From positions 2,410,698-2,474,697 of the forward strand of contig NZ_JAMXLE010000001.1 in assembly GCF_024055895.1 (NCBI RefSeq): a DNA stretch of 64,000 nucleotides, given 5' to 3'. This stretch comes from Rhizobium sp. L1K21. GTDB taxonomy: Bacteria > Pseudomonadota > Alphaproteobacteria > Rhizobiales > Rhizobiaceae. The notes under the pieces were generated by a model. It made no database searches, had not been told where the DNA came from, and saw only the letters and a list, made by a program, of their open reading frames with translations. Position 1 is the first letter of the stretch, and each line of letters begins with the position of its first letter. Of this stretch, positions 1-64,000 are shown piece after piece. Position numbers and translations under genes: made by a program.

Positions 1-1
1 T

Positions 2-1138
2 CTTCTGCCCGTTTTGCGCAATGTGCGCGACAATGCGGAAGGGCCGGTGCTGATCCATGTGGTGACGCAAAAGGGCAAGGGTTACGAACCGGCTGAAAAG
101 GCCGCCGACAAATATCATGGTGTCAACAAGTTCGACGTCATCACCGGCGCGCAGGCCAAGGCCAAACCGAACGCACCGAGCTATACGTCTGTCTTCGGCG
201 AAACGCTGGTGCAGGAAGGCCGACTCGACGAAAGAATTGTGGCGATTACCGCGGCCATGCCGGGTGGCACAGGCGTCGACAAGTTTGCGAGCGAATTTCC
301 CGCCCGCACATTCGATGTCGGCATTGCAGAACAGCATGCGGTGACCTTTGCTGCGGGGCTGGCAACAGAAGGTTTGAAGCCGTTTGCGGCGATCTATTCC
401 ACCTTCCTGCAGCGGGCCTATGATCAGGTCGTGCACGATGTCGCCATCCAGAAATTGCCGGTGCGCTTTCCCATCGACCGTGCCGGTCTTGTGGGGGCGG
501 ACGGGCCGACGCACGCGGGTTCGTTCGACACCGGCTATCTCGCCGCCCTGCCCGGCTTTGTGGTGATGGCAGCTGCCGATGAGGCGGAGCTCAAACACAT
601 GGTGCGCACCGCCGTTGAATATGACGAAGGCCCGATTTCGTTCCGTTATCCGCGCGGGGAAGGCGTGGGCGTGGAAATGCCCGAGCGTGGAGAGATTCTT
701 CAAATCGGCAAGGGCCGCATCATCCGGGAAGGCACCAAGGTTGCGCTCCTGTCCTTCGGCACCCGGCTTGCCGAATGCGTGGCTGCGGCTGAAGATTTGG
801 AGGCTGCGGGCCTTTCGACCACCGTTGCGGATGCGCGTTTTGCCAAGCCGCTCGATGAAGACCTCATTCGCCGTCTTGCGCATGAGCATGAAGTGCTGAT
901 CACGATCGAAGAAGGCGCAATCGGCGGCTTTTCATCGCATGTGCTGAATTTCCTGGCCCGTGAAGGCCTGCTGGACGGCGGGCTCAAGGTCCGCCCCATG
1001 GCGCTGCCCGACCTGTGGCTCGATCATGCCAAGCCGGAGGCGATGTATGCGCGGGCTGGTCTCGACCGGCACGGCATCGTCAAAACCGTGTTTGCAGCTC
1101 TCGGTCAGTCGAGTGCGGGGCTTGGTTCGGCCGGCTGA
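2..1138 (+). CDS. dxs: 1-deoxy-D-xylulose-5-phosphate synthase, C-terminal part (5' cut by window edge)
   Basis: DXS condenses pyruvate and glyceraldehyde 3-phosphate with thiamine diphosphate, the first step of the methylerythritol phosphate isoprenoid pathway. About 379 residues are visible and the frame is open to the left edge, so the N-terminal thiamine-binding part lies outside. Seen here are the pyrimidine-domain segment [15 protein letters not shown] with the glutamate that activates the cofactor, the [13 protein letters not shown] segment, and the C-terminal transketolase domain with [14 protein letters not shown]. It ends four bases before the convergent DUF4424 gene. In related genomes dxs normally lies next to tlyA, which here is 3.4 kb away. 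The family call is secure. Confidence 0.97.
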
Positions 1139-1142
1139 ATCC

Positions 1143-2141
1143 TTACGGATTGAAGCGTTTCAAGAGCAGTATGTCGAGATCCTTCTGCGGATAGAAATCC
1201 GTCAGATGCATCTCGAATGTCGTCGGGCCGGTCTTCTTCACGCCGTCGCCACAAAAGCTGATGAGGTTTTTCGGGTCGCCCTTGTCGAGGGTCAGGGTGA
1301 AGGATTTGATCGGCCCTGACCAATTGGCGCCCGTCGTCAGGATGTAGGAAATCCAGGCCTCGGTGTAGAGCGGCATTCCATTCATTTCCGCCTCGCGATT
1401 CTTTTGGGCGACCCTCACGAAACTCTCGTCGATACAGTAACGCTTGACGTAATCGTCATAGCGCTCGCCTTGCGGCTTGCCATCGTCGAGATAGGTGACG
1501 GAGACGGTCTCGCCAAGGCTTGTGCGATAGCGGTGATGGACGGATGTGTCTGCCCCGGCAGGATATTTGGCTTTCCACCAATAGACCGATTTCAGGGTCC
1601 ATAGCGGCTTTGGGTGGCGCTCCCAGCCGTTGCCGGCATCAAATTCGTCGATGTAAATGAGACCGAGGAGTGCCCATTCATCGAGAACATCTTTGGGCAG
1701 AGCCTCAAGCACATCCATCGTCTTGTTGGCCACCGGCGTCAGGGGAACTGCGTGCTCTTTCAAGAGATTGGTGAAATCTACGCCTTCGACGATGGCCTGC
1801 TGCTGCAGATTGGGTTCGATGGCCACGCCGTCCTGGGTGACGGTAAAGTCGAGAAAATTGTCGGCGGCATCGTCCGGCACCGCGGTCATGAAATCGACAC
1901 TGCCGGTAATATCGGGCATCGGGAAGGCAACAAGCGCTTCGATGTCGTGATCGGCGCTGTTGTGGAAACGATATTGAACATCCACGAATTCGGGGCTGAT
2001 GGTGAGGTGTTCGCTCTCCATGGAAATGTCTTGCGTGGTGATGAAGGCAAGGCCGCCGGTCTTGAGTTCGGCCATCGTGTCGTTGGCGGCTGCCGTTCCT
2101 GCAAGCAGGGTCAAGATGGTTGCGAATGCGGCCTTCTTCAT
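1143..2141 (-). CDS. DUF4424 family secreted protein
   Basis: A 332-residue protein with a signal peptide (about 1-19, ending AGTAAA). The rest is a soluble, beta-rich periplasmic protein of the DUF4424 type, with YRFHNSADHDIEALVAFPMPDI near the start and YRTSLGETVSVTYL in the second half. DUF4424 has no established function. The gene is convergent with dxs with almost no spacer. It lies downstream of the chemoreceptor on the same strand, about 90 bases away, so co-transcription is possible. The MKKAAF start gives a clean signal peptide. Family assignment is by recall of motif style. Confidence 0.8.
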   Translation of the reverse strand: MKKAAFATILTLLAGTAAANDTMAELKTGGLAFITTQDISMESEHLTISPEFVDVQYRFHNSADHDIEALVAFPMPDITGSVDFMTAVPDDAADNFLDFTVTQDGVAIEPNLQQQAIVEGVDFTNLLKEHAVPLTPVANKTMDVLEALPKDVLDEWALLGLIYIDEFDAGNGWERHPKPLWTLKSVYWWKAKYPAGADTSVHHRYRTSLGETVSVTYLDDGKPQGERYDDYVKRYCIDESFVRVAQKNREAEMNGMPLYTEAWISYILTTGANWSGPIKSFTLTLDKGDPKNLISFCGDGVKKTGPTTFEMHLTDFYPQKDLDILLLKRFNP

Positions 2142-2233
2142 GCGTGTCTCCCATGGGTAGCGGCAAACCCGCCGCTCACATCATCCCGGGCCGACAGCTA
2201 CCATGTTCTGACCCGGTTATGAAGTGATCCCAA

Positions 2234-4096
2234 TCAGGCTGCGCGGTCGCGCGCAGACGCTGACACCGACTCAGCCAGCTTGAAGCGGGCAACCATTTCG
2301 CGCAGAAGGGCTGCTTCCTCTGCAAGGCTTGCGCTGGAGGCGGAGGCCTTTTCGACCATGGTGACGTTCTGTTGAGTGACATGATCGAGCGTTGCTGCAG
2401 CGCGGTTCACCTCACCGATGCCGGTGGACTGCTCCTTGGAGGAGGCGGTAATTGCATCCATGTGTTCGTGGATCGAGGCAATGAGTTCTGCAATCTTGGT
2501 CAGCGCATCGCCGGCCTCGCGCACATGGCGCACGCCGCCCTCGATTTCGTGGGTGGAATTGTCGATGAGCTCACGGATTTCCTTGGCAGCTTCCGCCGAG
2601 CGGCCTGCAAGCGCACGCACTTCCTGTGCCACGACCGCAAAGCCCTTGCCGGCATCACCGGCGCGGGCGGCTTCAACGCCGGCATTCAGGGCCAGGAGGT
2701 TGGTCTGGAAAGCGATTTCGTCGATCAGACCAATAATGCTGGCGATCTTGCCGGAGGATTCCTGAATGCGCTCCATGGATGTTTCCGCGTTGGAGACGAC
2801 GGACCGCGATTTCACTGCACTGTCATTGGCCTCGGCCGCGATTGACTGGGTGTCGATCACGCGCGTTGCCGAACTTTGAACATTGGCGGTGATCTGCCCC
2901 AAAGCCACGGTTGTCTGTTCCAGAGAACTGGCCTGATCTTCCGTGCGCTTGGAGAGTTCATCGACGCCGGTGGCGATTTCGCTGGAATCGCGGTCGATGG
3001 CGACTGCGGTGCGGCTGATGGACTGGAGCGCAGAGCCAAGCTGCTCGATCGAGGCGTTGAAGTCCTGACGCAACTCCTCGAATTCGGGCGCAAACTTTTC
3101 TTCGATCTGGAACGACAAATCGCCGGAGGCAAGGCGCTTCATGCCGCTGGCGAGACCGGCCGTCGCAACACGCAGTTTTTCGGCTGCTTCCGCTTCGGCG
3201 CGCTGTTGGGCTGCGATGCGGTTGGCTTCGGCCTGCTTGCGGTGTTCTTCGGTTTCCGCCTCCAGACGTTTGTTGCTGATGACGGCTTTTCTGAAGATTT
3301 CCAGCGCGCGGGCCAAGGAGCCGATTTCGTCGCGGCGGCCTTCCATGCCGGTTGCAACATCGACATTGCCCTCAGCCAGCTTGCCGGTGACAGCGGCCAG
3401 GTGACGGAGCGGCTTCAGCGCGGTCAAGCGCAGCATGAGCATGATGAAGCCGAGGGTGAGAACCAGCATGACGACGCCGGTCAGGATACGGGTCCACAGA
3501 CGCGCTTTCCAGGCTGCTATTTCAGGCCCGAGATCGACGGCGGCACTGTAGGCGCCCATGACCTCGCCCTTTTCGATTTCCATCATGCCCGTGTGGCAAC
3601 CTTCGCAGCGCTCGTCAGCCGCAGTGCCGACGCCCAGAACAACCGGGCGGGTCAGGCGCAGGTGATTTCCCTCCACCTGAGCAATGTGTGCTGCATTCTG
3701 GATGGCCTGCTCGTCAAAGGAATCCTTGGGCAGCAGAACCGGCTGATCGTTTTCCTTCTGGAAGTTGATGACCTTCGGAGCCATCACAACCCAGATATCA
3801 GTGTTTTCATTTTGCTGGGAAAACAGCTGCATCGTGCCATTGAGCGTTTCAACCGCCGGGTCACCCTCTTCCAGCTGACCGCGGTTGAGCATGGCCTGTA
3901 CATGCAGTGCTTCCAACATGTCGAGGGCGGCATCGCCACGCAGCTCACCATCAACCGCAATCTGCTTCCAATCCTGTGCGATGGTTGTAGATACTTTGTA
4001 GGTCTCGCCGGCGGCGAGGACCAGAAAGACTCCAAAGAGAATTTGGAGTGTCATCGGCAAATTGCGAATTTTGGAAAGCATCGTCGGTCCCGTCAT
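2234..4096 (-). CDS. Methyl-accepting chemotaxis protein with periplasmic CxxCH (haem-type) sensor domain
   Basis: A 620-residue transmembrane chemoreceptor. A first membrane helix at about 15-33 is followed by a periplasmic region to about 200 carrying CEGCH at residues 164-168 (bases 3593-3607), the c-type haem attachment pattern. It resembles DUF3365/Tll0287-like sensors. A second helix at about 202-223 leads to a HAMP domain, a second HAMP-like stretch near 320-345, and a full MCP signalling domain with the conserved tip EIAFQTNLLALNAGVEAARA. No C-terminal CheR/CheB-tethering pentapeptide is visible. MLSKI five codons downstream is an alternative start. The likely input is redox, oxygen or NO; this is inference from the haem motif. 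A TTGA-N6-TCAA box lies upstream. Confidence 0.93.
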   Translation of the reverse strand: MTGPTMLSKIRNLPMTLQILFGVFLVLAAGETYKVSTTIAQDWKQIAVDGELRGDAALDMLEALHVQAMLNRGQLEEGDPAVETLNGTMQLFSQQNENTDIWVVMAPKVINFQKENDQPVLLPKDSFDEQAIQNAAHIAQVEGNHLRLTRPVVLGVGTAADERCEGCHTGMMEIEKGEVMGAYSAAVDLGPEIAAWKARLWTRILTGVVMLVLTLGFIMLMLRLTALKPLRHLAAVTGKLAEGNVDVATGMEGRRDEIGSLARALEIFRKAVISNKRLEAETEEHRKQAEANRIAAQQRAEAEAAEKLRVATAGLASGMKRLASGDLSFQIEEKFAPEFEELRQDFNASIEQLGSALQSISRTAVAIDRDSSEIATGVDELSKRTEDQASSLEQTTVALGQITANVQSSATRVIDTQSIAAEANDSAVKSRSVVSNAETSMERIQESSGKIASIIGLIDEIAFQTNLLALNAGVEAARAGDAGKGFAVVAQEVRALAGRSAEAAKEIRELIDNSTHEIEGGVRHVREAGDALTKIAELIASIHEHMDAITASSKEQSTGIGEVNRAAATLDHVTQQNVTMVEKASASSASLAEEAALLREMVARFKLAESVSASARDRAA

Positions 4097-4214
4097 AGAT
4101 GAATCGCCGCGAACGGTTGCGGATCATTTCAACCGAAGAAGGCCACAGCAAACTTAATGATGCGTGAATTCAGACACCGGACATTCGTGAAATTCGACTT
4201 TTTATTATGGAAAC

Positions 4215-4228
4215 TTGACGTCCGTCAA
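4215..4228. promoter_or_regulatory. FNR/FixK-like box upstream of the chemoreceptor
   Basis: TTGACGTCCGTCAA is a perfect palindrome (TTGACG-TC-CGTCAA) matching the TTGA-N6-TCAA core of FNR/FixK/FnrN sites. Its centre is about 125 bp upstream of the chemoreceptor start. Read on the minus strand, the left arm also doubles as a -35-like TTGACG with an AT-rich TAATAA stretch after it, so it could be activating or repressing. No binding evidence exists. Confidence 0.45.
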
Positions 4229-4274
4229 ATTTTCAGCGGAACGCTGCCGTCTCGGGGATTTCACTGAAGAAAGA

Positions 4275-4294
4275 AGCCCGGCTTGCGCCGGGCT
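4275..4294. terminator. Strong 8-bp hairpin, possible intrinsic terminator
   Basis: AGCCCGGC-TTGC-GCCGGGCT is a perfect 8-bp stem. On the minus strand it is followed by TCTTTCTTC, and on the plus strand by ATAAGGTTTT. It lies between divergent genes, so no known upstream transcript needs it. It may end an unannotated small RNA. Confidence 0.4.
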
Positions 4295-4551
4295 ATAAGG
4301 TTTTGGCCATCGCTGGGCCACAGCCGGGGCGGAAGCGCCCGGACAGTCATTGGGGAACATCGCACTGGACAGGGCCGGCGGACCAACCGTGTCTATTGCG
4401 ATGACGTATCATAAACATAAACTGCAATTTCTGAATATCGCCACTCTTACGTGCATTAGTTTACGCTTAATTAATGAGAGGGATATTTCCCAAGCCATTG
4501 CGACCTATATTTTGCCTTGCACTGGGCTCTTCAACAGGCCATGAGAATTTC

Positions 4552-5301
4552 ATGATCTCCGAAGCACCCCAGCGCCTGGACCAATTGCTCGTTTCGCGCG
4601 GCTTTTTTGCCTCCCGATCACGGGCGCGCGATGCCATCGGGCGTGGAACGGTGCACGTCAATGGTGCGCAGGTGACAAAGGCCGGTGCAACATTTTCTGA
4701 TACCGCCGAAATCGTGGTTGATGACCCCGCTTCGGCCTATGTCTCGCGGGCAGCCTTGAAGCTGAAGGAGGGGCTTGCGCGATTTTCGCTCTCGCCTGCA
4801 GGCCGCAATTGTCTCGATATCGGGGCCTCTACCGGCGGGTTCTCACAAGTGCTGCTGGAGGCCGGTGCTGCGCATGTGACGGCAATTGACGTCGGTCACG
4901 GACAAATGCACGAAAGCCTGCTTGGCGATGCGCGGATCACCAATCTTGAAGGGATCAACGCGCGAACACTGACGAAAGAGGATGTGGGGGATCGAGAAAT
5001 CGGCTTCGTCGTTTCCGATGTCTCTTTCATCTCTCTCAAACTGGCTTTGCCGCCCGCCCTTTTGTTGGCGGCACCAGGGGCATATTGCCTGCTGCTCGTC
5101 AAACCGCAGTTCGAGGCAGGGCGCGATGCCATCGGAAAAGGTGGCTTGCTCAAGGACAAATCCATGGGGCCAATGATTGCGGACGACATGGCCGTCTGGC
5201 TGAACACGATAGCCGGGTGGAAAAGCCTCGGCGTGGCACCCTCGCCCATTTCAGGCGGTGATGGAAACGAAGAATTCCTGCTGGCGGGACAGAAGACATG
5301 A
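4552..5301 (+). CDS. tlyA: TlyA-family rRNA 2'-O-methyltransferase / haemolysin-like protein
   Basis: A 249-residue protein with an N-terminal S4 RNA-binding domain (about 6-65, LDQLLVSRGFFASRSRARDA). A Rossmann FtsJ-type methyltransferase domain follows, with SAM motif DIGASTGGF at about 89 and KPQFEAGR near 190. TlyA enzymes methylate ribose in rRNA (16S C1409 and 23S C1920 in mycobacteria). MISEAPQRLDQLL is chosen as start because it matches the usual family N-terminus; the frame runs 26 codons further up but that part looks non-coding. The stop overlaps the next start as ATGA, indicating translational coupling with the RNA methyltransferase. Confidence 0.9.
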   Translation: MISEAPQRLDQLLVSRGFFASRSRARDAIGRGTVHVNGAQVTKAGATFSDTAEIVVDDPASAYVSRAALKLKEGLARFSLSPAGRNCLDIGASTGGFSQVLLEAGAAHVTAIDVGHGQMHESLLGDARITNLEGINARTLTKEDVGDREIGFVVSDVSFISLKLALPPALLLAAPGAYCLLLVKPQFEAGRDAIGKGGLLKDKSMGPMIADDMAVWLNTIAGWKSLGVAPSPISGGDGNEEFLLAGQKT

Positions 5302-6554
5302 GTGCAGACACGGTTGACATCACAGCACTGGGCGCCGGCGGCGACGGCATTGCCAGGACGCCGGAAGGGCCGGTCTTCGTGCCGTTTACCTGTCCCGGCG
5401 ACACGGTGAAGATCGCGCGGGAAAAGAACCAAGGCATGATGATGGCGCTGACCACGCCTTCGCTGCAACGGGCGACGCCTGCCTGTCGCCATTTTGGACC
5501 GGACGGGGTAAACGGCACCTGTGGCGGCTGTTCCCTGCAGCATGTCAGTGGCGCGCTTTACGGCGAATTCAAGCGCGACCTCGTGGTCAGCGCATTGCGT
5601 GCACGCCATATCGAAGCAGAGGTGGGCGCGCTGGTGACCTGCCGACCCGGTGAGCGGCGGCGCGCCGTTTTTGCGGCCCGCAAGACGGAAAAGGGTCTGC
5701 TTCTCGGCTTCAACCAAGCGGGTAGCCATCATATCGTTGCCATATCCGAATGTCCCATCTCCCATCCATCCATCGTCGCACGGCTGGACGATATCCGACG
5801 GGTGGGGCTTGCCATTTCCTCTGACAGTTCGCCGTTCAGAATAAGCGTTCTGGAAACCCTGACCGGCCTTGATATCGCCATAGACGGGCTGAAAAGGTTA
5901 ACCGACAAAAACCGCCAGAAGGCAGTGGAATGTGTTCTGGCCATCAAAGGCATTGCGCGGCTGAGCTTCGGCGGTGAAATTCTGGTGGAGCCGGTGAAAC
6001 CGGTTCTGCGATTCGGTACGGCGGATGTCTCCCCGCCACCCGGTGCCTTTGTGCAGGCGACACTGGCCGCGGAAAATGCGATGGCGGAGATGGTGTCCGA
6101 GATTGTCGGCAAAGCCAAATCGGTTGCCGATCTGTTTTGCGGATCGGGAACTTTTGCCTTGCGTCTGGCGCAAACAACCAAGGTGCATGCAGTGGAGATG
6201 GAAGAAAAACCACTCGCTGCGCTTCAGGCCGGACTGCGCGGCGTGCAGGGGCTGAAACCGGTAACGGTGGAGCGACGCGACCTCTTTCGCCGCCCTTTGA
6301 TGGCAAAGGAGTTGAAGGCCTTCGACGCCGTTGTGTTCGATCCACCGCGCGCCGGCGCAGAAAATCAGGTTCAGGAGCTGGCGCGATCCGGCGTTGCCAA
6401 GATCGCTGCAGTCAGTTGTAATCCTGTTACTTTTGCGCGCGATCTTTCACTTCTTGTTGACGCTGGTTACGGCATAAAGCGTGTTACGCCGGTTGATCAG
6501 TTCCTATGGTCACCCCATGTGGAAGTGGTTGCCGGGCTTGAGCGGATTAAGTAA
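5298..6554 (+). CDS. Class I SAM-dependent RNA 5-methyluridine methyltransferase (RlmD/TrmA-type)
   Basis: A 418-residue enzyme of the RumA/RlmD family that makes 5-methyluridine in rRNA or tRNA. It has an N-terminal TRAM-like segment, four cysteines at about 63, 75, 78 and 152 that fit the [4Fe-4S] cluster of RlmC/RlmD, and the SAM-binding stretch VADLFCGSGTFAL. DPPRAG is present, and the catalytic cysteine is in VSCNPVTFARD. It overlaps tlyA by four bases and the pair forms an operon. The substrate base cannot be told from sequence. In related genomes this gene also follows tlyA. Confidence 0.92.
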   Translation: MSADTVDITALGAGGDGIARTPEGPVFVPFTCPGDTVKIAREKNQGMMMALTTPSLQRATPACRHFGPDGVNGTCGGCSLQHVSGALYGEFKRDLVVSALRARHIEAEVGALVTCRPGERRRAVFAARKTEKGLLLGFNQAGSHHIVAISECPISHPSIVARLDDIRRVGLAISSDSSPFRISVLETLTGLDIAIDGLKRLTDKNRQKAVECVLAIKGIARLSFGGEILVEPVKPVLRFGTADVSPPPGAFVQATLAAENAMAEMVSEIVGKAKSVADLFCGSGTFALRLAQTTKVHAVEMEEKPLAALQAGLRGVQGLKPVTVERRDLFRRPLMAKELKAFDAVVFDPPRAGAENQVQELARSGVAKIAAVSCNPVTFARDLSLLVDAGYGIKRVTPVDQFLWSPHVEVVAGLERIK

Positions 6555-6569
6555 AGAAACTGTGTTTTG

Positions 6570-7226
6570 ATGGATAATACGGCAAGCAACAGAGCAGAAG
6601 CGAAAAAGCTCAAAATGGAGCGGCGGGTTCGCACATCGCGCATCCTTCGCAATATTGCCGAAAACGGCAAGATGGAACGCATTTATATCCGCGACCTTCT
6701 CGACGTGCTGGGCGACCGCGCCATTGGCGCGTTGATGCTGATCTTTGCCTTTCCCAATTGTATTCCGACACCGCCCGGCACCTCTGCCATTCTGGGTGCG
6801 CCGCTGGTCTTTCTCGCAGCACAGCTGACATTCGGCATGAAACCCTGGCTTCCGGGGTTTATCGCCAACCGCTCCATCAAACACAGCGATTTCGTGGCCA
6901 TTATTGAAAAGGGCAATCCCTGGCTTGCCTGGGCCGAGCGCTTGTTGCGCATGCGACTTCTGTTCCTGACCGAGCCGCCGTTTGAATATTTCGTCGGATT
7001 TCTGTGCCTTATTCTGGCAATAGTGCTGCTTCTGCCGGTGCCGCTCGGCAATATGTTGCCTGCCATGGCGATTTCGATCATGGCATTCGGCATTATCGGG
7101 CGCGATGGCGTTTGGATTATTGGCGGTCTCGTCGCCTTCGTGATTGCCATGGCGGTTGCCGGCGGCGTGGTCTTCGGGATGGTCAAAGCGGCGATCTTCT
7201 TCGTTCACCGCTTCGTTCTCGGGTAG
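6570..7226 (+). CDS. ExoD-family exopolysaccharide synthesis membrane protein
   Basis: A 218-residue integral membrane protein. The N-terminal cytoplasmic part has DRAIGALMLIFAFPNCIPTP, the ExoD signature region, and three or four hydrophobic segments follow (about 60-90, 145-165, 167-185, 187-210). ExoD was described in Sinorhizobium meliloti as affecting exopolysaccharide, alkali tolerance and nodule invasion; its molecular function is unknown. ATG at 6570 is preferred over an overlapping TTG at 6567. It follows the RNA methyltransferase by 15 bases and may share its transcript. Confidence 0.88.
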   Translation: MDNTASNRAEAKKLKMERRVRTSRILRNIAENGKMERIYIRDLLDVLGDRAIGALMLIFAFPNCIPTPPGTSAILGAPLVFLAAQLTFGMKPWLPGFIANRSIKHSDFVAIIEKGNPWLAWAERLLRMRLLFLTEPPFEYFVGFLCLILAIVLLLPVPLGNMLPAMAISIMAFGIIGRDGVWIIGGLVAFVIAMAVAGGVVFGMVKAAIFFVHRFVLG

Positions 7227-7248
7227 CGCTGAGAACTACGCTCAGGAT

Positions 7249-8346
7249 CTAAACCTGAAGTGCCGCCAGAAGCAGGATGATGCCCATGAGCATGACCAGC
7301 AGTGCGCCGAGAATTTCGATGGCATTGCCAATGATCACGGCTTTGGACCCTTCGCCTGCCATCCGCACGGCCAGACCCTTCGCCGAAACGGCCATGATCG
7401 CGAGAACGGACACGGTGATGGCCGTGCCGATGGACATTGCCAGCACGGAGAGAACACCGCCGAGATAAAGCCCGTTCAGAAGCGAGAATGTGAGAACGAT
7501 CAATGCGCCCGAGCATGGCCGCAGCCCGACGGCGAAAACGGCGGAAAAGGCTTCCCTGATCGAAAAGGTTTTCGCGCCCAGCGTTTCCGGCGGTGGCATA
7601 TGGGCATGACCGCAGGTTTCGCAGACCTCTCCCGGACCATGGTGATGATGGGCATGGACATGGACATGGGCATGGGCATGGGCATGATCATGAGCGTGGC
7701 TGTGCGTATGGTGATGGTCATGATCGTGATGACTATGGGAATGGCCGTGATCGTGATGGGCGTGCGCGTGGGCAAATTCCAAAGCGACGACAGGTTTGGC
7801 CGCAAAGAGGCTCTTCAGCTTTTTATAAAGCAACCAGGCACCGAAGAGCGCGACCAGCGCATAGCTTGCCATTTCCAGCGCATTGGTGGCGTTGGTGAGC
7901 GAAATGGATGTGCCGCGCAAGACCAAAAAGGCTGCACCGACGACAAGAATGGCCGTCGCGCCCTGGGCCAGAGCCGAAATGAAGGAAATGACAACACCGC
8001 GGCGCAGTTGCACCTCATTGGCGATCATGTAAGAGGAAATGACAGCCTTGCCGTGGCCGGGGCCGGCGGCATGAAAGACACCATAGGTGAAAGACAGACC
8101 GATGAGTGTCCAGAGCTTCCAAGGATCGGCCCGCATGGCCGACAGAGCGGTGGTCAGCGCGCGGTAAAAGCGCTGCTGTTCGACATTGACCCAGGCGAGG
8201 AAGCTTCCGCCGAAGCCGCCGGTATTGAAGGATGGCTCGGCTGTGCCAATGCCCAGTGGTGAGGCTGCAAAGGCATGATTGGCCATGAGCGCAAGCAGGA
8301 TTGTGGCGATAAGGAATTCGGGTTTGTGCACCTTCATGAACCGCAT
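7249..8346 (-). CDS. NicO/RcnA-type nickel/cobalt (or zinc) transporter with His-rich loop
   Basis: A 365-residue polytopic membrane protein. It has an N-terminal signal or membrane segment, a core motif HAAGPGHGKA (about 92-101) and a second motif GLRPCSGALIVL (about 275). Between them a cytoplasmic or periplasmic loop (about 192-248) contains roughly 28 histidines alternating with A, D and S, then CETC. NicO proteins move Ni2+, Co2+ or Zn2+. It overlaps the DUF1007 gene by 13 bases. That pairing is known as ZevAB, a zinc system in Haemophilus, so zinc is a real alternative to nickel. Direction of transport is not decidable from sequence. Confidence 0.88.
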   Translation of the reverse strand: MRFMKVHKPEFLIATILLALMANHAFAASPLGIGTAEPSFNTGGFGGSFLAWVNVEQQRFYRALTTALSAMRADPWKLWTLIGLSFTYGVFHAAGPGHGKAVISSYMIANEVQLRRGVVISFISALAQGATAILVVGAAFLVLRGTSISLTNATNALEMASYALVALFGAWLLYKKLKSLFAAKPVVALEFAHAHAHHDHGHSHSHHDHDHHHTHSHAHDHAHAHAHVHVHAHHHHGPGEVCETCGHAHMPPPETLGAKTFSIREAFSAVFAVGLRPCSGALIVLTFSLLNGLYLGGVLSVLAMSIGTAITVSVLAIMAVSAKGLAVRMAGEGSKAVIIGNAIEILGALLVMLMGIILLLAALQV

Positions 8347-9020
8347 GCGATCTCAATCCTCGTTGCAAAGAGCTTTGATCTGTCCGTTCCCATCGGATCG
8401 TTCCAGAAGGCTTCGGTCAGCTGCGACTGGTTTTGGGAGATCACTTCATCGGGATCAGGGCGGACAACCTTGTGGGTGCATTTTTTGAAGGCCTTGCCCT
8501 CCACCATCATGTCACCGTCGGTTGGGAAATCCATGGCCGTATAAAGGGTGGGGTCGTAAACGCCGAAACTCATATTGCCTTTCAGGGGCATTTTCACTTT
8601 TGGCTCGGCGGCGAAGATCAGCAGAAGCTGGCCATCCTTGTAGTCGGCGATCATCTGTGAGGGTTTCTTGACCGTGATGTTCTTGCCGTTCTGGGTGATG
8701 TTGAGGAAGTAATCATATTCCTGCATGGAATCGAGCACCACTGCACCGACATCGGCCAGCTCGCTATGGTCGAGCTGATTGTCGGCGTTCTTGTCGAAAT
8801 CGAGAAGAACGGAGGAGGAGAACACCTCGTCGAAACGCCAGACATTGCGCAGCTCCGAAACCGTTCCGTCGTCGCCGGCGACAATTTCCAGATGCGCCTC
8901 GGCGAAAATGTGCGGATGAGCAAAGGCAGCACACGGGAAGAACACGATGGCCGCCGCCAAACGAAAGATCGTCGTTTTCAAGATTCGGTTCCCAGTGAAA
9001 GACCTCAACGGCGATTCCAT
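8334..9020 (-). CDS. DUF1007 family periplasmic protein with EF-hand-like loop
   Basis: A 228-residue secreted protein: signal peptide to about residue 34, then mature start HPHIFAEAHLE, a His-led motif typical of DUF1007 (ZevA-like). A canonical 12-residue EF-hand loop, DKNADNQLDHSE, lies at about 76-87 (bases 8760-8795), with D/N/D/Q/D/E at positions 1, 3, 5, 7, 9 and 12, suggesting calcium binding. It precedes and overlaps the NicO transporter, so it probably delivers or receives the metal. A TTG at residue 14 is an alternative start that would give a more usual signal peptide length. Confidence 0.85.
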   Translation of the reverse strand: MESPLRSFTGNRILKTTIFRLAAAIVFFPCAAFAHPHIFAEAHLEIVAGDDGTVSELRNVWRFDEVFSSSVLLDFDKNADNQLDHSELADVGAVVLDSMQEYDYFLNITQNGKNITVKKPSQMIADYKDGQLLLIFAAEPKVKMPLKGNMSFGVYDPTLYTAMDFPTDGDMMVEGKAFKKCTHKVVRPDPDEVISQNQSQLTEAFWNDPMGTDRSKLFATRIEIACGS

Positions 9021-9092
9021 ACAATTGAGACCGAAATGGGGTCAATGCCGGCGCAAGCGGTTGCATGCACCAGTTTGTCGCATGGAACCCGC

Positions 9093-9722
9093 TTACGTTT
9101 TTGAGGTCAGGAGTTTGAAGCCCGCAAAGACGAAGAAGCAGCCCAGAAAACTCTCCACCCAGGAGCGGAACCGCACGAGCAGATTGCGGATCGGCGGGGA
9201 TGAGAGCAGCAGGGCATATCCGCCATGGCCAACGAAGGAATTGACGAACGCAACGGCAATGAAGAGCGCGATGATGGGTGCCGGTGCGTTGCCGATGCCG
9301 CCGACACCGGCAATGGCCAGCCAGAAGGCGATCGCCTTCGGGTTGGAAATCTGCAGCAGAAAACCATCAAGCCCGGTGCGGCGCATGCTTTTTGCCGGGT
9401 TTGCCGTAAACGCGATCGGCGGATTTTTCAGCGCCTTGCCGAATGCCTTGAAGGCCAGCCAGAAAAGGTAAGCAGCGCCCAGGAGGCGAACCGCGGTCAT
9501 GAAGACGGCGACATCGGCAAAGAGAACGGCAATGCCGAGCGCAGTGGCGGTGGAAAGAATGATGGAACCACAGGCAATCCCGAAGGCCGTCATCAATGCG
9601 GGCGCACGGCCACTGCTGGTGGCCACGCCAAGGATCAGCATGACGCTTGGCCCCGGCGAAAAAACACCCATGAGCTGGATGGACCAGGCGAGCAAAAGTT
9701 TCGGCAAATATTCAGCAATCAC
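9093..9722 (-). CDS. LysE/RhtB-family amino acid exporter
   Basis: About 209 residues with six hydrophobic segments and the family pattern SPGPSVMLILGVATSSGRAPAL near the N-terminus, plus SNPKAIAFWLA in the middle. LysE/RhtB proteins export amino acids or homoserine-type metabolites across the inner membrane. The GTG start at 9722 is chosen because AAAGG lies eight bases upstream; the frame extends 13 codons further. It stands between the metal-transport pair and a LysR regulator on the same strand. The substrate is not predictable. Confidence 0.87.
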   Translation of the reverse strand: MIAEYLPKLLLAWSIQLMGVFSPGPSVMLILGVATSSGRAPALMTAFGIACGSIILSTATALGIAVLFADVAVFMTAVRLLGAAYLFWLAFKAFGKALKNPPIAFTANPAKSMRRTGLDGFLLQISNPKAIAFWLAIAGVGGIGNAPAPIIALFIAVAFVNSFVGHGGYALLLSSPPIRNLLVRFRSWVESFLGCFFVFAGFKLLTSKT

Positions 9723-9833
9723 AATCAAAACCTTTCGACAAAATCGGCATGCAAGCCGCAATCGGCTTTCATGAAAAGGCTATCATGCACATTGCGTAAA
9801 TGTTTCGATTAAGACCGAAGTGTTACCGCGCGT

Positions 9834-10727
9834 TCAATCGCACTTCTTGAACCAGTTAGTCAGGAAGTCGACAAGCGCGCGCACCTTTGCCGGCAGATAG
9901 CGGCGATGAGGATAGATGGCATAGATGCCAGATTCCGACAGCATGTAATCCTGGAGCAGCGGGACCAGTTCACCCTTTTCAAGACTGCTGGCGGCAACGA
10001 AGTCGGGCAGCAGTGCGACACCCAGACCGCTGAGCGCCGCGCGCAGTGTTGACGGCGGGCTGTTGATTTCGAGCGGGCCTTTGACATTGACCGAGTAGGA
10101 ATTGCCGTCCTTGTCGCGGAACGGCCAGTTGGCACGATTTCTGCTGTTTGTATCAATCAGGCACGGCACGCGTGCCAGGTCTTCGGGCGTCTCGATGGGG
10201 CCGTACTTCTCGACGAAGGCGGGCGTCGCGCAGATGATGACACTGAAATCTGCGAGTTTCTTGGCAATGAGACCGGAATCCTGAAGCCGGGTGATGCGGA
10301 TGGCGAGGTCGAAACCCTCCTCCACCAGATCGACGAAGCGATCTTCAGCGCTGATTTCCAACCGCACTTCCGGGTTCTGGATGACGAAATCGATGAGCGC
10401 CTGGCCGGCCTCGGCGTCGGCGAAGGTGCGGGGGACCGATATTTTCAAGCGGCCCTTCAGATCGGAATTGGTCTCGCGCACGAGATCGGCAAGATCGTCG
10501 ATTTCCTTCAGGATCGCAGAGGCCGAGGCATAATAGGTGCGGCCAGCATCGGTCAGCGAAAATTGCCGGGTCGTCCGGTTCAATAAAAGCGCACCCACCT
10601 CGTCTTCAAGCTCGCGCACATATTTGGACAGCAGGGCCTTGGAGCGTCCCTGTTTCCGTGCCGCTGCGGAAAAACCTTGTGCATCAACCACATCGATAAA
10701 TGCGCGAATGCGGGTGAGTGTATCCAT
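9834..10727 (-). CDS. LysR-family transcriptional regulator
   Basis: A 297-residue regulator with an N-terminal winged helix-turn-helix (about 3-62, GFSAAARKQGRSKALLSKYVRELE) and a C-terminal periplasmic-binding-like effector domain (about 90-295). The ATG at 10727 is chosen because GGAG lies nine bases upstream. The gene is divergent from the ornithine decarboxylase leader and lies upstream of the LysE exporter on the same strand, about 70 bases away. It could control either; LysR proteins usually act on a divergent neighbour. The effector is unknown. Confidence 0.9.
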   Translation of the reverse strand: MDTLTRIRAFIDVVDAQGFSAAARKQGRSKALLSKYVRELEDEVGALLLNRTTRQFSLTDAGRTYYASASAILKEIDDLADLVRETNSDLKGRLKISVPRTFADAEAGQALIDFVIQNPEVRLEISAEDRFVDLVEEGFDLAIRITRLQDSGLIAKKLADFSVIICATPAFVEKYGPIETPEDLARVPCLIDTNSRNRANWPFRDKDGNSYSVNVKGPLEINSPPSTLRAALSGLGVALLPDFVAASSLEKGELVPLLQDYMLSESGIYAIYPHRRYLPAKVRALVDFLTNWFKKCD

Positions 10728-10821
10728 GATCAATGTCTCCGGTTTGTTCAGTATATATGGACCACAACCTGACTAATCAATCTTCGAATTTTTTTGCTTG
10801 GGGTCCAAAAAATTCTTGAAA

Positions 10822-10914
10822 ATGACAACGAACACCCTTAAGTGTCCCCTTGCCCAAAGTCGCACGTGCCTGTGGGTGTCCGCCGACCCTCGAACTGGAC
10901 AAAAGCAGTCCTAA
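10822..10914 (+). CDS. Candidate 30-residue leader peptide upstream of ornithine decarboxylase
   Basis: A short frame beginning MTTNTLKCPLAQ and ending GQKQS with TAA. It lies at the 5' end of the odc leader, upstream of all the stem-loops. There is no good Shine-Dalgarno sequence; the start is preceded by an A-rich stretch. In Escherichia coli a leader peptide (SpeFL) senses ornithine upstream of speF, which is a functional precedent without sequence similarity. The call rests on position and an intact frame only. Confidence 0.3.
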   Translation: MTTNTLKCPLAQSRTCLWVSADPRTGQKQS

Positions 10915-11262
10915 GGTGAGGTCATCGGTAAGGTACCTGGAACTAACCGCTCCAGTCGCTCTTCCGGCCAACCGGAAAAGTGAGGACATCTTGAAGCAAC
11001 GACGGTGCGGGCCTTTCTAGTGTCTGCCGGCTTTCCAACAGCCGGGGTTACGAGATGAGGCACACATCTTCATTGCCGGAAGTGCGGTTGGGACCACCCC
11101 TCCAATCCAAGGCAGACAAAGCGAATGATCGCGCGGATTTTCCGTGTGCTCGTTCAAACGCCGTGTAAGCGTTCGTAAAAGGTTCCGGGGTCTCCACCGG
11201 CTGGTTCCTTCGACGATCTCTGACACCCTTTGTCCTACCGGCTTTTTGCCGGAGAATTTGAA
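10915..11262 (+). promoter_or_regulatory. Structured 5' leader of ornithine decarboxylase (speF-motif-like)
   Basis: About 350 bases without a gene, rich in base-pairing. Stem TTCCGG/CCGGAA lies at 10962-10977 and CCGGCT/AGCCGG at 11027-11045. A long-range 8-bp pairing joins TGTCTGCC (11021-11028) and GGCAGACA (11111-11118). A hairpin CCGGC-TTTTT-GCCGG at 11238-11252 lies just before the Shine-Dalgarno region. The element ACCGGCT occurs twice (11196, 11237), so alternative pairings are possible. A conserved cis-regulatory speF RNA is known upstream of alphaproteobacterial odc genes, and the position fits. Identity with that Rfam family is inferred, not tested. Confidence 0.6.
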
Positions 11263-11288
11263 CCTTGGAACTCAGAGGAGATCCGACC

Positions 11289-12419
11289 ATGACGCAGCGC
11301 ATTATTGACTTCTTCAAAACCCGCCAGCCCGAAGGCCCTTGCCTGGTGGTGGACCTTGATGTCGTTGAAAACAACTTCAACGCATTCCGCCGCGCGCTGC
11401 CGAACTCCTCGATCTATTATGCCGTGAAAGCCAATCCGGCGCCGGAAATCCTGCGCCTTCTCGCTGGCCTGGGCTCCAATTTCGATTGCGCATCCGTTGC
11501 TGAAATCGAAATGGCGCTCAATGCCGGCGCAACGCCGAGCCGCATTTCCTTTGGCAACACGATCAAGAAAGAGCGCGATGTAGCGCGCGCTCATGCGCTC
11601 GGCGTTTCCCTTTTTGCTGTTGATTGCCATGAGGAAGTGGAAAAGATTGCCCGCGCCGCCCCTGGCGCCCGCGTGTTCTGCCGCGTTCTCACCGATGGCG
11701 AAGGCGCTGAATGGCCGCTGTCGCGCAAGTTCGGTTGCGTGCCGCAGATGGCTGTCGACGTGCTTGTCTATGCCCACCAGCTTGGCCTCACCTCTTACGG
11801 TGTATCCTTCCACGTTGGTTCGCAGATGACGAAACTCGACGCATGGGATTCGGCTCTTGCTGATGCAAAGCGCGTTTTCACCTCGCTTGCCAAGCAGGGC
11901 ATCGAGCTGAAGATGGTCAACATGGGCGGCGGTTTCCCGACGAAGTACCTGAAGGACATCCCGACGGCGGAAGCTTACGGCCAGGCGATCTTTGGTGCGC
12001 TGACCAAGCATTTCGGCAACCAGATACCGGAAACCATCATCGAACCGGGCCGCGGCATGGTCGGCAATGCGGGTATCATCAAGTCGGAAGTCGTGCTGAT
12101 TTCGAAGAAGTCCGACAATGACGCGCATCGCTGGGTCTATCTCGACATCGGCAAGTTCGGTGGTTTGGCCGAAACCATGGATGAGGCCATCCGCTATCCG
12201 ATCCGCACAGACCGTGACGGCGACGACATGGAGCCTTGCGTGCTGGCTGGCCCGACCTGCGATTCGGCGGACGTCATGTATGAAAAGAACATGTATCCGC
12301 TGCCGATCTCGCTCACCATTGGTGACGAGGTTCTGATCGAAGGCACAGGTGCCTACACGACCACCTATGCGGCTGTCGCGTTCAATGGTTTTGAACCGCT
12401 GAAGTCCTATTGCATCTAA
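11289..12419 (+). CDS. odc: Ornithine (lysine) decarboxylase, PLP-dependent, alanine-racemase fold
   Basis: A 376-residue enzyme of the eukaryotic-type ODC family that turns ornithine into putrescine; some alphaproteobacterial members also use lysine. The PLP lysine is in IYYAVKANPAP (K47). HVGSQ, GGGFP and EPGRGMVG for phosphate binding are present, and the active-site cysteine lies in GPTCDSADV near 327. A strong GAGGAG precedes the ATG at 11289; the frame extends eight codons upstream into the Shine-Dalgarno region. The long structured leader implies post-transcriptional control. A GNAT gene follows 210 bases downstream. Confidence 0.95.
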   Translation: MTQRIIDFFKTRQPEGPCLVVDLDVVENNFNAFRRALPNSSIYYAVKANPAPEILRLLAGLGSNFDCASVAEIEMALNAGATPSRISFGNTIKKERDVARAHALGVSLFAVDCHEEVEKIARAAPGARVFCRVLTDGEGAEWPLSRKFGCVPQMAVDVLVYAHQLGLTSYGVSFHVGSQMTKLDAWDSALADAKRVFTSLAKQGIELKMVNMGGGFPTKYLKDIPTAEAYGQAIFGALTKHFGNQIPETIIEPGRGMVGNAGIIKSEVVLISKKSDNDAHRWVYLDIGKFGGLAETMDEAIRYPIRTDRDGDDMEPCVLAGPTCDSADVMYEKNMYPLPISLTIGDEVLIEGTGAYTTTYAAVAFNGFEPLKSYCI

Positions 12420-12494
12420 CCGCGCCGGGCTCGCGAGGCAGAACGCCGCCGAGACCGCCACGAAACAGAGCAATTCCCCTCACCTGTTTGAAGG

Positions 12495-12515
12495 CCGGGC
12501 AGCAACGCTGCCCGG
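12495..12515 (+). terminator. GC-rich 9-bp hairpin downstream of odc
   Basis: CCGGGCAGC-AAC-GCTGCCCGG forms a perfect 9-bp stem 75 bases after the odc stop. No U-tract follows, so it may be an RNA-stabilising 3' structure or a weak terminator. A second imperfect stem (CCTCTCCCC/GGGGCGAGG, about 12531-12555) follows it. Confidence 0.35.
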
Positions 12516-12629
12516 TGCGAAACATCCTCTCCCCCTAGAACCGGGGCGAGGATCCCCTTGTCCAACCGCCGCGTCTTGCGGCACACGTTTCGAGCCGCAT
12601 GAACGGCACATGAAGTTCGGGAGAGCGCC

Positions 12630-13259
12630 ATGCTCACTGTTCTTGATATTCTTCCTCCGGTACGTGAGGCGACCTATCCGAAAGACGACGTTCTTCCGGT
12701 TGCGCCGAAGAGCGTTTACACGATCGAGCGCGAAACGCCCGCCGATGTCGTGGCGCGTGAGCGTCTGCTTGATATCGCCATGGGGCCGGATCGCCGCAAG
12801 AAGAGCTCGGAGAAACTGCGCCGCAACCGCGTGCCGGCGGAAGGACTTGCCTTTGTCGCACGCGATGAGAACGGTCAGTTGATCGGCACTGTGCGCCTGT
12901 GGGACGTTCATGCCGGTATCACACCGAAGGGTGCGCCATTGCCTGCCCTTCTGCTCGGCCCTCTGGCGGTCGATAGCGCCTATGAAGGGCGCGGTGTGGG
13001 CGGCGCGCTCATGCGCACGGCCGTCATGGAAGCCAAGCGGCTCGGCCATGGTGCGGTTCTTCTGGTGGGCGATGCGCCCTATTACGAGCGGTTCGGCTTT
13101 TTTGCCGACAAGACGGAAACGCTGATGATGCCGGGCCCGTTTCAGCGCGATCGTTTTCTGGCGCTCGAACTCATTGACGGATGGCTGCAGGGCGCCAGCG
13201 GCATGCTGACAGCAGCGGGCATCAAGCTCAGCAGAACCCCTCTCAGGAAGGCGGCCTGA
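12630..13259 (+). CDS. GNAT-family N-acetyltransferase
   Basis: A 209-residue protein with an acetyl-CoA-binding GNAT core: LGPLAVDSAYEGRGVGGALM (Q/RxxGxG/A-type loop) and YYERFGF near 150. An N-terminal extension of about 40 residues (DILPPVREATYPKDDV) is not part of the standard fold. The start has GGGAGAG upstream. It sits downstream of odc in the same direction, and such pairing is common in this order, so a polyamine-related substrate is possible but unproven. Confidence 0.88.
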   Translation: MLTVLDILPPVREATYPKDDVLPVAPKSVYTIERETPADVVARERLLDIAMGPDRRKKSSEKLRRNRVPAEGLAFVARDENGQLIGTVRLWDVHAGITPKGAPLPALLLGPLAVDSAYEGRGVGGALMRTAVMEAKRLGHGAVLLVGDAPYYERFGFFADKTETLMMPGPFQRDRFLALELIDGWLQGASGMLTAAGIKLSRTPLRKAA

Positions 13260-13305
13260 GCGGGTAGGCTGTTCCGCTGGACAATAGCGGAGCAGCTTCC
13301 ATGCC

Positions 13306-13350
13306 AGAACCGGTCACGTGTGGCGGCACGTGGCCGGTTCTGCGCGTTTT
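13306..13350 (+). terminator. Intrinsic terminator after odc/GNAT
   Basis: AGAACCGGTCACGTG pairs with CACGTGGCCGGTTCT across a six-base loop (one mismatch), followed by GCGCGTTTT. A weaker stem precedes it at about 13268-13296. It separates the odc/GNAT unit from the P-type ATPase promoter. Confidence 0.65.
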
Positions 13351-13357
13351 CCCAAAC

Positions 13358-13371
13358 TTGACACACATCAA
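13358..13371 (+). promoter_or_regulatory. FNR/FixK-like box upstream of P-type ATPase
   Basis: TTGACACACATCAA matches TTGA-N6-TCAA exactly. A TAGGGT hexamer at 13393-13398 would put the box centre at about -41.5 from a start site near 13406, the usual place for class II FNR activation. The gene begins at 13449. The geometry is inferred by eye. Confidence 0.55.
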
Positions 13372-13448
13372 GGTGCACATTGCCAGCGTGACTAGGGTCA
13401 GGACCGAGCCAGAAACGCCATGGCCTCGCTTGAGCGAGGGTTTTAGAG

Positions 13449-16007
13449 ATGCACCAACAGAACAAGTCGCACCAGCAAAAACCTGAAAGAGCATGCCTGA
13501 CCGGCCTGACGGAAGACGAGGCGAACGCAAGGCTTGCACAGGAGGGGCCCAATCAGCTCGCTTCGGATGGCAAACGCTCCGCATTTTCCATTGCAGCCGA
13601 CGTGCTTCGTGAGCCCATGCTGGCGCTGTTGCTTGCCGCCGCGGTTATCTATTTGCTGCTGGGCGACCTTGGAGAAGCCTTGATCCTGATGCTTTTTGCC
13701 ACCATGTCGGTCGGCATCACCTTCTATCAGGAGTTCAAGACCGAGCGTGTTCTGGAAACGCTCAAGAACCTCACCGGAACGCAGGCAATCGTCATTCGAG
13801 ACGGTCAACGCAGAAAGATCGCGGCTACTCAACTTGTGCGCGGCGATCTGATTGAAATTGGCGAAGGCGAGCGGGTTCCGGCCGACGCGCTTTTGCGCAC
13901 CAGCCATGACCTGCAAGCCGACGAGGCGCTGCTGACGGGTGAATCGGTGCCGGTGAGCAAGTTCGTTGTTGCGCAAAACGACGCTGAAACAAGCGACCGT
14001 CAGGGTTTTGTCTATTCCGGAACGATGATCGTGCGCGGCAGCGGGATTTGTGAAGTGACGGCGACCGGGCCGCGCAGCGAGCTTGGAAAAGTCGGCCAGT
14101 CGCTCAGCGGCATCAGCGAGGACCGGCCGCGAATGGCCGCCGAAATCTACCGTCTGGTGCGGATTTTCGCCGTGTTGGGTGCAGCGGCAAGCCTTTCGGC
14201 GGTTCTGCTTTACGGGCTCATCTATGACGACTGGCTTCAGGGCCTGCTTTCAGGCATTGCGCTTGGGATGTCGATGCTGCCGGAAGAGTTTCCGGTTGTC
14301 CTGACCGTGTTCATGGCCATGGGGGCATGGCGCATTTCCAAGGTGAAGGTTTTGACGCGGCGGGCGTCCGCGATTGAGGCGCTGGGCTCTGCGACCATAT
14401 TGTGCACCGACAAGACCGGCACCCTTACCCAAAACCGCATGTCGATTGTCTCGCTGGTTCTTGCCGATGGCACCGCATTCGACCTTTCCGATAGCTCAGA
14501 GCTGCCGAATGGCGACTTCACCCATATTCTCGGACGCGGCATTCTCGCCTGTTCGGTCAATCCATTCGACCCGATGGAGATTGCCTTTCATGACCATGCG
14601 GAGACGGTGTTTCCGGATGGGCATCCCGGCGAGAATGGTTGGACACTGGCGCAAGAATATGGTCTGCGCCGCGATCTTTTGGCGGTCACGCAGGTTTGGG
14701 ATACCAGAGACGAGGAGAAAATCAGCCTCGTTGTTGCCAAGGGCGCGCCAGAAGCCATTTTGCAGCTCTGCAAAATCGAGGGCGCGATGGCTAAGCGCAT
14801 TCTCCAGCAGGCAACGGACATGGCGCGGCGCGGCCAGAGGGTTCTCGGCATTGCCGAAGCCGGCCATTCGGGCGCAGACTGGCCTGAAACGCCGCATGGC
14901 TTCGACTTTTCCTTTCTCGGGCTGACGGGTCTTGCCGACCCACTGCGCGAACAGGTTCCCGAATCCATTGCACTTTGCCAGTCGGCAGGCTTGCGGGTGG
15001 TCATGATCACCGGCGACTATCCTGAAACCGCGCTTGCCATTGCCCGCAACGCTGGCATCAAGGGCGACGACGTGGTGACGGGAGCGATGCTAGGCGAACT
15101 CGATGATGCAGCGCTAACCCAGCGGATCAGAAGCGCCAATGTCTTCGCCCGCATCATGCCGGAACAGAAACTGCGTATCGTGAATGCCTTCAAGGCAGCC
15201 GGTGAAATCGTGGCGATGACCGGCGACGGCGTAAACGATGCGCCATCGCTGAAGGCCGCACATATCGGCATTGCCATGGGCAAACGCGGCACCGATGTTG
15301 CACGCGAAGCTTCGTCCATCGTGCTCATGGAAGATGACTTCACGGCCATTCCTGCGGCCATCAAGCTCGGACGGCGCATCTACGACAATATGCGCAAGGC
15401 TGCCATATTCATATTTGCCATTCACATTCCCATTGCAGGATTGGCTTTGTTGCCGCTTGTGTTTGGCATGCCATTCATTGTCGGGCCGATCCATATTGCG
15501 CTTCTGGAACTGGCTATTGACCCGACCTGCAGTCTGGTTTTCGAGGCTGAACGCGAAGAGCGGGATATCATGCGGCGGCCACCGCGCTCGCCGCGCGCGC
15601 GGCTTCTCCCTCGTCGTCTTGCCGCCTTTGCCTTCCTGCAGGGCATATCCGCCTTGCTGCTTTCGAGCGGCGTTTATCTCTTTGGCCTTCACGGAGGCCT
15701 GCCAGCCGAAGAGGTTCGCAGCCTCACATTTGTTGTTCTCGTGTTGAGCATTCTCGCCATTGTGCTGACAAACCGCACGTTCTCCGCCTCGTTGCGCTCT
15801 GAACTGACGCGGCCCAATTCGGCGTTGCTGGGGGTTGCAGGTCTGGTGGGTTTGATTACCGCGCTAGCGCTTGTCTGGCCGGCCTTCACGCGGCTTCTCG
15901 ACTTTGCGCCACTGACCCTGCAGCAATATGGTATTGCCGCGGCAAGCTTTGTGCTGTTTTTTGCGGCACTGACGGCTGCAAAGATGCTGCGATTTCGTCT
16001 CGGTTGA
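13449..16007 (+). CDS. Cation-translocating P-type ATPase (P2-like)
   Basis: An 852-residue, full-length ATP-driven cation pump. The actuator motif LLTGES lies at about 160 and the phosphorylation motif DKTGTLT at 321-327. KGAPE for nucleotide binding, MITGDYPETA, and TGDGVNDAPSLKAAHIGIAMG as hinge are all present, with about ten membrane segments. Helix M4 reads PEEFP instead of PEGLP of Ca2+ pumps, and M6 has ELAIDPTCSLVFE. The ion cannot be named; the overall type is closest to Ca2+/Mn2+ or related pumps. An FNR/FixK-like box upstream suggests induction at low oxygen. Confidence 0.92.
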   Translation: MHQQNKSHQQKPERACLTGLTEDEANARLAQEGPNQLASDGKRSAFSIAADVLREPMLALLLAAAVIYLLLGDLGEALILMLFATMSVGITFYQEFKTERVLETLKNLTGTQAIVIRDGQRRKIAATQLVRGDLIEIGEGERVPADALLRTSHDLQADEALLTGESVPVSKFVVAQNDAETSDRQGFVYSGTMIVRGSGICEVTATGPRSELGKVGQSLSGISEDRPRMAAEIYRLVRIFAVLGAAASLSAVLLYGLIYDDWLQGLLSGIALGMSMLPEEFPVVLTVFMAMGAWRISKVKVLTRRASAIEALGSATILCTDKTGTLTQNRMSIVSLVLADGTAFDLSDSSELPNGDFTHILGRGILACSVNPFDPMEIAFHDHAETVFPDGHPGENGWTLAQEYGLRRDLLAVTQVWDTRDEEKISLVVAKGAPEAILQLCKIEGAMAKRILQQATDMARRGQRVLGIAEAGHSGADWPETPHGFDFSFLGLTGLADPLREQVPESIALCQSAGLRVVMITGDYPETALAIARNAGIKGDDVVTGAMLGELDDAALTQRIRSANVFARIMPEQKLRIVNAFKAAGEIVAMTGDGVNDAPSLKAAHIGIAMGKRGTDVAREASSIVLMEDDFTAIPAAIKLGRRIYDNMRKAAIFIFAIHIPIAGLALLPLVFGMPFIVGPIHIALLELAIDPTCSLVFEAEREERDIMRRPPRSPRARLLPRRLAAFAFLQGISALLLSSGVYLFGLHGGLPAEEVRSLTFVVLVLSILAIVLTNRTFSASLRSELTRPNSALLGVAGLVGLITALALVWPAFTRLLDFAPLTLQQYGIAAASFVLFFAALTAAKMLRFRLG

Positions 16008-16114
16008 GATTGGTTACGGTTTGTGCACTTGCCAATCAGGCGCTGCCACTGATATCGGGCGGCACGATGCTGGCGAAAAGCCCGCTTGGCCGAAAAGTGC
16101 GTGACGAGAGTGAG

Positions 16115-16633
16115 ATGAGAATGACAGAACTGCACGACCGACTTGTGGCAATACTGCCCCTTTCGACGGAGAGAATGTCCATTCGGCTTCTTTCCAGCCA
16201 GGATTCAGAAGCACTCGCCCAAATGACCAACGATCCGAGGATTACCGGCGTTGTGCATTTCCTGCCTGACAATTTTACGGCGGATGATGCGCAGACGCTG
16301 ATCGTTGGCGACGGCACCGGGCGTGACAATTTTCTCGGTGGCTGGCTTTCCGAGACCGGAGAGTTGGCCGCGCTGATCGGGGTGCACCTGCATGAGAGCG
16401 GCGAGACCGAAATCGGTTATTGGGTAAAGGGTGACCTGCATGGCAGGGGTATCGCGACCGAAGCCGTTTCAGCTGTCATGGCCGCACTGAAGACCGCTTT
16501 CCCGGAACGGCGGCTGATTGCCGAATGCCGAACCGCCAATGTGGCATCCTGGAAATTGCTGGAAAAACTGGGCTTCAAAGGAACCGGCGAAGACGGTGCG
16601 CGACCCGGGCGCATGCGCCTTGTTCTGAGCTAG
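16115..16633 (+). CDS. GNAT-family acetyltransferase (RimJ/RimL-like)
   Basis: A 172-residue acetyltransferase of the RimJ/RimL type: TERMSIRLLSSQDSEALAQMTND at the N-terminus, EIGYWVKGDLHGRGIATEAV as the acetyl-CoA loop, and NVASWKLLEKLGF near the end. Start choice is uncertain: ATGs at 16115 and 16121 are both near GAG-rich sequence, and the frame runs up to 16004. It is alone between the ATPase and a convergent porin-like gene. The protein substrate is unknown. Confidence 0.85.
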   Translation: MRMTELHDRLVAILPLSTERMSIRLLSSQDSEALAQMTNDPRITGVVHFLPDNFTADDAQTLIVGDGTGRDNFLGGWLSETGELAALIGVHLHESGETEIGYWVKGDLHGRGIATEAVSAVMAALKTAFPERRLIAECRTANVASWKLLEKLGFKGTGEDGARPGRMRLVLS

Positions 16634-16660
16634 GTCACGGACTCATCCGTAACGTAGAAA

Positions 16661-16681
16661 GCCCCGCCAGAGAGGCGAGGC
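16661..16681. terminator. Hairpin between convergent GNAT and Omp genes
   Basis: GCCCCGCC-AGAGA-GGCGAGGC, seven of eight pairs. On the minus strand it is followed by TTTCT, so it probably serves the Omp gene. The plus side has no U-run. Confidence 0.5.
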
Positions 16682-16699
16682 TGATACGCCAGCGCGCGA

Positions 16700-17314
16700 T
16701 CAGAACTTGAAGCCGAGACCCACATTGAAGACGTGCTGCTGAACCCGGTTGCTCGTTGGTATGCCGAGGACATTGATGTTTCCGGTCACGTGATTGAAGC
16801 GGTACTCGGCTCTAGCAAACACGTTTTCGGTGATTTTGACATCAGCACCTGCCCCAACCGTCCAGCCGTTGAGCGTACCCCTGTTGGTGATGCCAATATT
16901 GGTCACTTCAGCGCGCGTTCCGGTGTAACCGGCAGCACCGTAAATCAGGAAACTATCCACGGAATAGCCGAGGCGAGCGCGCACTGACCACATGGGGCCG
17001 AATTTCGCGCCGGTGGATTTGACCTTGGCGTAGTCATATCCGAAGTCACCTTCCAGGCCCGCAATCGTCGATGGTGCCAGCTCAAGATTATAGCCGGCAA
17101 AGGCACCGATACGTCCGCCGCTGTAGTTGCTCGACCCGGACGTGCCTAGAGCCGTTGAACGGCCATTTTGGGCAGAAAACCCGCCGTAAACACCGCCGTA
17201 GACCCCCTCCCAAGACGAAACTGGTGTCTCGCTGAGAATATTTCCATCTGCAGCCTGAGCCCCTGCGGCCGCAAACAGGACGGCTGCTGACATCGACGCA
17301 ATAACAAGTTTCAT
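16700..17314 (-). CDS. Outer membrane beta-barrel protein, Omp25/Omp31-like
   Basis: A 204-residue protein with a signal peptide (about 1-21, ending GAQA). A small beta-barrel of the rhizobial/Brucella Omp25/31 family follows, with WEGVYGGVYGGF at the start and ARAEYRFNHV near the end. The last residue is phenylalanine (GLGFKF), the usual signal for barrel assembly. Start MKLVIA is chosen because GGGAG lies five bases upstream. Role: surface or porin-like protein. It stands alone, flanked by terminators. Confidence 0.88.
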   Translation of the reverse strand: MKLVIASMSAAVLFAAAGAQAADGNILSETPVSSWEGVYGGVYGGFSAQNGRSTALGTSGSSNYSGGRIGAFAGYNLELAPSTIAGLEGDFGYDYAKVKSTGAKFGPMWSVRARLGYSVDSFLIYGAAGYTGTRAEVTNIGITNRGTLNGWTVGAGADVKITENVFARAEYRFNHVTGNINVLGIPTSNRVQQHVFNVGLGFKF

Positions 17315-17507
17315 GTTTGCTCCCACTCCATAATTTCCGAGATCTGACGGAGCGCGCGGACCGTGCGCTGCAGCCGTTGATCACCAAAAGATTGCAAAGT
17401 CGCAATATCCATGTGGGCAAGTCCTGTCGACAACAAAGCCAGATGCGCCCAAAATTGGACGATAACCATGATCCGGTTTCGATGGGATGAAATGGCTGTA
17501 GAGCAAC

Positions 17508-17535
17508 AAAAAAACCGGCCCTTTCGAGCCGGTTT
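17508..17535 (-). terminator. Intrinsic terminator of the acyl-CoA dehydrogenase/crotonase operon
   Basis: AAACCGGC and GCCGGTTT form an 8-bp stem with an 8-base loop. On the minus strand it is followed by seven T residues, a textbook Rho-independent terminator 30 bases after the crotonase stop. Confidence 0.85.
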
Positions 17536-17565
17536 CAAAATTCATCAATATGGCCTGAACAGGCC

Positions 17566-18327
17566 TTACTTCTTCCGGTTCATGAACGCCTGAAATGCCT
17601 GCATGGCTTCCGGGGATTTGAGCTGGTTGGCGAAGTGGTGGAGCTCGTCGTGCATGCGCGCATTGATATCGTCCACCGGCTTTTTCAGGAGCTTGCGAGA
17701 GATGGCCAGCGCATTCGGCGGCTTGGCGGCGAGATCATCCGCTGCCTTGAGGGTGACGGCTTCCAGCTCATCTTCGGAAACGACCTTCCAGATCAGGCCG
17801 GCATCACGGGCCTCTTCTGCGGTAAAGCCGATGCCAGCGGCAAACATGGCGAAGGCGCGCTGATGGCCCATGCTGGCGGGGCCGAGCAAGGAAGACGCAG
17901 CCTCCGGCACGAGTGCCAGATCGGTAAAGGGTGTGCGGAACTGAGAGCGCGGCGTTGCAAAGGTGAGATCGCAATGCAGGTTCATCGTGGTGCCGATGCC
18001 GATTGCCAGACCGTCAACACCGGACAAAAGCGGCTTTGCAAATTTTCCGAGTTCGAGAATGAAGCGGTTCACACCCTTGGCCTGCGAGGGTTCCATGGCG
18101 ATCGCCATGAAATCGTTCAGGTCGTTGCCGCTGGAGAAGCAGCCGGGAACGCCGAACATGACGACAACGCGGACATTGCTGTCCTTGTCGGCGTCGATGA
18201 GCGCATCGGCCATCCGGTCATACATGGCACGCGTCAGGGCGTTTTTCTTGTCCGGCCGGTTCATGCGGATCACGCGGACGCCCGGATGCGCCTCGGGGTT
18301 TTCAATCAGAATATGGTCTTCGCTCAT
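17566..18327 (-). CDS. Enoyl-CoA hydratase/isomerase family protein, probably isomerase-type
   Basis: A 253-residue crotonase-fold protein. The oxyanion-hole segments GCFSSGNDLNDF (about 62-73) and VDGLAIGIGTT are present. The position of the first catalytic glutamate of hydratases is threonine (T114), while a glutamate is kept in LVPEAASS (E142). That pattern is typical of delta3-delta2 enoyl-CoA isomerases rather than hydratases. Start MSEDH has GGAGG seven bases upstream. It follows the acyl-CoA dehydrogenase by 25 bases, so both act in fatty-acid beta-oxidation as one operon. Confidence 0.88.
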   Translation of the reverse strand: MSEDHILIENPEAHPGVRVIRMNRPDKKNALTRAMYDRMADALIDADKDSNVRVVVMFGVPGCFSSGNDLNDFMAIAMEPSQAKGVNRFILELGKFAKPLLSGVDGLAIGIGTTMNLHCDLTFATPRSQFRTPFTDLALVPEAASSLLGPASMGHQRAFAMFAAGIGFTAEEARDAGLIWKVVSEDELEAVTLKAADDLAAKPPNALAISRKLLKKPVDDINARMHDELHHFANQLKSPEAMQAFQAFMNRKK

Positions 18328-18352
18328 TTTGTCCTCCCTCAAACTCTCTTCT

Positions 18353-20134
18353 TCAGGCCAGAACCGCGCGGGCTGCGGCCAGTGCGTCTGAACCACCGAT
18401 GATGCGGTCCTTCAGCGCCGATGTTTCCGAAATCAGGTTTTCAGCGGCAAAGCGGCAGAGCGCGATGCGCTTTTCCTGCCCGCCATCATCCACGTCAGCC
18501 AGACCGCCCTTGGCGAGGTAAACGCCACAAAGTGTCAGACCAAAGAGACGCTGCAACGGCGTGGCACCGGCCAGCGCCTCAGCCATCTTGCCATCTGCCA
18601 GTGCTGAAAGCGTCCACTCGACGGCATCTTCCAGGTCCTGCAGAGAGGCATCGAGCTTGTCGGCCGTGTTGCCGAACCCTGGTTTGTTGGAGCCTCGCAC
18701 TTGCTCGGCAATCTCTTTCAGCTCGGCGATAAAACCGCGCACGTGTTCACCGCCGGATTGAGGCAGCTTGCGCCCTACCAGATCGACCGCCTGCACACCG
18801 TTGGTGCCTTCATAGATGGGCGCAATGCGCGCGTCGCGGTAATAGCGGGCGGCACCCGTTTCCTCCACGAAGCCCATGCCGCCATGGACCTGAATGCCTG
18901 TGGAGGCCACTTCCACGCCCATGTCGGTCGGGAAAGACTTGGCAATGGGGGTCAGAAGATTGGCGCGCTCCTGCCAGTATGTCTTTTCATCGCCCTCTGT
19001 GGAATTGGCCATGTCGATGGCAAATGCGGTAATATAGGTGATGGCGCGTGAGCCCTGAACCTGCGCCTTCATGGTCAGCAGCATGCGGGCAACGTCGGGG
19101 TGTTCAATGATCGGGCTCATGCCCTCGCCCGTCCAGCCGGGCGCCCGGCCCTGCAGGCGCTCCTTGGCATATTCGATGGCTTTCTGTGTTGCCGCATCGC
19201 CGATGCCAACGCCCTGCAGGCCGACATCCAGACGCATATTGTTCATCATCGTGAACATGGCGGCCAGGCCCTTGTTTTCCTCACCCACGAGCCAGCCGAT
19301 GGCACCCGGCTCGTCGCCATATTTGCCGTCACCATAAATCATGGTGCAGGTGGGCGAGCCGTGAATGCCGAGCTTTTCTTCCAGGGAGTGGCAGAAGAAG
19401 TCGTTGCGCGCGCCAAGCGAGCCATCCTCATTGACGAGAAATTTCGGCACGAGGAACAGCGAAATGCCGCGTGACCCGGCAGGCGCGCCGGGCAATTTCG
19501 CCAGCACAAGATGAACGACGTTGTCGGTGAAATCGTGATCGCCGTAAGTGATGAAAATCTTCTGGCCGAAAATCCGGTATGTCCCGTCAGCCCGCGGCTC
19601 GGCGCGCGACTTCATCACGCCAAGGTCTGTGCCTGCGCCCGGTTCGGTGAGCGCCATGGCACCCATCCACTGACCCGAAATCATATTGGGGAGATATTTT
19701 TCTTTCAGTTCGGGAGAGGCATGTGCATTGATTGCCTCGATCGCACCGATTGTCAGGCCCGGACCGACGGCAAAGCCCAGCGTGCATGCGCTCCAGAGTT
19801 CAAAGGTCGCTGCACCGATGGACCAAGGAAGTTCCTGACCGCCATATTCGGCCGGTGCGGCCACCGAATTCCAACCACCTTCTGACCAGCTTTTATAAAG
19901 CTTTGGCCAGCCATCCGGGGTCTTCACGGATCCATCGACAAGGCGGGCGCCCTGCTTGTCGCCAATCTCGGCGAGCGGGGCCATTTCCTCGGTTGCAAAA
20001 CGGCCTGCCTCGGTGATGATGGCGTCCAGAAGATCCTCGCTCAGATCGCCCATCAGACCCTTGTCCATGGCGTCCTTGAGGCCGGCGACGTGTTTCAGCG
20101 TGAAAATGATATCTTCGACAGGGGCCTTATACAT
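18353..20134 (-). CDS. Acyl-CoA dehydrogenase (long form with C-terminal extension)
   Basis: A 593-residue FAD-dependent acyl-CoA dehydrogenase, the first oxidation step of beta-oxidation. It has the N-terminal alpha domain, MALTEPGAGTDLG in the middle, IYEGTNGVQAVDLVGRKL with the catalytic glutamate, and a C-terminal DUF-type extension, as in other ~590-residue members. MYKAPVEDIIFTLKHVAG is the usual family start; the frame runs 24 codons further up. It is first in a two-gene operon with the crotonase. A palindromic site lies about 90 bp upstream. Confidence 0.93.
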   Translation of the reverse strand: MYKAPVEDIIFTLKHVAGLKDAMDKGLMGDLSEDLLDAIITEAGRFATEEMAPLAEIGDKQGARLVDGSVKTPDGWPKLYKSWSEGGWNSVAAPAEYGGQELPWSIGAATFELWSACTLGFAVGPGLTIGAIEAINAHASPELKEKYLPNMISGQWMGAMALTEPGAGTDLGVMKSRAEPRADGTYRIFGQKIFITYGDHDFTDNVVHLVLAKLPGAPAGSRGISLFLVPKFLVNEDGSLGARNDFFCHSLEEKLGIHGSPTCTMIYGDGKYGDEPGAIGWLVGEENKGLAAMFTMMNNMRLDVGLQGVGIGDAATQKAIEYAKERLQGRAPGWTGEGMSPIIEHPDVARMLLTMKAQVQGSRAITYITAFAIDMANSTEGDEKTYWQERANLLTPIAKSFPTDMGVEVASTGIQVHGGMGFVEETGAARYYRDARIAPIYEGTNGVQAVDLVGRKLPQSGGEHVRGFIAELKEIAEQVRGSNKPGFGNTADKLDASLQDLEDAVEWTLSALADGKMAEALAGATPLQRLFGLTLCGVYLAKGGLADVDDGGQEKRIALCRFAAENLISETSALKDRIIGGSDALAAARAVLA

Positions 20135-20218
20135 AAGACGAAATTCTCCCGTTTTAAGCCATTCAATGAATGCTCTCTCAGCGGCTTCAAGAGCCTGCTT
20201 CTCCACCTTCGAGAGCTA

Positions 20219-20242
20219 ATTTATTTTTACGTAAACGTCAAC
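20219..20242 (-). promoter_or_regulatory. Palindromic operator candidate upstream of acyl-CoA dehydrogenase
   Basis: On the minus strand GTTGACG is followed by TTTACGTAAA, a perfect 10-bp palindrome (20226-20235), and an AT run. It resembles binding sites recalled for MerR-type LiuR regulators of acyl-CoA catabolism in proteobacteria. TTGACG could also be the -35 element. Confidence 0.4.
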
Positions 20243-20393
20243 ACATGCATCAGAGCAACAGACTACCCCGAAAGACCGTTTCGATTTTGCAGAATGCAGA
20301 TGGCAGTTTCACGAAAGCAAGCTTCGGGAAATCCCCTCGCCTTAACGTGCGTCACGACCACACGGATGCGAAGCAGCAAACTGTTAACCATAG

Positions 20394-20414
20394 AAAACTA
20401 TATTATCCAGCAGA
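20394..20414 (+). promoter_or_regulatory. TTAACCAT half-site and -10-like TATATT before the conserved hypothetical
   Basis: TTAACCAT at 20394-20401 is the known single CtrA-type half-site. TATATT at about 20409 could be a -10. They lie just upstream of the chosen start at 20428, which argues against the longer upstream start. Confidence 0.3.
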
Positions 20415-20427
20415 GACATCAGCTTCC

Positions 20428-21048
20428 ATGCTCGAAATGACGAAGTTCAGATATTACGCGAAAAAGTCGACCAGCAAAGCACTCGTGCCTACGAGAGCCG
20501 TTCATTCGAATTTTTTGCGCACTGGCCGTATCGAGCGCTGGAAAGAAGACTGGCTAGAGGAAGAGAAACGTTATCTCACCTATGAAGAGGTGGCCGAGCG
20601 CACCGGCAAACGGTTGGAAAGTGCCGGGGTCAAGACCCATGAGCGGCTCAATAACTTCCATTACGATATCCGTTTTCCCAAGCTGATCTTTCACAAGACC
20701 CTGCCTGCGGCCCCGCATCTGGGCTATGTTCACGTGACCGCCTCGAAGACCAGTTTTGCAGAGCATGAGAATGTGAACTGGGGCTTTTACATCGCAAACT
20801 TTGCCGCGGAGATTACCGGTGACGAGCGCTTTTTCAGCCATGTCGACCCGCGTTATTCGCGCATGTATTTTGCCGTTGCCATGAAAATGGAAGGCGAAGG
20901 CGAGACACGGCGGCTGACGATCAATCGTGAAATCCGCGACAACGGGCTTCTGTTTCGAACCGGCAACCCCATGTCGGCATTCAAGAATGTGCTTCTGCTG
21001 GGCGCAAAGACCGCGGATTTGCGCAGGATCATTCAGGCGATTGCCTGA
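20428..21048 (+). CDS. Conserved hypothetical protein (resembles DUF6656 family)
   Basis: About 206 residues, soluble, without signal peptide or membrane segment. It begins MLEMTKFRYYAKK and contains WKEDWLEEEKRYLTYEEVAERTGKRLE, then a mixed alpha/beta region with HLGYVHVTASKTSFAEHENVNWGFY. I recall this as a family confined to Hyphomicrobiales (DUF6656), of unknown function. The frame is open up to 20170, but the upstream part is AT-rich and contains promoter-like sequence, so the ATG at 20428 (or 20437) is preferred. It precedes Sua5 by about 100 bases. Confidence 0.7.
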   Translation: MLEMTKFRYYAKKSTSKALVPTRAVHSNFLRTGRIERWKEDWLEEEKRYLTYEEVAERTGKRLESAGVKTHERLNNFHYDIRFPKLIFHKTLPAAPHLGYVHVTASKTSFAEHENVNWGFYIANFAAEITGDERFFSHVDPRYSRMYFAVAMKMEGEGETRRLTINREIRDNGLLFRTGNPMSAFKNVLLLGAKTADLRRIIQAIA

Positions 21049-21151
21049 ACCTGCTGCGCGCGCCATTGAGCACCAATCGATCAATGCTGCTCCGAATCCC
21101 GTTGAATTTCTGACCGTTCTGGCGATAAGAGACGTCGCAGAAGGATGGCAA

Positions 21152-22123
21152 ATGGCTGCGATACTGGACACATCGGCAAATCTGGATGATGCACTCGCCC
21201 GTGCACTTGACGAACTGGCGCGCGGCGAGCCGGTCGCGATACCGACCGAAACCGTTTATGGGCTCGCTGCCGATGCGACGAACCCGAAGGCCATTGCGCG
21301 TATCTACGAGATCAAGGGCAGGCCGCGCTTCAACCCGCTGATCTGCCATGTGGCGGATATGGAGATGGCTGAGCGCTATGCGGAATTTTCGCCGCTGGCG
21401 GTGCGCCTCGGCAAAGCCTTCTGGCCCGGCCCGCTGACGCTGGTGTTACCAGCCAGGGAAAACGGCGTGCATGAACTGGCCACAGCCGGGCTGACGACTG
21501 TCGGTATACGCGTGCCGCGCAGCATTGCGGGCGAGCTCATCGCGCGCTACGGCAAACCACTTGCCGCACCTTCGGCCAACACATCCGGCAAGATCAGCCC
21601 CACCAGCGCGCAACATGTGGCCGACGATCTGGGCAGCAAGCTCGGCGTTATTCTGGATGCGGGCGACTGCGGTGTTGGCGTCGAATCGACCATCATCAAG
21701 GTTGAAGGAGACCGGCTCATCCTGCTCCGTCCCGGCGGGGTTGCCGTGGAAGACATAGAAACAGCGACAGGCTGCACGGTGGAGCGCGGGGCCGACCACG
21801 CCGCCGCCATCGAAGCGCCGGGCATGCTCGCCTCGCATTACGCACCGGGTGCTGCAATGCGGCTTGCGGCAGACCGGGTGAATGCCGGTGAGGCCTTGAT
21901 CAATTTCGGCGGCCAGGCGATTGACAATGCTGGTGAGGCCACTTTCTCTTTCGACCTCAGCCCGTCTGGCGACCTGCGCGAGGCCGCGGCCAATCTGTTT
22001 TCGATGATGAAGCAGGCCGATGCGACCGGCGCCAAAACCATTGCCGTTGCGCCCATTCCGATGGCAGGATTGGGCGAAGCTATTAACGACCGCCTTATGC
22101 GGGCTGCTGCACCGCGGCCTTGA
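21152..22123 (+). CDS. L-threonylcarbamoyladenylate synthase (Sua5/YwlC/YrdC)
   Basis: A 323-residue enzyme that makes threonylcarbamoyl-AMP for the t6A37 modification of ANN-decoding tRNAs. The YrdC domain has IPTETVYGLAADATN near 30, KGRPRFNPL near 55 and APSANTSGKISPT near 140. A C-terminal Sua5 domain begins at about GMLASHYAPGA (near 225), so this is the long Sua5 form rather than the short TsaC. ATG at 21152 has AAGGA upstream. The next gene begins 22 bases later, so co-transcription with the FAD-linked dehydrogenase is likely. Confidence 0.93.
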   Translation: MAAILDTSANLDDALARALDELARGEPVAIPTETVYGLAADATNPKAIARIYEIKGRPRFNPLICHVADMEMAERYAEFSPLAVRLGKAFWPGPLTLVLPARENGVHELATAGLTTVGIRVPRSIAGELIARYGKPLAAPSANTSGKISPTSAQHVADDLGSKLGVILDAGDCGVGVESTIIKVEGDRLILLRPGGVAVEDIETATGCTVERGADHAAAIEAPGMLASHYAPGAAMRLAADRVNAGEALINFGGQAIDNAGEATFSFDLSPSGDLREAAANLFSMMKQADATGAKTIAVAPIPMAGLGEAINDRLMRAAAPRP

Positions 22124-22144
22124 ACGCACTTTGAAAGGAAGACC

Positions 22145-23572
22145 ATGACTGCGCCTTTGAGCGAAGAGTTGATTGCCCGCTTTTCCGCCATTGTCGGAGA
22201 GACGCATGCCTTTCAGGCCGAAGCCGATATTGCGCGCTATCTGGTCGAGGGACGCGGGCTTTACCATGGCAAGACTCCACTGGTTTTAAAACCGGGCTCG
22301 ACACAGGAAGTGTCCGACATCCTGAAGCTGGCGAGCGAAACCAAGACGCCCATTGTGCCGGTCAGTGGCGGAACGGGTCTCGTGGGCGGGCAGGTGCCGC
22401 GTGATACGGGTACGGATATTGTCGTTTCGCTGGAACGGATGAACCGTGTTCGCGATATCGATCCGGTTGCCAATGTGATTGCCGTTGATGGCGGCTGCAT
22501 TCTTCAAGATGTGCAGGCTGCCGCTGAAAAGATAGATCGCCTCTTTCCGCTATCACTTGGCTCGGAAGGGTCTTGCCGGGTGGCGGGCAATCTGGCCACC
22601 AATGCCGGCGGCACGGCGGTGCTTGCCTATGGCAACATGCGGCATCTGTGCCTGGGGCTCGAAGTGGTGCTGCCGACCGGCGAAGTCTGGGACGGCATGC
22701 GGCGGCTGAAAAAGGACAATACGGGCTACGACCTGCGCGACCTCTTTATCGGCGCGGAAGGCACGCTCGGCATTATCACCGGCGCAGTGCTGCGGCTCTT
22801 TCCGCGACCGCTCGGCCATCAGGTCGGGCTTGCGGGTTTGGCGTCGTCGGAAGATGCACTGAAGCTGTTCGAACTTGCCTCGCGCCTGTGCGGCACCGCG
22901 CTCACCGGCTTTGAACTGATGGCGCGGGTGGGCATGGAATTCACCGTCAAGCATACGCCGGGCGCACGCGATCCGCTGGAAGGAACGCATAACTGGTATG
23001 TGCTGGTCGATATCTCGTCATCCGATTCTGCCGAAACGGCGGAGCGGATGATGCAGGCCGTTTTGGAGAAAGCCTTTGAGGATGGTCTGATCGAAGATGC
23101 AACCATTGCCGCCTCCGAGGCGCAGGCCAAAGCCATCTGGCATATGCGCGAATCCATGTCCGATGCGCAGAAGCCGGAGGGCGGGTCGATCAAGCACGAT
23201 GTTTCCGTGCCGGTCTCTTCCATCCCCGCCTTCATGAAAGAGGCTGACGCCGCCGTGCTGGACATGGTGCCGGGCGCGCGCATTTGCGCCTTCGGACACA
23301 TGGGTGACGGCAATATCCATTACAATATCTCGCAGCCAGTGGGTGCCGACAAGCAAGCCTTTCTCGACCTCTGGCACGAGATGAACCATCGCGTGCATGC
23401 AATCGTGATGTCCTATGGCGGGTCGATATCGGCCGAGCACGGGATCGGTCAATTGAAACGCGACGAACTGGCCGCCATCCGCAGCGATATCGAGATGGAC
23501 CTCATGCGCCGGGTGAAGCGTTCATTCGATCCGGCCAACATCATGAACCCCGGCAAGGTGGTCATCCCGTGA
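22145..23572 (+). CDS. FAD-linked D-2-hydroxyacid dehydrogenase (GlcD/DLD/D2HGDH family)
   Basis: A 475-residue flavoprotein with a PCMH-type FAD domain (PVSGGTGLVGGQVP near 75, GSEGSCRVAGNLATNAGG near 140). An FAD-oxidase C-terminal domain has GHMGDGNIHYNI (His metal ligands) and SAEHGIGQLKR. Such enzymes oxidise D-lactate, D-2-hydroxyglutarate or glycolate and pass electrons to the respiratory chain or ETF. The exact substrate is not decidable. It overlaps the following regulator by four bases (GTGA). Confidence 0.9.
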   Translation: MTAPLSEELIARFSAIVGETHAFQAEADIARYLVEGRGLYHGKTPLVLKPGSTQEVSDILKLASETKTPIVPVSGGTGLVGGQVPRDTGTDIVVSLERMNRVRDIDPVANVIAVDGGCILQDVQAAAEKIDRLFPLSLGSEGSCRVAGNLATNAGGTAVLAYGNMRHLCLGLEVVLPTGEVWDGMRRLKKDNTGYDLRDLFIGAEGTLGIITGAVLRLFPRPLGHQVGLAGLASSEDALKLFELASRLCGTALTGFELMARVGMEFTVKHTPGARDPLEGTHNWYVLVDISSSDSAETAERMMQAVLEKAFEDGLIEDATIAASEAQAKAIWHMRESMSDAQKPEGGSIKHDVSVPVSSIPAFMKEADAAVLDMVPGARICAFGHMGDGNIHYNISQPVGADKQAFLDLWHEMNHRVHAIVMSYGGSISAEHGIGQLKRDELAAIRSDIEMDLMRRVKRSFDPANIMNPGKVVIP

Positions 23573-23928
23573 ACACGGTTCGCTTCAAGCTGCGACTGGA
23601 ACTGCCGGGCAAGCATCCGCTTGGCCCTGGCAAGGCGCAGCTTTTGAAGCTCATTCAAGAGCATGGCTCCATCAGCGCGGCAGGCAGCGCCATGAACATG
23701 TCCTACCGTCGTGCCTGGATGCTGGTGGACGAGCTAAACGCCATGTTTTTAGAAGATGCGGTGGCCAAGAAAACGGGCGGCAAGCATGGCGGCGGTGCAG
23801 AGCTGACGGAATTTGGTGCAACACTTCTTGCCCGCTATGAGGCGATGGAAGCCAAGAGCCGTGCGGCGATTGATGACGATCTTAAGTGGCTGTCGGACAA
23901 TGCGCGTCCGCCCGAGACGGAAGCCTGA
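23569..23928 (+). CDS. ModE-like molybdate-responsive regulator, DNA-binding domain only
   Basis: A 119-residue winged-helix protein: LGPGKAQLLKLIQEHGSISAAGSAMNMSYRRAWMLVDELN is the ModE N-terminal domain. The C-terminal Mop/TOBE molybdate-binding domains of full ModE (about 260 residues) are absent. It starts with GTG overlapping the upstream stop and is convergent with modCBA, whose stop is at the adjacent base (23929). It probably binds the operator at 26541-26564. How it would sense molybdate without the Mop domain is unknown. Confidence 0.87.
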   Translation: MNTVRFKLRLELPGKHPLGPGKAQLLKLIQEHGSISAAGSAMNMSYRRAWMLVDELNAMFLEDAVAKKTGGKHGGGAELTEFGATLLARYEAMEAKSRAAIDDDLKWLSDNARPPETEA

Positions 23929-25014
23929 TTAACCGTGCCTGTGAAACAGGCCCTGTCTGCCGATGGCGACGGCCTTGAAGAGCAGAAAAATCTCGACGCC
24001 CGGTTGCAGCGCCATGGCCTCAGCCGAACGGGATGTGATGCGCGACAATATGCGCTCACCGCCGCAATTGATGATAATCTCCGTTTCGCCGCCCTCTGAA
24101 CGGATTGTTTCGACCCGACCGGAGAGCCTGTTCAGCGCCGAAATCTGTTCGGGCACCTGCCGTGTCAGTGTGATCTCGGTTGCCGGAATGTGGACACGGA
24201 CAGTATCGCCCACCTCCGCATCTGCCATACGCAGATAGAGGGTTCCGGCGGCTGAGTTGGCCTTCATCAAACCTTCGTCGGCAAAAATCTCTTCAATGCG
24301 CGCCTGAAGGAAACTGCCGGCGGGGATGGTGGCGGGAAGCGTTGCCTGACTGCCAAGCACCTCTGCCGGATTGCCGCTGGCGATGATTTTTCCGTTTTCG
24401 ATGGCGATGACGTTTGTTGCAAGCCGCGCCACCTCCTCCATCAGGTGGCTGACATAGAGGACGGGAATACCGGTCTCGTCGCGAATATATTCCAAATGCG
24501 GGAAGATCTCCGCCTTGCGGGCGGGGTCAAGCGCGGAAAGCGGCTCGTCCATGATCAGAAGGTCCGGCGCGGAAAAGAGGGCGCGACCGATGGCCACGCG
24601 GCTCTTTTCGCCGCCGGAGAGCTTATCCGGCCTGCGATCCAGAAGATGCCGAATGCCGAGCAGGTCGATCAGGTCGGCATCGCGTTTCTCGTTGGCCGGC
24701 ACTTTCTTGAAGCGGCGGGCATAGGTGAGATTCTGACGGACGGTCATCTGAGGAAAGAGACGCCCCTCCTGAAACACATAGCCGATATTGCGTTTATGCG
24801 GCGGCACCCAAAGCCCCTTGCCCGTGTCGAGCCAAGACGTCGCGCCGAATTTTATCTCTCCCTCGTCCGGGCGAACGAGGCCCGCGACAATGTTGGCAAG
24901 TGTTGTCTTGCCCGAGCCGGACGGGCCTATCAGCGCCGTGAGGCCGCTTTCGATGGTGAAGGCGGCATGCAGTTTAAAATTGCCCTGACGATGGGAAACG
25001 GCAACATCCAGCAT
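23929..25014 (-). CDS. modC: Molybdate ABC transporter ATP-binding protein
   Basis: A 361-residue ABC ATPase: Walker A GPSGSGKTTL near 33, signature LSGGEKSRVAIGRAL near 130, Walker B LLIMDEPLSALD near 155, then a C-terminal Mop/TOBE domain (about 290-352) that binds molybdate in ModC proteins. It energises high-affinity molybdate uptake. Its start shares one base with the modB stop (TGATG), so the two are translationally coupled. Last gene of modABC. Confidence 0.95.
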   Translation of the reverse strand: MLDVAVSHRQGNFKLHAAFTIESGLTALIGPSGSGKTTLANIVAGLVRPDEGEIKFGATSWLDTGKGLWVPPHKRNIGYVFQEGRLFPQMTVRQNLTYARRFKKVPANEKRDADLIDLLGIRHLLDRRPDKLSGGEKSRVAIGRALFSAPDLLIMDEPLSALDPARKAEIFPHLEYIRDETGIPVLYVSHLMEEVARLATNVIAIENGKIIASGNPAEVLGSQATLPATIPAGSFLQARIEEIFADEGLMKANSAAGTLYLRMADAEVGDTVRVHIPATEITLTRQVPEQISALNRLSGRVETIRSEGGETEIIINCGGERILSRITSRSAEAMALQPGVEIFLLFKAVAIGRQGLFHRHG

Positions 25015-25709
25015 CAGGCAGCGCTCCCGATGCGTTTTGCCGTGCGACGCGCCAGCGCTTCGGAGGCAATGAGGGCTGCAAAGGAGATGAGGATGGCAAG
25101 CAGTGTCAGGCGTGCCGCACCGGCGTCGCCGCCTGGAACCTGCGTATAGGCGTAGATCGCTGAGGCCAGCGTCTCAGTTTCACCGGGGATTGCGGAGACG
25201 AAGGTGATCGTCGCGCCAAATTCGCCGATCGCCTTGGCGAAGGCCAGGATTGCCCCAGTGACAATGCCGGGCAGCGCCAGAGGCAGAGTGACGGTGAAGA
25301 AAATGCTCAAACGGCTCGCGCCGAGTGTGGCTGCTGCATCTTCGAGCCGCTGATCCACGGCCTCAATGGACAGGCGGATGGCCCGCACCATGAGCGGAAA
25401 GCCCATGACGGCGGCGGCAAGGGCTGCGCCCGTCCAGCGGAAGGAAAAGACAAGACCAAAGGCATTGTCGAGGAAGGCACCCAGAAAACCCTTGCGGCCA
25501 AAGGCGATCAACAGCAGATAACCGGTCACCACTGGCGGCAGGATGAGCGGCAGGTGGACCAAGCCGTTCAGTAGGGTCTTGCCGGGAAATTCCTTGCGCG
25601 CCAGAAGCCAGGAGACCGCGATGCCGACGGGAAGACTGAAGATGACTGCGACCACAGCCACTTTGAGGCTGATGGCGAGTGCCGTCCAGTCTTCCGGTTG
25701 AAATTCCAT
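25014..25709 (-). CDS. modB: Molybdate ABC transporter permease
   Basis: A 231-residue inner-membrane protein with five or six hydrophobic segments and the cytoplasmic EAA-type loop EFGATITFVSAIPGETETLASAIY contacted by ModC. The ATG at 25709 (MEFQPEDW) is preferred over a TTG two codons upstream. It lies 30 bases after modA and overlaps modC. Role: molybdate passage across the inner membrane. Confidence 0.95.
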   Translation of the reverse strand: MEFQPEDWTALAISLKVAVVAVIFSLPVGIAVSWLLARKEFPGKTLLNGLVHLPLILPPVVTGYLLLIAFGRKGFLGAFLDNAFGLVFSFRWTGAALAAAVMGFPLMVRAIRLSIEAVDQRLEDAAATLGASRLSIFFTVTLPLALPGIVTGAILAFAKAIGEFGATITFVSAIPGETETLASAIYAYTQVPGGDAGAARLTLLAILISFAALIASEALARRTAKRIGSAA

Positions 25710-25739
25710 ACGCAATGCTCAGTTCAAGTGCTTGTCGGC

Positions 25740-26522
25740 TCAGTTGGACGTCTTTTCAGGGGCGGCGGTAAAGCCTGCCTCCGCAAAACGCTTCTGTGCC
25801 TCTGCGCCCTGCATGTAGCTGATAAACGCGCCTGCGTCTTCTGCTGTCGACGATTTGACCACGGCTGCCGGATAGATGATCGGGGGATAGCTGGTCTGGG
25901 GAAACTCAGACAGCACTTTCACGCCCGCATCCACCTTCGCGTCTGTGGAATAGACGATGCCGAGCGGCGCTTCGCCGCGTGAAACGAGTGCCAGGGCGGC
26001 ACGCACATTTTCGGCTTCCGCCAGGTGATCTTTCACGCTGTCCCACAGGCCGAGACTGACAAGGGCGGCCTTGGCATAACGACCGGCGGGAACGCTTTCG
26101 GTTGCGCCAACGGAGAGCCTGCCGCCATCAAGTGCGGCGGCCAGATCAAGGCCTGCATCCACTTTCAATGCACGCGCGTCGCCAGTTTGAGCTATCAGAA
26201 CCAGGGCGTTTCCGGCCAGGTTGATGCGGGTTCCTTCTTTGATCTCTCCGGCCTTCTCGAGATAATCCATCCAGCCGAGATCGGCGGAGATGAAGATATC
26301 GGCTGGTGCGCCCTGCTCGATCTGTTTTGCGATGGCAGAGGATGAGGCGAAGGTGAGAACGACATTGTCGCCCGTCTTTGCATGCCAATCCTCGGCGATA
26401 GTGTCGAGCGCGTTTTTCATGCTGGCGGCTGCAAAGATGCGCAATTCGCCAGCCAGCGCCGAAAGCGGGTTTGTTGATACGAGCAAAATTGCAGGGATGA
26501 GAATTTTCAGGAACCTGACCAC
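25740..26522 (-). CDS. modA: Molybdate ABC transporter substrate-binding protein
   Basis: A periplasmic oxyanion-binding protein of about 260 residues. The signal peptide (KILIPAILLVSTNPLSALAGE) is followed by LRIFAAASMKNALD, the ModA N-terminal signature with the substrate serines, and TFASSSAIAKQIEQGAPADIF. Two starts compete: ATG at 26534 with no ribosome site and lying inside the probable start-site region, and GTG at 26522 with GGAG six bases upstream. I prefer the GTG. A perfect ModE-type palindrome lies at once upstream. Confidence 0.94.
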   Translation of the reverse strand: MVRFLKILIPAILLVSTNPLSALAGELRIFAAASMKNALDTIAEDWHAKTGDNVVLTFASSSAIAKQIEQGAPADIFISADLGWMDYLEKAGEIKEGTRINLAGNALVLIAQTGDARALKVDAGLDLAAALDGGRLSVGATESVPAGRYAKAALVSLGLWDSVKDHLAEAENVRAALALVSRGEAPLGIVYSTDAKVDAGVKVLSEFPQTSYPPIIYPAAVVKSSTAEDAGAFISYMQGAEAQKRFAEAGFTAAPEKTSN

Positions 26523-26540
26523 ACCAATCTCCATGATCTA

Positions 26541-26564
26541 CGTTATATTCAAATGGATATAACG
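26541..26564 (-). promoter_or_regulatory. ModE-type operator (Mo-box) of modABC
   Basis: CGTTATAT - 8 bases - ATATAACG is a perfect inverted repeat directly before modA, and fits the CGnTATAT...ATATnnCG pattern known for ModE/Mop-regulated promoters. It would cover the promoter and start site, giving repression when molybdate is plentiful. Confidence 0.75.
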
Positions 26565-26711
26565 ACTGAACGTGTAGCGCAAGATGGTTGGCAGCTCCAA
26601 ATGCAACATTGCGACGAAGTGAGTTCCGATTCGCGCAAGGTTCAATTCGTAAAGTTCTGGTTAAGATTTTTTTGTTAAGCTTTCAGTTTAGATTTACCCC
26701 GGATCAGCTCG

Positions 26712-29624
26712 ATGGTTTCAACCTATTCAGGCTACAATTTATGGTCGAGAGACATGCGTGCGAGCATGAATCGCATCTCGTCGGATCCGCAGGTCCAGAG
26801 GGACACCGCCTATTATAAGGAAAACATTGTCAAGGTAACGTCCGTCGATGAATTCATGGACGACTACCGGCTTTATTCGTATGCGATGAAAGCCTATGGC
26901 CTTGAAGACATGACCTATGCAAAGGCGTTCATGAAACAGGTCCTTGAGAGCGACCTGACAGACTCCAGCAGCTTTGCGAACCGGCTCAGTGATTCGCGCT
27001 ATCGTGATTTCGCCATTGCCTATCAGGCGAGCGCGCAGTCAAAAACCTTGATGAGCTCGGCTCAGACCGATGCCATGATTGAAGACTACGGCGACTATTC
27101 CGACAGGCTGGAGGAAACGATCGGCTCTGAAACACGCTATTACAAGGTGATGAACGATTCCCAATACGTGCAGAACGTCGATCAATTCATCGCCAATAGC
27201 CGTCTCAGAGATTATACGCTTGAGGCCTATGGGCTGAACCCGAGCACATTTGACAATACATTCCTGCGCGAATTGCTGGTCAGCTCCCCTGCTGACACCG
27301 ATACCCAACTTCAAAACTATATCACCACGGCGCAAGATAAGATCGACGCGGCACAGGCCAAGTTGAGTCCTGTCGTCGAGCGCGATACGTTCATTAGTAT
27401 CAGAGATGCTTATATATCTCAGCGCGACACCTATTCTTCGCTGCAGACTACTTTGTCGGACCTTCAGACCGCTCGCAATGAAACGGGTGCCGATGTTCAC
27501 CAAATCGATCTCGATATTGCCGAAGCCAAAAAGAGTCTGGATTCGACGGTCTATAATTTCGTCTCCAACAAGACGACGGAGCTGAAATATCAAATCGACC
27601 TCTTGACGGCACAACAACAGGAACCGGGCGCAGACACCGCAGCGCTGCAAGCGCAGATCGATCCACTGCAGGCCGAGTTCGACAAATGGGACGCGGACAA
27701 GACGACCCTGACGTCCCTGAACGACTTGAAGTCGCAGCTTTACGATTGGCAAGCGGCGCTGACGGAACCTGGTGCCGACACGACCTATATCAACCAGCAA
27801 ATTGACGATCTGAATACACAGATTTCAGCCGATTCAGATGCACTGAACTACACGCCTGACCTCACGACAATAAATACGGCCATCAGCGATACGCAGGCCA
27901 TTATCGACAGCTACGATTCGTTAAACCTGCCTGCGCCGGGCGCGGAAAGCACGGCCTTCAAGGCCGAACAGAATGCCATCATCCAAACTCAGCAAGCCGC
28001 CATTACCAGCGTCAATGCTTTTGTTGCCATTGTCGAGGATTTCGAGTTCAACTCGGACGGCACCGTGCCGGCTGGCGGATACCTGAGCGATGCCAATCTC
28101 AACGATATCACCGAGGCATATGCCTACAAACAGGACCGACTAACGAAGACCGGCGCTACGCTGAATACCGAATTCTTCGCCGAGACGGTCAACAACTACA
28201 CCACCGCCCGTGAGATGCTCTATGGCGCGGATGGCGATCGCATCTTCGACTATCTGAAAACCGCTTTCGGCATCACTGATGGCGTTGTGGTCAAGTCGAT
28301 GCTTCTCAACGCGATTACCAGCGACCCTGACGATGAAAACAGCTATCTGAACACCGAATATAAGGGCAAGGCGAATTACGACGGCCTTGTTGCACTCTCA
28401 CGCGCATTCAACTTCAATCACGATGAGGACGGCACCCTCCCCTCTGGCGCAGTGGCGATGAGCAATGAGAACATTCGCATTACCAACAGCCGGTACTTCT
28501 CCGCCTATGACGACAAGTATGAAGCGCAGGATGCGCTCGACGTCAAAAAATTCAACATAGCGCTCAATGCCTATGACGGAGGATTGAAGGGACTGCTCGA
28601 CGGCTCGGACGCAAACGGCAAGTTTATTTATGAATTTGCGCTCAAAGCAGCAGGGCTCGATGCAGACGAAGTGTCCCGCTACAAGATGCAGCGCGTGCTT
28701 ACCAGCGACCTCAACGATCCGAGAAGCTATGCGAACCGGCTTGGCGACGACCGCTACATTCAGTTTGCCAAATTCTTCAATATTGATGAAGACGGCAACG
28801 TGACGTCGCCTATGCAGGCACAGTCACAATCGTCCATCATTTCCCTCTCAAAGAAGTATATTATAGCGCAGACCGCGTTTGCAGAGGCTGAACAGGCTGA
28901 TGCCGTTCGGGCAAAGGCGGACACCGAGGCCGAGTATTATCAGGATGAGATACTCAAGGTCGAAACGATGGACGATTTCCTCAAGAACGACCGCCTCGTG
29001 AATTTCGCTCTTATCGCCAGCGGCATTGATCCCGAAAACGTAACCAGCGACTTCATGAAAAAGATATTCCAATCGGATCTGTCCGATCCGGACAGCTTTG
29101 CCAATCAGCAATCCGATTATCGCTTCGCTGAACTTGCTGCGACGTTCAATTTTGACGAAAACGGACATGTGACCCGCAGCCAGGATGTCGGCGGCGTGCA
29201 GACATCCGGAGACCTTCTCAAGACGGTCAACCTTTACTACCGACAGTCGATTGAAGAGGAGGCCGGAGAGGACAGTGCCGGTGTCCGTCTGGCGCTTTAT
29301 TTCGAGCGTGAAGCGCCGTCGATCAAGAGCGCCTACGATATCCTTGGCGACACCGCGTTGCTTGAGGTCTTCAAAACAACCTTCAGCCTGCCCGACAGTT
29401 TCTCTTCACAGGATATCGAGAAACAGGCCGAGCTGGTGGAGAAATATCTCAACCTGGAAGACCTGCGCGACGAGGACAAGCTTTCCAGCCTGATACAGAA
29501 ATTTACTGCTCTATATGACCTGGAAAACTCCTCTACGGATTCCGTCGTTTCCATTTTATCAGGCAGTAGCAGCGGATTGAGTGCGGATACCCTCTATTCA
29601 TTGAGCCAGCTCAAGCTGCGCTGA
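26712..29624 (+). CDS. Giant DUF1217-family protein with internal coiled-coil repeats
   Basis: A 970-residue protein without signal peptide, membrane segment or visible cysteine. It starts MVSTYSGYNLWSRDM. DUF1217-type helical modules recur at about 30-110, 142-190, 500-585, 640-720, 760-840 and 855-930, each with a pattern like LxxYAxxAYGL...FMKxxLxSDLxDxxSFANxxxDxRY. Between 190 and 450 lies a helical insert with four PGAD-like turns, each followed by a QIDxL-type helix. DUF1217 proteins occur in rhizobial flagellar clusters, but here no flagellar gene is nearby. The lack of cysteine and the helical composition would suit a flagellar-type export substrate; that is inference. Confidence 0.8.
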   Translation: MVSTYSGYNLWSRDMRASMNRISSDPQVQRDTAYYKENIVKVTSVDEFMDDYRLYSYAMKAYGLEDMTYAKAFMKQVLESDLTDSSSFANRLSDSRYRDFAIAYQASAQSKTLMSSAQTDAMIEDYGDYSDRLEETIGSETRYYKVMNDSQYVQNVDQFIANSRLRDYTLEAYGLNPSTFDNTFLRELLVSSPADTDTQLQNYITTAQDKIDAAQAKLSPVVERDTFISIRDAYISQRDTYSSLQTTLSDLQTARNETGADVHQIDLDIAEAKKSLDSTVYNFVSNKTTELKYQIDLLTAQQQEPGADTAALQAQIDPLQAEFDKWDADKTTLTSLNDLKSQLYDWQAALTEPGADTTYINQQIDDLNTQISADSDALNYTPDLTTINTAISDTQAIIDSYDSLNLPAPGAESTAFKAEQNAIIQTQQAAITSVNAFVAIVEDFEFNSDGTVPAGGYLSDANLNDITEAYAYKQDRLTKTGATLNTEFFAETVNNYTTAREMLYGADGDRIFDYLKTAFGITDGVVVKSMLLNAITSDPDDENSYLNTEYKGKANYDGLVALSRAFNFNHDEDGTLPSGAVAMSNENIRITNSRYFSAYDDKYEAQDALDVKKFNIALNAYDGGLKGLLDGSDANGKFIYEFALKAAGLDADEVSRYKMQRVLTSDLNDPRSYANRLGDDRYIQFAKFFNIDEDGNVTSPMQAQSQSSIISLSKKYIIAQTAFAEAEQADAVRAKADTEAEYYQDEILKVETMDDFLKNDRLVNFALIASGIDPENVTSDFMKKIFQSDLSDPDSFANQQSDYRFAELAATFNFDENGHVTRSQDVGGVQTSGDLLKTVNLYYRQSIEEEAGEDSAGVRLALYFEREAPSIKSAYDILGDTALLEVFKTTFSLPDSFSSQDIEKQAELVEKYLNLEDLRDEDKLSSLIQKFTALYDLENSSTDSVVSILSGSSSGLSADTLYSLSQLKLR

Positions 29625-29880
29625 TCCAGCGTTCTTTTTGCACGATTGCGTTTGTTCTCCGAACCATCCTGCGACAGCAGTTGAACGCATATTCACATTT
29701 GCTAAACCCTGTCCGATTCGATTTTGCTAACCATCTGGATAGGCAAAGTTTTCTTAACCTCGATTCTTAAGCAGACCGGAAGGTACCAGCCCTTACCTTC
29801 ACGGATACAAGAGGGCGAAAAGCCCCTGAGCAATAACAAGAAGGCCTCAGGCCTCAAGGTAAAACAAGGGCATTAAACTG

Positions 29881-30450
29881 ATGCAATATGCTAACTTCAA
29901 ACCCGCATGGGCAGATGGCGCAACGTTCCGGCTGGACCCCAGACGGTTTCCCCACGAGGCGAGCTATGCGGTGGCGAACGAGAACAGCAGCGTGAGCTTC
30001 ACGCTCAACGAACGCGGCGCGGTGTTGAAAAGACTTCTGCCCTCCAGCGGACTGCCGATTTCCATGGCTTTGCCCGCAAGCGTCTTCAAGGGCGTTGCGG
30101 CCCGCGCAATCGACCATGGCAATGGCGAAGTGACCGTGACGCTGGAACTGCACCATGAAGACCCCGATCTGTGCATTCCGCTTCTTGTTGCACACGACCT
30201 TTGCGACATTGCGGCCGACTGGCGCAACTGGGCCGATGCCTATCGCATTCCCATGATGATGGTGGAGGCCGATGGCGTTGCCCGCCCGCTGGAAGAGCAT
30301 CTGACCAATGTTTCAGCCAAGCAGCCAAAGCCGCGCCGGCGTCATTCCAACTTTGCTGATCGTCGTCCACGGTTCCTGGTTCGCCGCACCACCGGCAGCC
30401 TTGGTCTCAAAATGTCGATCGAAGGCCGCGAAATCATCGCGCGCACATAA
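29881..30450 (+). CDS. DUF6101 family protein
   Basis: A 189-residue soluble protein beginning MQYANFKPAWADGATFRLDP and containing VSFTLNERGAVLKRLLPSSGLPISMALPASVFKGV and a basic C-terminal part (KPRRRHSNFADRRPRFLVRR). I recall this as a Hyphomicrobiales-restricted family, DUF6101, usually next to ubiA, which agrees with its place here. Function unknown; the beta-rich middle with a basic tail could be nucleic-acid or ligand binding, but nothing proves it. A 256-base gap precedes it and holds no gene; a terminator follows. Confidence 0.72.
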   Translation: MQYANFKPAWADGATFRLDPRRFPHEASYAVANENSSVSFTLNERGAVLKRLLPSSGLPISMALPASVFKGVAARAIDHGNGEVTVTLELHHEDPDLCIPLLVAHDLCDIAADWRNWADAYRIPMMMVEADGVARPLEEHLTNVSAKQPKPRRRHSNFADRRPRFLVRRTTGSLGLKMSIEGREIIART

Positions 30451-30528
30451 TTCGAGCGCCGCCTTGCAAAAGGCGGTTGTCGACCCAACATAAAAATAAA
30501 TATTGGACCCTCCAGTCCCCCTCCTTAA

Positions 30529-30558
30529 CCGGCTGCTTTCCCTGGCAGCCGGTTTTTT
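30529..30558 (+). terminator. Intrinsic terminator after DUF6101
   Basis: CCGGCTGC - 8 bases - GCAGCCGG followed by six T residues, 80 bases after the DUF6101 stop and just before the convergent ubiA end. A smaller stem CCGCCTT/AAGGCGG lies before it at about 30462-30479. Confidence 0.88.
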
Positions 30559-30576
30559 ATTGGGGACCGCGCTCGA

Positions 30577-31536
30577 TCAGGCGAAGGGCAATGCCAGTAT
30601 GAGGCCGGCGAAGATAATGGCACCTACAACGGCGTTGAACTTGAAGAGTTTCAAGCACTGCGCACCGTCATCGATATCGAGAGCACGGATCTGATAGGCG
30701 AAGGCGACCGCTGCTGCCAGGAGACCGAGATAGGCGACGAGACCAACGCCTGCGAGTGCAAATGAAACGACAAGCAGGAGAAGTGTGAGGCCAAATAGGC
30801 CGACGAGCCATTTGGCGGTGTTTTCGGCAAACAGGCGCGCGGTCGAACGCACACCGACGAGAGCATCATCTTCCTTGTCCTGATGCGCATAGATGGTGTC
30901 ATAACCAATCGTCCAGGCGATGGCCGCGACGTAGAGGATGACGGAGGAAAGTGACAGCGAACCAAAGGCTGCCGCCCATCCCATCAAACCGCCCCAGGAG
31001 AACGCCAGGCCGAGAAAAAATTGCGGCCAGTCTGTAAACCGCTTTGCAAAGGGGTAAATGGCGATGGTGGCGAGCGAAGCGACCCCGAGGGCCACCGCAA
31101 ACCAGTTGAACTGCAAAAGCACGACAAGGCCAACCAGGGTTTGCGCCAGCATGAAGATTTTCGCCTGACGGCTTGTGACCCGGCCCGAGGGAAGCGGGCG
31201 GGACCTTGTGCGCGCCACCTGCATGTCGATATCCTTGTCGACAATGTCATTATAGGTGCAGCCTGCACCACGCATGGCCACCGCACCGACAAAAAACAGA
31301 AACAGATGCAAAAGGGTCTGTGCCACATTCAGACTGCCTGCACCTGCGGCCACGTTTGCGGCAAGCCCCACCGACCAGAAACAGGGCAGCATGAGCAACT
31401 GCCAGCCAATGGGCCGGTCCCAGCGGGCAAGCTGGGCATAGGGCCAGAGCCCTCTTGGCAGCAGCCTGTAGACCCAGTTGTTGGAAGGGGCGTCAGAGAC
31501 GCGTCCCATATCGCTATGTGTGGTTTGCTGGTTCAT
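30577..31536 (-). CDS. ubiA: 4-hydroxybenzoate polyprenyltransferase (UbiA)
   Basis: A 319-residue integral membrane prenyltransferase joining 4-hydroxybenzoate to the polyprenyl chain in ubiquinone synthesis. It carries both aspartate motifs, NDIVDKDID (about 96-104, substrate/Mg2+ site with following RTRSRPLPSG) and YDTIYAHQDKEDD (about 215-227), and eight or nine hydrophobic segments. Start MNQQTTH is preferred; the frame runs 26 codons further upstream without a family match. It is divergent from purD. The polyprenyl donor would come from the synthase at 50.2 kb. Confidence 0.95.
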   Translation of the reverse strand: MNQQTTHSDMGRVSDAPSNNWVYRLLPRGLWPYAQLARWDRPIGWQLLMLPCFWSVGLAANVAAGAGSLNVAQTLLHLFLFFVGAVAMRGAGCTYNDIVDKDIDMQVARTRSRPLPSGRVTSRQAKIFMLAQTLVGLVVLLQFNWFAVALGVASLATIAIYPFAKRFTDWPQFFLGLAFSWGGLMGWAAAFGSLSLSSVILYVAAIAWTIGYDTIYAHQDKEDDALVGVRSTARLFAENTAKWLVGLFGLTLLLLVVSFALAGVGLVAYLGLLAAAVAFAYQIRALDIDDGAQCLKLFKFNAVVGAIIFAGLILALPFA

Positions 31537-31660
31537 GCCCGATCTGTGGCAAGAGGACTGCCCGCCGTCAAGCGGTTTTGCCGGGAAACTCGGCCCTTGC
31601 GCTTGACGCCTCAATCCACAGGCTCTAGGCGAAAGTCAGAATTTTCCGGAGGCAAAACGC

Positions 31661-32932
31661 ATGAATGTCCTGTTGATCGGCTCTGGCGGGCGTGAACACG
31701 CGCTGGCCTGGAAAATGGCCCAGTCGCCGCTGCTTTCGACGCTTTATATTGCGCCGGGCAATGCCGGCATGCACGATTGTGGCACGCTGGTGAGCCTTGA
31801 CGTTGACAACCACGATGCGGTGATCGCGTTCTGCAATGAAAAGGCTGTTACCTTTGTCATCGTAGGGCCGGAAGCGCCGCTGGTCGCGGGCATTGCAGAT
31901 GATCTGCGCGCTGCCGGGATCAAGGTGTTCGGTCCGTCTGCCGCAGCAGCGCAGCTGGAGGGCTCCAAGGGTTTCACCAAGGACCTCTGTGCGAAATACA
32001 ACATCCCGACCGGTGCCTATCAACGCTTCAACAATGCGCCGAAGGCCAAGGCCTATGTGCGCCAGCAGGGTGTGCCAATCGTTATCAAAGCCGACGGTCT
32101 GGCCGCCGGCAAAGGCGTGACGGTGGCGATGACGCTGGATGAGGCGCTGAACGCCATCGACGATTGTTTTGAAGGGGCTTATGGCGAGGCCGGTGCAGAA
32201 GTCGTTGTCGAAGCCTATCTCGATGGCGAAGAGGCGTCCTTCTTCTGTATCAGCGACGGCAAGAACCTTCTCGCGCTCGCATCAGCCCAGGATCACAAGC
32301 GCGTGGGCGACGGTGACACCGGACCCAATACGGGCGGCATGGGGGCCTATTCCCCTGCCCCGGTGATGACGGAGGCGATGGTTACGCGCACCATGAAGGA
32401 AATCATCGAGCCGACCGTTGCCGGCATGGCCGCCGACGGGCATCCCTTCAGCGGCGTTTTCTTCGCCGGCCTGATGATCACCGAAAAAGGGCCGGAGCTG
32501 ATCGAATACAATGTTCGTTTCGGCGATCCGGAGTGCCAGGTGCTGATGATGCGGCTGAAATCCGATCTTCTGGAAATCCTGCTTGCGGCTGCCGAAGGCA
32601 GGCTTAACGAGGTGACGGCCGAATGGCGCGATGAAACCGCGCTCACCGTCGTGATGGCGTCCAAGGGTTATCCGGGGTCTTACGAGAAAAACACGGTGAT
32701 TGCCGCATTGCCCGAGAGCGTTGACGGAACGAAGATATTCCATGCCGGCACGGCGTTGAAAGACGGCCAACTTGTGGCAACTGGCGGGCGTGTCTTGAAC
32801 GTGACGGCGACCGGTGCCAGCGTGATGGAGGCACAAACCCGCGCTTACGCTGCCGTGGATGCTGTTCAATGGGAAAACGGCTTCTGCCGCCGCGACATTG
32901 GCTGGCGCGCCATTGAGCGGGAAAAAGCCTGA
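31661..32932 (+). CDS. purD: Phosphoribosylamine-glycine ligase
   Basis: A 423-residue ATP-grasp enzyme that joins glycine to phosphoribosylamine, step two of purine synthesis. It has [18 protein letters not shown] at the N-terminus, [14 protein letters not shown] near 70, the ATP-grasp signature [23 protein letters not shown] near 210, and [13 protein letters not shown] near 285. GGAGG lies ten bases before the ATG. It is monocistronic in appearance, divergent from ubiA. Confidence 0.98.
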
Positions 32933-32958
32933 AAGCCGTCAATGATCATCCGGCCCCG

Positions 32959-32974
32959 TTAACCGAAGTTTAAC
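32959..32974 (+). promoter_or_regulatory. CtrA-type box upstream of the HPE1-like gene
   Basis: TTAACCGAAGTTTAAC is a full match to the TTAA-N7-TTAAC consensus of the cell-cycle regulator CtrA, 70 bases before the next start. Such sites can occur by chance, so binding is unproven. Confidence 0.45.
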
Positions 32975-33043
32975 CACTTCTGCTGACGGGTTGGAAACAA
33001 TAGGGCGTTATTCTCGTCGCTGATTGAATGCGGGAGACGTCTC

Positions 33044-33589
33044 ATGCGTGGCATTATTCTTGGCTCTGTTCTGACCCTGGCGGCTCTGCCCGCTCTGGCC
33101 GGGAACCTGACGGCACATTCCATTGAGACCTTCCCCGCGGATAGCGGTGCAAACGGCAGTGTCTTCTATTTCAAATGTGCGACCTGCGATGGACCGAAAC
33201 CCGAGGTCGTACCCGACTATATCGTTCCACAGTTGAAACACGGGACCGAACGGTTGGAATTCGTCGGTACCGGTGACGACAAGAAGGTGGTTCGCATTGA
33301 AGCCTGGCAGGGTGGCTCGCCCATCCGCCGGGTTTCTGTCACCCAGGCCCCGATTATAGAACGCGAAATTGCCTATCGCGACAAGATGCGCAAGAAGGCG
33401 GAGATGGCCGCGCTCAAAGAGAGCATGGACGAATGGGCACGCTCGCGCATTGCGGCAAATGCGCCAAAGGTTGATCGTGACACAAAGACCGCAGCGCTGA
33501 CGCCAGACGGGAAACCGGTTGCGGCGAGCGTCGATAGCGCGCCAGAGGCCGATTTCAACCCGACAGCGCTTGAGCTGCGGCTGAACTAG
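33044..33589 (+). CDS. Secreted HPE1-like conserved protein
   Basis: A 181-residue protein with a signal peptide (about 1-19, ending ALA) and a short domain with CATCDGPKPEVVPDYIVPQL near 45, a CxxC pair followed by a tyrosine-rich strand. I recall this pattern from rhizobial proteins annotated as plant virulence effector HPE1-like. A long helix rich in K, E and A follows (about 110-145), then a Pro/Ala-rich tail. Function unknown; the effector label is only a domain name. Shine-Dalgarno GGGAGACG precedes the ATG. Confidence 0.65.
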   Translation: MRGIILGSVLTLAALPALAGNLTAHSIETFPADSGANGSVFYFKCATCDGPKPEVVPDYIVPQLKHGTERLEFVGTGDDKKVVRIEAWQGGSPIRRVSVTQAPIIEREIAYRDKMRKKAEMAALKESMDEWARSRIAANAPKVDRDTKTAALTPDGKPVAASVDSAPEADFNPTALELRLN

Positions 33590-33778
33590 GCCATCCGGAG
33601 AGCGATTCTCAATTGACATCATGAACACCGTGCGGCATAGCGGTTAACGGTTACTTGTGCCTGCCGGTCCCGCGCATTTTGCATGGTGAAGTCAAGTTTT
33701 CATTCTCAAGCTCAGCACACTCTGACGTGCGGCAATGCGGGCCCCCGATCATGAAAATCGAGTGTCCGGAAATGAGCC

Positions 33779-35170
33779 ATGAGCATGATTGAGGCCCCAA
33801 GAGCCAACCCCTATCTCAGCGGGCCTGTCCCCGCCGTTTATTTCAAAACCGTTCTTCCCATTGCGTTTTTCATGATCGTCAACGGGCTGTACACTGTGGT
33901 CGACGCCCTGTTTCTGGGCATTTATGCCGGTGCCGATGCGCTGACGGCGGTGACACTTGCCTTCCCCATGTTCATGCTGCTGGTTGCCCTGTCTACGATG
34001 CTGGGCTCCGGCATGGCAAGCATCGTCGCGCGTTATATCGGGGGCGACGATCTGGTGCGGGCAAAGGCTGCGTTTTTATCCTCACACAGCCTGGCACTCG
34101 TGGTGTCGCTAGTGCTTGCCATTGGATTTACCGCCTTCGGCGCAATGGGATTTTCGGCAGCAGCCAGCGGTAATGAGGCGATTGCTCGCCAGGGCTGGCA
34201 GTATGTCGCCATCTTGACCTACACGTCGCCGCTGATGTTTTTCCTGTCCATTCAGGGCGACGAAATGCGCAGTGAAGGCAAGGCGGGGATCATGGCGCTG
34301 ATTGGGGTTGCTGCCACGCTGTTCAACATTGTCTTCAACTATATTTTCATCGCCATGCTGGACATGGGAACGGCGGGTTCTGCCTGGGGAACGGTTGCGG
34401 CACAGACGCTCGCCTTTGCAGGGGCGATTGCGCTGCGCTTCTCGGGCAGAATGGCCCTTCGCATGGATATGCCGCAGCGGGGCGAACTGACCTACCAGTG
34501 GCGTGACATGCTGGCGCTTGGCCTGCCGCCATCGCTGAGCTTTGCCGGGATCGCGCTTAATTCAGCCGTGATCATTACCATGTTGAACGTGTGGGGCGGT
34601 GAGAATACGGAAGACACCATCGCTGCATACGGCATCTTCACGCGCATCCTCACCTTCGGCTTCATGCCGGTCCTGTCATTTAATCTCGCCGCCCAAAGCA
34701 TGGCCGGAAACAATTATGGCGCGGGCGAATTTCAGCGTTCGAACAAGACCCTGGTCACGGCGCTTTTGACAGCCTTTATCTATGCGGCGCTCTTCGAGCT
34801 TCTGTTGATTGCATTTGCCGATCCAATCGGGCGGCTGTTTGTCGATAACGAAGCGGTGGTGAGCGAAATCTCACGCATCGTGCCGGTGGCGATGATGGCC
34901 TATGCGCTCAACATGCCGCTGTTTGTGATTGCCGGCTACTATCAGGCGCTCGGCATTGCCTGGGCAGCCGGTGCGATGAGCCTGATCAGAACCTATCTGA
35001 TTGCCGTACCGCTTGGGCTCATCATGCCCTATTTCTTCGGAGAACCCGGTATCTGGCTCGCCTGGCCGATTGCCGATATTTCGATGCTGGCTGTCTGCGT
35101 TCTGGTGCTGGCGCGCGTCAGCAAAATGCGCGGCGCGCGCTTGGGGCTGTTCTTTCAAGCCAAAGCCTGA
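33779..35170 (+). CDS. MATE-family multidrug efflux transporter
   Basis: A 463-residue membrane protein with twelve hydrophobic segments in two similar halves. It begins with a short cytoplasmic tail and ...YFKTVLPIAFFMIVNGLYTVVDALFLG, the MATE entry motif. MATE proteins extrude cationic compounds in exchange for Na+ or H+. The substrate is unknown. It ends five bases before the convergent DUF523 gene. The 189-base gap upstream has no gene. Confidence 0.92.
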   Translation: MSMIEAPRANPYLSGPVPAVYFKTVLPIAFFMIVNGLYTVVDALFLGIYAGADALTAVTLAFPMFMLLVALSTMLGSGMASIVARYIGGDDLVRAKAAFLSSHSLALVVSLVLAIGFTAFGAMGFSAAASGNEAIARQGWQYVAILTYTSPLMFFLSIQGDEMRSEGKAGIMALIGVAATLFNIVFNYIFIAMLDMGTAGSAWGTVAAQTLAFAGAIALRFSGRMALRMDMPQRGELTYQWRDMLALGLPPSLSFAGIALNSAVIITMLNVWGGENTEDTIAAYGIFTRILTFGFMPVLSFNLAAQSMAGNNYGAGEFQRSNKTLVTALLTAFIYAALFELLLIAFADPIGRLFVDNEAVVSEISRIVPVAMMAYALNMPLFVIAGYYQALGIAWAAGAMSLIRTYLIAVPLGLIMPYFFGEPGIWLAWPIADISMLAVCVLVLARVSKMRGARLGLFFQAKA

Positions 35171-35175
35171 AAGCG

Positions 35176-35679
35176 TCACCGTCCATCAGTGCGTACGCCC
35201 GTGAGGGCCCGCTCCAGTGCGTCGAGTTCCTGATGCGAAAAGACAGCAATGCCGTTTTGCTTAAGCAAGGCTGCCGTCACGCCGGCACCGGCGTGCTTGT
35301 TCCCGGAAAAGCTACCATCGTGAATCTTGGCCGAACCGCAGGATGGGCTGCCGTCGATGAGGAGAGCGAAGGCGCAGCCAGTCTCGCGCGCCAGCGCCAG
35401 TGCTGCCTGCGCGCCATCCATATAGGCTGCCGTCACGTCTGCCCCGGCGCTATCGATGACTTTTGCGCTGCCCGCAAGAACATCGCTGCCGGTCATGCCG
35501 TTTTCGATTTCGGCCGGCAGGCGCGGTGTTGAAAAACCACCGGCCAGTTCCGGGCAGGTGGAAACCAGCCGCCCCTCGCCGCGCCACTGTTCAACGCGCA
35601 AGTCAAGAAGCGGCTTGGCCTGCCCGTCATAACGAACGGGACGACCATCAAGACAGGCGGAGATGAGGATTTTCGGCAT
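35176..35679 (-). CDS. DUF523 family protein
   Basis: A 167-residue cytoplasmic protein of the DUF523 (YbbK) type: MPKILISACLDGRPVRYDG at the N-terminus with a conserved cysteine, STCPELAGGFSTPRLPAEI, and LLIDGSPSCGSAKIHDG, giving three conserved cysteines that could bind a metal or Fe-S centre. Function is not established. It lies after glyS on the same strand, about 45 bases downstream, and may be its last operon gene. Confidence 0.85.
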   Translation of the reverse strand: MPKILISACLDGRPVRYDGQAKPLLDLRVEQWRGEGRLVSTCPELAGGFSTPRLPAEIENGMTGSDVLAGSAKVIDSAGADVTAAYMDGAQAALALARETGCAFALLIDGSPSCGSAKIHDGSFSGNKHAGAGVTAALLKQNGIAVFSHQELDALERALTGVRTDGR

Positions 35680-35725
35680 GAAACAAGACTATCACCCTCT
35701 CAGAAGGCTGAGAAGGTGACTGTCT

Positions 35726-37843
35726 TTAGCCGTTGATCTTGGAGAAGTCCGCAACCGTTGCCGTGGTCTCACGGATGAGGGCCAGGAGCGCCAGACGGTT
35801 GGCACGGATGGCTTCATCCTCGTCATTGACCAGAACATCGGTGAAGAAGCGGTCGACCGGGCCGCGCAGTTTGGACAGCGCTTCCATGGCTTCACGGAAG
35901 TCTTCGCGCTTCACGGCTTCGGCAGCTTCCATGGAGGCCAGGCTGATCGCCTTGAAGAGTTCGCGTTCTGCGGCCTCGGTGAAGAGGTCCTCATCGGCGC
36001 TTTGCGCAACCTTCGTGCCCTTCTTCTCTTCCGCGGCCAGTAGCTGGGTGGCGCGCTTGGTGCCAGCGAGAAGGTTCAGCCCGTCTTCAGAGGTGATGAA
36101 GGCGGTGAGCGCTTCAGCGCGGCGGGCGACCATCAAGAGATCGTCGGCCTCCGGCGTCAGTACGGCATCGATGATGTCGTGGCGCGCGCCTTGATCGCGG
36201 AGATAGACTTTCAGGCGGTCGTGGAAGAAGGACAGGAGGTCCGCATCCTTGGCGAATGTGAGCAAAGGCAGGCGGACATTTCCCTTTTCCAGCAAAATGC
36301 GGATCACACCTAGAGCCGCACGACGCAGCGCATAAGGGTCTTTCGAGCCTGTGGGCTTTTCGTCGATGGCCCAGAAACCAGCGAGCGTATCCAGCTTGTC
36401 GGCGAGCGCAACAGTGGCGGCGACCGGATTGGTCGGCAGCGAGTCCGATGGGCCGAGCGGCTTGTAGTGTTCTTCGAGGGCGGCGGCGACATCGGCGTCC
36501 TCGCCCTGCAGGAGCGCATATTTGTGGCCCATGATGCCCTGAAGCTCGGGAAATTCGCCGACAGCCTCGGTGCGCAGGTCGGCTTTGGCGAGCACAGCTG
36601 CACGGTCAACCTTGGCTGGATCGGCACCGGTGATGGCGCTGAGTTCCTTTGCCAGCGCACGGATGCGGGCAACACGCTCACCTTGCGTGCCAAGCTTGGC
36701 ATGGAAGGTGACGTTCAGATGGTCGAGCTTGGCCATGCGCTGATCGAGCGGCTTCTTAAGATCAAGATCGAATTTTGCGGCGCTGTCCTTCAGTTCGGCG
36801 AGATCCGGCAGATCGCGCTGGTCCTGCTTCCAGAAGTGAACGGCATCCGACAGGCGCGAGCGCACGACCTTGCCATTGCCGTGCATGATTTCCTTGCCGC
36901 CATCCTTGGCTTCAATATTGGAAACAAGGATGAAGTGGTTGGACAGCGCATTCTCGCCGCCCTTGCGGCAGACGAAACATTTCTGGTTCGTCTTGATCGT
37001 CAGGCGGATAATTTCGTCCGGGATATCCAGAAATTCCTCTTCGAAGGTGCCCATCAGGACATTCGGATATTCAACAAGACCGGAGACCTCTTCGAGAAGA
37101 CCTTCGTCTTCCACGAGATCGAGACCGGAGGCAAAAGCGAGGTTCTTGGCGTCCTGCAGAATGATTTCCTTGCGGCGCTCGGCGTCGAGAACGACCTTGG
37201 CCTTCTCCAGGGCAGCCACATAATCGTCGAAACGCTTGACCGTGATCGGCTCCGGCGCGTGGAAACGGTGCCCATACGTGACGTTCGATGCAGTGATGCC
37301 GTCGACTTCAAAGGGAATGACCGATACTTCGTCATTTTCCACGCCGAAGGTGCAGACGATGGACTGCAGCGGGCGCACCCAACGCAGCGCGCCCGGCTGG
37401 GCCGATGCCGCGCCCGAGCGCATGGATTTCGGCCAGGGAAAATTGCGGATAATGCCGGGCATAACCTCGGCAATGATCTCTTCGGCAGCACGGCCCGGCT
37501 TTTCGATGACCGCGACGTAGAAATCACCCTTTTTGGGATCGTTCTGCACCTCTGCCTGATCGATGGAGGTCAGCCCTGCGCCACGCAGAAAGCCTTCGAT
37601 TGCCTTTTCTGGGGCATCGGTGCGCGGACCCTTGCGCTCTTCGCGCGTATCGGCAGACCGCGCCGTCAGCCCACGGATATCCAGCGTCAGCCGGCGTGGC
37701 GTCCAATATTCGCGTGCGCCCTCATAGGTCAAACCGGCATCGACCAATGCATCCGTCAGCAGCTTTTTCAGGTCGCCCGCCGCCTTGCGTTGCATGCGTG
37801 CGGGTATCTCTTCGGAGCGAAGTTCGAGAAGGAGGTCAGGCAT
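35726..37843 (-). CDS. glyS: Glycyl-tRNA synthetase beta subunit
   Basis: A 705-residue beta chain of the alpha2beta2 bacterial glycyl-tRNA synthetase, which binds tRNA-Gly. It begins [18 protein letters not shown], the family start. It has the B3/4-like and HD-like central part ([18 protein letters not shown] near 510) and a C-terminal anticodon-binding-like helical domain (about 590-700). The catalytic alpha subunit glyQ is on the same strand 6.9 kb upstream, separated by an unrelated block. Confidence 0.97.
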
Positions 37844-37942
37844 GGTTGTTCAGCTTGCTAATTGCTTGTGAAATCTGTGCGCGGGACTTAGCAAGCTGCG
37901 AGACGATTGTCACCTAGTTGGCGCGAGAAAAGCCCTGTCGGC

Positions 37943-38503
37943 TTATCGCGAGTGGTTGATGCGGTTCGCGATGAAAACAGCGATCACCAGCACAATCACG
38001 CCGCCTATGGCATAGGGCAGAACGGAATGACCTGCCTCTGGACTGAAGATGACGCTCCAGAGCGATTTCACCAGCGCGCCCGCAGCAGCGACACCAAGGC
38101 CAAGCCTCCATGACCGCTTCCAGAACGCCGCCGCCAGCGCCCAGCCATAAAAAATAACGGCCAATGCCCCCACCATATTGGTGAGAGACCAGCCCTGAGA
38201 AAGAATGTCTTTTTCCATCGCCAGGAAGCGCATGACATCCTCGCGGGGCACGGCAGGTGCCGGAAACCAGAACATGGAGGTCAACAGCGCCAGAATGGAT
38301 GCCATGATGCCGGTGAGTGAGCGGCGAAAGGCAAAATAGCAGAAGGGTAATAAAAAGAGCGGGCGGGCCACCCATGAGGCGGTGTTCTGATGGCGGGTGA
38401 AGGCCCAATCGAAGAAGGGACGGTGTTCAAAAAACACAGTCAGCAATATGAGGGTGGCGAAAGCCAGCATAGCAGCCGCGGCACGGTCCCAATTCCGGGT
38501 CAT
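37943..38503 (-). CDS. Hypothetical integral membrane protein
   Basis: A 186-residue protein with about six hydrophobic helices (near 9-25, 43-58, 65-82, 108-127, 131-147, 163-181). The first loop has FFEHRPFFDWAFTRHQNTASWVARP, and FPAPAVPREDVMRFL lies between helices 3 and 4. I do not recognise the family. It lies on the glyS strand, about 100 bases upstream of glyS, so it could be co-transcribed. Codon use and an ATG start with few competitors support a real gene. Confidence 0.7.
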   Translation of the reverse strand: MTRNWDRAAAAMLAFATLILLTVFFEHRPFFDWAFTRHQNTASWVARPLFLLPFCYFAFRRSLTGIMASILALLTSMFWFPAPAVPREDVMRFLAMEKDILSQGWSLTNMVGALAVIFYGWALAAAFWKRSWRLGLGVAAAGALVKSLWSVIFSPEAGHSVLPYAIGGVIVLVIAVFIANRINHSR

Positions 38504-38732
38504 GGTCTTTCCTTTTCCTTTGACCGTAGTGGGTCAAAGGCTTGTACCGGTTCAAAATCCGTTTCCTTTTTAAACAGGTTGTCTTTGGCGTCCTTCGCCA
38601 TCAGGGGAACTTTTGCCCGGCCATATCGGTTTACATTTCATCAGTATAACTTGCAGCGGCGCGCAGAAGAACAATCGCCGAGACGTCTCAGAGACGCACG
38701 GAAACCGCCGCTTCCACATGATGGAGGAAAAA

Positions 38733-39230
38733 ATGCAGTTTTCGAAATATACCAAACATGGTGCAATGATGATTGCGCTTGTGGCAGCAACATCCCCGGC
38801 CCTCGTTGCCAGTGCAGGCAGCGCATTTGCCGCATCGGAGAAGGTAAAGACCTTTATCCTGCCGGCGAACAAGACCAAGATTCCGCTTCCCGAACCGCGG
38901 CCGATCCGGTTCAACGACAACAATCCGCGCGCCATTGACCGCTCGCTTGATGCAGAGCCGCGTGGTGTCGTGGGCATGGTATCGACGGTGTATGCTCAGG
39001 CGCTCATTTCCAACCTGAGCGGCGGGGAAGGCTCGCCGACGCTGACTGAGGTACGTCAGACCTTGAAGGCCGCAGCAGACGAGCCGTTGACGATCTCCAT
39101 GATCAAGGAGATCAATATGGAGCTTGCCGAGAACAACAAGGAACTGGCGCTGCTGATTTCGGAATATGACGGCGGCCAGGACGGCTTGGCCGAAGATATT
39201 TACCGCGCCCGCGGCAAGACCTCCGCGTAA
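38733..39230 (+). CDS. Small secreted protein of unknown function
   Basis: A 165-residue protein with a long signal peptide (about 1-36, ending GSAFA), then a proline-rich part (IPLPEPRPIRFNDN) and a helical C-terminal part (about 95-150, LTEVRQTLKAAADEPLTISMIKEINMELAENNKELALLISEYDG when read in pieces). GGAGG lies seven bases before the ATG. It stands on the plus strand between reverse-strand genes. I do not recognise the family. The frame is open further upstream to 38613 but without a better start. Confidence 0.65.
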   Translation: MQFSKYTKHGAMMIALVAATSPALVASAGSAFAASEKVKTFILPANKTKIPLPEPRPIRFNDNNPRAIDRSLDAEPRGVVGMVSTVYAQALISNLSGGEGSPTLTEVRQTLKAAADEPLTISMIKEINMELAENNKELALLISEYDGGQDGLAEDIYRARGKTSA

Positions 39231-39255
39231 AGCTTCAGGCGGTGGGGATCGGAGA

Positions 39256-41202
39256 TTACCAGCCGCCCCCGCCGCCACCGCCGCCGCCGCCGCCGGACGA
39301 ACCGCCGCCGAACGAACCAGACGAAGAACTTGGCGGCGGTGCAGGAAGGCTGGACACGGCGGTGGATGCCATGGACGAGGATATGTGGCTTATGCCGCGG
39401 CTGAAGGAATCGTATCCGTGGCCGCTGTACCAAAGAGGCTGATAGGGCTCACTGAGCCTGGCATCCGCCAGCCATTTTTCAAACGCTTCGTTCCAGGGTT
39501 TTTCAACGCCGAGCGCAACAGCATAGGGAAGCAGGGTTTCAAAATGTTTGGGCGACATCTTTGGTGCGCCCTGCATGTTCATGCGGTCTTTTTCAGCCAA
39601 AGTCAGGTACAAGCGCAGCCCAGCGATCTCATCCATGATCTTGGAGCCAAGGGGCGTTGGCGCGCCCATGATGAAAAAGAAGATGATATTGGCCACCACA
39701 ATGCTGCACATGGCGAGCACGGCGGGCAATTCCCCGGTTGCGTAAAGCGTATCGAAAGTGGCTGCAAACAGAAGGCCGACGATTCCCAGAATGAACAGTC
39801 CGACGATGGCAAAAATGACGATCGTCAGACCCTTTTTGGCCAGCGAGGCGTTTGAAAGGCCGCGGCCGAATACGCCGGCGAATATGCCAATGAAAATCGC
39901 CAGAAAATTCGGGAATATGATCATACCGATTGCATCGTCGGAGAACCGGCCAAAGATGAATATCGAGGCAAAAGCGATGACCGAAAGCGCAATGCCAGCG
40001 ACAACATAAGACGCGTTGAACTGATAATATTTGCCGCGATGTTCCTTCTCGATGGCGGTGACGAAATCGCCTCCGAGGGTTTGAACGGATTTTCCGTTCG
40101 ATTTGGCGATACGGAAGCCTTCCGACTTCTTGCGCACGTTTTCGAATATCACCGCCTCGCCAGGGGGCAGGCCGTCACCTTTGGCACCGGGCACCGCACG
40201 CATGGTGACGACGGAATCGAGGTCTTCCAGAGTGATGAGCCCCTTGACTGCCAGATTGATGCAGGCTGCGGAAAAGGCTTCCCACTGGCCCGAGCCGAAA
40301 CCCTTGGCATCGACATATTTGATCAAGGCAGGCGACAGGCCGTGGGGCGCATCCCAGCGCGGCACGACGATGCCGCGGGGCGGATCGCGACCGACCTTGG
40401 ACCACGACCAGCCGTACCAGCCCCAAACCAGAATCGCGCCAACGAGGCCGAGGATCAGGTTGCGATTGTCGCGCCACCACCAGCGGCGCAAATCGGCATC
40501 AGTCGGTTCGTCGACTGTGCCCTGCGGCATGGTGACTGAGACCGTCAGACCTTCATAGGCTGCCAGCGGGCGGGTGGTCTCCACAATAACCTGATTGCCA
40601 GCGACCGCGCTCCTTGCATTCTTGCCCGTTGCCCCTTGAGCGCCGGTGTAAAGCGACACATCGATGACGCTTGCACCGTCTGGCAGCGTGATCGTCGCTG
40701 TTGCCTTTTCGATGGGGAAGATCCAGCCGTTGCCGGTCACATTCCAGTAAAGCTCATCGCGATCATCCCAGAGGTCAATCTGGCGACCGGTCTTGTAGGT
40801 GAAACGGTAGACCTGAATACCGCTATCGACCCAGACGTCAGCACTGCCCGCATAGATGCGAATACCATTGGGAATGCTTTCGGTGTGATACGGTTCGGGT
40901 TTGCCATTGCGCTCCACGGAAAGCAGATCAAAATCCACCTCGCGGATCCGGCCGGTTGCATCTTCAAACGTCAGGGGAAAATCGCGGTATATGCCGTGAT
41001 TGATTTGATCACCCTCAACATTGACCGTGATCGTCTCCGCAATCGTCAGTTCGCCACTTTTGGCAAGATCGATATCGGAGTGGTAGGTCTTGATGACTTC
41101 TGCGGCGTGTGCCTGTGCTGCGATGAACAGCAGGCCGAGGAATGCTGGAAGCAATGCGCCGATGCATTTCGGCATTCTCTCACGCCAGGAACGTCTCATC
41201 AC
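39256..41202 (-). CDS. DUF2207 family membrane protein with glycine-rich tail
   Basis: A 648-residue protein: signal peptide (about 10-34), an extracytoplasmic beta-rich domain to about 230 (YHSDIDLAKSGELTIAETITVNVEG, GIYRDFPL), a membrane helix (LILGLVGAILVWGWYGW), and a cytoplasmic region. Three or four more membrane helices near 410-530 follow, with a tail rich in S and G (GGGSSGGGG...) ending in tryptophan. DUF2207 proteins are often next to lemA, as here, with aroA in between. Function unknown; a role in envelope homeostasis is often supposed. The start overlaps the aroA stop by four bases. Confidence 0.88.
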   Translation of the reverse strand: MMRRSWRERMPKCIGALLPAFLGLLFIAAQAHAAEVIKTYHSDIDLAKSGELTIAETITVNVEGDQINHGIYRDFPLTFEDATGRIREVDFDLLSVERNGKPEPYHTESIPNGIRIYAGSADVWVDSGIQVYRFTYKTGRQIDLWDDRDELYWNVTGNGWIFPIEKATATITLPDGASVIDVSLYTGAQGATGKNARSAVAGNQVIVETTRPLAAYEGLTVSVTMPQGTVDEPTDADLRRWWWRDNRNLILGLVGAILVWGWYGWSWSKVGRDPPRGIVVPRWDAPHGLSPALIKYVDAKGFGSGQWEAFSAACINLAVKGLITLEDLDSVVTMRAVPGAKGDGLPPGEAVIFENVRKKSEGFRIAKSNGKSVQTLGGDFVTAIEKEHRGKYYQFNASYVVAGIALSVIAFASIFIFGRFSDDAIGMIIFPNFLAIFIGIFAGVFGRGLSNASLAKKGLTIVIFAIVGLFILGIVGLLFAATFDTLYATGELPAVLAMCSIVVANIIFFFIMGAPTPLGSKIMDEIAGLRLYLTLAEKDRMNMQGAPKMSPKHFETLLPYAVALGVEKPWNEAFEKWLADARLSEPYQPLWYSGHGYDSFSRGISHISSSMASTAVSSLPAPPPSSSSGSFGGGSSGGGGGGGGGGGW

Positions 41203-42458
41203 GCGCGCCTTTCAAACGCAACGCCCAGCGAGGCCAGTGCATCCCAGTAGCCCGGATAGGTTTTTGCGACACAGGACGGATTTTCGATTTTGATGCCGGG
41301 GATCTTCAGACCCGCCAAAGCAAAGCTCATGGCAATCCGGTGATCGGCAAAGGTGTCGATCAATGCGTCAACCGGCTTGCCGGCAAGTGCGGGATTGCCA
41401 TTGACGATGAGGTCGTCGCCCTCTTCGACCGCCAGACCGGCGCTGATATTGTTGAGACCCAGCGACAATGCACGAATGCGGTCGCATTCCTTCACACGCA
41501 GGTTTTCAATGCCGGTAAAACGCACCGGGCTGTTGTTGAAGGCGGCAAGGACAGCCAGCGTGGGGATTGCGTCCTGCATCTGGCTGCCATCGATTGAGCC
41601 CGGCATATGGGGGAAAGCGGCGATCATGTCATAGGAACGCGCATCGGGTTGTGAAAATTCGGATGCGGCAACGCCGAGATCAATTTTTCCGCCGGTGAGC
41701 ACTTCCATCGCCCAGAGATAGGTGGCAGCTGACGCATCCGGCTCAATCAGGTAATCGGCAGCTTTGTAGCCGGTGGGCTCAATGATCCATTTGGCATCGC
41801 CTTCCTGGTGAACCTTGGCGCCGAACGCCTCCATGCAGGCGGTGGTGAGCGTGATATAGCCGCGTGCGCCAATGGCCGTACCGGCGAGTTCGACGGTGAA
41901 TGCTTCCCTGCCGCAGGCCGCCGCCATCAACAGTGCGGAGACATATTGCGATGAGAGACCGGCATCTATTGTGACATGATTTTTCGTAAAACCACCCTTG
42001 GCCCAAACCGTCACCGGCGGGCAGCCGGTGGGCGCGAGCACATCCACACCCAGCGTGGAGAGCCCATGGACAAGCGGCGAGATGGGACGCTTTTGCATAT
42101 GCTCATCGCCATCGATGATGAAGGTGCCTTCAAACATGGCGACAGCTGCCGTTAAAAAACGGGTGGCTGTACCGGCATTGCCGAGGAAAAGCGCATTTTC
42201 CGGCTCCTTCAGGCCACCATTGCCATGAACGATGAAGGTCGTATGGTCCGGCTCTTCAATGACCACGCCCATGGCACGCAGGGCATAGGCCATATAGAGC
42301 GTGTCATCACTCTTCAGCGCACCGGCTAACTTGCTGACGCCCTTGGCCAGACCGGCCAGCAGGAGCGCTCGATTGGTGATGGACTTGGAGCCCGGCGGCA
42401 TGATCCGGCCCTGAAGCGCGTGAGTGGGTGGCGTGATTGTCAGCGTGTCTTTTGTCAT
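41199..42458 (-). CDS. aroA: 3-phosphoshikimate 1-carboxyvinyltransferase (EPSP synthase), divergent type
   Basis: A 419-residue EPSP synthase of the shikimate pathway: PPGSKSITNRALLLAGL near 22, LFLGNAGTATRFL at 90-102, HMQKRPISPL near 118 and ENLRVKECDRIRAL near 335. Position 101, normally proline in class I enzymes, is phenylalanine here (codon 42156-42158). Two-domain fold with full length. It lies between lemA and the DUF2207 gene, not with cmk and rpsA, the usual aroA site in this order, so it may be a second copy or a relocated one. It is translationally coupled to the DUF2207 gene. Confidence 0.92.
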   Translation of the reverse strand: MTKDTLTITPPTHALQGRIMPPGSKSITNRALLLAGLAKGVSKLAGALKSDDTLYMAYALRAMGVVIEEPDHTTFIVHGNGGLKEPENALFLGNAGTATRFLTAAVAMFEGTFIIDGDEHMQKRPISPLVHGLSTLGVDVLAPTGCPPVTVWAKGGFTKNHVTIDAGLSSQYVSALLMAAACGREAFTVELAGTAIGARGYITLTTACMEAFGAKVHQEGDAKWIIEPTGYKAADYLIEPDASAATYLWAMEVLTGGKIDLGVAASEFSQPDARSYDMIAAFPHMPGSIDGSQMQDAIPTLAVLAAFNNSPVRFTGIENLRVKECDRIRALSLGLNNISAGLAVEEGDDLIVNGNPALAGKPVDALIDTFADHRIAMSFALAGLKIPGIKIENPSCVAKTYPGYWDALASLGVAFERRA

Positions 42459-42497
42459 CAGTCTTTTTAAATCTGGGCTGCGTTTTGCCGCCTCATA

Positions 42498-43046
42498 TCA
42501 GAACTTCACTTGCGGGACAGCCCTGTCGGACTCATTGGTGATTTCGAAATAAGGCTTCTTGGAAAAACCGAAGGCGTTGGCGATGAAGTTGGTGGGAACG
42601 CTTTCCACCTTGGTATTCAGATCGCGCACGGCTCCATTGTAATAACGCCGTGACATCTGGATTTCGGTTTCGAGCGTTTCCAGCGACTGCTGGAGTTCAG
42701 CGAAATTTTCGTTGGCCTTCAAATCCGGATAGGCTTCGGCAAGCGCGAAGACGCGGCCAAGCGCCTGAGACAGCATGCCTTCAGCCGCCGCCCTGCCCTC
42801 CACATCGCCCGTGGGAACACCTTGCGCCTTGTTACGCAATTCAACCACCTCTTCGAGCGTCGATTTTTCGTGGCTGGCATAGCCTTTGACGGTCTCTATC
42901 AGGTTCGGGATCAAATCGGCGCGGCGTTTGAGCTGCACATCAATGCCCGACCAGGCTTCCTCCGCCATCTGACGGGATTTGACGAGCCCGTTGTAAAGAA
43001 AAACGACAATGACCGCGATAACCGCAACGACGATCAGGACATACAT
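42498..43046 (-). CDS. LemA family protein
   Basis: A 182-residue protein with one N-terminal membrane helix (about 2-20) and a cytoplasmic or periplasmic four-helix bundle. AWSGIDVQLKRRADLIPNLIETVKGYASHE is the LemA signature, and YYNGAVRDLNTKVESVPTNFIA follows at the C-terminus. LemA proteins have no firm function; they are often with DUF2207 or TPM-domain proteins. First gene of lemA-aroA-DUF2207 on this strand; 40 bases separate it from aroA. Confidence 0.92.
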   Translation of the reverse strand: MYVLIVVAVIAVIVVFLYNGLVKSRQMAEEAWSGIDVQLKRRADLIPNLIETVKGYASHEKSTLEEVVELRNKAQGVPTGDVEGRAAAEGMLSQALGRVFALAEAYPDLKANENFAELQQSLETLETEIQMSRRYYNGAVRDLNTKVESVPTNFIANAFGFSKKPYFEITNESDRAVPQVKF

Positions 43047-43268
43047 TCGGACCCCTCCGGTGAAACTTGCCGGAGATTAACGTTTGAACCGGACAAAGTC
43101 ATCACCCGAAAACGGGCCTTTTGGCCGATCTTTTCCCGACAGCCTGTTACCGCGGTAGCAGCCGTCAGAGCCAGCCCCGCCTATCGTTTCACCCATGGAT
43201 GGTGCTGACCAAGCCCAAGACAAGTCGGTTCAAACCGCAGGGCTTGGCTCTCAGACCGGGACGACAGG

Positions 43269-43469
43269 ATGGACGCCATGACAATGCTGATCAAAATGCT
43301 CGCAACGCTGCCGCTGATGGTTCTGTTTTTCGACTATGCCGTGGCGATGGAACGCGTTGAGCCCGCCGGGACGCGCCGAAGCCTGCGCATCATCTCCGGC
43401 CAGACGGATGCCGGGACATTTCCCACACTCAAGGTGAATTGGGAATTGGGTGTGAAGTGGGTGGATTAA
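43269..43469 (+). CDS. Possible small secreted or membrane protein
   Basis: A 66-residue frame with a hydrophobic N-terminal stretch (MLIKMLATLPLMVLFFDYAVA) and a short polar tail. ATG at 43278 with AGGAT upstream is an alternative start. It is flanked by a 220-base gap upstream and by the convergent antitoxin-like gene. No family recognised; it could be a chance frame. Confidence 0.35.
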   Translation: MDAMTMLIKMLATLPLMVLFFDYAVAMERVEPAGTRRSLRIISGQTDAGTFPTLKVNWELGVKWVD

Positions 43470-43522
43470 TCGGCTGCAACTTTGAGAACGATACGAGCCC
43501 TCTGAATTCAGCAGGACCGGAT

Positions 43523-43696
43523 TTAGCGGCGCAGGTTGGCTTCTTCGCGATCGAAACGCCAATCTTCAGGCAACAGGCCAGAGAGATCGCGAATGCGATT
43601 CAGAGCCTCCAGACGCGAACGGTCGCCTTTCTTCAGGTGCGTCATCTCGGCGAGCTTGCCAAGAATACGTGTGGCGAGGCTGTCTGATATACGCAT
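43523..43696 (-). CDS. Small antitoxin-like protein
   Basis: A 57-residue protein: MRISDSLATRILGKLAEM, a helical KGDRSRLEALNRIRDLSG, then LLPEDWRFDREEANLRR. The C-terminal pattern LPxDWxFDREEANxR is common at the end of type II toxin-binding antitoxins. GGAG lies six bases before the ATG at 43696, supporting expression. No toxin frame is adjacent: only about 50 bases separate its stop from the next, opposite gene. The function is a guess. Confidence 0.5.
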   Translation of the reverse strand: MRISDSLATRILGKLAEMTHLKKGDRSRLEALNRIRDLSGLLPEDWRFDREEANLRR

Positions 43697-43759
43697 GATC
43701 AACTCCAAAATATGCACTTTCAATAGCATATCATGGGCTTCCCAATAAGTGGCTGCCTA

Positions 43760-44692
43760 TCAAGCCGCACTCTCATAATTCGCCCCGCCCGCATCGGTCA
43801 GCAAGAACGCTTCACCGCAGGCTTTGGCCAGTGTGCGCACACGCAGGATGTAGCTCTGGCGCTCGGTCACCGAGATGACGCCACGGGCGTCCAGCAGGTT
43901 GAACACGTGTGAGGCCTTGATGCACTGGTCGTAGGCTGGGAAGACACATTTATGGAGCTTCTGATTGTCAGAGTCCCCTGGCGCGCCGGCTTCCAGCAGT
44001 GCCAGGCACTCCTTTTCGGCATCGATGAAGTGACGGTGCAGCATTTCGGTGTTGGCGAATTCGAAATTGTGGCGGGAATATTCCTGCTCGGCCTGCAAAA
44101 AGACCTCGCCGTAGGAAATCTTCTCGTCGCCTTCGCGGCCATTGAAGTTCAGGTCGTAGACGTTGTCGACGCCCTGCACATACATGGCAAGGCGCTCCAG
44201 GCCATAGGTGAGTTCACCGGCAACGGGCGAGCATTCAATGCCGCAGACCTGCTGGAAGTATGTAAACTGCGAGACTTCCATGCCATCGCACCAGCATTCC
44301 CAGCCGAGCCCCCAGGCACCCAGCGTGGGGCTTTCCCAATCGTCTTCGACGAAGCGGATATCGTGCAGCAGCGGATCAAGGCCGATCGCCTCCAGCGAGC
44401 CGAGATAAAGCTCCTGCAGGTTGGAGGGGTTTGGCTTCAGGATCACCTGATACTGATAATAGTGCTGCAGACGGTTGGGATTTTCACCATAGCGGCCATC
44501 GGTCGGGCGGCGTGACGGCTGCACGTAAGCGGCCTTCCACGGCTTGGGACCAAGCGAACGCAACGTCGTTGCCGGGTGGAAGGTGCCGGCTCCCACTTCC
44601 ATATCGTAAGGCTGAAGAACCGCGCAGCCCTTGTCCGCCCAATAATTGTGGAGGGTGAGGATGAGCGCCTGGAACGAGCGCTTGGGGTTCAT
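43760..44692 (-). CDS. glyQ: Glycyl-tRNA synthetase alpha subunit
   Basis: A 310-residue class II catalytic subunit that activates glycine. The N-terminus [40 protein letters not shown], read in pieces, is the family start. [21 protein letters not shown] and [19 protein letters not shown] with motif residues are intact. An in-frame ATG eight codons upstream (44716) is possible. glyS lies on the same strand but 6 kb downstream, with lemA, aroA, DUF2207 and others in between. Confidence 0.97.
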
Positions 44693-44886
44693 ATGATCCG
44701 GGACGCTGGAAGTCATGATATGGGGCCTGAATACAGTTTGAATTCGCGCGGACAGTTGCCACGGCCTCGCGCGGGGGTCAAGCACCTTGGCCGGATTAGG
44801 CCATAATGCCCGCTTGCCAGCCGAATGCTTTATGGCATTATCAAGTTCGTTCCCATGTGGGAATGTTTTTGGAGCCCTTTACGAAA

Positions 44887-45480
44887 ATGCGCTTTCCGCT
44901 TTACCTCTTGCCATTTGCAGCCGGCATTGTCCTTCCTTCCTTTTCACTTGCCGCAGAACTGACCTGTTCCGATCCCATTCAAAAGGGCGATAGTGCCGAA
45001 AGCCTGACTCAACGCTTTGGCGAAGACGCCGTGATCGTCGATCTTCCCGGGGCGGAAGGCGAAACCCAGCAAGGTGTTCAGCTTTTTCCGAATGATCCGG
45101 ACAAGCGGCTGAATGTCTATTTCTTCGACGAAGCGATGCAAGAGCTGGCCACGGTGCAGCCCGATGACGGTGTGACTGGCTGGAGCGTAGACGGTCTTTC
45201 CATCGGCGATGATTTCCAGACCCTGCTGGAGGCCAATGGCGGCCCGTTTGAAATCTCCGGTTTCGATTGGGACTATGGTGGTTATGTTACCGATTTTCTT
45301 GATGGCAAGCTGAGCACACTCGACGGCGGCTGCGGCTTGAGTGTACGTTTCAGCCCTGATCCCGACACCGAAGTCCCGATGGAACTCTCCGGTGACCAGG
45401 TTATTTCTTCGTCCAACGAGACCCTTGTGACGCTTAATCCCAAGGTCGGATCGATCGCCCTTCTGTGGGGCGAGCCGTAA
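44887..45480 (+). CDS. Secreted protein of unknown function
   Basis: A 197-residue protein with a signal peptide (MRFPLYLLPFAAGIVLPSFSLAA) and an acidic mature part. The motif LTCSDPIQKGDSAESLTQRFGEDAV near 25 resembles the entry of small periplasmic beta-type domains, and VDGLSIGDDFQTLLEANGGPFEI near 105 repeats a similar turn. Two cysteines could form a disulphide. I do not recognise the family. An ATG eight codons upstream (44863) has a GTGGGA just before it and is an alternative. Divergent from glyQ. Confidence 0.7.
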   Translation: MRFPLYLLPFAAGIVLPSFSLAAELTCSDPIQKGDSAESLTQRFGEDAVIVDLPGAEGETQQGVQLFPNDPDKRLNVYFFDEAMQELATVQPDDGVTGWSVDGLSIGDDFQTLLEANGGPFEISGFDWDYGGYVTDFLDGKLSTLDGGCGLSVRFSPDPDTEVPMELSGDQVISSSNETLVTLNPKVGSIALLWGEP

Positions 45481-45573
45481 GTCTTGTCATCAATATAATT
45501 CACTTGGACCGCCGAAAGCGGGAATGTCATAGTCTCGCAGTGGCCGACTGTGCCGATTCACGGGATCATTCAT

Positions 45574-46515
45574 ATGCGCGAAACGGCTCCTTCTGCCCCG
45601 CCCGAAAGCAGCTCCGGCGACAATACCGGCCCTGAAATGGCCTTGGGGCTTATGGCCATGGTGGCGGCGGCATTGGCGATGAGCGTGTCGCCGACGCTGG
45701 TGCGCTTTGCCGATGTCGGCCCCATGGCCAGCGCCTTTTGGCGCGTGCTTCTCGCGCTGCCCGTTTTGTGGCTCTGGATGAAGCAGGACGAGCGCCCCTT
45801 GCGCGGTACTGTTGTGAAACGCTTTGCGCTGCCCACCATTCTGGCCGGATTTGCTTTTGCTGGTGACCTGTTGTTCTGGCATCTGGCGATTGTGAACACC
45901 ACGATTGCCAATGCCACCTTCTTTGCCACCATGGCCCCGATCTGGGTGGTGGTGTTTGGCTTTCTCTTGCTGCGGCAGCGCACGGAACCCATTGTGCTGG
46001 GCGGCATGGCGCTTTGTATTCTGGGTGGCAGCGCGCTTGTTTATGAGAGCCTCGGGCTCAATCCAGAACATGCTATCGGAGATGCGCAAGGCGTGATTAC
46101 CGGCATGTTTTTCGGACTTTATTTCCTCTGCGTGGGCGCAGCCCGCAAGATATCGAGTGCCGGGCGTGTCACCTTCGAACTGAGCATTGTTACCGCCCTG
46201 GTGCTGTTTGCCTTTGCCATTTTTCTGGACGATAATCTGATCCCGAAATCGGCCTCCGGCTGGGCGGTTTTGTTTGCACTGGCTTTGGTCAGCCATGTCG
46301 GCGGACAGGGCCTGCTTTCCGTTGCGCTTGGGCGGCTGCCGACCACCTTCTCCTCGCTGGTCATTTTCATTGAGGCTGTTGCAGCCGCCGGTTTTGCCTG
46401 GGTGTTTGTTGACGAACCGGTGAGCCTTGTGCAGGCAATGGGCGCTGGTGTTATCGTTGCTGGCATCTGGATTGCGCGACCACGTCACAAACGCCCTGTC
46501 ATCCTGATCGAATAG
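45574..46515 (+). CDS. DMT-superfamily (EamA) transporter
   Basis: A 313-residue membrane protein with about ten helices in two EamA repeats, the first starting at MALGLMAMVAAALAMSVSPTLVRFADVGPM, the second near 155. The N-terminal 25 residues are Ser/Pro-rich and cytoplasmic. EamA transporters export amino acids or other metabolites; substrate unknown. ATG at 45574 is preferred over a GTG at 45550. Confidence 0.9.
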   Translation: MRETAPSAPPESSSGDNTGPEMALGLMAMVAAALAMSVSPTLVRFADVGPMASAFWRVLLALPVLWLWMKQDERPLRGTVVKRFALPTILAGFAFAGDLLFWHLAIVNTTIANATFFATMAPIWVVVFGFLLLRQRTEPIVLGGMALCILGGSALVYESLGLNPEHAIGDAQGVITGMFFGLYFLCVGAARKISSAGRVTFELSIVTALVLFAFAIFLDDNLIPKSASGWAVLFALALVSHVGGQGLLSVALGRLPTTFSSLVIFIEAVAAAGFAWVFVDEPVSLVQAMGAGVIVAGIWIARPRHKRPVILIE

Positions 46516-46532
46516 CTCCATCCAAATCTGGC

Positions 46533-46561
46533 TTGACTCATTAGGACAGTTGTCCTATTTC
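46533..46561 (+). promoter_or_regulatory. Promoter of the TetR gene
   Basis: TTGACT (46533-46538), a 17-base spacer and TATTTC (46556-46561) form a plausible sigma-70-type promoter. The first TetR palindrome lies exactly between the two hexamers. Confidence 0.5.
46542..46557. promoter_or_regulatory. Operator O1, perfect 16-bp palindrome
   Basis: TAGGACA-GT-TGTCCTA, perfect two-fold symmetry, inside the promoter spacer of the TetR gene. Autorepression is the natural reading. Confidence 0.7.
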
Positions 46562-46567
46562 TGAAAT

Positions 46568-46583
46568 TAGGACAAATGCCCTA
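46568..46583. promoter_or_regulatory. Operator O2, near-perfect copy of O1
   Basis: TAGGACA-AA-TGCCCTA, one mismatch to perfect symmetry, 26 bp centre to centre from O1 and 12 bases before the TetR start. Confidence 0.6.
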
Positions 46584-46594
46584 GAGATTTTCAG

Positions 46595-47170
46595 ATGAGC
46601 GCAGCAGACACGCGGAATATGATTGTGGAGGTGGCCGACAGGCTGTTTTATGAAAACGGCTACGAGCACACCTCGTTTGCAGACATCGCCGCCCGAGTGA
46701 AGATCTCGCGCGGCAATTTCTACTATCACTTCAAGACCAAGGACGAGATTTTGGCCGCCGTGATAGAGCGTCGGCTCTCAGATCGCGGCACGATGCTGCT
46801 GCAATGGGAACTGGATGCACCCGACCCGCTGGCGCGGATCACCTGTTTCATCAAAATCCTGATCACCAACCAGACAAAAATCATGGCCTATGGCTGCCCG
46901 GTCGGTACGCTGAGCAGCGAATTGGCGAAACTGAACCACCCGCTGAGCGGTGAGGCGGTGAAGCTTTTCACCCTCTTTCGCGACTGGCTGACGCAGCAAT
47001 TCGAGGCCGGTGGGTGCGGACCGCAGTCAGGCGAATTTGCCCTGCATATCCTGTCGCGCAGCCAGGGCGCTGCGATGCTTGCCAATGCATATCGCGATCC
47101 CGCTTTTGTTCAGCGCGAGGTCGACGAAATGTGTGAGTGGTGCGCGAAACGCTTAACCCGGACATCCTGA
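46595..47170 (+). CDS. TetR/AcrR-family transcriptional regulator
   Basis: A 191-residue regulator: helix-turn-helix YEHTSFADIAARVKISRGNFYYHFKTKDEIL (about 24-54) and a C-terminal ligand domain with CPVGTLSSELAKLNHPLSGEAV, typical of the TetR_C_33-like group with AcuR-type members. Its own promoter carries two matching palindromes. It is followed by YciI and RidA genes 24 and about 85 bases apart, possibly co-transcribed. The ligand is unknown; small reactive metabolites would fit the neighbours, but that is speculation. Confidence 0.92.
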   Translation: MSAADTRNMIVEVADRLFYENGYEHTSFADIAARVKISRGNFYYHFKTKDEILAAVIERRLSDRGTMLLQWELDAPDPLARITCFIKILITNQTKIMAYGCPVGTLSSELAKLNHPLSGEAVKLFTLFRDWLTQQFEAGGCGPQSGEFALHILSRSQGAAMLANAYRDPAFVQREVDEMCEWCAKRLTRTS

Positions 47171-47194
47171 AATTCATTCCAGACGGAGGTAGAC

Positions 47195-47482
47195 ATGTAC
47201 GTCGTTTTCTTGAGATTTTCCGATAACAAGACTGCAGCGCCGCAGCATATGGATGGGCACAACGCGTGGATACGGCAGGGCTTTGACGACGGCATCTTTG
47301 TCCTGACCGGTACGATCGAGCCGAAACAGGGCGGCAGCATCATTGCGCATAATGTAACGCGTGAGGCGCTTGAAGCGCGCATTGCAATTGACCCGTTCGT
47401 TGCCCAGAATGTCGTCACGGCTGAGATATTGGAGATCAGTCCCGGCAAGACCGACCCGCGGCTTGATTTCCTGGCGGCCTGA
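47195..47482 (+). CDS. YciI family protein
   Basis: A 95-residue small dimeric alpha/beta protein of the YciI family: MYVVFLRFSDNK, HNAWIRQGFDDGIFVLTGTI, DPFVAQNVVTAEILEI. The family has a conserved His/Asp pair and unclear catalytic roles. GGAGG lies before the ATG. It stands between a TetR regulator and RidA in the same direction. Confidence 0.88.
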   Translation: MYVVFLRFSDNKTAAPQHMDGHNAWIRQGFDDGIFVLTGTIEPKQGGSIIAHNVTREALEARIAIDPFVAQNVVTAEILEISPGKTDPRLDFLAA

Positions 47483-47566
47483 GCATCGCGTGTTCTTCAA
47501 ATTCACTCTGGCGCCGTTGCCAAAGCTGCGCCATGATCGTTTCGCATTTTACTTGAAGGACACCAT

Positions 47567-47950
47567 ATGCAGTTTCACATGATTTCGGGCGGGCCGAAGC
47601 CTGTCGCTCCGTTCAGCCATGCGGTGGAGACGGATGGTTTTGTATTCGTGACCGGCCAGATGCCCGACACGCCTGATGCACCCGGTGTTTTGCCCGAAGG
47701 CATTGAGGCGCAGACGCGCAATGTCATGGAGAACCTGAAGACGGTGCTGGCAGGGCTTGAGCTTGGGCTGGAGCACGTTGTGATGTGCCGCGTTTATCTG
47801 ACCGAGTTCAAGCGGGACTATGCGGCGATGAACGAAACCTATCGCAGCTACTTTGCCGCCGACCGTCTGCCGGCGCGCACATGTGTTGGTGTGACCGGGC
47901 TTGCCTATGATGCCTTGATAGAGATCGACCTTGTGGTGAAGCGCCCCTGA
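47567..47950 (+). CDS. RidA-family (YjgF/YER057c/UK114) protein
   Basis: A 127-residue trimeric protein of the Rid family: FSHAVETDGFVFVTGQMPDTPDA, QTRNVMENLKTVLAGLGL-type helix, and RLPARTCVGVTGLAYDALIEIDLVV. The arginine in RTCVGV is the one that holds the imine substrate carboxylate in active RidA proteins. The role is hydrolysis of reactive enamines/imines or a related task. Convergent with the small membrane protein. Confidence 0.92.
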   Translation: MQFHMISGGPKPVAPFSHAVETDGFVFVTGQMPDTPDAPGVLPEGIEAQTRNVMENLKTVLAGLELGLEHVVMCRVYLTEFKRDYAAMNETYRSYFAADRLPARTCVGVTGLAYDALIEIDLVVKRP

Positions 47951-47956
47951 GGACGT

Positions 47957-48148
47957 TCACTCGTCATCGCGCTTTGGGCGGTATTCGCCCGTTTCCGGGT
48001 CTTCGATCAGGGTGCCTTGCGCGCCGTTGCGCTCTTCCTTGCGCTTTTCATCGGAACGGCGCGTGAGTTTTTCCGCATCGGAAACGAAGCGTCGGTAAAG
48101 CAGCCAACCGCCGCCCACGATGAGCAGAAGAAGAATCAGTTGCGGCAT
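47957..48148 (-). CDS. Small single-pass membrane protein
   Basis: A 63-residue protein: one helix (LILLLLIVGGGWLLYRRFV, about 4-22) and a charged cytoplasmic tail (LTRRSDEKRKEERNG...DPETGEYRPKRDDE). I recall similar short proteins beside sppA-like genes in this order. Function unknown. It follows the S49 peptidase by 37 bases on the same strand. Confidence 0.7.
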   Translation of the reverse strand: MPQLILLLLIVGGGWLLYRRFVSDAEKLTRRSDEKRKEERNGAQGTLIEDPETGEYRPKRDDE

Positions 48149-48185
48149 TCAATCCCCCAAGGCGCCTGACACGAGTGTCGGGCAA

Positions 48186-49052
48186 TCAGAGCCCGAAGCG
48201 TCCCCATAGTGCCTTTTCTTCCGCCGTTTGCGCAAGGGCCTGCACGGCACCGTCTGCACCGGCAGCCGCCATTTCGGTGGAAACATTCACACCCGGCACA
48301 CGCCTGCCGAACATGGAGCGGGCCCCGGAGATCAGCTCGAAGCGCGTTTTCTCGCCATAGGCTTGCTTCAGGACTTCGCGCATATGACCAAGACCATCGA
48401 TCAAACCTAGGTCTTTGCCCTTGGTGCCGGTCCAGAAGAGGCCGGAGAAAATCTCCTCGCTGTCCGCCAGCTTTGCGCCGCGGCGGGCTTTCACCATGTC
48501 GATGAAGACCTGATGGATATCGAGCTGAAGGCTTTTCAGAATCTCGATATCGCTTTCTTTTTCAGGCTGGAACGGATCAAGGATGACCTTGTTTTCGCCA
48601 GCGGTGTAAACGCGGCGTTCGACACCGATTTTCTTCAAGAGTTCGGGAAAACCGAAGCCGCCGGAGACGACGCCGATGGAGCCGACGATGGAGGTTTCGT
48701 CCGCATAGATTTCGTCACCCGCCAACGCGATCATGTAGCCGCCAGAGGCCGCGACGTCTTCCACGAAGATATAGACCTTCTTGCCCTTTTCCTCGGCCAG
48801 CGCGCGAATGCGCTGATAGATAAGGCGCGACTGAACGGGGGAGCCGCCAGGCGAATTGACGATGATGGCAACAGCCGGGCTCTGCTTGAGGGAAAACGCC
48901 TTGTTGAGTACGGGCGCGACCGTTGCAAGATTGAGCGCCGGTCGAAACTGGCTGCCGCCGGTCATGATCGCCCCCTGCATCCGCACCACGGGGATCAAGG
49001 TTCCCTCCTTGCGGAATTTCTTCGGGAGGTAACGGCTGATCATGCTTCTCAT
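48186..49052 (-). CDS. S49-family serine peptidase (SppA/SohB-like)
   Basis: A 288-residue single-domain signal-peptide peptidase. The catalytic serine lies in VEDVAASGGYMIA (S103) and the general-base lysine in AGENKVILDP (K155). VNSPGGSP precedes the serine by about 32 residues. The N-terminus lacks a clear membrane helix, unlike SohB. ATG at 49052 is preferred over a TTG two codons upstream because AGGA lies six bases away. Likely role: degrading cleaved signal peptides or membrane protein fragments. Confidence 0.92.
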   Translation of the reverse strand: MRSMISRYLPKKFRKEGTLIPVVRMQGAIMTGGSQFRPALNLATVAPVLNKAFSLKQSPAVAIIVNSPGGSPVQSRLIYQRIRALAEEKGKKVYIFVEDVAASGGYMIALAGDEIYADETSIVGSIGVVSGGFGFPELLKKIGVERRVYTAGENKVILDPFQPEKESDIEILKSLQLDIHQVFIDMVKARRGAKLADSEEIFSGLFWTGTKGKDLGLIDGLGHMREVLKQAYGEKTRFELISGARSMFGRRVPGVNVSTEMAAAGADGAVQALAQTAEEKALWGRFGL

Positions 49053-49130
49053 CTTCAATCCTGGCTTCGTTGCTTTGTTCGCATTGATGTAGGTGCGGAT
49101 TGAAGAAAGGCAAGGGTTGCCGCTGATGCA

Positions 49131-49898
49131 TCAGCGTCGGCTATAGGCTGTACGGCCATTGTTCAGGTCATCGACGAAAGGCGTGAACTTGTGGCCGTTT
49201 TCACCATGCATGAAAAAGGGAGAACGGACTTTCAGTCGCGCGCGTGAAGCCTTGATGGCTGAGACGAGCATGCGCACGGCATTTTCGCCTTCGCGCGGGT
49301 GGATCAAGGTCACCTCAAGACCGCCGAAACGCCTTCCGCAGGCTGAAATGATTTCAGAAATAGATTCGGGCCGGGCAATCAGGGAGAGTTGGCCGCCCGG
49401 TTTCATGATCGCGCCTGCTGTCCTGATCCAGCTTTCGAAAAGCCCCTCAGTCATGGCATGCGCCTCGGCCTTGATGGCATCGGGCGTTTTCCGGTCTGCG
49501 GCATCATTAAAAGGCGGGTTCATGATCACATGGTCAAAGGCTTCGTCTTCGAGACCGGCGGCCACGCGCGCCTTGCCGGTGAGTGTGACATCAGCCTCGA
49601 TGACAGTGATCCGCCCGGCAAGATCAGCATTTTCCGGCAAGTCAACAGAGCGGCGTGCATAATCAGCCATCAGCGTGGAGCGCTCGACGAGCGTTACAGC
49701 GGCATTTTCCAGGCGTGATGCAACAGCAAGGCCTGCAGCGCCGGCCCCTGCCCCCAAATCTGCCACACGGATCGCACCCCTGCCATCAACCATGGAGGCC
49801 AGCAGCATGGCGTCCATGCCGGAGCGGTGACCGCCCTTGGCCGGCTGAACAAGATAGAATCGTCCGAAGTGGAACGCATCGACGGTGTGTTCCGTCAT
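49131..49898 (-). CDS. tRNA1(Val) (adenine(37)-N6)-methyltransferase-like (TrmN6)
   Basis: A 255-residue Rossmann methyltransferase: AKGGHRSGMDAMLLA near 20, SAM motif VADLGAGAGAAGLA near 45, and NPPF at 127-130, the adenine/guanine-N6 or glutamine methylase tetrad. It fits TrmN6/YfiC proteins that methylate A37 of tRNA-Val. ATG at 49898 with GGAATAGG upstream is chosen. It overlaps or nearly touches the DUF2007 gene (stop at 49900) and is co-transcribed with it. Confidence 0.88.
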   Translation of the reverse strand: MTEHTVDAFHFGRFYLVQPAKGGHRSGMDAMLLASMVDGRGAIRVADLGAGAGAAGLAVASRLENAAVTLVERSTLMADYARRSVDLPENADLAGRITVIEADVTLTGKARVAAGLEDEAFDHVIMNPPFNDAADRKTPDAIKAEAHAMTEGLFESWIRTAGAIMKPGGQLSLIARPESISEIISACGRRFGGLEVTLIHPREGENAVRMLVSAIKASRARLKVRSPFFMHGENGHKFTPFVDDLNNGRTAYSRR

Positions 49899-49899
49899 C

Positions 49900-50130
49900 C
49901 TATTCCTTCTCCTCGCGCAATTCAGCCTCCAGTCCCGCGTCGCGAACGATCGCGCGTGCTTCATCCACCCTTTCGGCATCGACCATGAAGCGGCGCGGGA
50001 TGGCACCCAGCGAACCTTCCAGAATGCTCATGCCCTGATCGGCAATCATGCAGGCAATGCCGGCCTCTTTCATCAGGCTTTCGAGCAGAGACAACAAAAC
50101 GGCATCGTTGGAACGGACTATTTCGAGCAT
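49900..50130 (-). CDS. DUF2007 family small protein
   Basis: A 76-residue protein: MLEIVRSNDAVLLSLLESLMKEAGIACMIADQGMS, then GAIPRRFMVDAERVDEARAIVRD. This is the DUF2007 (putative signal-transducing, GlnB-like fold) pattern. It ends one base before the TrmN6 start. Function unknown. It is divergent from the polyprenyl synthase. Confidence 0.87.
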   Translation of the reverse strand: MLEIVRSNDAVLLSLLESLMKEAGIACMIADQGMSILEGSLGAIPRRFMVDAERVDEARAIVRDAGLEAELREEKE

Positions 50131-50235
50131 ATCTTGATTTTTCCTCACTAATTGATCAGCCGCGCCAATTCGCCACTTGCCGCACCCGGACACATTTTTC
50201 TATTGTAGAACAAATAAAATGTAAGGAGTTCGAGC

Positions 50236-51252
50236 GTGGGTGTCGTCATACCGCTTGAGGAAAACAAAAACAAACAGGCTTCGGTGAAACCGCTTGTCGA
50301 TCTGACACGCGGGGGCATGGAGCGGGTCAACCAGCTTATCCTGTCCAAGGCCGGCTCCGACGTGCAGATGATCCCTGAAGTCGCAAATCACCTCATCTCA
50401 TCAGGCGGGAAGCGCCTGCGCCCCATGCTGACGCTGGCTGCGGCCGGTCTTTATGGCTACAAGGGCGAGAATGACGTTCTGTTGGCAACATCCGTCGAAT
50501 TCATGCACACGGCCACTTTGCTGCATGACGATGTGGTGGACGAAAGCGCGATGCGGCGCGGCAAATCCACCGCGCGGATGATCTGGGGCAATCAGGCCAG
50601 CGTGCTTGTCGGCGACTTTTTGCTCGGCCAAGCCTTCAAGATGATGGTGGATTCGGGCTCCATGGATGCGCTCGACGTGCTGGCGACGGCCGCCACCGTG
50701 ATTGCCGAAGGCGAAGTGATGCAGCTTTCTGCGGCCAAGAACATGGAAACCACGGAAGATGATTATCTGGCGGTGATCCGCGCCAAGACGGCGGCCCTTT
50801 TTGCAGCCGCCGCCGAAGTGGGGCCGATCATTGCCGGCAAGGGCAAGGGAGAGCGCAAGGCGCTCAAATCCTACGGCATGAATCTCGGCCTTGCCTTTCA
50901 GCTCGTTGACGATGTTCTCGACTATGGCGGCAAGGTTGCCGAACTCGGCAAGAATACCGGTGACGATTTCCGCGAAGGCAAGATCACGCTGCCGGTCATT
51001 CTGGCCTATCGCCGCGGGACAGAGGCCGAACGCGCCTTCTGGCGCGATGCGATCGAAAAAGGCGAATCCAGCGACGAAAATCTGGAAAGGGCTTTGGGGC
51101 TCATCAACAAATACGGCAGTCTTGCCGATACAATCACGCGTGCGCGCCACTATGGCACGATCGCCAGCGATGCCTTGGCGCCGCTTCCCGACAGCGCGAT
51201 TAAAAGCGCGCTCCTGGAAGTGATCGATTTCTGTATCGATCGCGTGAATTGA
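50236..51252 (+). CDS. Polyprenyl diphosphate synthase (octaprenyl/decaprenyl type)
   Basis: A 338-residue trans-prenyltransferase: first aspartate-rich motif DDVVD at 98-102 with GGKRLRPML before it, second LVDDVLDYGG near 225, and GDDFREGKITLPVILA near 245. It makes the all-trans side chain of ubiquinone, used by UbiA. The GTG start has AAGGAG eight bases upstream. In this order the chain is usually decaprenyl, but sequence reading alone does not fix chain length. Confidence 0.94.
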   Translation: MGVVIPLEENKNKQASVKPLVDLTRGGMERVNQLILSKAGSDVQMIPEVANHLISSGGKRLRPMLTLAAAGLYGYKGENDVLLATSVEFMHTATLLHDDVVDESAMRRGKSTARMIWGNQASVLVGDFLLGQAFKMMVDSGSMDALDVLATAATVIAEGEVMQLSAAKNMETTEDDYLAVIRAKTAALFAAAAEVGPIIAGKGKGERKALKSYGMNLGLAFQLVDDVLDYGGKVAELGKNTGDDFREGKITLPVILAYRRGTEAERAFWRDAIEKGESSDENLERALGLINKYGSLADTITRARHYGTIASDALAPLPDSAIKSALLEVIDFCIDRVN

Positions 51253-51401
51253 TCCGAGAGAATAGCGATTTCTTCCAAATCTGGATTAAGTTGCGGCTTT
51301 GCTCCAAAAAAGCCATTCTCATGTCAGAATCACAAGAATGTGGCCGCGCATGCCTGTCTGTCCCATCAAGGATGACGTGGTCCGCTTGGAAAGGTCAGTA
51401 A

Positions 51402-53588
51402 ATGCGGAAAATGAGAATCGGACGGCTGCTCTCGGGCGTTGCCATGGCTGTGGCGCTCACAACAGGAACGGCCGGACTGGCAATGGCAGAAGACAAAACC
51501 GAGGCTCCAGCCGCGGAAGCCCGCCCCTTTGATCCTGCCTCGGTGGATAGTTTTTCCGGTGCGTTTTTGGGTGCTTTTACCGCCGACGTGAACGGCGACT
51601 ATCAGATGGCGGTGGATCTTTACCGCACGGCGATGCTTTTCGAGCCCGATAATATCAGCGTTCAGGAACGGCTGCTGATCAATCTTCTTCTGAATGGCAA
51701 TTTTGATGAGGCCGTGCTTGAAGCGCGCGAGCTGAAAGACGACACGAATGTCGACCGGATCACCTCGCTCGTTCTCGGTCTCGACGCCATTCGAGACGGC
51801 GATTCCGAGGCCGCCATCAGCTTTTTCTCGCAGCAGACCAATAATGATCTCGATCTACTGATGAACGGGCTTTTGACAGGTTGGGCGCAGTTCGACAAAG
51901 GATCGCTGAAAGAGGCCCTGAAGACGGTCGAAGGCCTAAAAGGTCCGGACTGGTTCGGAATCTTCAAGAATTACACCGCAGGCGCGATGGCGCTGGCCGG
52001 CGGTGATGACGACGCAGCACGGGGCTATTTCCGCAGTGTCCTGTCGGACAGGGTGGGCGGCGCGACCGCGCAGGATCTCTATCTGCGCTCGGTGATCGCG
52101 CTGGCCGGACTGGAAGCCCGAAGCGGGGAAAAGCAGCGTGCGCTTGACGTCTTTGCCGCCAGCGAAGACGTCGCTGGCCGCTCTGCGGTGCTGGACAATG
52201 TGCGTGAAGCAATCGAGGCCGGCAACCTTCCCAAGCAGGAAGTTGCCAGCGCGACAGATGGCGCAGCGTCTGTGCTTTTTGGCATTGGTGCGGCGCTCAA
52301 TCAATCGACTGGCGGACGTGGCGCGACGGATGAAATCGTGGCCATTTATCTGCATGCTGCCCACAAGCTGGATAGCGATGCGACGGATGCCATATTCGTT
52401 CTGGGCAATATTGCCGATGGGGCAGAAAAGCCGGAAAAGGCGATCGAATATTACAAGCAGATCGGCGAGGATTCGCCTTACAAGAAAATTTCCGAATTGC
52501 AGCTCGGTCTTGATCTCGCGCAGATCGGCAAGATGGATGAAGCGCGCGAGCGGCTCAAGGGCCTGATTGCGCTCGACCCGTCCGATTTCCGCGCCTATCT
52601 CGCCTATGGCAGCGTGCTTTCGGAAGAGAAAGACTACCGCGCCATGGCAGACAATTTTGATGCTGCCGTCAAGGCCATCGGACCCGACCCGCAGCGCGAG
52701 CACTGGGGTGTTTTCTACCAGCGCGGCATTGCCTATGAGCGTTTGAAAGAGTGGGACAAGGCGGAGCCGAATTTCCGCGAAGCGCTGAAGCTTTTCCCCG
52801 ACCAGCCGCAGGTGCTCAACTATCTCGGCTACTCCTGGATCGACAAGAACATGAACCTCAAAGAGGGCATGGACATGATCGCCAAGGCCGCGGAACTGCG
52901 CCCGAATGACGGCTATATTATCGATTCGCTCGGCTGGGCGCATTACCGGCTCGGCGAATATGAAGAGGCGGTCAAAAGCCTTGAACGCGCTGTCTCGCTG
53001 AAGGAAGACGATTCGACGATCAACGACCATCTGGGCGACGCCTATTGGCAGGTGGGGCGTAAGCTCGAAGCGACATTCCAGTGGCGGCGTGCGCTGGAAG
53101 CCAGCAAGACCGAGGAACATACGGAAGTCGACCCGGCAGAGATCGAACGCAAGCTGAAGGAAGGCCTGGATTCGAAGCAAAAGGCGGTGGAAGTCGCGTC
53201 ATCGGACGACAATTTCACCGAGCCGGCGCAAACGCCTTCCGAAACGAAACAGGTGCAGGCAACTGCAGAAACCGCACAGGCGGAAGCGCCTGCCGAAGGG
53301 GACCAGACGGAAGCGCCAGCCAATGCGGACCAGGCGCAAGCTCCTCCGGAAACGAAGGCGCAGCCACAAGCGCAAGAGCCAGATGGACAGGTGCCCGAAA
53401 AGACAGCCTACAAGGTGCGATTGGGCGAATCACTTTGGAAAATTGCAGAGGATGCACTTGGCGGAGGCATGCGATTCCACGAGATCATCCGGCTTAACCC
53501 GCAGTTGAAAACCAATCCCAACCTGATTTTCCCGGGGCAGGAAATCAAACTGCCAGCGCCGGGAGCTGGAGACGGCATTGCCAAATGA
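51402..53588 (+). CDS. Secreted tetratricopeptide-repeat protein with C-terminal LysM domain
   Basis: A 728-residue protein: signal peptide (about 1-30), a long helical TPR solenoid (about 45-600, clear repeats near 380-560 such as YLGYSWIDKNMNLKEGMDMIAKAAELRP and HYRLGEYEEAVKSLERAVSLKED), a linker rich in P, E, A and Q (about 605-660), and a LysM module (about 665-720, YKVRLGESLWKIAEDAL to NLIFPGQEIKLP). LysM binds peptidoglycan. A TPR protein upstream of ispE is common here; the LysM end is less usual. The ispE start overlaps its end. Confidence 0.9.
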   Translation: MRKMRIGRLLSGVAMAVALTTGTAGLAMAEDKTEAPAAEARPFDPASVDSFSGAFLGAFTADVNGDYQMAVDLYRTAMLFEPDNISVQERLLINLLLNGNFDEAVLEARELKDDTNVDRITSLVLGLDAIRDGDSEAAISFFSQQTNNDLDLLMNGLLTGWAQFDKGSLKEALKTVEGLKGPDWFGIFKNYTAGAMALAGGDDDAARGYFRSVLSDRVGGATAQDLYLRSVIALAGLEARSGEKQRALDVFAASEDVAGRSAVLDNVREAIEAGNLPKQEVASATDGAASVLFGIGAALNQSTGGRGATDEIVAIYLHAAHKLDSDATDAIFVLGNIADGAEKPEKAIEYYKQIGEDSPYKKISELQLGLDLAQIGKMDEARERLKGLIALDPSDFRAYLAYGSVLSEEKDYRAMADNFDAAVKAIGPDPQREHWGVFYQRGIAYERLKEWDKAEPNFREALKLFPDQPQVLNYLGYSWIDKNMNLKEGMDMIAKAAELRPNDGYIIDSLGWAHYRLGEYEEAVKSLERAVSLKEDDSTINDHLGDAYWQVGRKLEATFQWRRALEASKTEEHTEVDPAEIERKLKEGLDSKQKAVEVASSDDNFTEPAQTPSETKQVQATAETAQAEAPAEGDQTEAPANADQAQAPPETKAQPQAQEPDGQVPEKTAYKVRLGESLWKIAEDALGGGMRFHEIIRLNPQLKTNPNLIFPGQEIKLPAPGAGDGIAK

Positions 53589-54486
53589 TCCGGTCGGGCC
53601 GGAAAACGCTGAAACATGGTGCGCGCCGGCCAAGATCAATCTGGCGCTGCATGTGACCGGGCGGCGCGACGACGGCTACCATACGCTGGAAAGCCTTGTC
53701 ACCTTTGCATCTAAGGGCGATGCGATTTCCATCGGGCTCTCGACTGAAGACCGGTTTTCGGTGAGCGGGCGCTTTTGCGCGGCGCTTGCTGCGGCGGGTG
53801 GGAATGCGGAGGGCAATCTGGTGTTGAAGGCGCGCAATCTGTTGCGGGCGGAATACGAGCGCGCAGGCTTTGCTGCGCCGCCTGTTCACATCCATCTGAA
53901 GAAGGACCTGCCGGTTGCCTCCGGCATCGGCGGCGGTTCGACCGATGCAGCAACCGCGCTGCGCGCGCTGCAAAGCCTGTGGGGCGAGCGGATCAGCGCT
54001 GAAACCCTCCGGTCTCTTGCGCTTTCACTTGGCGCTGATGTGCCCATGTGCCTGGAGGGCAAGGCGCTTGTGGCCCGCGGTATTGGCGAGATTATCGAGC
54101 CATTACCGACTTTGCCGGCGTTTGCGATGGTTCTCGGCAACCCGCTTTGTGCCGTTTCCACACCCGAGATATTCCGCCGTCTGGAAAAGCGGGTCAATGC
54201 AGCCTTGCCGGCCCTGCCCGGCATTTGCGAGCAAAGCCTCTGGCTCGAACGGATGCTTGACATGCGCAATGACCTGGAAGCTCCGGCGCGTGCTCTGGTG
54301 CCGGACATTGATATCGTCCTGCAGCTCATCAAACGGAGCGGGGCTGCACTTGTGCGCATGTCCGGCTCGGGCGCGACATGTTTCGGCATATTCAAAACGG
54401 CTCAGGAAGCCGATAATGCGCATGCTGCACTTGAGCGCGCCCGGCCGGACTGGTACTGGCTGCGAACAGATACTGTGGGAGCCTGA
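53578..54486 (+). CDS. ispE: 4-diphosphocytidyl-2-C-methyl-D-erythritol kinase
   Basis: A 302-residue GHMP kinase that phosphorylates CDP-methylerythritol in the same isoprenoid pathway as Dxs. APAKINLALHVTGRRDDGYH is at the N-terminus, the ATP loop LPVASGIGGGSTDAATAL near 108, and RMSGSGATCFG near 260. The TTG start lies inside the end of the TPR gene, with GGAG seven bases upstream, so it is translationally coupled. moaB follows one base after its stop. Confidence 0.95.
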   Translation: MPNDPVGPENAETWCAPAKINLALHVTGRRDDGYHTLESLVTFASKGDAISIGLSTEDRFSVSGRFCAALAAAGGNAEGNLVLKARNLLRAEYERAGFAAPPVHIHLKKDLPVASGIGGGSTDAATALRALQSLWGERISAETLRSLALSLGADVPMCLEGKALVARGIGEIIEPLPTLPAFAMVLGNPLCAVSTPEIFRRLEKRVNAALPALPGICEQSLWLERMLDMRNDLEAPARALVPDIDIVLQLIKRSGAALVRMSGSGATCFGIFKTAQEADNAHAALERARPDWYWLRTDTVGA

Positions 54487-54487
54487 C

Positions 54488-55036
54488 ATGCCGGACCATA
54501 CTGAAAGCAGACCCTTCATCCCGCTCGGTATTGCGGTTTTGACCGTATCGGACACGCGGACATTCGACGACGACAAGTCCGGAGACACGTTGGCGGAGCG
54601 CATCCTGAGTGCCGGTCACCGGCTGGAAGCGCGCGCCATCGTGACGGACGACAAGGAAAAAATCCGCGCGCAGGTCGAAGCCTGGACTCTGAATGAGAAG
54701 ATTGACGCCGTGATCACCACCGGTGGCACGGGCTTTACCGGACGCGATGTGACGCCCGAAGCGCTGGAGCCCCTGTTTGAAAAGACGATGGATGGCTTTT
54801 CAGCGATCTTTCATCGCATTTCCTATGAGAAGATTGGCACATCGACAATCCAGTCGCGTGCCACCGGCGGCGTCGCCAATGCGACCTATATCTTCGTGCT
54901 GCCCGGCTCGCCCGGTGCCTGCAAGGACGCCTGGGACGGGATTTTGAAAGACCAGCTCGACTATCGCCACATGCCCTGCAATTTCGTGGAAATCATGCCG
55001 CGGCTGGATGAGCACCTGAAGCGCAGCAAAGGCTGA
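54488..55036 (+). CDS. moaB: Molybdenum cofactor biosynthesis protein B
   Basis: A 182-residue MoaB/MogA-type protein: IAVLTVSDTRTFDDDKSGDTL, VITTGGTGFTGRDVTPEAL with the molybdopterin-binding TGGTG loop, FRxxSYEKIGTSTIQSRA-like core, and PGSPGACKDAW. It adenylylates molybdopterin or takes part in that step. It starts right after ispE and is probably on the same mRNA. It adds to the Mo theme of the modABC locus 28 kb away. Confidence 0.93.
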   Translation: MPDHTESRPFIPLGIAVLTVSDTRTFDDDKSGDTLAERILSAGHRLEARAIVTDDKEKIRAQVEAWTLNEKIDAVITTGGTGFTGRDVTPEALEPLFEKTMDGFSAIFHRISYEKIGTSTIQSRATGGVANATYIFVLPGSPGACKDAWDGILKDQLDYRHMPCNFVEIMPRLDEHLKRSKG

Positions 55037-55039
55037 GAG

Positions 55040-55561
55040 TCAGGCCCGTCGCAGGCCATTCGCCACCCAGGCTGGGGCGATCTCGGCTCTCAATTTACGT
55101 TTCTTCACCCCCTTGGCAAAATCGCCAAGCGCCATGCCGCTGCGGGCGCGCGCCTTTGCTTCCAGCTTGGTAAGCAGCAGACCATTTTCCAGCGGCGGGC
55201 GACGGCCAAAACGCCTCAATAGCGGCTTTCGGAAGGTTTTTGATGGGGTGAAACACGCCGGATCGCGACCAAGCGAAAGATATTCCAGAAGGTCCTCCAC
55301 CCAGCCTGGCTGAAGCCGCGCGCCCGGTTCCAGCAGCAATATCCAATTGCCACGGGCGGAATTCACGACCTCACGAATATCCCATTTGCGGTGGAAACGC
55401 GCACCGGCCGCATCGGCCAGCGCCTGAATGCCTTCGCCTGCGCTCTCATCCAGAATTACAACGTCGCTGACCAAACCTTCAACGGCACCAACAACAAGCG
55501 CTGAGAGCGTATGTGCCGCCTCCGCCTCATTATCCTGACATTCCATGATGATCGTTAACAT
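55040..55561 (-). CDS. Glycosyltransferase family 2-like protein (short)
   Basis: A 173-residue protein: MLTIIMECQDNEAEAAHTLSALV, SDVVILDESAGEG, and WILLLEPGARLQPGWVEDLLEYL, which together look like the nucleotide-sugar half of a GT-A (family 2) fold. It is much shorter than active GT2 enzymes and lacks a clear DxD, reading EPGARL instead, so catalysis is doubtful. The C-terminus is basic (KGVKKRKLRAEIAP). Convergent with moaB. Confidence 0.7.
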   Translation of the reverse strand: MLTIIMECQDNEAEAAHTLSALVVGAVEGLVSDVVILDESAGEGIQALADAAGARFHRKWDIREVVNSARGNWILLLEPGARLQPGWVEDLLEYLSLGRDPACFTPSKTFRKPLLRRFGRRPPLENGLLLTKLEAKARARSGMALGDFAKGVKKRKLRAEIAPAWVANGLRRA

Positions 55562-55701
55562 GGGTCACACTTAGCGCATTGCAGCGCACAACGCCATATT
55601 CTCGTCATAAAGATTTTTTGTTCTTGCTATGTTCCGTCAATCACGATAGGAATATAATCATTGAACGGCGAGACGAGTCGCCGCGTTCATGGGAGAAATC
55701 A

Positions 55702-56859
55702 ATGGCTGCGCATATGCATATCGGCGGGGAGGCATTCGCTCCCGGCCACCGGGCGGATTTTGCCAATGCCCTGGCGGATGCCGGTGGCGAACGGGTGGAC
55801 GTTGGCCGCAGGCGTGGGCGCGCATCCGGCATGAACCCTGCCGGGCGTTTCGAGCAGCACACGCGCACAACAGTCGATGACGGTTGGCAAACGCTTGAAG
55901 ACCTGCCGCCTTTCAAGACCGAAACGCAGGTTGAAAAGCCGCGCACGGCGCTGACGCGCAACACCTCGCCCGACATTCCCTTCGACCGGTCGGTTAATCC
56001 CTATCGCGGCTGCGAACATGGCTGCATCTATTGCTTTGCGCGGCCCACCCATTCCTACATGGGGCTTTCGGCGGGTCTCGATTTTGAATCGAAGCTGTTT
56101 GCCAAGCCGGACGTTCCCAAACTTCTGGAGCGGGAGCTTTCCAAGCCCGGTTACAAGCCGCGCACGATTGCGATCGGTACCAATACCGACCCTTATCAGC
56201 CGATCGAAAAGACATGGCGGATCATGCGTCAGGTTCTGGAAGTGCTGGAGGCAGCAAACCATCCGGTGAGCATCGTCACGAAATCAGCCCTTGTGATGCG
56301 CGATGTGGACATTCTGGCACGTATGGCCGAGCGCGGCCTTGCCAAGGTCGCCATTTCGGTGACCAGCATGGATCGTGCGGTTTCGCGGGCCATGGAACCG
56401 CGTGCGGCAACGCCGTCCAAGCGGCTTGAGGCCATTCGGGCGCTTTCCGAGGCGGGCGTTCCCGTTGGCTGCATGGTGGCACCGGTTATTCCCGGCCTGA
56501 CCGATCATGAGATTGAACGTATTCTCGATAGTGCAAAGGCTGCCGGTGCGCGGGAGGCCAATTACATTATCCTGCGCCTGCCGCTGGAGGTGAGCCCGCT
56601 TTTCCGTGACTGGCTTCTGCGGGAGTTTCCGGGCCGCTATCGCCACGTGATGTCGCTGGTACGCTCCATGCGCGGCGGCAAGGACTATGACGCGGAATTC
56701 GGCAAACGCATGAAGGGTGCAGGCCCCTATGCCTGGCAGATCCAGCGCCGTTTCGACATTGCCTGCAAACGGCTTGGTCTCGGCAAGGGGCGCTTTCCGC
56801 TGCGCGACGATCTCTTTGTCCCGCCTGCCGGTGGGGGTGTCCAGCTGGCACTTTTTTAG
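55702..56859 (+). CDS. PA0069-type radical SAM protein
   Basis: A 385-residue radical SAM enzyme: the cluster motif CEHGCIYC (C104, C108, C111) in [20 protein letters not shown], then a TIM-barrel part with [14 protein letters not shown] and [17 protein letters not shown]. It belongs to the group recalled as PA0069, related to spore photoproduct lyase-like folds but of unknown substrate. GGGAGA precedes the ATG; the frame runs 41 codons further upstream. rnhB follows 100 bases later. Confidence 0.9.
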
Positions 56860-56959
56860 GCTTTTGCATTCCGCGGCTGCCGCCCCGCCGCGGTCTTCCG
56901 GATGGCCCGCACTCCATCCGGCCTTGCAGGGAATCGGGCGCTTGTGCATTGTCCGCCGC

Positions 56960-57625
56960 ATGACAGCCAAGAAAACGTCCGATTCCCTCTCTCTTTTCCC
57001 GATGCCTGACGGTCCCGACATGACCTTCGAGAAACAGGCGCTCAAAGCCGGTGCCCGCTTTGTCGCCGGAGCGGATGAGGCCGGGCGCGGACCACTGGCC
57101 GGTCCGGTGGTTGCCGCTGCCGTGATCCTGGACCCCAAGAATATTCCGCCCGGGCTGAATGATTCGAAGAAGCTGACGGCAGCAAAACGCGACGTGCTTT
57201 TTGACGCCATATTGAAAAGCGCGATCGTTTCCATCGCCTCGTCGAGTGCCCGCACCATTGATGCCATCGACATTCGCAAGGCAAGCCTTGATGCCATGCG
57301 CAGGGCGATTGGCGCGCTCGAAGAAACAGCGGATTTTGCACTCATTGATGGGCGCGATGTTCCACCCGGCCTCTCCTGCCCCGCCAAAGCGATCATCAAG
57401 GGCGATGCACGCTCGCTGTCGATTGCCGCAGCCTCCATCGTTGCCAAGGTTTCGCGAGACCGGATGATGGCGCGGGCGGGACGCATATACCCTGCTTATG
57501 GTTTTGAGAAACACGCCGGTTACGGCACTGCGCCGCATCGCGCAGCCATTGAAGAAAACGGCGTTTGCCCGTTGCATCGCATGTCCTTCAGACCTTGTTC
57601 ACTATACCGCCCTGACAGTGTCTGA
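56960..57625 (+). CDS. rnhB: Ribonuclease HII
   Basis: A 221-residue RNase HII that removes ribonucleotides from DNA and RNA in hybrids. Catalytic D39-E40 lie in [16 protein letters not shown]; further aspartates are in [10 protein letters not shown] and in the [23 protein letters not shown] block. HxGYGT is replaced by HAGYGTAPH. The N-terminal 28 residues are an extension. ATG at 56960 gives the family length; the frame is open further upstream. A GGDEF gene follows. Confidence 0.95.
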
Positions 57626-57697
57626 TTGGCCTGATTTTGAGCCTTTCTTTACGTTCGGCCACTAGCATCAGCGCGTGTTCAAGACCGGAGAGAATTT

Positions 57698-58921
57698 ATG
57701 CCGCAAGCGCAGGCGGGCGACCAGCTATTGCTTCAGCAGACGGAAGTCGAGCTGTTTCGCGGCGGCCCGCGCCTGCGCTTCGGGATGCCTCTCGAAGCTC
57801 TCTACCAGAGCGGGCAAAATACAGCGCGCAACAGGCAGAGTGCCATTGCAGGCTTTCTGGTTTTCATTATCTACGAGGTCATTGTTGCTGCGCTGGTTCT
57901 GGGGGGCGGGATCAAACCGGATATGGTCTTCAGCTATTTCGTGCTGACCCACCTGGCGTTCTCGCTGCCGACGCTGACATTTTCCGTTCTGGCCAGTTTC
58001 AACCTGATGAACAGCGTCACCCGCGAGCTGTTCATCAGTGCAGTCTATCTCTCCCTCTGCTCAATTCCTCTTGCCTATAACCTCTATCTGACGCCCGATC
58101 AGGCACTGGGGACGTATTTCAGCGACGTGCTTGTGATTATTGGCTGCAATATCGCCATGCCCTTGTCCTTCCGCTATGCAGCGGTAACCACGACCGTTGG
58201 TGCGGCGATCCTGTCGATCGCCCTGTTTCATAATCTTGCCGACAATCATGTTCTTGCCGCCTCGATGGCCGAGACCTTCGTCGCGGCAGCCGTTTTGACA
58301 TTGATTGCCAATTACCGTGCTGAACGCTCCGATCGGCGCAATTATCTGCATGTGCTGCGCGAAAGCATTTTGAACCAGATGATGAACGAGAAGAACCGGC
58401 AGTTGGAAGCCTTGTCCCTGACCGATCCGCTGACGGGCCTGGCAAACCGACGCAAATTTGACGAAGCCCTGCGTGACGCTTTGGAACATGCGGCACAAAC
58501 GAAGACTCCGGTTTCGTTGCTGATGTTCGATCTGGACCATTTCAAAGCTTACAATGATCACTATGGACATCCTGCCGGCGACGCATGCCTGAAGACCGTC
58601 TCCAGTCATTTGGCGCTCTACGCGCAAAACGGAACGTTGGCGCGGATGGGTGGCGAAGAGTTTGCCCTCGTGCTGCCTGAGACGGCCAGCGGGGAGGCAT
58701 CGAGTATCGCCGAGTTGCTGCGTCGCGAAGTCCAGGCTCTGGCCATCCCGCATCATGGCCGTGGCGAAACCGCAGTCGTGACCATGAGTGTCGGTGTCGC
58801 AACCGCCGAAACGCCCGATGCGCTGAACGCGACACGTCTCATGCAGCGGGCGGACAATGCGCTCTATAAGGGCAAGCGAAAAGGTCGCAATACCGTTACC
58901 ATCCATCGGGCCGCCGCCTGA
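57698..58921 (+). CDS. Membrane-bound diguanylate cyclase (GGDEF protein)
   Basis: A 407-residue protein with about six membrane helices (45-220) and a C-terminal GGDEF domain (about 240-400). DPLTGLANRRKFDEAL opens it, FDLDHFKAYNDHYGH holds metal and substrate residues, and the active-site loop is GGEEF (318-322), so it should make cyclic di-GMP. The RxxD inhibitory site is absent upstream of GGEEF. There is no separate sensor domain beyond the membrane part. No EAL domain. It follows rnhB by 72 bases. Confidence 0.93.
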   Translation: MPQAQAGDQLLLQQTEVELFRGGPRLRFGMPLEALYQSGQNTARNRQSAIAGFLVFIIYEVIVAALVLGGGIKPDMVFSYFVLTHLAFSLPTLTFSVLASFNLMNSVTRELFISAVYLSLCSIPLAYNLYLTPDQALGTYFSDVLVIIGCNIAMPLSFRYAAVTTTVGAAILSIALFHNLADNHVLAASMAETFVAAAVLTLIANYRAERSDRRNYLHVLRESILNQMMNEKNRQLEALSLTDPLTGLANRRKFDEALRDALEHAAQTKTPVSLLMFDLDHFKAYNDHYGHPAGDACLKTVSSHLALYAQNGTLARMGGEEFALVLPETASGEASSIAELLRREVQALAIPHHGRGETAVVTMSVGVATAETPDALNATRLMQRADNALYKGKRKGRNTVTIHRAAA

Positions 58922-59105
58922 GCCCATTATCCAAGTAACGTTTGCCACAGGCTGACAATCGCAACTTCAGCAACAAGCGAAACGATCGCGCTCTTTTAAA
59001 GCCACTGTTCTGTACATCGACGTCTTGCCGCCAGAGCATTGGTGCTTCACACGGCAGAATGTTTCGCGACGGTGCCGCCGTATCAAACAGAGCTCCCAGA
59101 AACAC

Positions 59106-59140
59106 AAAAGGCCGCCCGAACATTTTCGGGCGGCCTTTTT
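59106..59140. terminator. Bidirectional terminator after atp operon and GGDEF gene
   Basis: AAAAGGCCGCCCGAA and the complementary TTCGGGCGGCCTTTTT form a long perfect stem with a tiny loop and T-runs on both strands. It ends the F0 operon on the minus strand. The 184 bases between it and the GGDEF stop hold no gene. Confidence 0.88.
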
Positions 59141-59159
59141 GATCACTCTATCAAAGAGA

Positions 59160-59651
59160 TCAGTTCATACGCGTTTTGACTTCGTCAACGGCGCTTTTGA
59201 AGAGCTTTGTCTGTGCAGCGCTGTCGGCCTTGGAAGCGATAACCGATTCCGCAGCAGAAATGGCGAGATCAACAGCAGCGGCACGAACGGCGCCGATGGC
59301 GTCATCTTCAGCCTGCTTGATCTTGGCTTCGGCAAGCGCGTTGCGACGCGCAACATATTCTTCCGTCTTCTGCTTGGCTTCAGCAGCCAGAGACGCTGCT
59401 TCGCGCTTGGCAGAAGCAACGATTGCCTGGGCTTCTTCTTCCGCTTCCTTGCGCTTGCGCTGATATTCGGCCAGCAGATGCTGGGCTTCTTCGCGCAGGC
59501 GCTTGGCGTCGGCAAGCTGACCGGTGATCTCATCAGCGCGGCGATCCAGCGACCTTGCAATCATGCCCGGCACTTTGAGATAAACAACAATGCCGAGGAA
59601 GATCAGAAGACCGATGAATGCCCAAAGGCTGGCCAGTGATGTAGCGTCCAT
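59160..59651 (-). CDS. atpF: ATP synthase F0 subunit b
   Basis: A 163-residue peripheral-stalk protein: one N-terminal membrane helix (about 8-26), then a long charged coiled coil (about 35-150) rich in A, E, K and R, joining F0 to F1. Last gene of the operon, 12 bases after b'. It lacks the periplasmic N-terminal extension of b'. Confidence 0.95.
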   Translation of the reverse strand: MDATSLASLWAFIGLLIFLGIVVYLKVPGMIARSLDRRADEITGQLADAKRLREEAQHLLAEYQRKRKEAEEEAQAIVASAKREAASLAAEAKQKTEEYVARRNALAEAKIKQAEDDAIGAVRAAAVDLAISAAESVIASKADSAAQTKLFKSAVDEVKTRMN

Positions 59652-59662
59652 AAGAGCCTCCC

Positions 59663-60265
59663 TTACTTGCCAGCGCCTTTGACCGCGGATGCGATCTCGG
59701 CCTTGGTTGCCTTGGTTCCAATCAGCTCTTCAACGATGGAAGCAGCGGTTTCTTCAGCAATCACGCCGACTTCGGCAAGTGCTGACTGCGTGATTTCCGC
59801 AATGCGGCTTTCAGCAGCGGCAATCTTCTTGCTGAGTTCAGCTTCGCTGGCAGCGCGTTCGGCGTCGGCTTCAGCCTGTGCCTTTTCGCGGGCTTGCGCG
59901 GCGATTTCACCGGCATTGGCTTTTGCCGCTGCCAGCTCTTTCTCATAGGCTGCAATCGCATCGTCTGCTTCAGACTTCATGCGGGAGGCCTCGTCCAGAT
60001 CACGCGCAATGCGGTCCTGGCGGTCTTCCAGAATGGAGCCGATGCGCGGTGCAACGACGCGCGAGATAATCAGATAGAAAACACCGAAGGTCAGCGCCAG
60101 CCAGAGGATCTGGGAGCCGTAATATTCGGAATTGAAAGGCGGGAAGCCGCCTTCGTGACCGGCCTCATGCGGCACGCCGGTTTCGGTGTGCGTCTGAGAC
60201 GCCGCGTCACCGCCTTCGGAATGCGCGGATGACTCCTCGGCATATGCCGGTGTCACAAAAAACAT
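59663..60265 (-). CDS. atpG: ATP synthase F0 subunit b'
   Basis: A 200-residue b' subunit, the form found in photosynthetic bacteria and alphaproteobacteria. A charged N-terminal part (about 1-45, rich in H, E and G) precedes the membrane helix (about 50-68), then a coiled coil to the C-terminus. GGAGGTGACA before ATG 60265 supports this start over one 15 codons upstream. With b it forms the heterodimeric stalk. Confidence 0.93.
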
Positions 60266-60352
60266 TGTCACCTCCAGGTGCGCAATAGGACCAGAAAGCA
60301 GACCGGGCACCTTAAACGAAGAAGGCGCCCAAGGTCTGTCGTTTTGAGCTTC

Positions 60353-60577
60353 TTAGCCGAAGAGAGCCAGAAGAGCGATGAGCAGCGAGAAGATGCCCAG
60401 AGCTTCCGTAACGGCGAAGCCGAAAATCAGGCGGCCGAACTGGCCATCAGCAGCTGACGGGTTGCGCAGAGCGCCTGCCAGATAGTTGCCGAAAATGTTG
60501 CCAAGGCCAAGAGCCGTACCGGCCATACCAAGGCAAGCAAGACCTGCGCCGATGTATTTTGCTGCTTCCGCGTCCAT
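60353..60577 (-). CDS. atpE: ATP synthase F0 subunit c
   Basis: A 74-residue hairpin of two membrane helices with the polar loop [11 protein letters not shown] (about 38-48) and the proton-carrying glutamate E58 in AVTEALGIF. It forms the rotor ring. GGAG precedes the start. There is no sodium-type ligand set beyond this glutamate, so proton coupling is likely. Confidence 0.96.
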
Positions 60578-60644
60578 ATTAGATCTCCTTAGAAATGGTT
60601 GTTGCGGCTTTGATGGCGCGTTGCCGCGCCAGCGACTTCATTCC

Positions 60645-61406
60645 TTAGTGGCCACCGGGGTGGACTGCATCGTTGATATACATGCAGGTCAACACTGCAA
60701 AGACATATGCCTGCAGGAAGGCCACGAGGAATTCCAGACCCGTCAGTGCGACGGTCATGAGAAGAGGCAGAACTGCACCGCCGATACCGATCGCGCCCAT
60801 GGCGCCCAGCATACCGACGAAGCCTGCGAAAACTTTCAGCGTGATGTGGCCGGCAAGCATGTTCGCGAAGAGACGAACAGACAGCGAAACCGGACGAGAG
60901 AGGAAGGATACAAGCTCAATAAGCGAAACCAGCGGCAGCAGAGCCACCGGGACACCGCTTGGAACGAAAATGTTCAAGAAGCTGAGGCCGTTTTTCCAGA
61001 AACCGTAGATCACGACGGTGCCGATCACCAGAATGGCCAGCGCAAAGGTGACAATGATGTGGCTGGTGACGGTGAAGAAGTACGGCACCATACCGAAGAG
61101 GTTGGCGACCAGGACGAACATGAAGATCGAGAAAACGAACGGGAAGAAACGCATGCCAGCGGTTCCTGCGCCATCGCGCAACATATTCGAGACAAATTCG
61201 TATGAAAGTTCTGCCGTGGACTGCAGACGACCCGGAATGAGCGCGCGGCTGGATGTAGCAACATACAGAAAGAGCGAGGCTGCCAGAACCGTAATCACCA
61301 TGAACAGGGACGAGTTCGTGAACGACAGATTCAAATCGCCGAAATGCAGCGGAACAAGTTCTTGAATCTGGAACTGGTGAAGTGGATCGACCTTGCCGCC
61401 TGACAC
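60645..61406 (-). CDS. atpB: ATP synthase F0 subunit a
   Basis: A 253-residue membrane protein with five or six helices. The essential arginine is R178 in [13 protein letters not shown], facing the c-ring glutamate. The N-terminus ([19 protein letters not shown]) is periplasmic and typical of alphaproteobacterial subunit a. It lies between atpZ/I and atpE. Confidence 0.96.
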
Positions 61407-61476
61407 GAGTTTCTCTCTTTCGTTTCAGCGCCCAAATGGGCATATTCCGTTATCTCAAAGGCAGTTGCCTGCCCGC

Positions 61477-61809
61477 TTAATCTTTCTTATCCCGCGGCTT
61501 CGGCTCAGGTGTTTCCACATAGCCAGATGCACGCAGCATGTTCAAAATCGCGGCCGCAAAGCCAATGAGCAGGAAGATCACCATGCCCCACGGCTTCGTA
61601 CCGAGGAAGTAGTCGAGGAGATAGCCCAACACCGCACCCGTCACAATGGCTGCGATGAACTCTGAGGAAAGCTTTACCGCCGTGGTGTAGCCTTTGCCAC
61701 GCCCCGACGTTTCTTTTTCCCCATCGCCGTTCGCCTTCCCTTTTTTCGAAGCCAATTGGCTATCGAGTTTCTTCAGGCGCTCGTCGAGACTTTCTCCCTG
61801 CTCATCCAT
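61477..61809 (-). CDS. AtpZ/AtpI family protein
   Basis: A 110-residue protein: acidic/basic N-terminal part (about 1-42, MDEQGESLDERLKKLDSQLASKKGK), then two helices (about 46-66 and 72-92) with GYLLDYFLGTKPWGMVIFLLIGFAAA, the AtpI/AtpZ signature. It assists c-ring assembly or Mg2+ supply. First gene of the F0 operon. Confidence 0.9.
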   Translation of the reverse strand: MDEQGESLDERLKKLDSQLASKKGKANGDGEKETSGRGKGYTTAVKLSSEFIAAIVTGAVLGYLLDYFLGTKPWGMVIFLLIGFAAAILNMLRASGYVETPEPKPRDKKD

Positions 61810-61908
61810 TCTGCCGCTCCTACCCGTGTTCCGCCTTACAAATCCGGCCGAGACCAGACGCGACGGTCAAGCGTTGGTGGCATTTGGCCCCGCTTTGAAG
61901 TCGGGCGC

Positions 61909-61937
61909 AACATAGTTTTGACCGCCACCTTAGTCAA
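61909..61937 (-). promoter_or_regulatory. Probable sigma-70-type promoter of the F0 operon
   Basis: On the minus strand TTGACT (61932-61937), a 17-base spacer, and TATGTT (61909-61914) precede the first operon gene by about 100 bases. Confidence 0.6.
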
Positions 61938-62057
61938 GGCATTGCGTTAACTTGATTGCAATGATTTTTCTCTCATTAAAACAATCGCTTAATGCGTTAT
62001 TCAAGGAAATCTGCAAATTCGCAGATGCCGGGAGGCGCAGCATTGCATCATGCAATG

Positions 62058-62083
62058 CAAAAAAGCCCTCTCAGTGGAGGGCT
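62058..62083 (-). terminator. Intrinsic terminator of the sleB gene
   Basis: AGCCCTC and GAGGGCT pair across a six-base loop; on the minus strand a run of T residues follows, 25 bases after the sleB stop. Confidence 0.85.
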
Positions 62084-62108
62084 CAAAGGCTGGAAAGGAG
62101 CTGACGGT

Positions 62109-63281
62109 CTAAGACCAACCGCCGCCATAGGTGCGATAGAAGATGTGAAGACCGATGCGACCGACCTTCTGCATGGTGCGGGCCCAGCGCGGATGTACAT
62201 AAGTGGCGTGATAATGGGTGGCGGAGCCGACTTCCTTCAGCCAGATCTTGCCGGCTGTTACGGCCATTGCCACATCACGGGCGGTTTCCCAATTGCTCTT
62301 GGAGCGGATGCGGTCGCGGATATTGTCGCAGGCAAAGGAGAACTGGCAGCGGTTGCGCCATTGCTTGTTCTGATAGACGACGCCGCAAATGGTGCCGGGA
62401 TAGGTGGGATTGCGCACGCGATTGAGAATGACCTGGGCAACGGCTGCCTGCCCCTTTACGGGTTCGCCGCGCGCTTCGAAATAGATGCCTGAGGCCAGGC
62501 ATTGCTGTTCCTTGTCGGAAAACACATCAGCGGGAAGTGCTGTTGCCACCCACTCGTGATCACCTGGACCAACCTCGGGAATAAAGCGTCCAGCGTTCTT
62601 GTCGGCTTTCAGAATGGAATCAAAGGGCGACTGACGTGAATAATCCGGCTTGGGCGGTGCATAGGCCGTTGCCAGAACATCGGCGTGATCATTGTTGACC
62701 AGACTTGCAATTTCACGCGGCACGCCGGGGTTCTGCCGAACCGGCTTGCGTTCGTAAAATGCCTGCGCAATCGTCAGCTCCTTGCCCTTGATTGCGGGCT
62801 TGAGAAAGGCCGTCTCGCGGGAGACCTTTTCCACAGGCTTCAAGAGCGACGCTGCGCGATCAAGCACTGTGCCGGCAGAAAAGTCTTTCGGCGGCTGCAC
62901 GGGTGCGATGGCAACAACACGGCCTTTTTTCAGGCCACGGGTAACGCGATCTTCATCCGGTGTCGTCTCGTAGGGCTTGCCCTCCGTGCGCATGGCAATC
63001 TTTTCACCACCGGGCAGTTCCACGCCACCGCTTTGCATGACCGATCCCGTCTTGACCGGATCGGCAAAGACCATATCGACAGTCTGGATGGAGCCGGCGG
63101 GCGACGGGGTCAGGTAGACGCGGCCTTCGCCATTGTTGTTGATACCGGCGAGATAGGCGGCGATATCGGATCTTCCAACATTTTCCGGGAGGGCTGAATA
63201 GATCGCTGCACCGAGTGCAAGCGTGACCAAAAAGCGTCCGACCGAAGAATGCGCGCGACGCTTCGCTACTCTGTTACGCAC
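62109..63281 (-). CDS. SleB-type cell wall hydrolase
   Basis: A 390-residue protein: one N-terminal membrane or signal helix (about 15-33), a long low-complexity proline/basic region (about 50-260) and a C-terminal SleB hydrolase domain (about 265-385). The domain has QCLASGIYFEARGEPVKGQAAVAQVILNRV with the catalytic glutamate, and FSFACDNIRDR. It cleaves peptidoglycan. GTG at 63281 with GGAG eight bases upstream is preferred; the open frame upstream overlaps the kup gene. A terminator follows. Confidence 0.92.
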   Translation of the reverse strand: MRNRVAKRRAHSSVGRFLVTLALGAAIYSALPENVGRSDIAAYLAGINNNGEGRVYLTPSPAGSIQTVDMVFADPVKTGSVMQSGGVELPGGEKIAMRTEGKPYETTPDEDRVTRGLKKGRVVAIAPVQPPKDFSAGTVLDRAASLLKPVEKVSRETAFLKPAIKGKELTIAQAFYERKPVRQNPGVPREIASLVNNDHADVLATAYAPPKPDYSRQSPFDSILKADKNAGRFIPEVGPGDHEWVATALPADVFSDKEQQCLASGIYFEARGEPVKGQAAVAQVILNRVRNPTYPGTICGVVYQNKQWRNRCQFSFACDNIRDRIRSKSNWETARDVAMAVTAGKIWLKEVGSATHYHATYVHPRWARTMQKVGRIGLHIFYRTYGGGWS

Positions 63282-63327
63282 GTACTCAACTCCACAACCA
63301 AATACAAACTGTCGCGCAGAATGAATC

Positions 63328-63350
63328 ATTAACCTTGATACATGGTTAAT
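63328..63350. promoter_or_regulatory. Inverted repeat upstream of sleB with CtrA-type half-sites
   Basis: ATTAACC - 9 bases - GGTTAAT, perfect arms. On the minus strand it includes TTAACCAT, a known CtrA half-site, about 50 bases before the sleB start. The 13-base gap between TTAA elements is not the canonical 7. Confidence 0.4.
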
Positions 63351-63390
63351 AGGCCGTGCCAGAATTGACCGCTGAACGCCAAGGACAGGT

Positions 63391-63999
63391 TCAGATGACG
63401 ACTTGCGTGCCGAGTTCGACGACACGGTTGCTCGGCAGGCGGAAATAGTCAGACGGGCGGGTTGCCAGATTGGCGAGCGCTATGAATATCCTGTCCTGCC
63501 AGAAGGGCATGCCTTCGTTGCGGCTGGGAACCAGCTGCCTGCGGCCCAGATAAAACGAGGTCGACATGATCTCGAACTTCATGGCTTCCTTGCGGATTTT
63601 GCTGAGCGCCTGCAGAACATTGGGCGTTTCCATGAAACCGAAGGTGATTTCCAGCTTTTCGAAACTTTCCGCAATCGGGCTGATGCGATAGCGCTCATTC
63701 TCACCGACATAGGGGCGTCGCGCGGTTCTGACGACCAGGATGATATTCTGCTGGTGCAGCACGTGATTGTGCTTGAGATTATGCATCAGCGCCGGCGGGG
63801 TATATTCCGGATCGCTGGTCAGGAAGATGGCGGTGCCGGGAACACGCACAGGCGCATGCTCGCCATCACGCGAGATCATGGGAATGAACTCTTCGAGAAG
63901 AAGCGCGCCACGCTGCGCCTTGACCATCAGAAGCTGGCTGCCGCGCCACCAGCTCCACATCACGAGTGTGAACGCGCCGGCAACGATGACCGGCACGTA
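63391..63999 (-). CDS. kup: KUP-family potassium uptake protein, C-terminal part (cut by window edge)
   Basis: About 203 C-terminal residues of a KUP/HAK potassium transporter, open to the right edge. Seen are one membrane segment (IVAGAFTLVMWSWWRGSQLLM), GTAIFLTSDPEYTPPALMHNLKHNHVLH (a family signature), and the cytoplasmic tail with RTARRPYVGENERYRI. The larger transmembrane part lies outside. It is transcribed toward sleB, with 110 bases between them. Confidence 0.95.
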   Translation of the reverse strand, partial: YVPVIVAGAFTLVMWSWWRGSQLLMVKAQRGALLLEEFIPMISRDGEHAPVRVPGTAIFLTSDPEYTPPALMHNLKHNHVLHQQNIILVVRTARRPYVGENERYRISPIAESFEKLEITFGFMETPNVLQALSKIRKEAMKFEIMSTSFYLGRRQLVPSRNEGMPFWQDRIFIALANLATRPSDYFRLPSNRVVELGTQVVI

Positions 64000-64000
64000 A

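Follow-up and report, generated by a model that had tools for sequence, protein, structure and literature searches.

Leader control of the ornithine decarboxylase gene is known from SpeFL (speFL) of enterobacteria, and the locus described here, in Rhizobium sp. L1K21, raises the question of whether the leader of another such gene works through a peptide as well. An earlier note, made from the letters of the window (the whole stretch of 64,000 nucleotides analysed here), had proposed a 30-codon regulatory peptide followed by an RNA attenuator, and had presented this order as a new version of the SpeFL logic. As set out below, the leader RNA found in the window is an ordinary representative of a type that is known but still unsolved.

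The gene downstream, odc (11289..12419, forward strand), starts with the ATG at 11289 and encodes an ornithine decarboxylase-type PLP enzyme matching Pfam PF02784 (5e-57) and PF00278; against NCBIfam, every match was under its family cut-off. The window was placed in the Rhizobiaceae by named odc relatives (best 80 of 237 loci, 86-91% identity). The same neighbourhood order, namely DUF1007, LysR, leader, odc2 and acetyltransferase, is found in S. meliloti, where odc2 is annotated as an ornithine/lysine decarboxylase. The S. meliloti record that carries odc2 (CP090106.1, our locus L203) is labelled pSymB and is 3.72 Mb long, a label that may be wrong; a 2008 paper, in its entry for this locus, put odc2 on the chromosome beside SMc02983 (PMC2573895).

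Two Rfam families in one leader

Scanning the whole window with cmscan returned two Rfam matches above the cut-off, ar45 (RF02347) at 10852-11016 on the forward strand (153.8 bits, E 2.3e-35, cut-off 40 bits) and speF (RF00518) at 11025-11181 on the same strand (80.8 bits, E 4.1e-18, cut-off 37 bits). Each is present in one copy in the genome. The earlier note had placed the known alphaproteobacterial speF RNA at this position and had suggested the Rfam model as a check, and here it was right. The window speF precedes an ornithine decarboxylase-type gene as judged by Pfam, and the downstream gene named in the speF section of the 2005 paper is of the ornithine decarboxylase type, COG0019 (PMC1273637). 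The claim of a structured leader was also sound, as the whole leader folds better than its dinucleotide shuffles (z -2.8, 0/100 as good) and the ar45 part better than its shuffles (z -2.7, 2/200 as good), but the first half is Rfam ar45, which had been missed. The leader spans 437 nt 5' of odc and has three conserved modules: module 1 (ar45), module 2 (speF) and module 3, a hairpin described below.

The two families were surveyed at E <= 0.001 in 297 genomes of the order and 385 of the class. In the order, 127 genomes gave an ar45 match, 113 of them above the cut-off, and 145 gave a speF match, 118 of them above it; the class gave 14 (13 over) and 15 (13 over), of which 3 and 5, respectively, overlap the order set, the window genome included. 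When pooled, 138 genomes have ar45, 155 have speF and 134 have both, and in 133 of these 134 the two lie on one strand, 6-12 nt apart. The gap is 8 nt in 104 genomes, 7 nt in 16, 9 nt in 11, and 6 and 12 nt in one each; a promoter would not fit into 8 nt between the modules. The lone exception to adjacency, G052, has a weak speF match on another contig. All 21 genomes with speF only were fetched, and 18 of them hold an ar45 module with an insert between GCACGUGCC and GCAACGAC and a U-tract after it; the others have a diverged module (G044), are cut at a contig end (G279) or are without both module and odc (G033). Among the four genomes with ar45 only, module 1, its U-tract and odc are present in three (G089, G186 and G264), module 2 being unscored there; G554 looks like a chance match. 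A second, weak speF match of 27.8 bits, below the cut-off, was seen in one genome of the Rhizobiaceae on a contig other than that of the main match (G265:C30:408282-408384).

Matches were found in 158 genomes besides the window genome. Of the loci, 136 were fetched by RNA match, and odc lies downstream in 134 (79/80, 39/40 and 16/16). The 80 Rhizobiaceae loci were excluded as evidence for odc following the RNA, since they had been selected via odc itself, as the best 80 of 237 in similarity to it. By these comparisons, a single conserved leader has speF at one end and, at the other, ar45, which catalogues mostly treat as a small RNA.

The 2005 paper (Corbino 2005) had already implied as much. 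Its "extended speF element" is described as conserved from near a putative start site, across a stem into which four further stems are inserted, and then over about 80 nt (PMC1273637); as far as that description goes, the stem with its insertion matches module 1 and the 80 or so conserved nucleotides match module 2. The Rfam model RF00518, in contrast, covers only the second part of the leader. Rfam RF02347, known as ar45, SmrC45 or SmelC706, has the same sequence and ends as module 1 and is catalogued as a trans sRNA, whereas here, in every genome that allowed both to be looked at apart from the one weak exception, it is connected with speF and odc. The 2008 paper has, in the entry concerned, a single element "smrC45 (speF)", of which it says that it "may be independently transcribed" (PMC2573895), and a 2020 review lists smrC45/SpeF in its table (PMC7143759). 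Later reports treat ar45 as a separate sRNA (PMC7717549, PMC12403871), and the second of them calls its functional role "unclear". In the literature searched, which stopped short of the 2012 family survey, we found no statement that ar45 is, as a rule, the 5' module of the odc leader or its attenuated product.

Transcription start and the proposed peptide

A core promoter is predicted at 10815..10843 (forward strand), with a -35 box CTTGAAA at 10815-10821 and a -10 box around 10837-10843. A TTG stands 34-36 nt upstream of the probable +1 in 198/198 leaders, and by column conservation the 93 Rhizobiaceae have upstream boxes TTGATT and CTTATCT in common. The -35 box reads CTTGATT in relatives against CTTGAAA in the window, and the -10 of the window deviates from the family consensus; because it is poor, a sigma-70 consensus scan of the window gave zero promoters on both strands. 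An inverted repeat, GAACACCCTTAAGTGTCC, noticed on the minus strand, covers the window -10 at 10830-10847, at the place of CTTATCT in relatives; it is a possible operator. Within the spacer of the promoter, the bases of GAC at 10824-10826 are kept in 96, 100 and 86% of the 93 Rhizobiaceae, which is unusual for a spacer.

The position of +1 is inferred from two published S. meliloti lengths. SmelC706 occupies the interval 3105298-3105445, or 148 nt, in a review table (PMC7143759), and SmrC45 is given as 181 nt by TAP-RACE with a single mapped 5' end, its 3' end having been assigned, not mapped, to the final U behind a hairpin, in the account of that RNA in PMC2780559. In S. meliloti strain Ak57 (L203), counting from GCCC, the last U of GGGCCUUU is reached at 148 nt, and +181 is the second U past hairpin P1 of module 2. 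Since both lengths fit a start at GCCC, they suggest that +1 is its G, at 10852 in the window. In the alignment of the 93 Rhizobiaceae, conservation rises abruptly to about 100% at 10852 and not at the proposed ATG.

The 30-codon frame at 10822-10914 (forward strand) is open as described. Its ATG at 10822-10824, however, sits between the -35 and -10 boxes, within the core promoter and 5' of the probable +1. A start codon is found at the aligned place in 35/93 Rhizobiaceae and is missing in 58/93, where the triplets are 46 ACG, 8 GCG, 3 TTC and 1 TGA; the 35 comprise 24 ATG and 11 GTG. The frame is therefore not kept in related leaders. Neither is its phase relative to the RNA fixed, being 0 in 67 and 2 in 26 of the 93. 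A point in favour of the peptide is that 23 of the 24 leaders with ATG, the window among them, share one phase, but this is explained by the nearly invariant RNA downstream, which carries the open frame along. The translation of 10822-10914 has no match in Pfam or NCBIfam at E up to 1, and with its start upstream of +1, absent from most relatives and variable in phase, the frame was rejected as a peptide gene.

Alternative leader frames were also searched, and none keeps both start and stop, either in the 93 Rhizobiaceae or across 27 families. Nine columns upstream of the odc ATG have a start codon in at least 80% of the 93 Rhizobiaceae; eight of these are GTG/TTG triplets, and the ninth (window 10979) has ATG in 72/93 and TTG in 4/93, the window itself reading AGT. 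Frame lengths vary widely at all nine, with 21-43 distinct lengths each. The nearest alternative was the frame from this ninth column, an ATG in module 1, and it was rejected with lengths ranging from 13 to 496 codons. An ATG frame of at least 6 codons that is preceded by a Shine-Dalgarno sequence occurs in 4/27 families. A conserved, transcribed leader open reading frame of the SpeFL type was thus not found, and in this the window leader differs from that of SpeFL, though both represent leader control of an ornithine decarboxylase gene. As far as such alignments can tell, the leader encodes no peptide, and since the start codon apparently lies inside the promoter, the proposed peptide is very unlikely to be made. 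The peptide-plus-RNA attenuator lost its novel part along with it.

Conserved structure within the leader

Module 1 (10852..11016, forward strand) begins at the probable +1 and can close on itself, GCCC at 10852-10855 pairing with GGGC at 11009-11012 before a U-tract at 11014-11016; folded alone, its minimum-energy structure is the Rfam structure. The four 5' bases GCCC are present in 192/193 leaders, a count that is partly by choice because 80 of these leaders were anchored on GCCC, and two leaders outside the 193 (L238 and L239) have GUCC instead. These two belong to a lineage that combines a very short ar45 module, of about 57 nt, with the GUCC 5' end. The U-tract after GGGC has 6 U in 85 of the 193 leaders, 5 in 32, 4 in 2, 3 in 67 and 2 in 6, one leader being unmatched. 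It thus reaches 5-6 U in 117/193 and is short in the Rhizobiaceae, with three U in the window. A consensus terminator scan of the window did not call the module 1 U-tract, because the tract is short and is preceded by a helix that closes over a long range instead of a local hairpin. A perfect palindrome, GCACGUGC, stands at 10862-10869 and is found in module 1 of 27/27 family representatives; it could allow copies of the RNA to pair with one another.

Pairing was tested at the family level with one leader per family label, using shuffles that do not model the tree. In 27 families, helix D of module 1 forms 5.70 of 6 pairs against 5.09 when shuffled (0/5000), and the stem of P1 5.26 of 6 against 4.08 (0/5000); both tests are mildly favoured because the registers were the best of five for D and the best of twelve for P1. 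Helices A-C hardly vary and gave no covariation. Beside the covarying helix, GCAACGAC is kept in 198/198 leaders and GCACGUGCC in 193/198. P1 is the hairpin with which module 2 (11025..11181, forward strand) starts; it lies at 11027-11045 on the same strand and has UCCA in its loop. UCCA is present at the place of P1 in 197/198 leaders, within a 45-nt search window that was chosen by position and does not make this a blind count.

Module 3 is a hairpin, H3 (11185..11204, forward strand), with a CCGG/CUGG stem and a loop that contains UCUCCA at 11191-11196. Its motif was counted in 193 leaders, 93 of Rhizobiaceae and 100 others. It is found in 90/93 of the former, and the strict form CTCCA[ACT][ACT] in 74/100 of the latter, against 6.2% of base-shuffled tails (the tail being the part after module 2); 3 and 26 leaders, respectively, are without the strict motif. 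The distance from motif to start codon is 60-93 nt in 62 of the 74 and up to 232 nt in the other 12. With the register fixed by the motif, the flanks mirrored around it reach 6.5 of 8 pairs, compared with 4.9 in shuffles, the maximum of 2000 shuffles being 5.34. At the family level, 22/26 non-Rhizobiaceae families have the strict motif, and the stem pairing was reached by 0/5000 shuffles when each family was represented by a single leader. Covariation was scored on 21 aligned families, namely 20 of the 22 motif families (f35 and f50 being left out) and f165 with a CUCCG variant. In this alignment, H3 scores 0.491, compared with 0.204 (sd 0.035), and sliding the register gives 0.07-0.17; CUCC is invariant and the CGU/CG flanks nearly so. 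The same alignment showed nothing exceptional in further pair types (19 vs 17.2; 122/500) or in pairs changed on both sides (5 vs 5.0; 497/500). In the Rhizobiaceae the motif is nearly invariant and no covariation was detected in that register (4.21 vs 4.25). Variants such as those in L160 and L152 have a longer stem around a longer loop. Scored with the H3 model, the window hairpin gave 8.1 bits (E 0.25 over 701 bases), the best match in that stretch and a weak one. On this comparative evidence, H3 is a third covarying hairpin before odc. It falls in a part that was left without structure in 2005, when the authors, in their account of the element, assigned none to the last 150 or more nucleotides; here H3 and, in the Rhizobiaceae, a further hairpin (IV) are assigned.

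The pairings that had been read from the window by itself fared less well among its relatives. The 8-bp complementarity between TGTCTGCC (11021-11028) and GGCAGACA (11111-11118) exists, but in the 93 Rhizobiaceae it is complete in 37, 7/8 in 21 and 6/8 in 35, even at the best of nine offsets and with G-U allowed; GGCAGACA is kept in 91/93 while its 5' partner drifts. Two ACCGGCT copies, at 11196 and 11237, had been thought able to exchange partners. Only the window has two copies, 73 of the 93 leaders having one and 19 none. A different long-range partnership, confined to the Rhizobiaceae, is possible between GACAAAG at 11115..11121 and CUUUGUC at 11228..11234, both on the forward strand; the pair is identical in 82/93, has a GU variant in 4 and shows a compensated change in L096. 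Across families, no long-range helix was found from the end of module 2, which could be placed in 189/198 leaders, to the region before odc (observed 12.5, shuffled 13.1; 280/300 shuffles as good).

Hairpin IV, CCGGC-UUUUU-GCCGG at 11238..11252 (forward strand), is the five-T-loop hairpin that had been noticed just before the ribosome site. It stands at the place of a CUCC-N3-loop-N3-GGAG hairpin of relatives, so that a hairpin here is a family feature, found in 55/93 Rhizobiaceae, while the window departs from that form and is not among the 55. The inner pairs of the CUCC-N3-loop-N3-GGAG hairpin number 152 against 95.7 when shuffled, with 0/5000 shuffles as high. The Shine-Dalgarno region of odc follows at 11274..11281 (forward strand).

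How the leader may act

The reading that we lean towards, with somewhat more confidence than doubt, is that a single leader RNA with three modules and no peptide is made from one promoter (+1 at 10852), and that partial termination would give ar45 and read-through the odc mRNA. Some transcripts would end at the module 1 U-tract, next to the GCCC/GGGC helix that can tie up the 5' end, and be seen as the ar45/SmrC45 "small RNA", and the remainder would continue into odc. The adjacency of the two families, the two S. meliloti lengths and the covariation of H3 speak for this reading, and so does Bartonella, where ar45 is a short RNA of its own and speF is part of an RNA of more than 700 bases (PMC7717549). 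Candidates for the switch are a metabolite, Hfq, a protein that would sit on both hairpins with UCCA loops, or an event at the ribosome. Modules 2 and 3 would probably act on the read-through mRNA, perhaps with the CUCC loop masking the Shine-Dalgarno site. Such masking is unsupported so far, because the predicted openness of the site shows no clear difference from controls (0.23 vs 0.27) and H3 loops with GUCCA (L021, L068 and L082) keep a GGAG or GGGAG site unchanged. The termination step is weakened by the disagreement of the published 3' ends (148 vs 181 nt) and by the fact that RNA processing would look alike. A list of RNAs from Mesorhizobium huakuii also speaks against this reading, the RNA typed as speF there being 325 nt long and not 148 nt (PMC5596092). 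There may be a second promoter inside module 1.

One way in which this leader could work is as a metabolite riboswitch, and its likelihood overlaps with that of the general reading. Module 1, with its strongly conserved internal loops, would be the aptamer and the U-tract the terminator, binding being a prediction. The near-universal GCAACGAC and GCACGUGCC beside a covarying helix and the long U-tracts of most leaders fit this. Set against it, the ligand tests of the 2005 paper, as described for speF, gave no sign of binding for any of six compounds: ornithine, lysine, diaminopimelate, putrescine, cadaverine and spermidine (PMC1273637). The probe in that description, from A. tumefaciens, spanned -400 to +3. 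The leader is longer than 400 nt in 80/93 Rhizobiaceae, and 420 and 419 nt long in two Agrobacterium loci that are not the probe strain's own, so the first bases of module 1, its 5' strand, may have been absent; some leaders would have fitted the probe, that of S. meliloti being 394 nt. We regard a riboswitch as a real possibility, though on balance it is more probably wrong than right.

A protein that recognises both hairpins with UCCA in the loop, P1 and H3, and thereby controls termination or translation is a predicted alternative that could likewise be the switch of the general reading. The conservation of UCCA at P1 and of CUCC in the H3 alignment argues for it, the former with the reservation about its search window given above. 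A binder with further targets finds little encouragement in the genomes: a regulon search of one genome (G000) with the H3 model had a best E of 1.7, the odc-leader H3 not being among its 3 matches, and in 20 genomes there were no clear further sites, the other matches having E 0.02 or worse, with rough E-values and many near chance. The odc copy was the best match in 13 of the 20, several of which were in the training set, and had no match in 3. We consider such a protein rather unlikely.

A still less probable view is that ar45 is an independent, trans-acting and Hfq-dependent sRNA that shares the locus, with speF alone as the cis regulator from a start of its own. In the reports concerned, ar45 of S. 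meliloti (PMC2780559) and of Bartonella (PMC7717549) appears as a short RNA in its own right, and that of Methylosinus (PMC12403871) as an intergenic unit. In S. meliloti it binds Hfq, with which it co-precipitates (PMC2848018), as would also fit a trans-acting sRNA. An independent gene would be expected to have moved or been duplicated, yet ar45 adjoins speF, with odc downstream, almost without exception, and at a modal gap too small for a promoter. The SpeFL-like peptide with its attenuator, for all its open frame and common phase, can be dismissed as extremely improbable on the evidence of its start codon, phase and lack of relatives given above.

A wider form of the single-leader reading can be put forward, tentatively and as a whole no more readily than the protein binder. 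In all Alphaproteobacteria with ar45, this RNA would be the prematurely ended odc leader; pairing of the 5' end with the bases ahead of the U-tract would act as a termination switch, the twin UCCA hairpins P1 and H3 further along that mRNA would set translation through the same partner, and the ended piece would be reused as an Hfq-bound sRNA.

With the mistaken peptide lead removed, and two Rfam families shown to be two ends of one RNA, the idea that the orphan "sRNA" ar45 is a product of odc attenuation becomes directly checkable. The ligand tests of 2005 would be worth repeating with RNA that begins at the true 5' end. In 2020 the function of this RNA was still described as unclear, and it now also offers a defined third hairpin for mutation.
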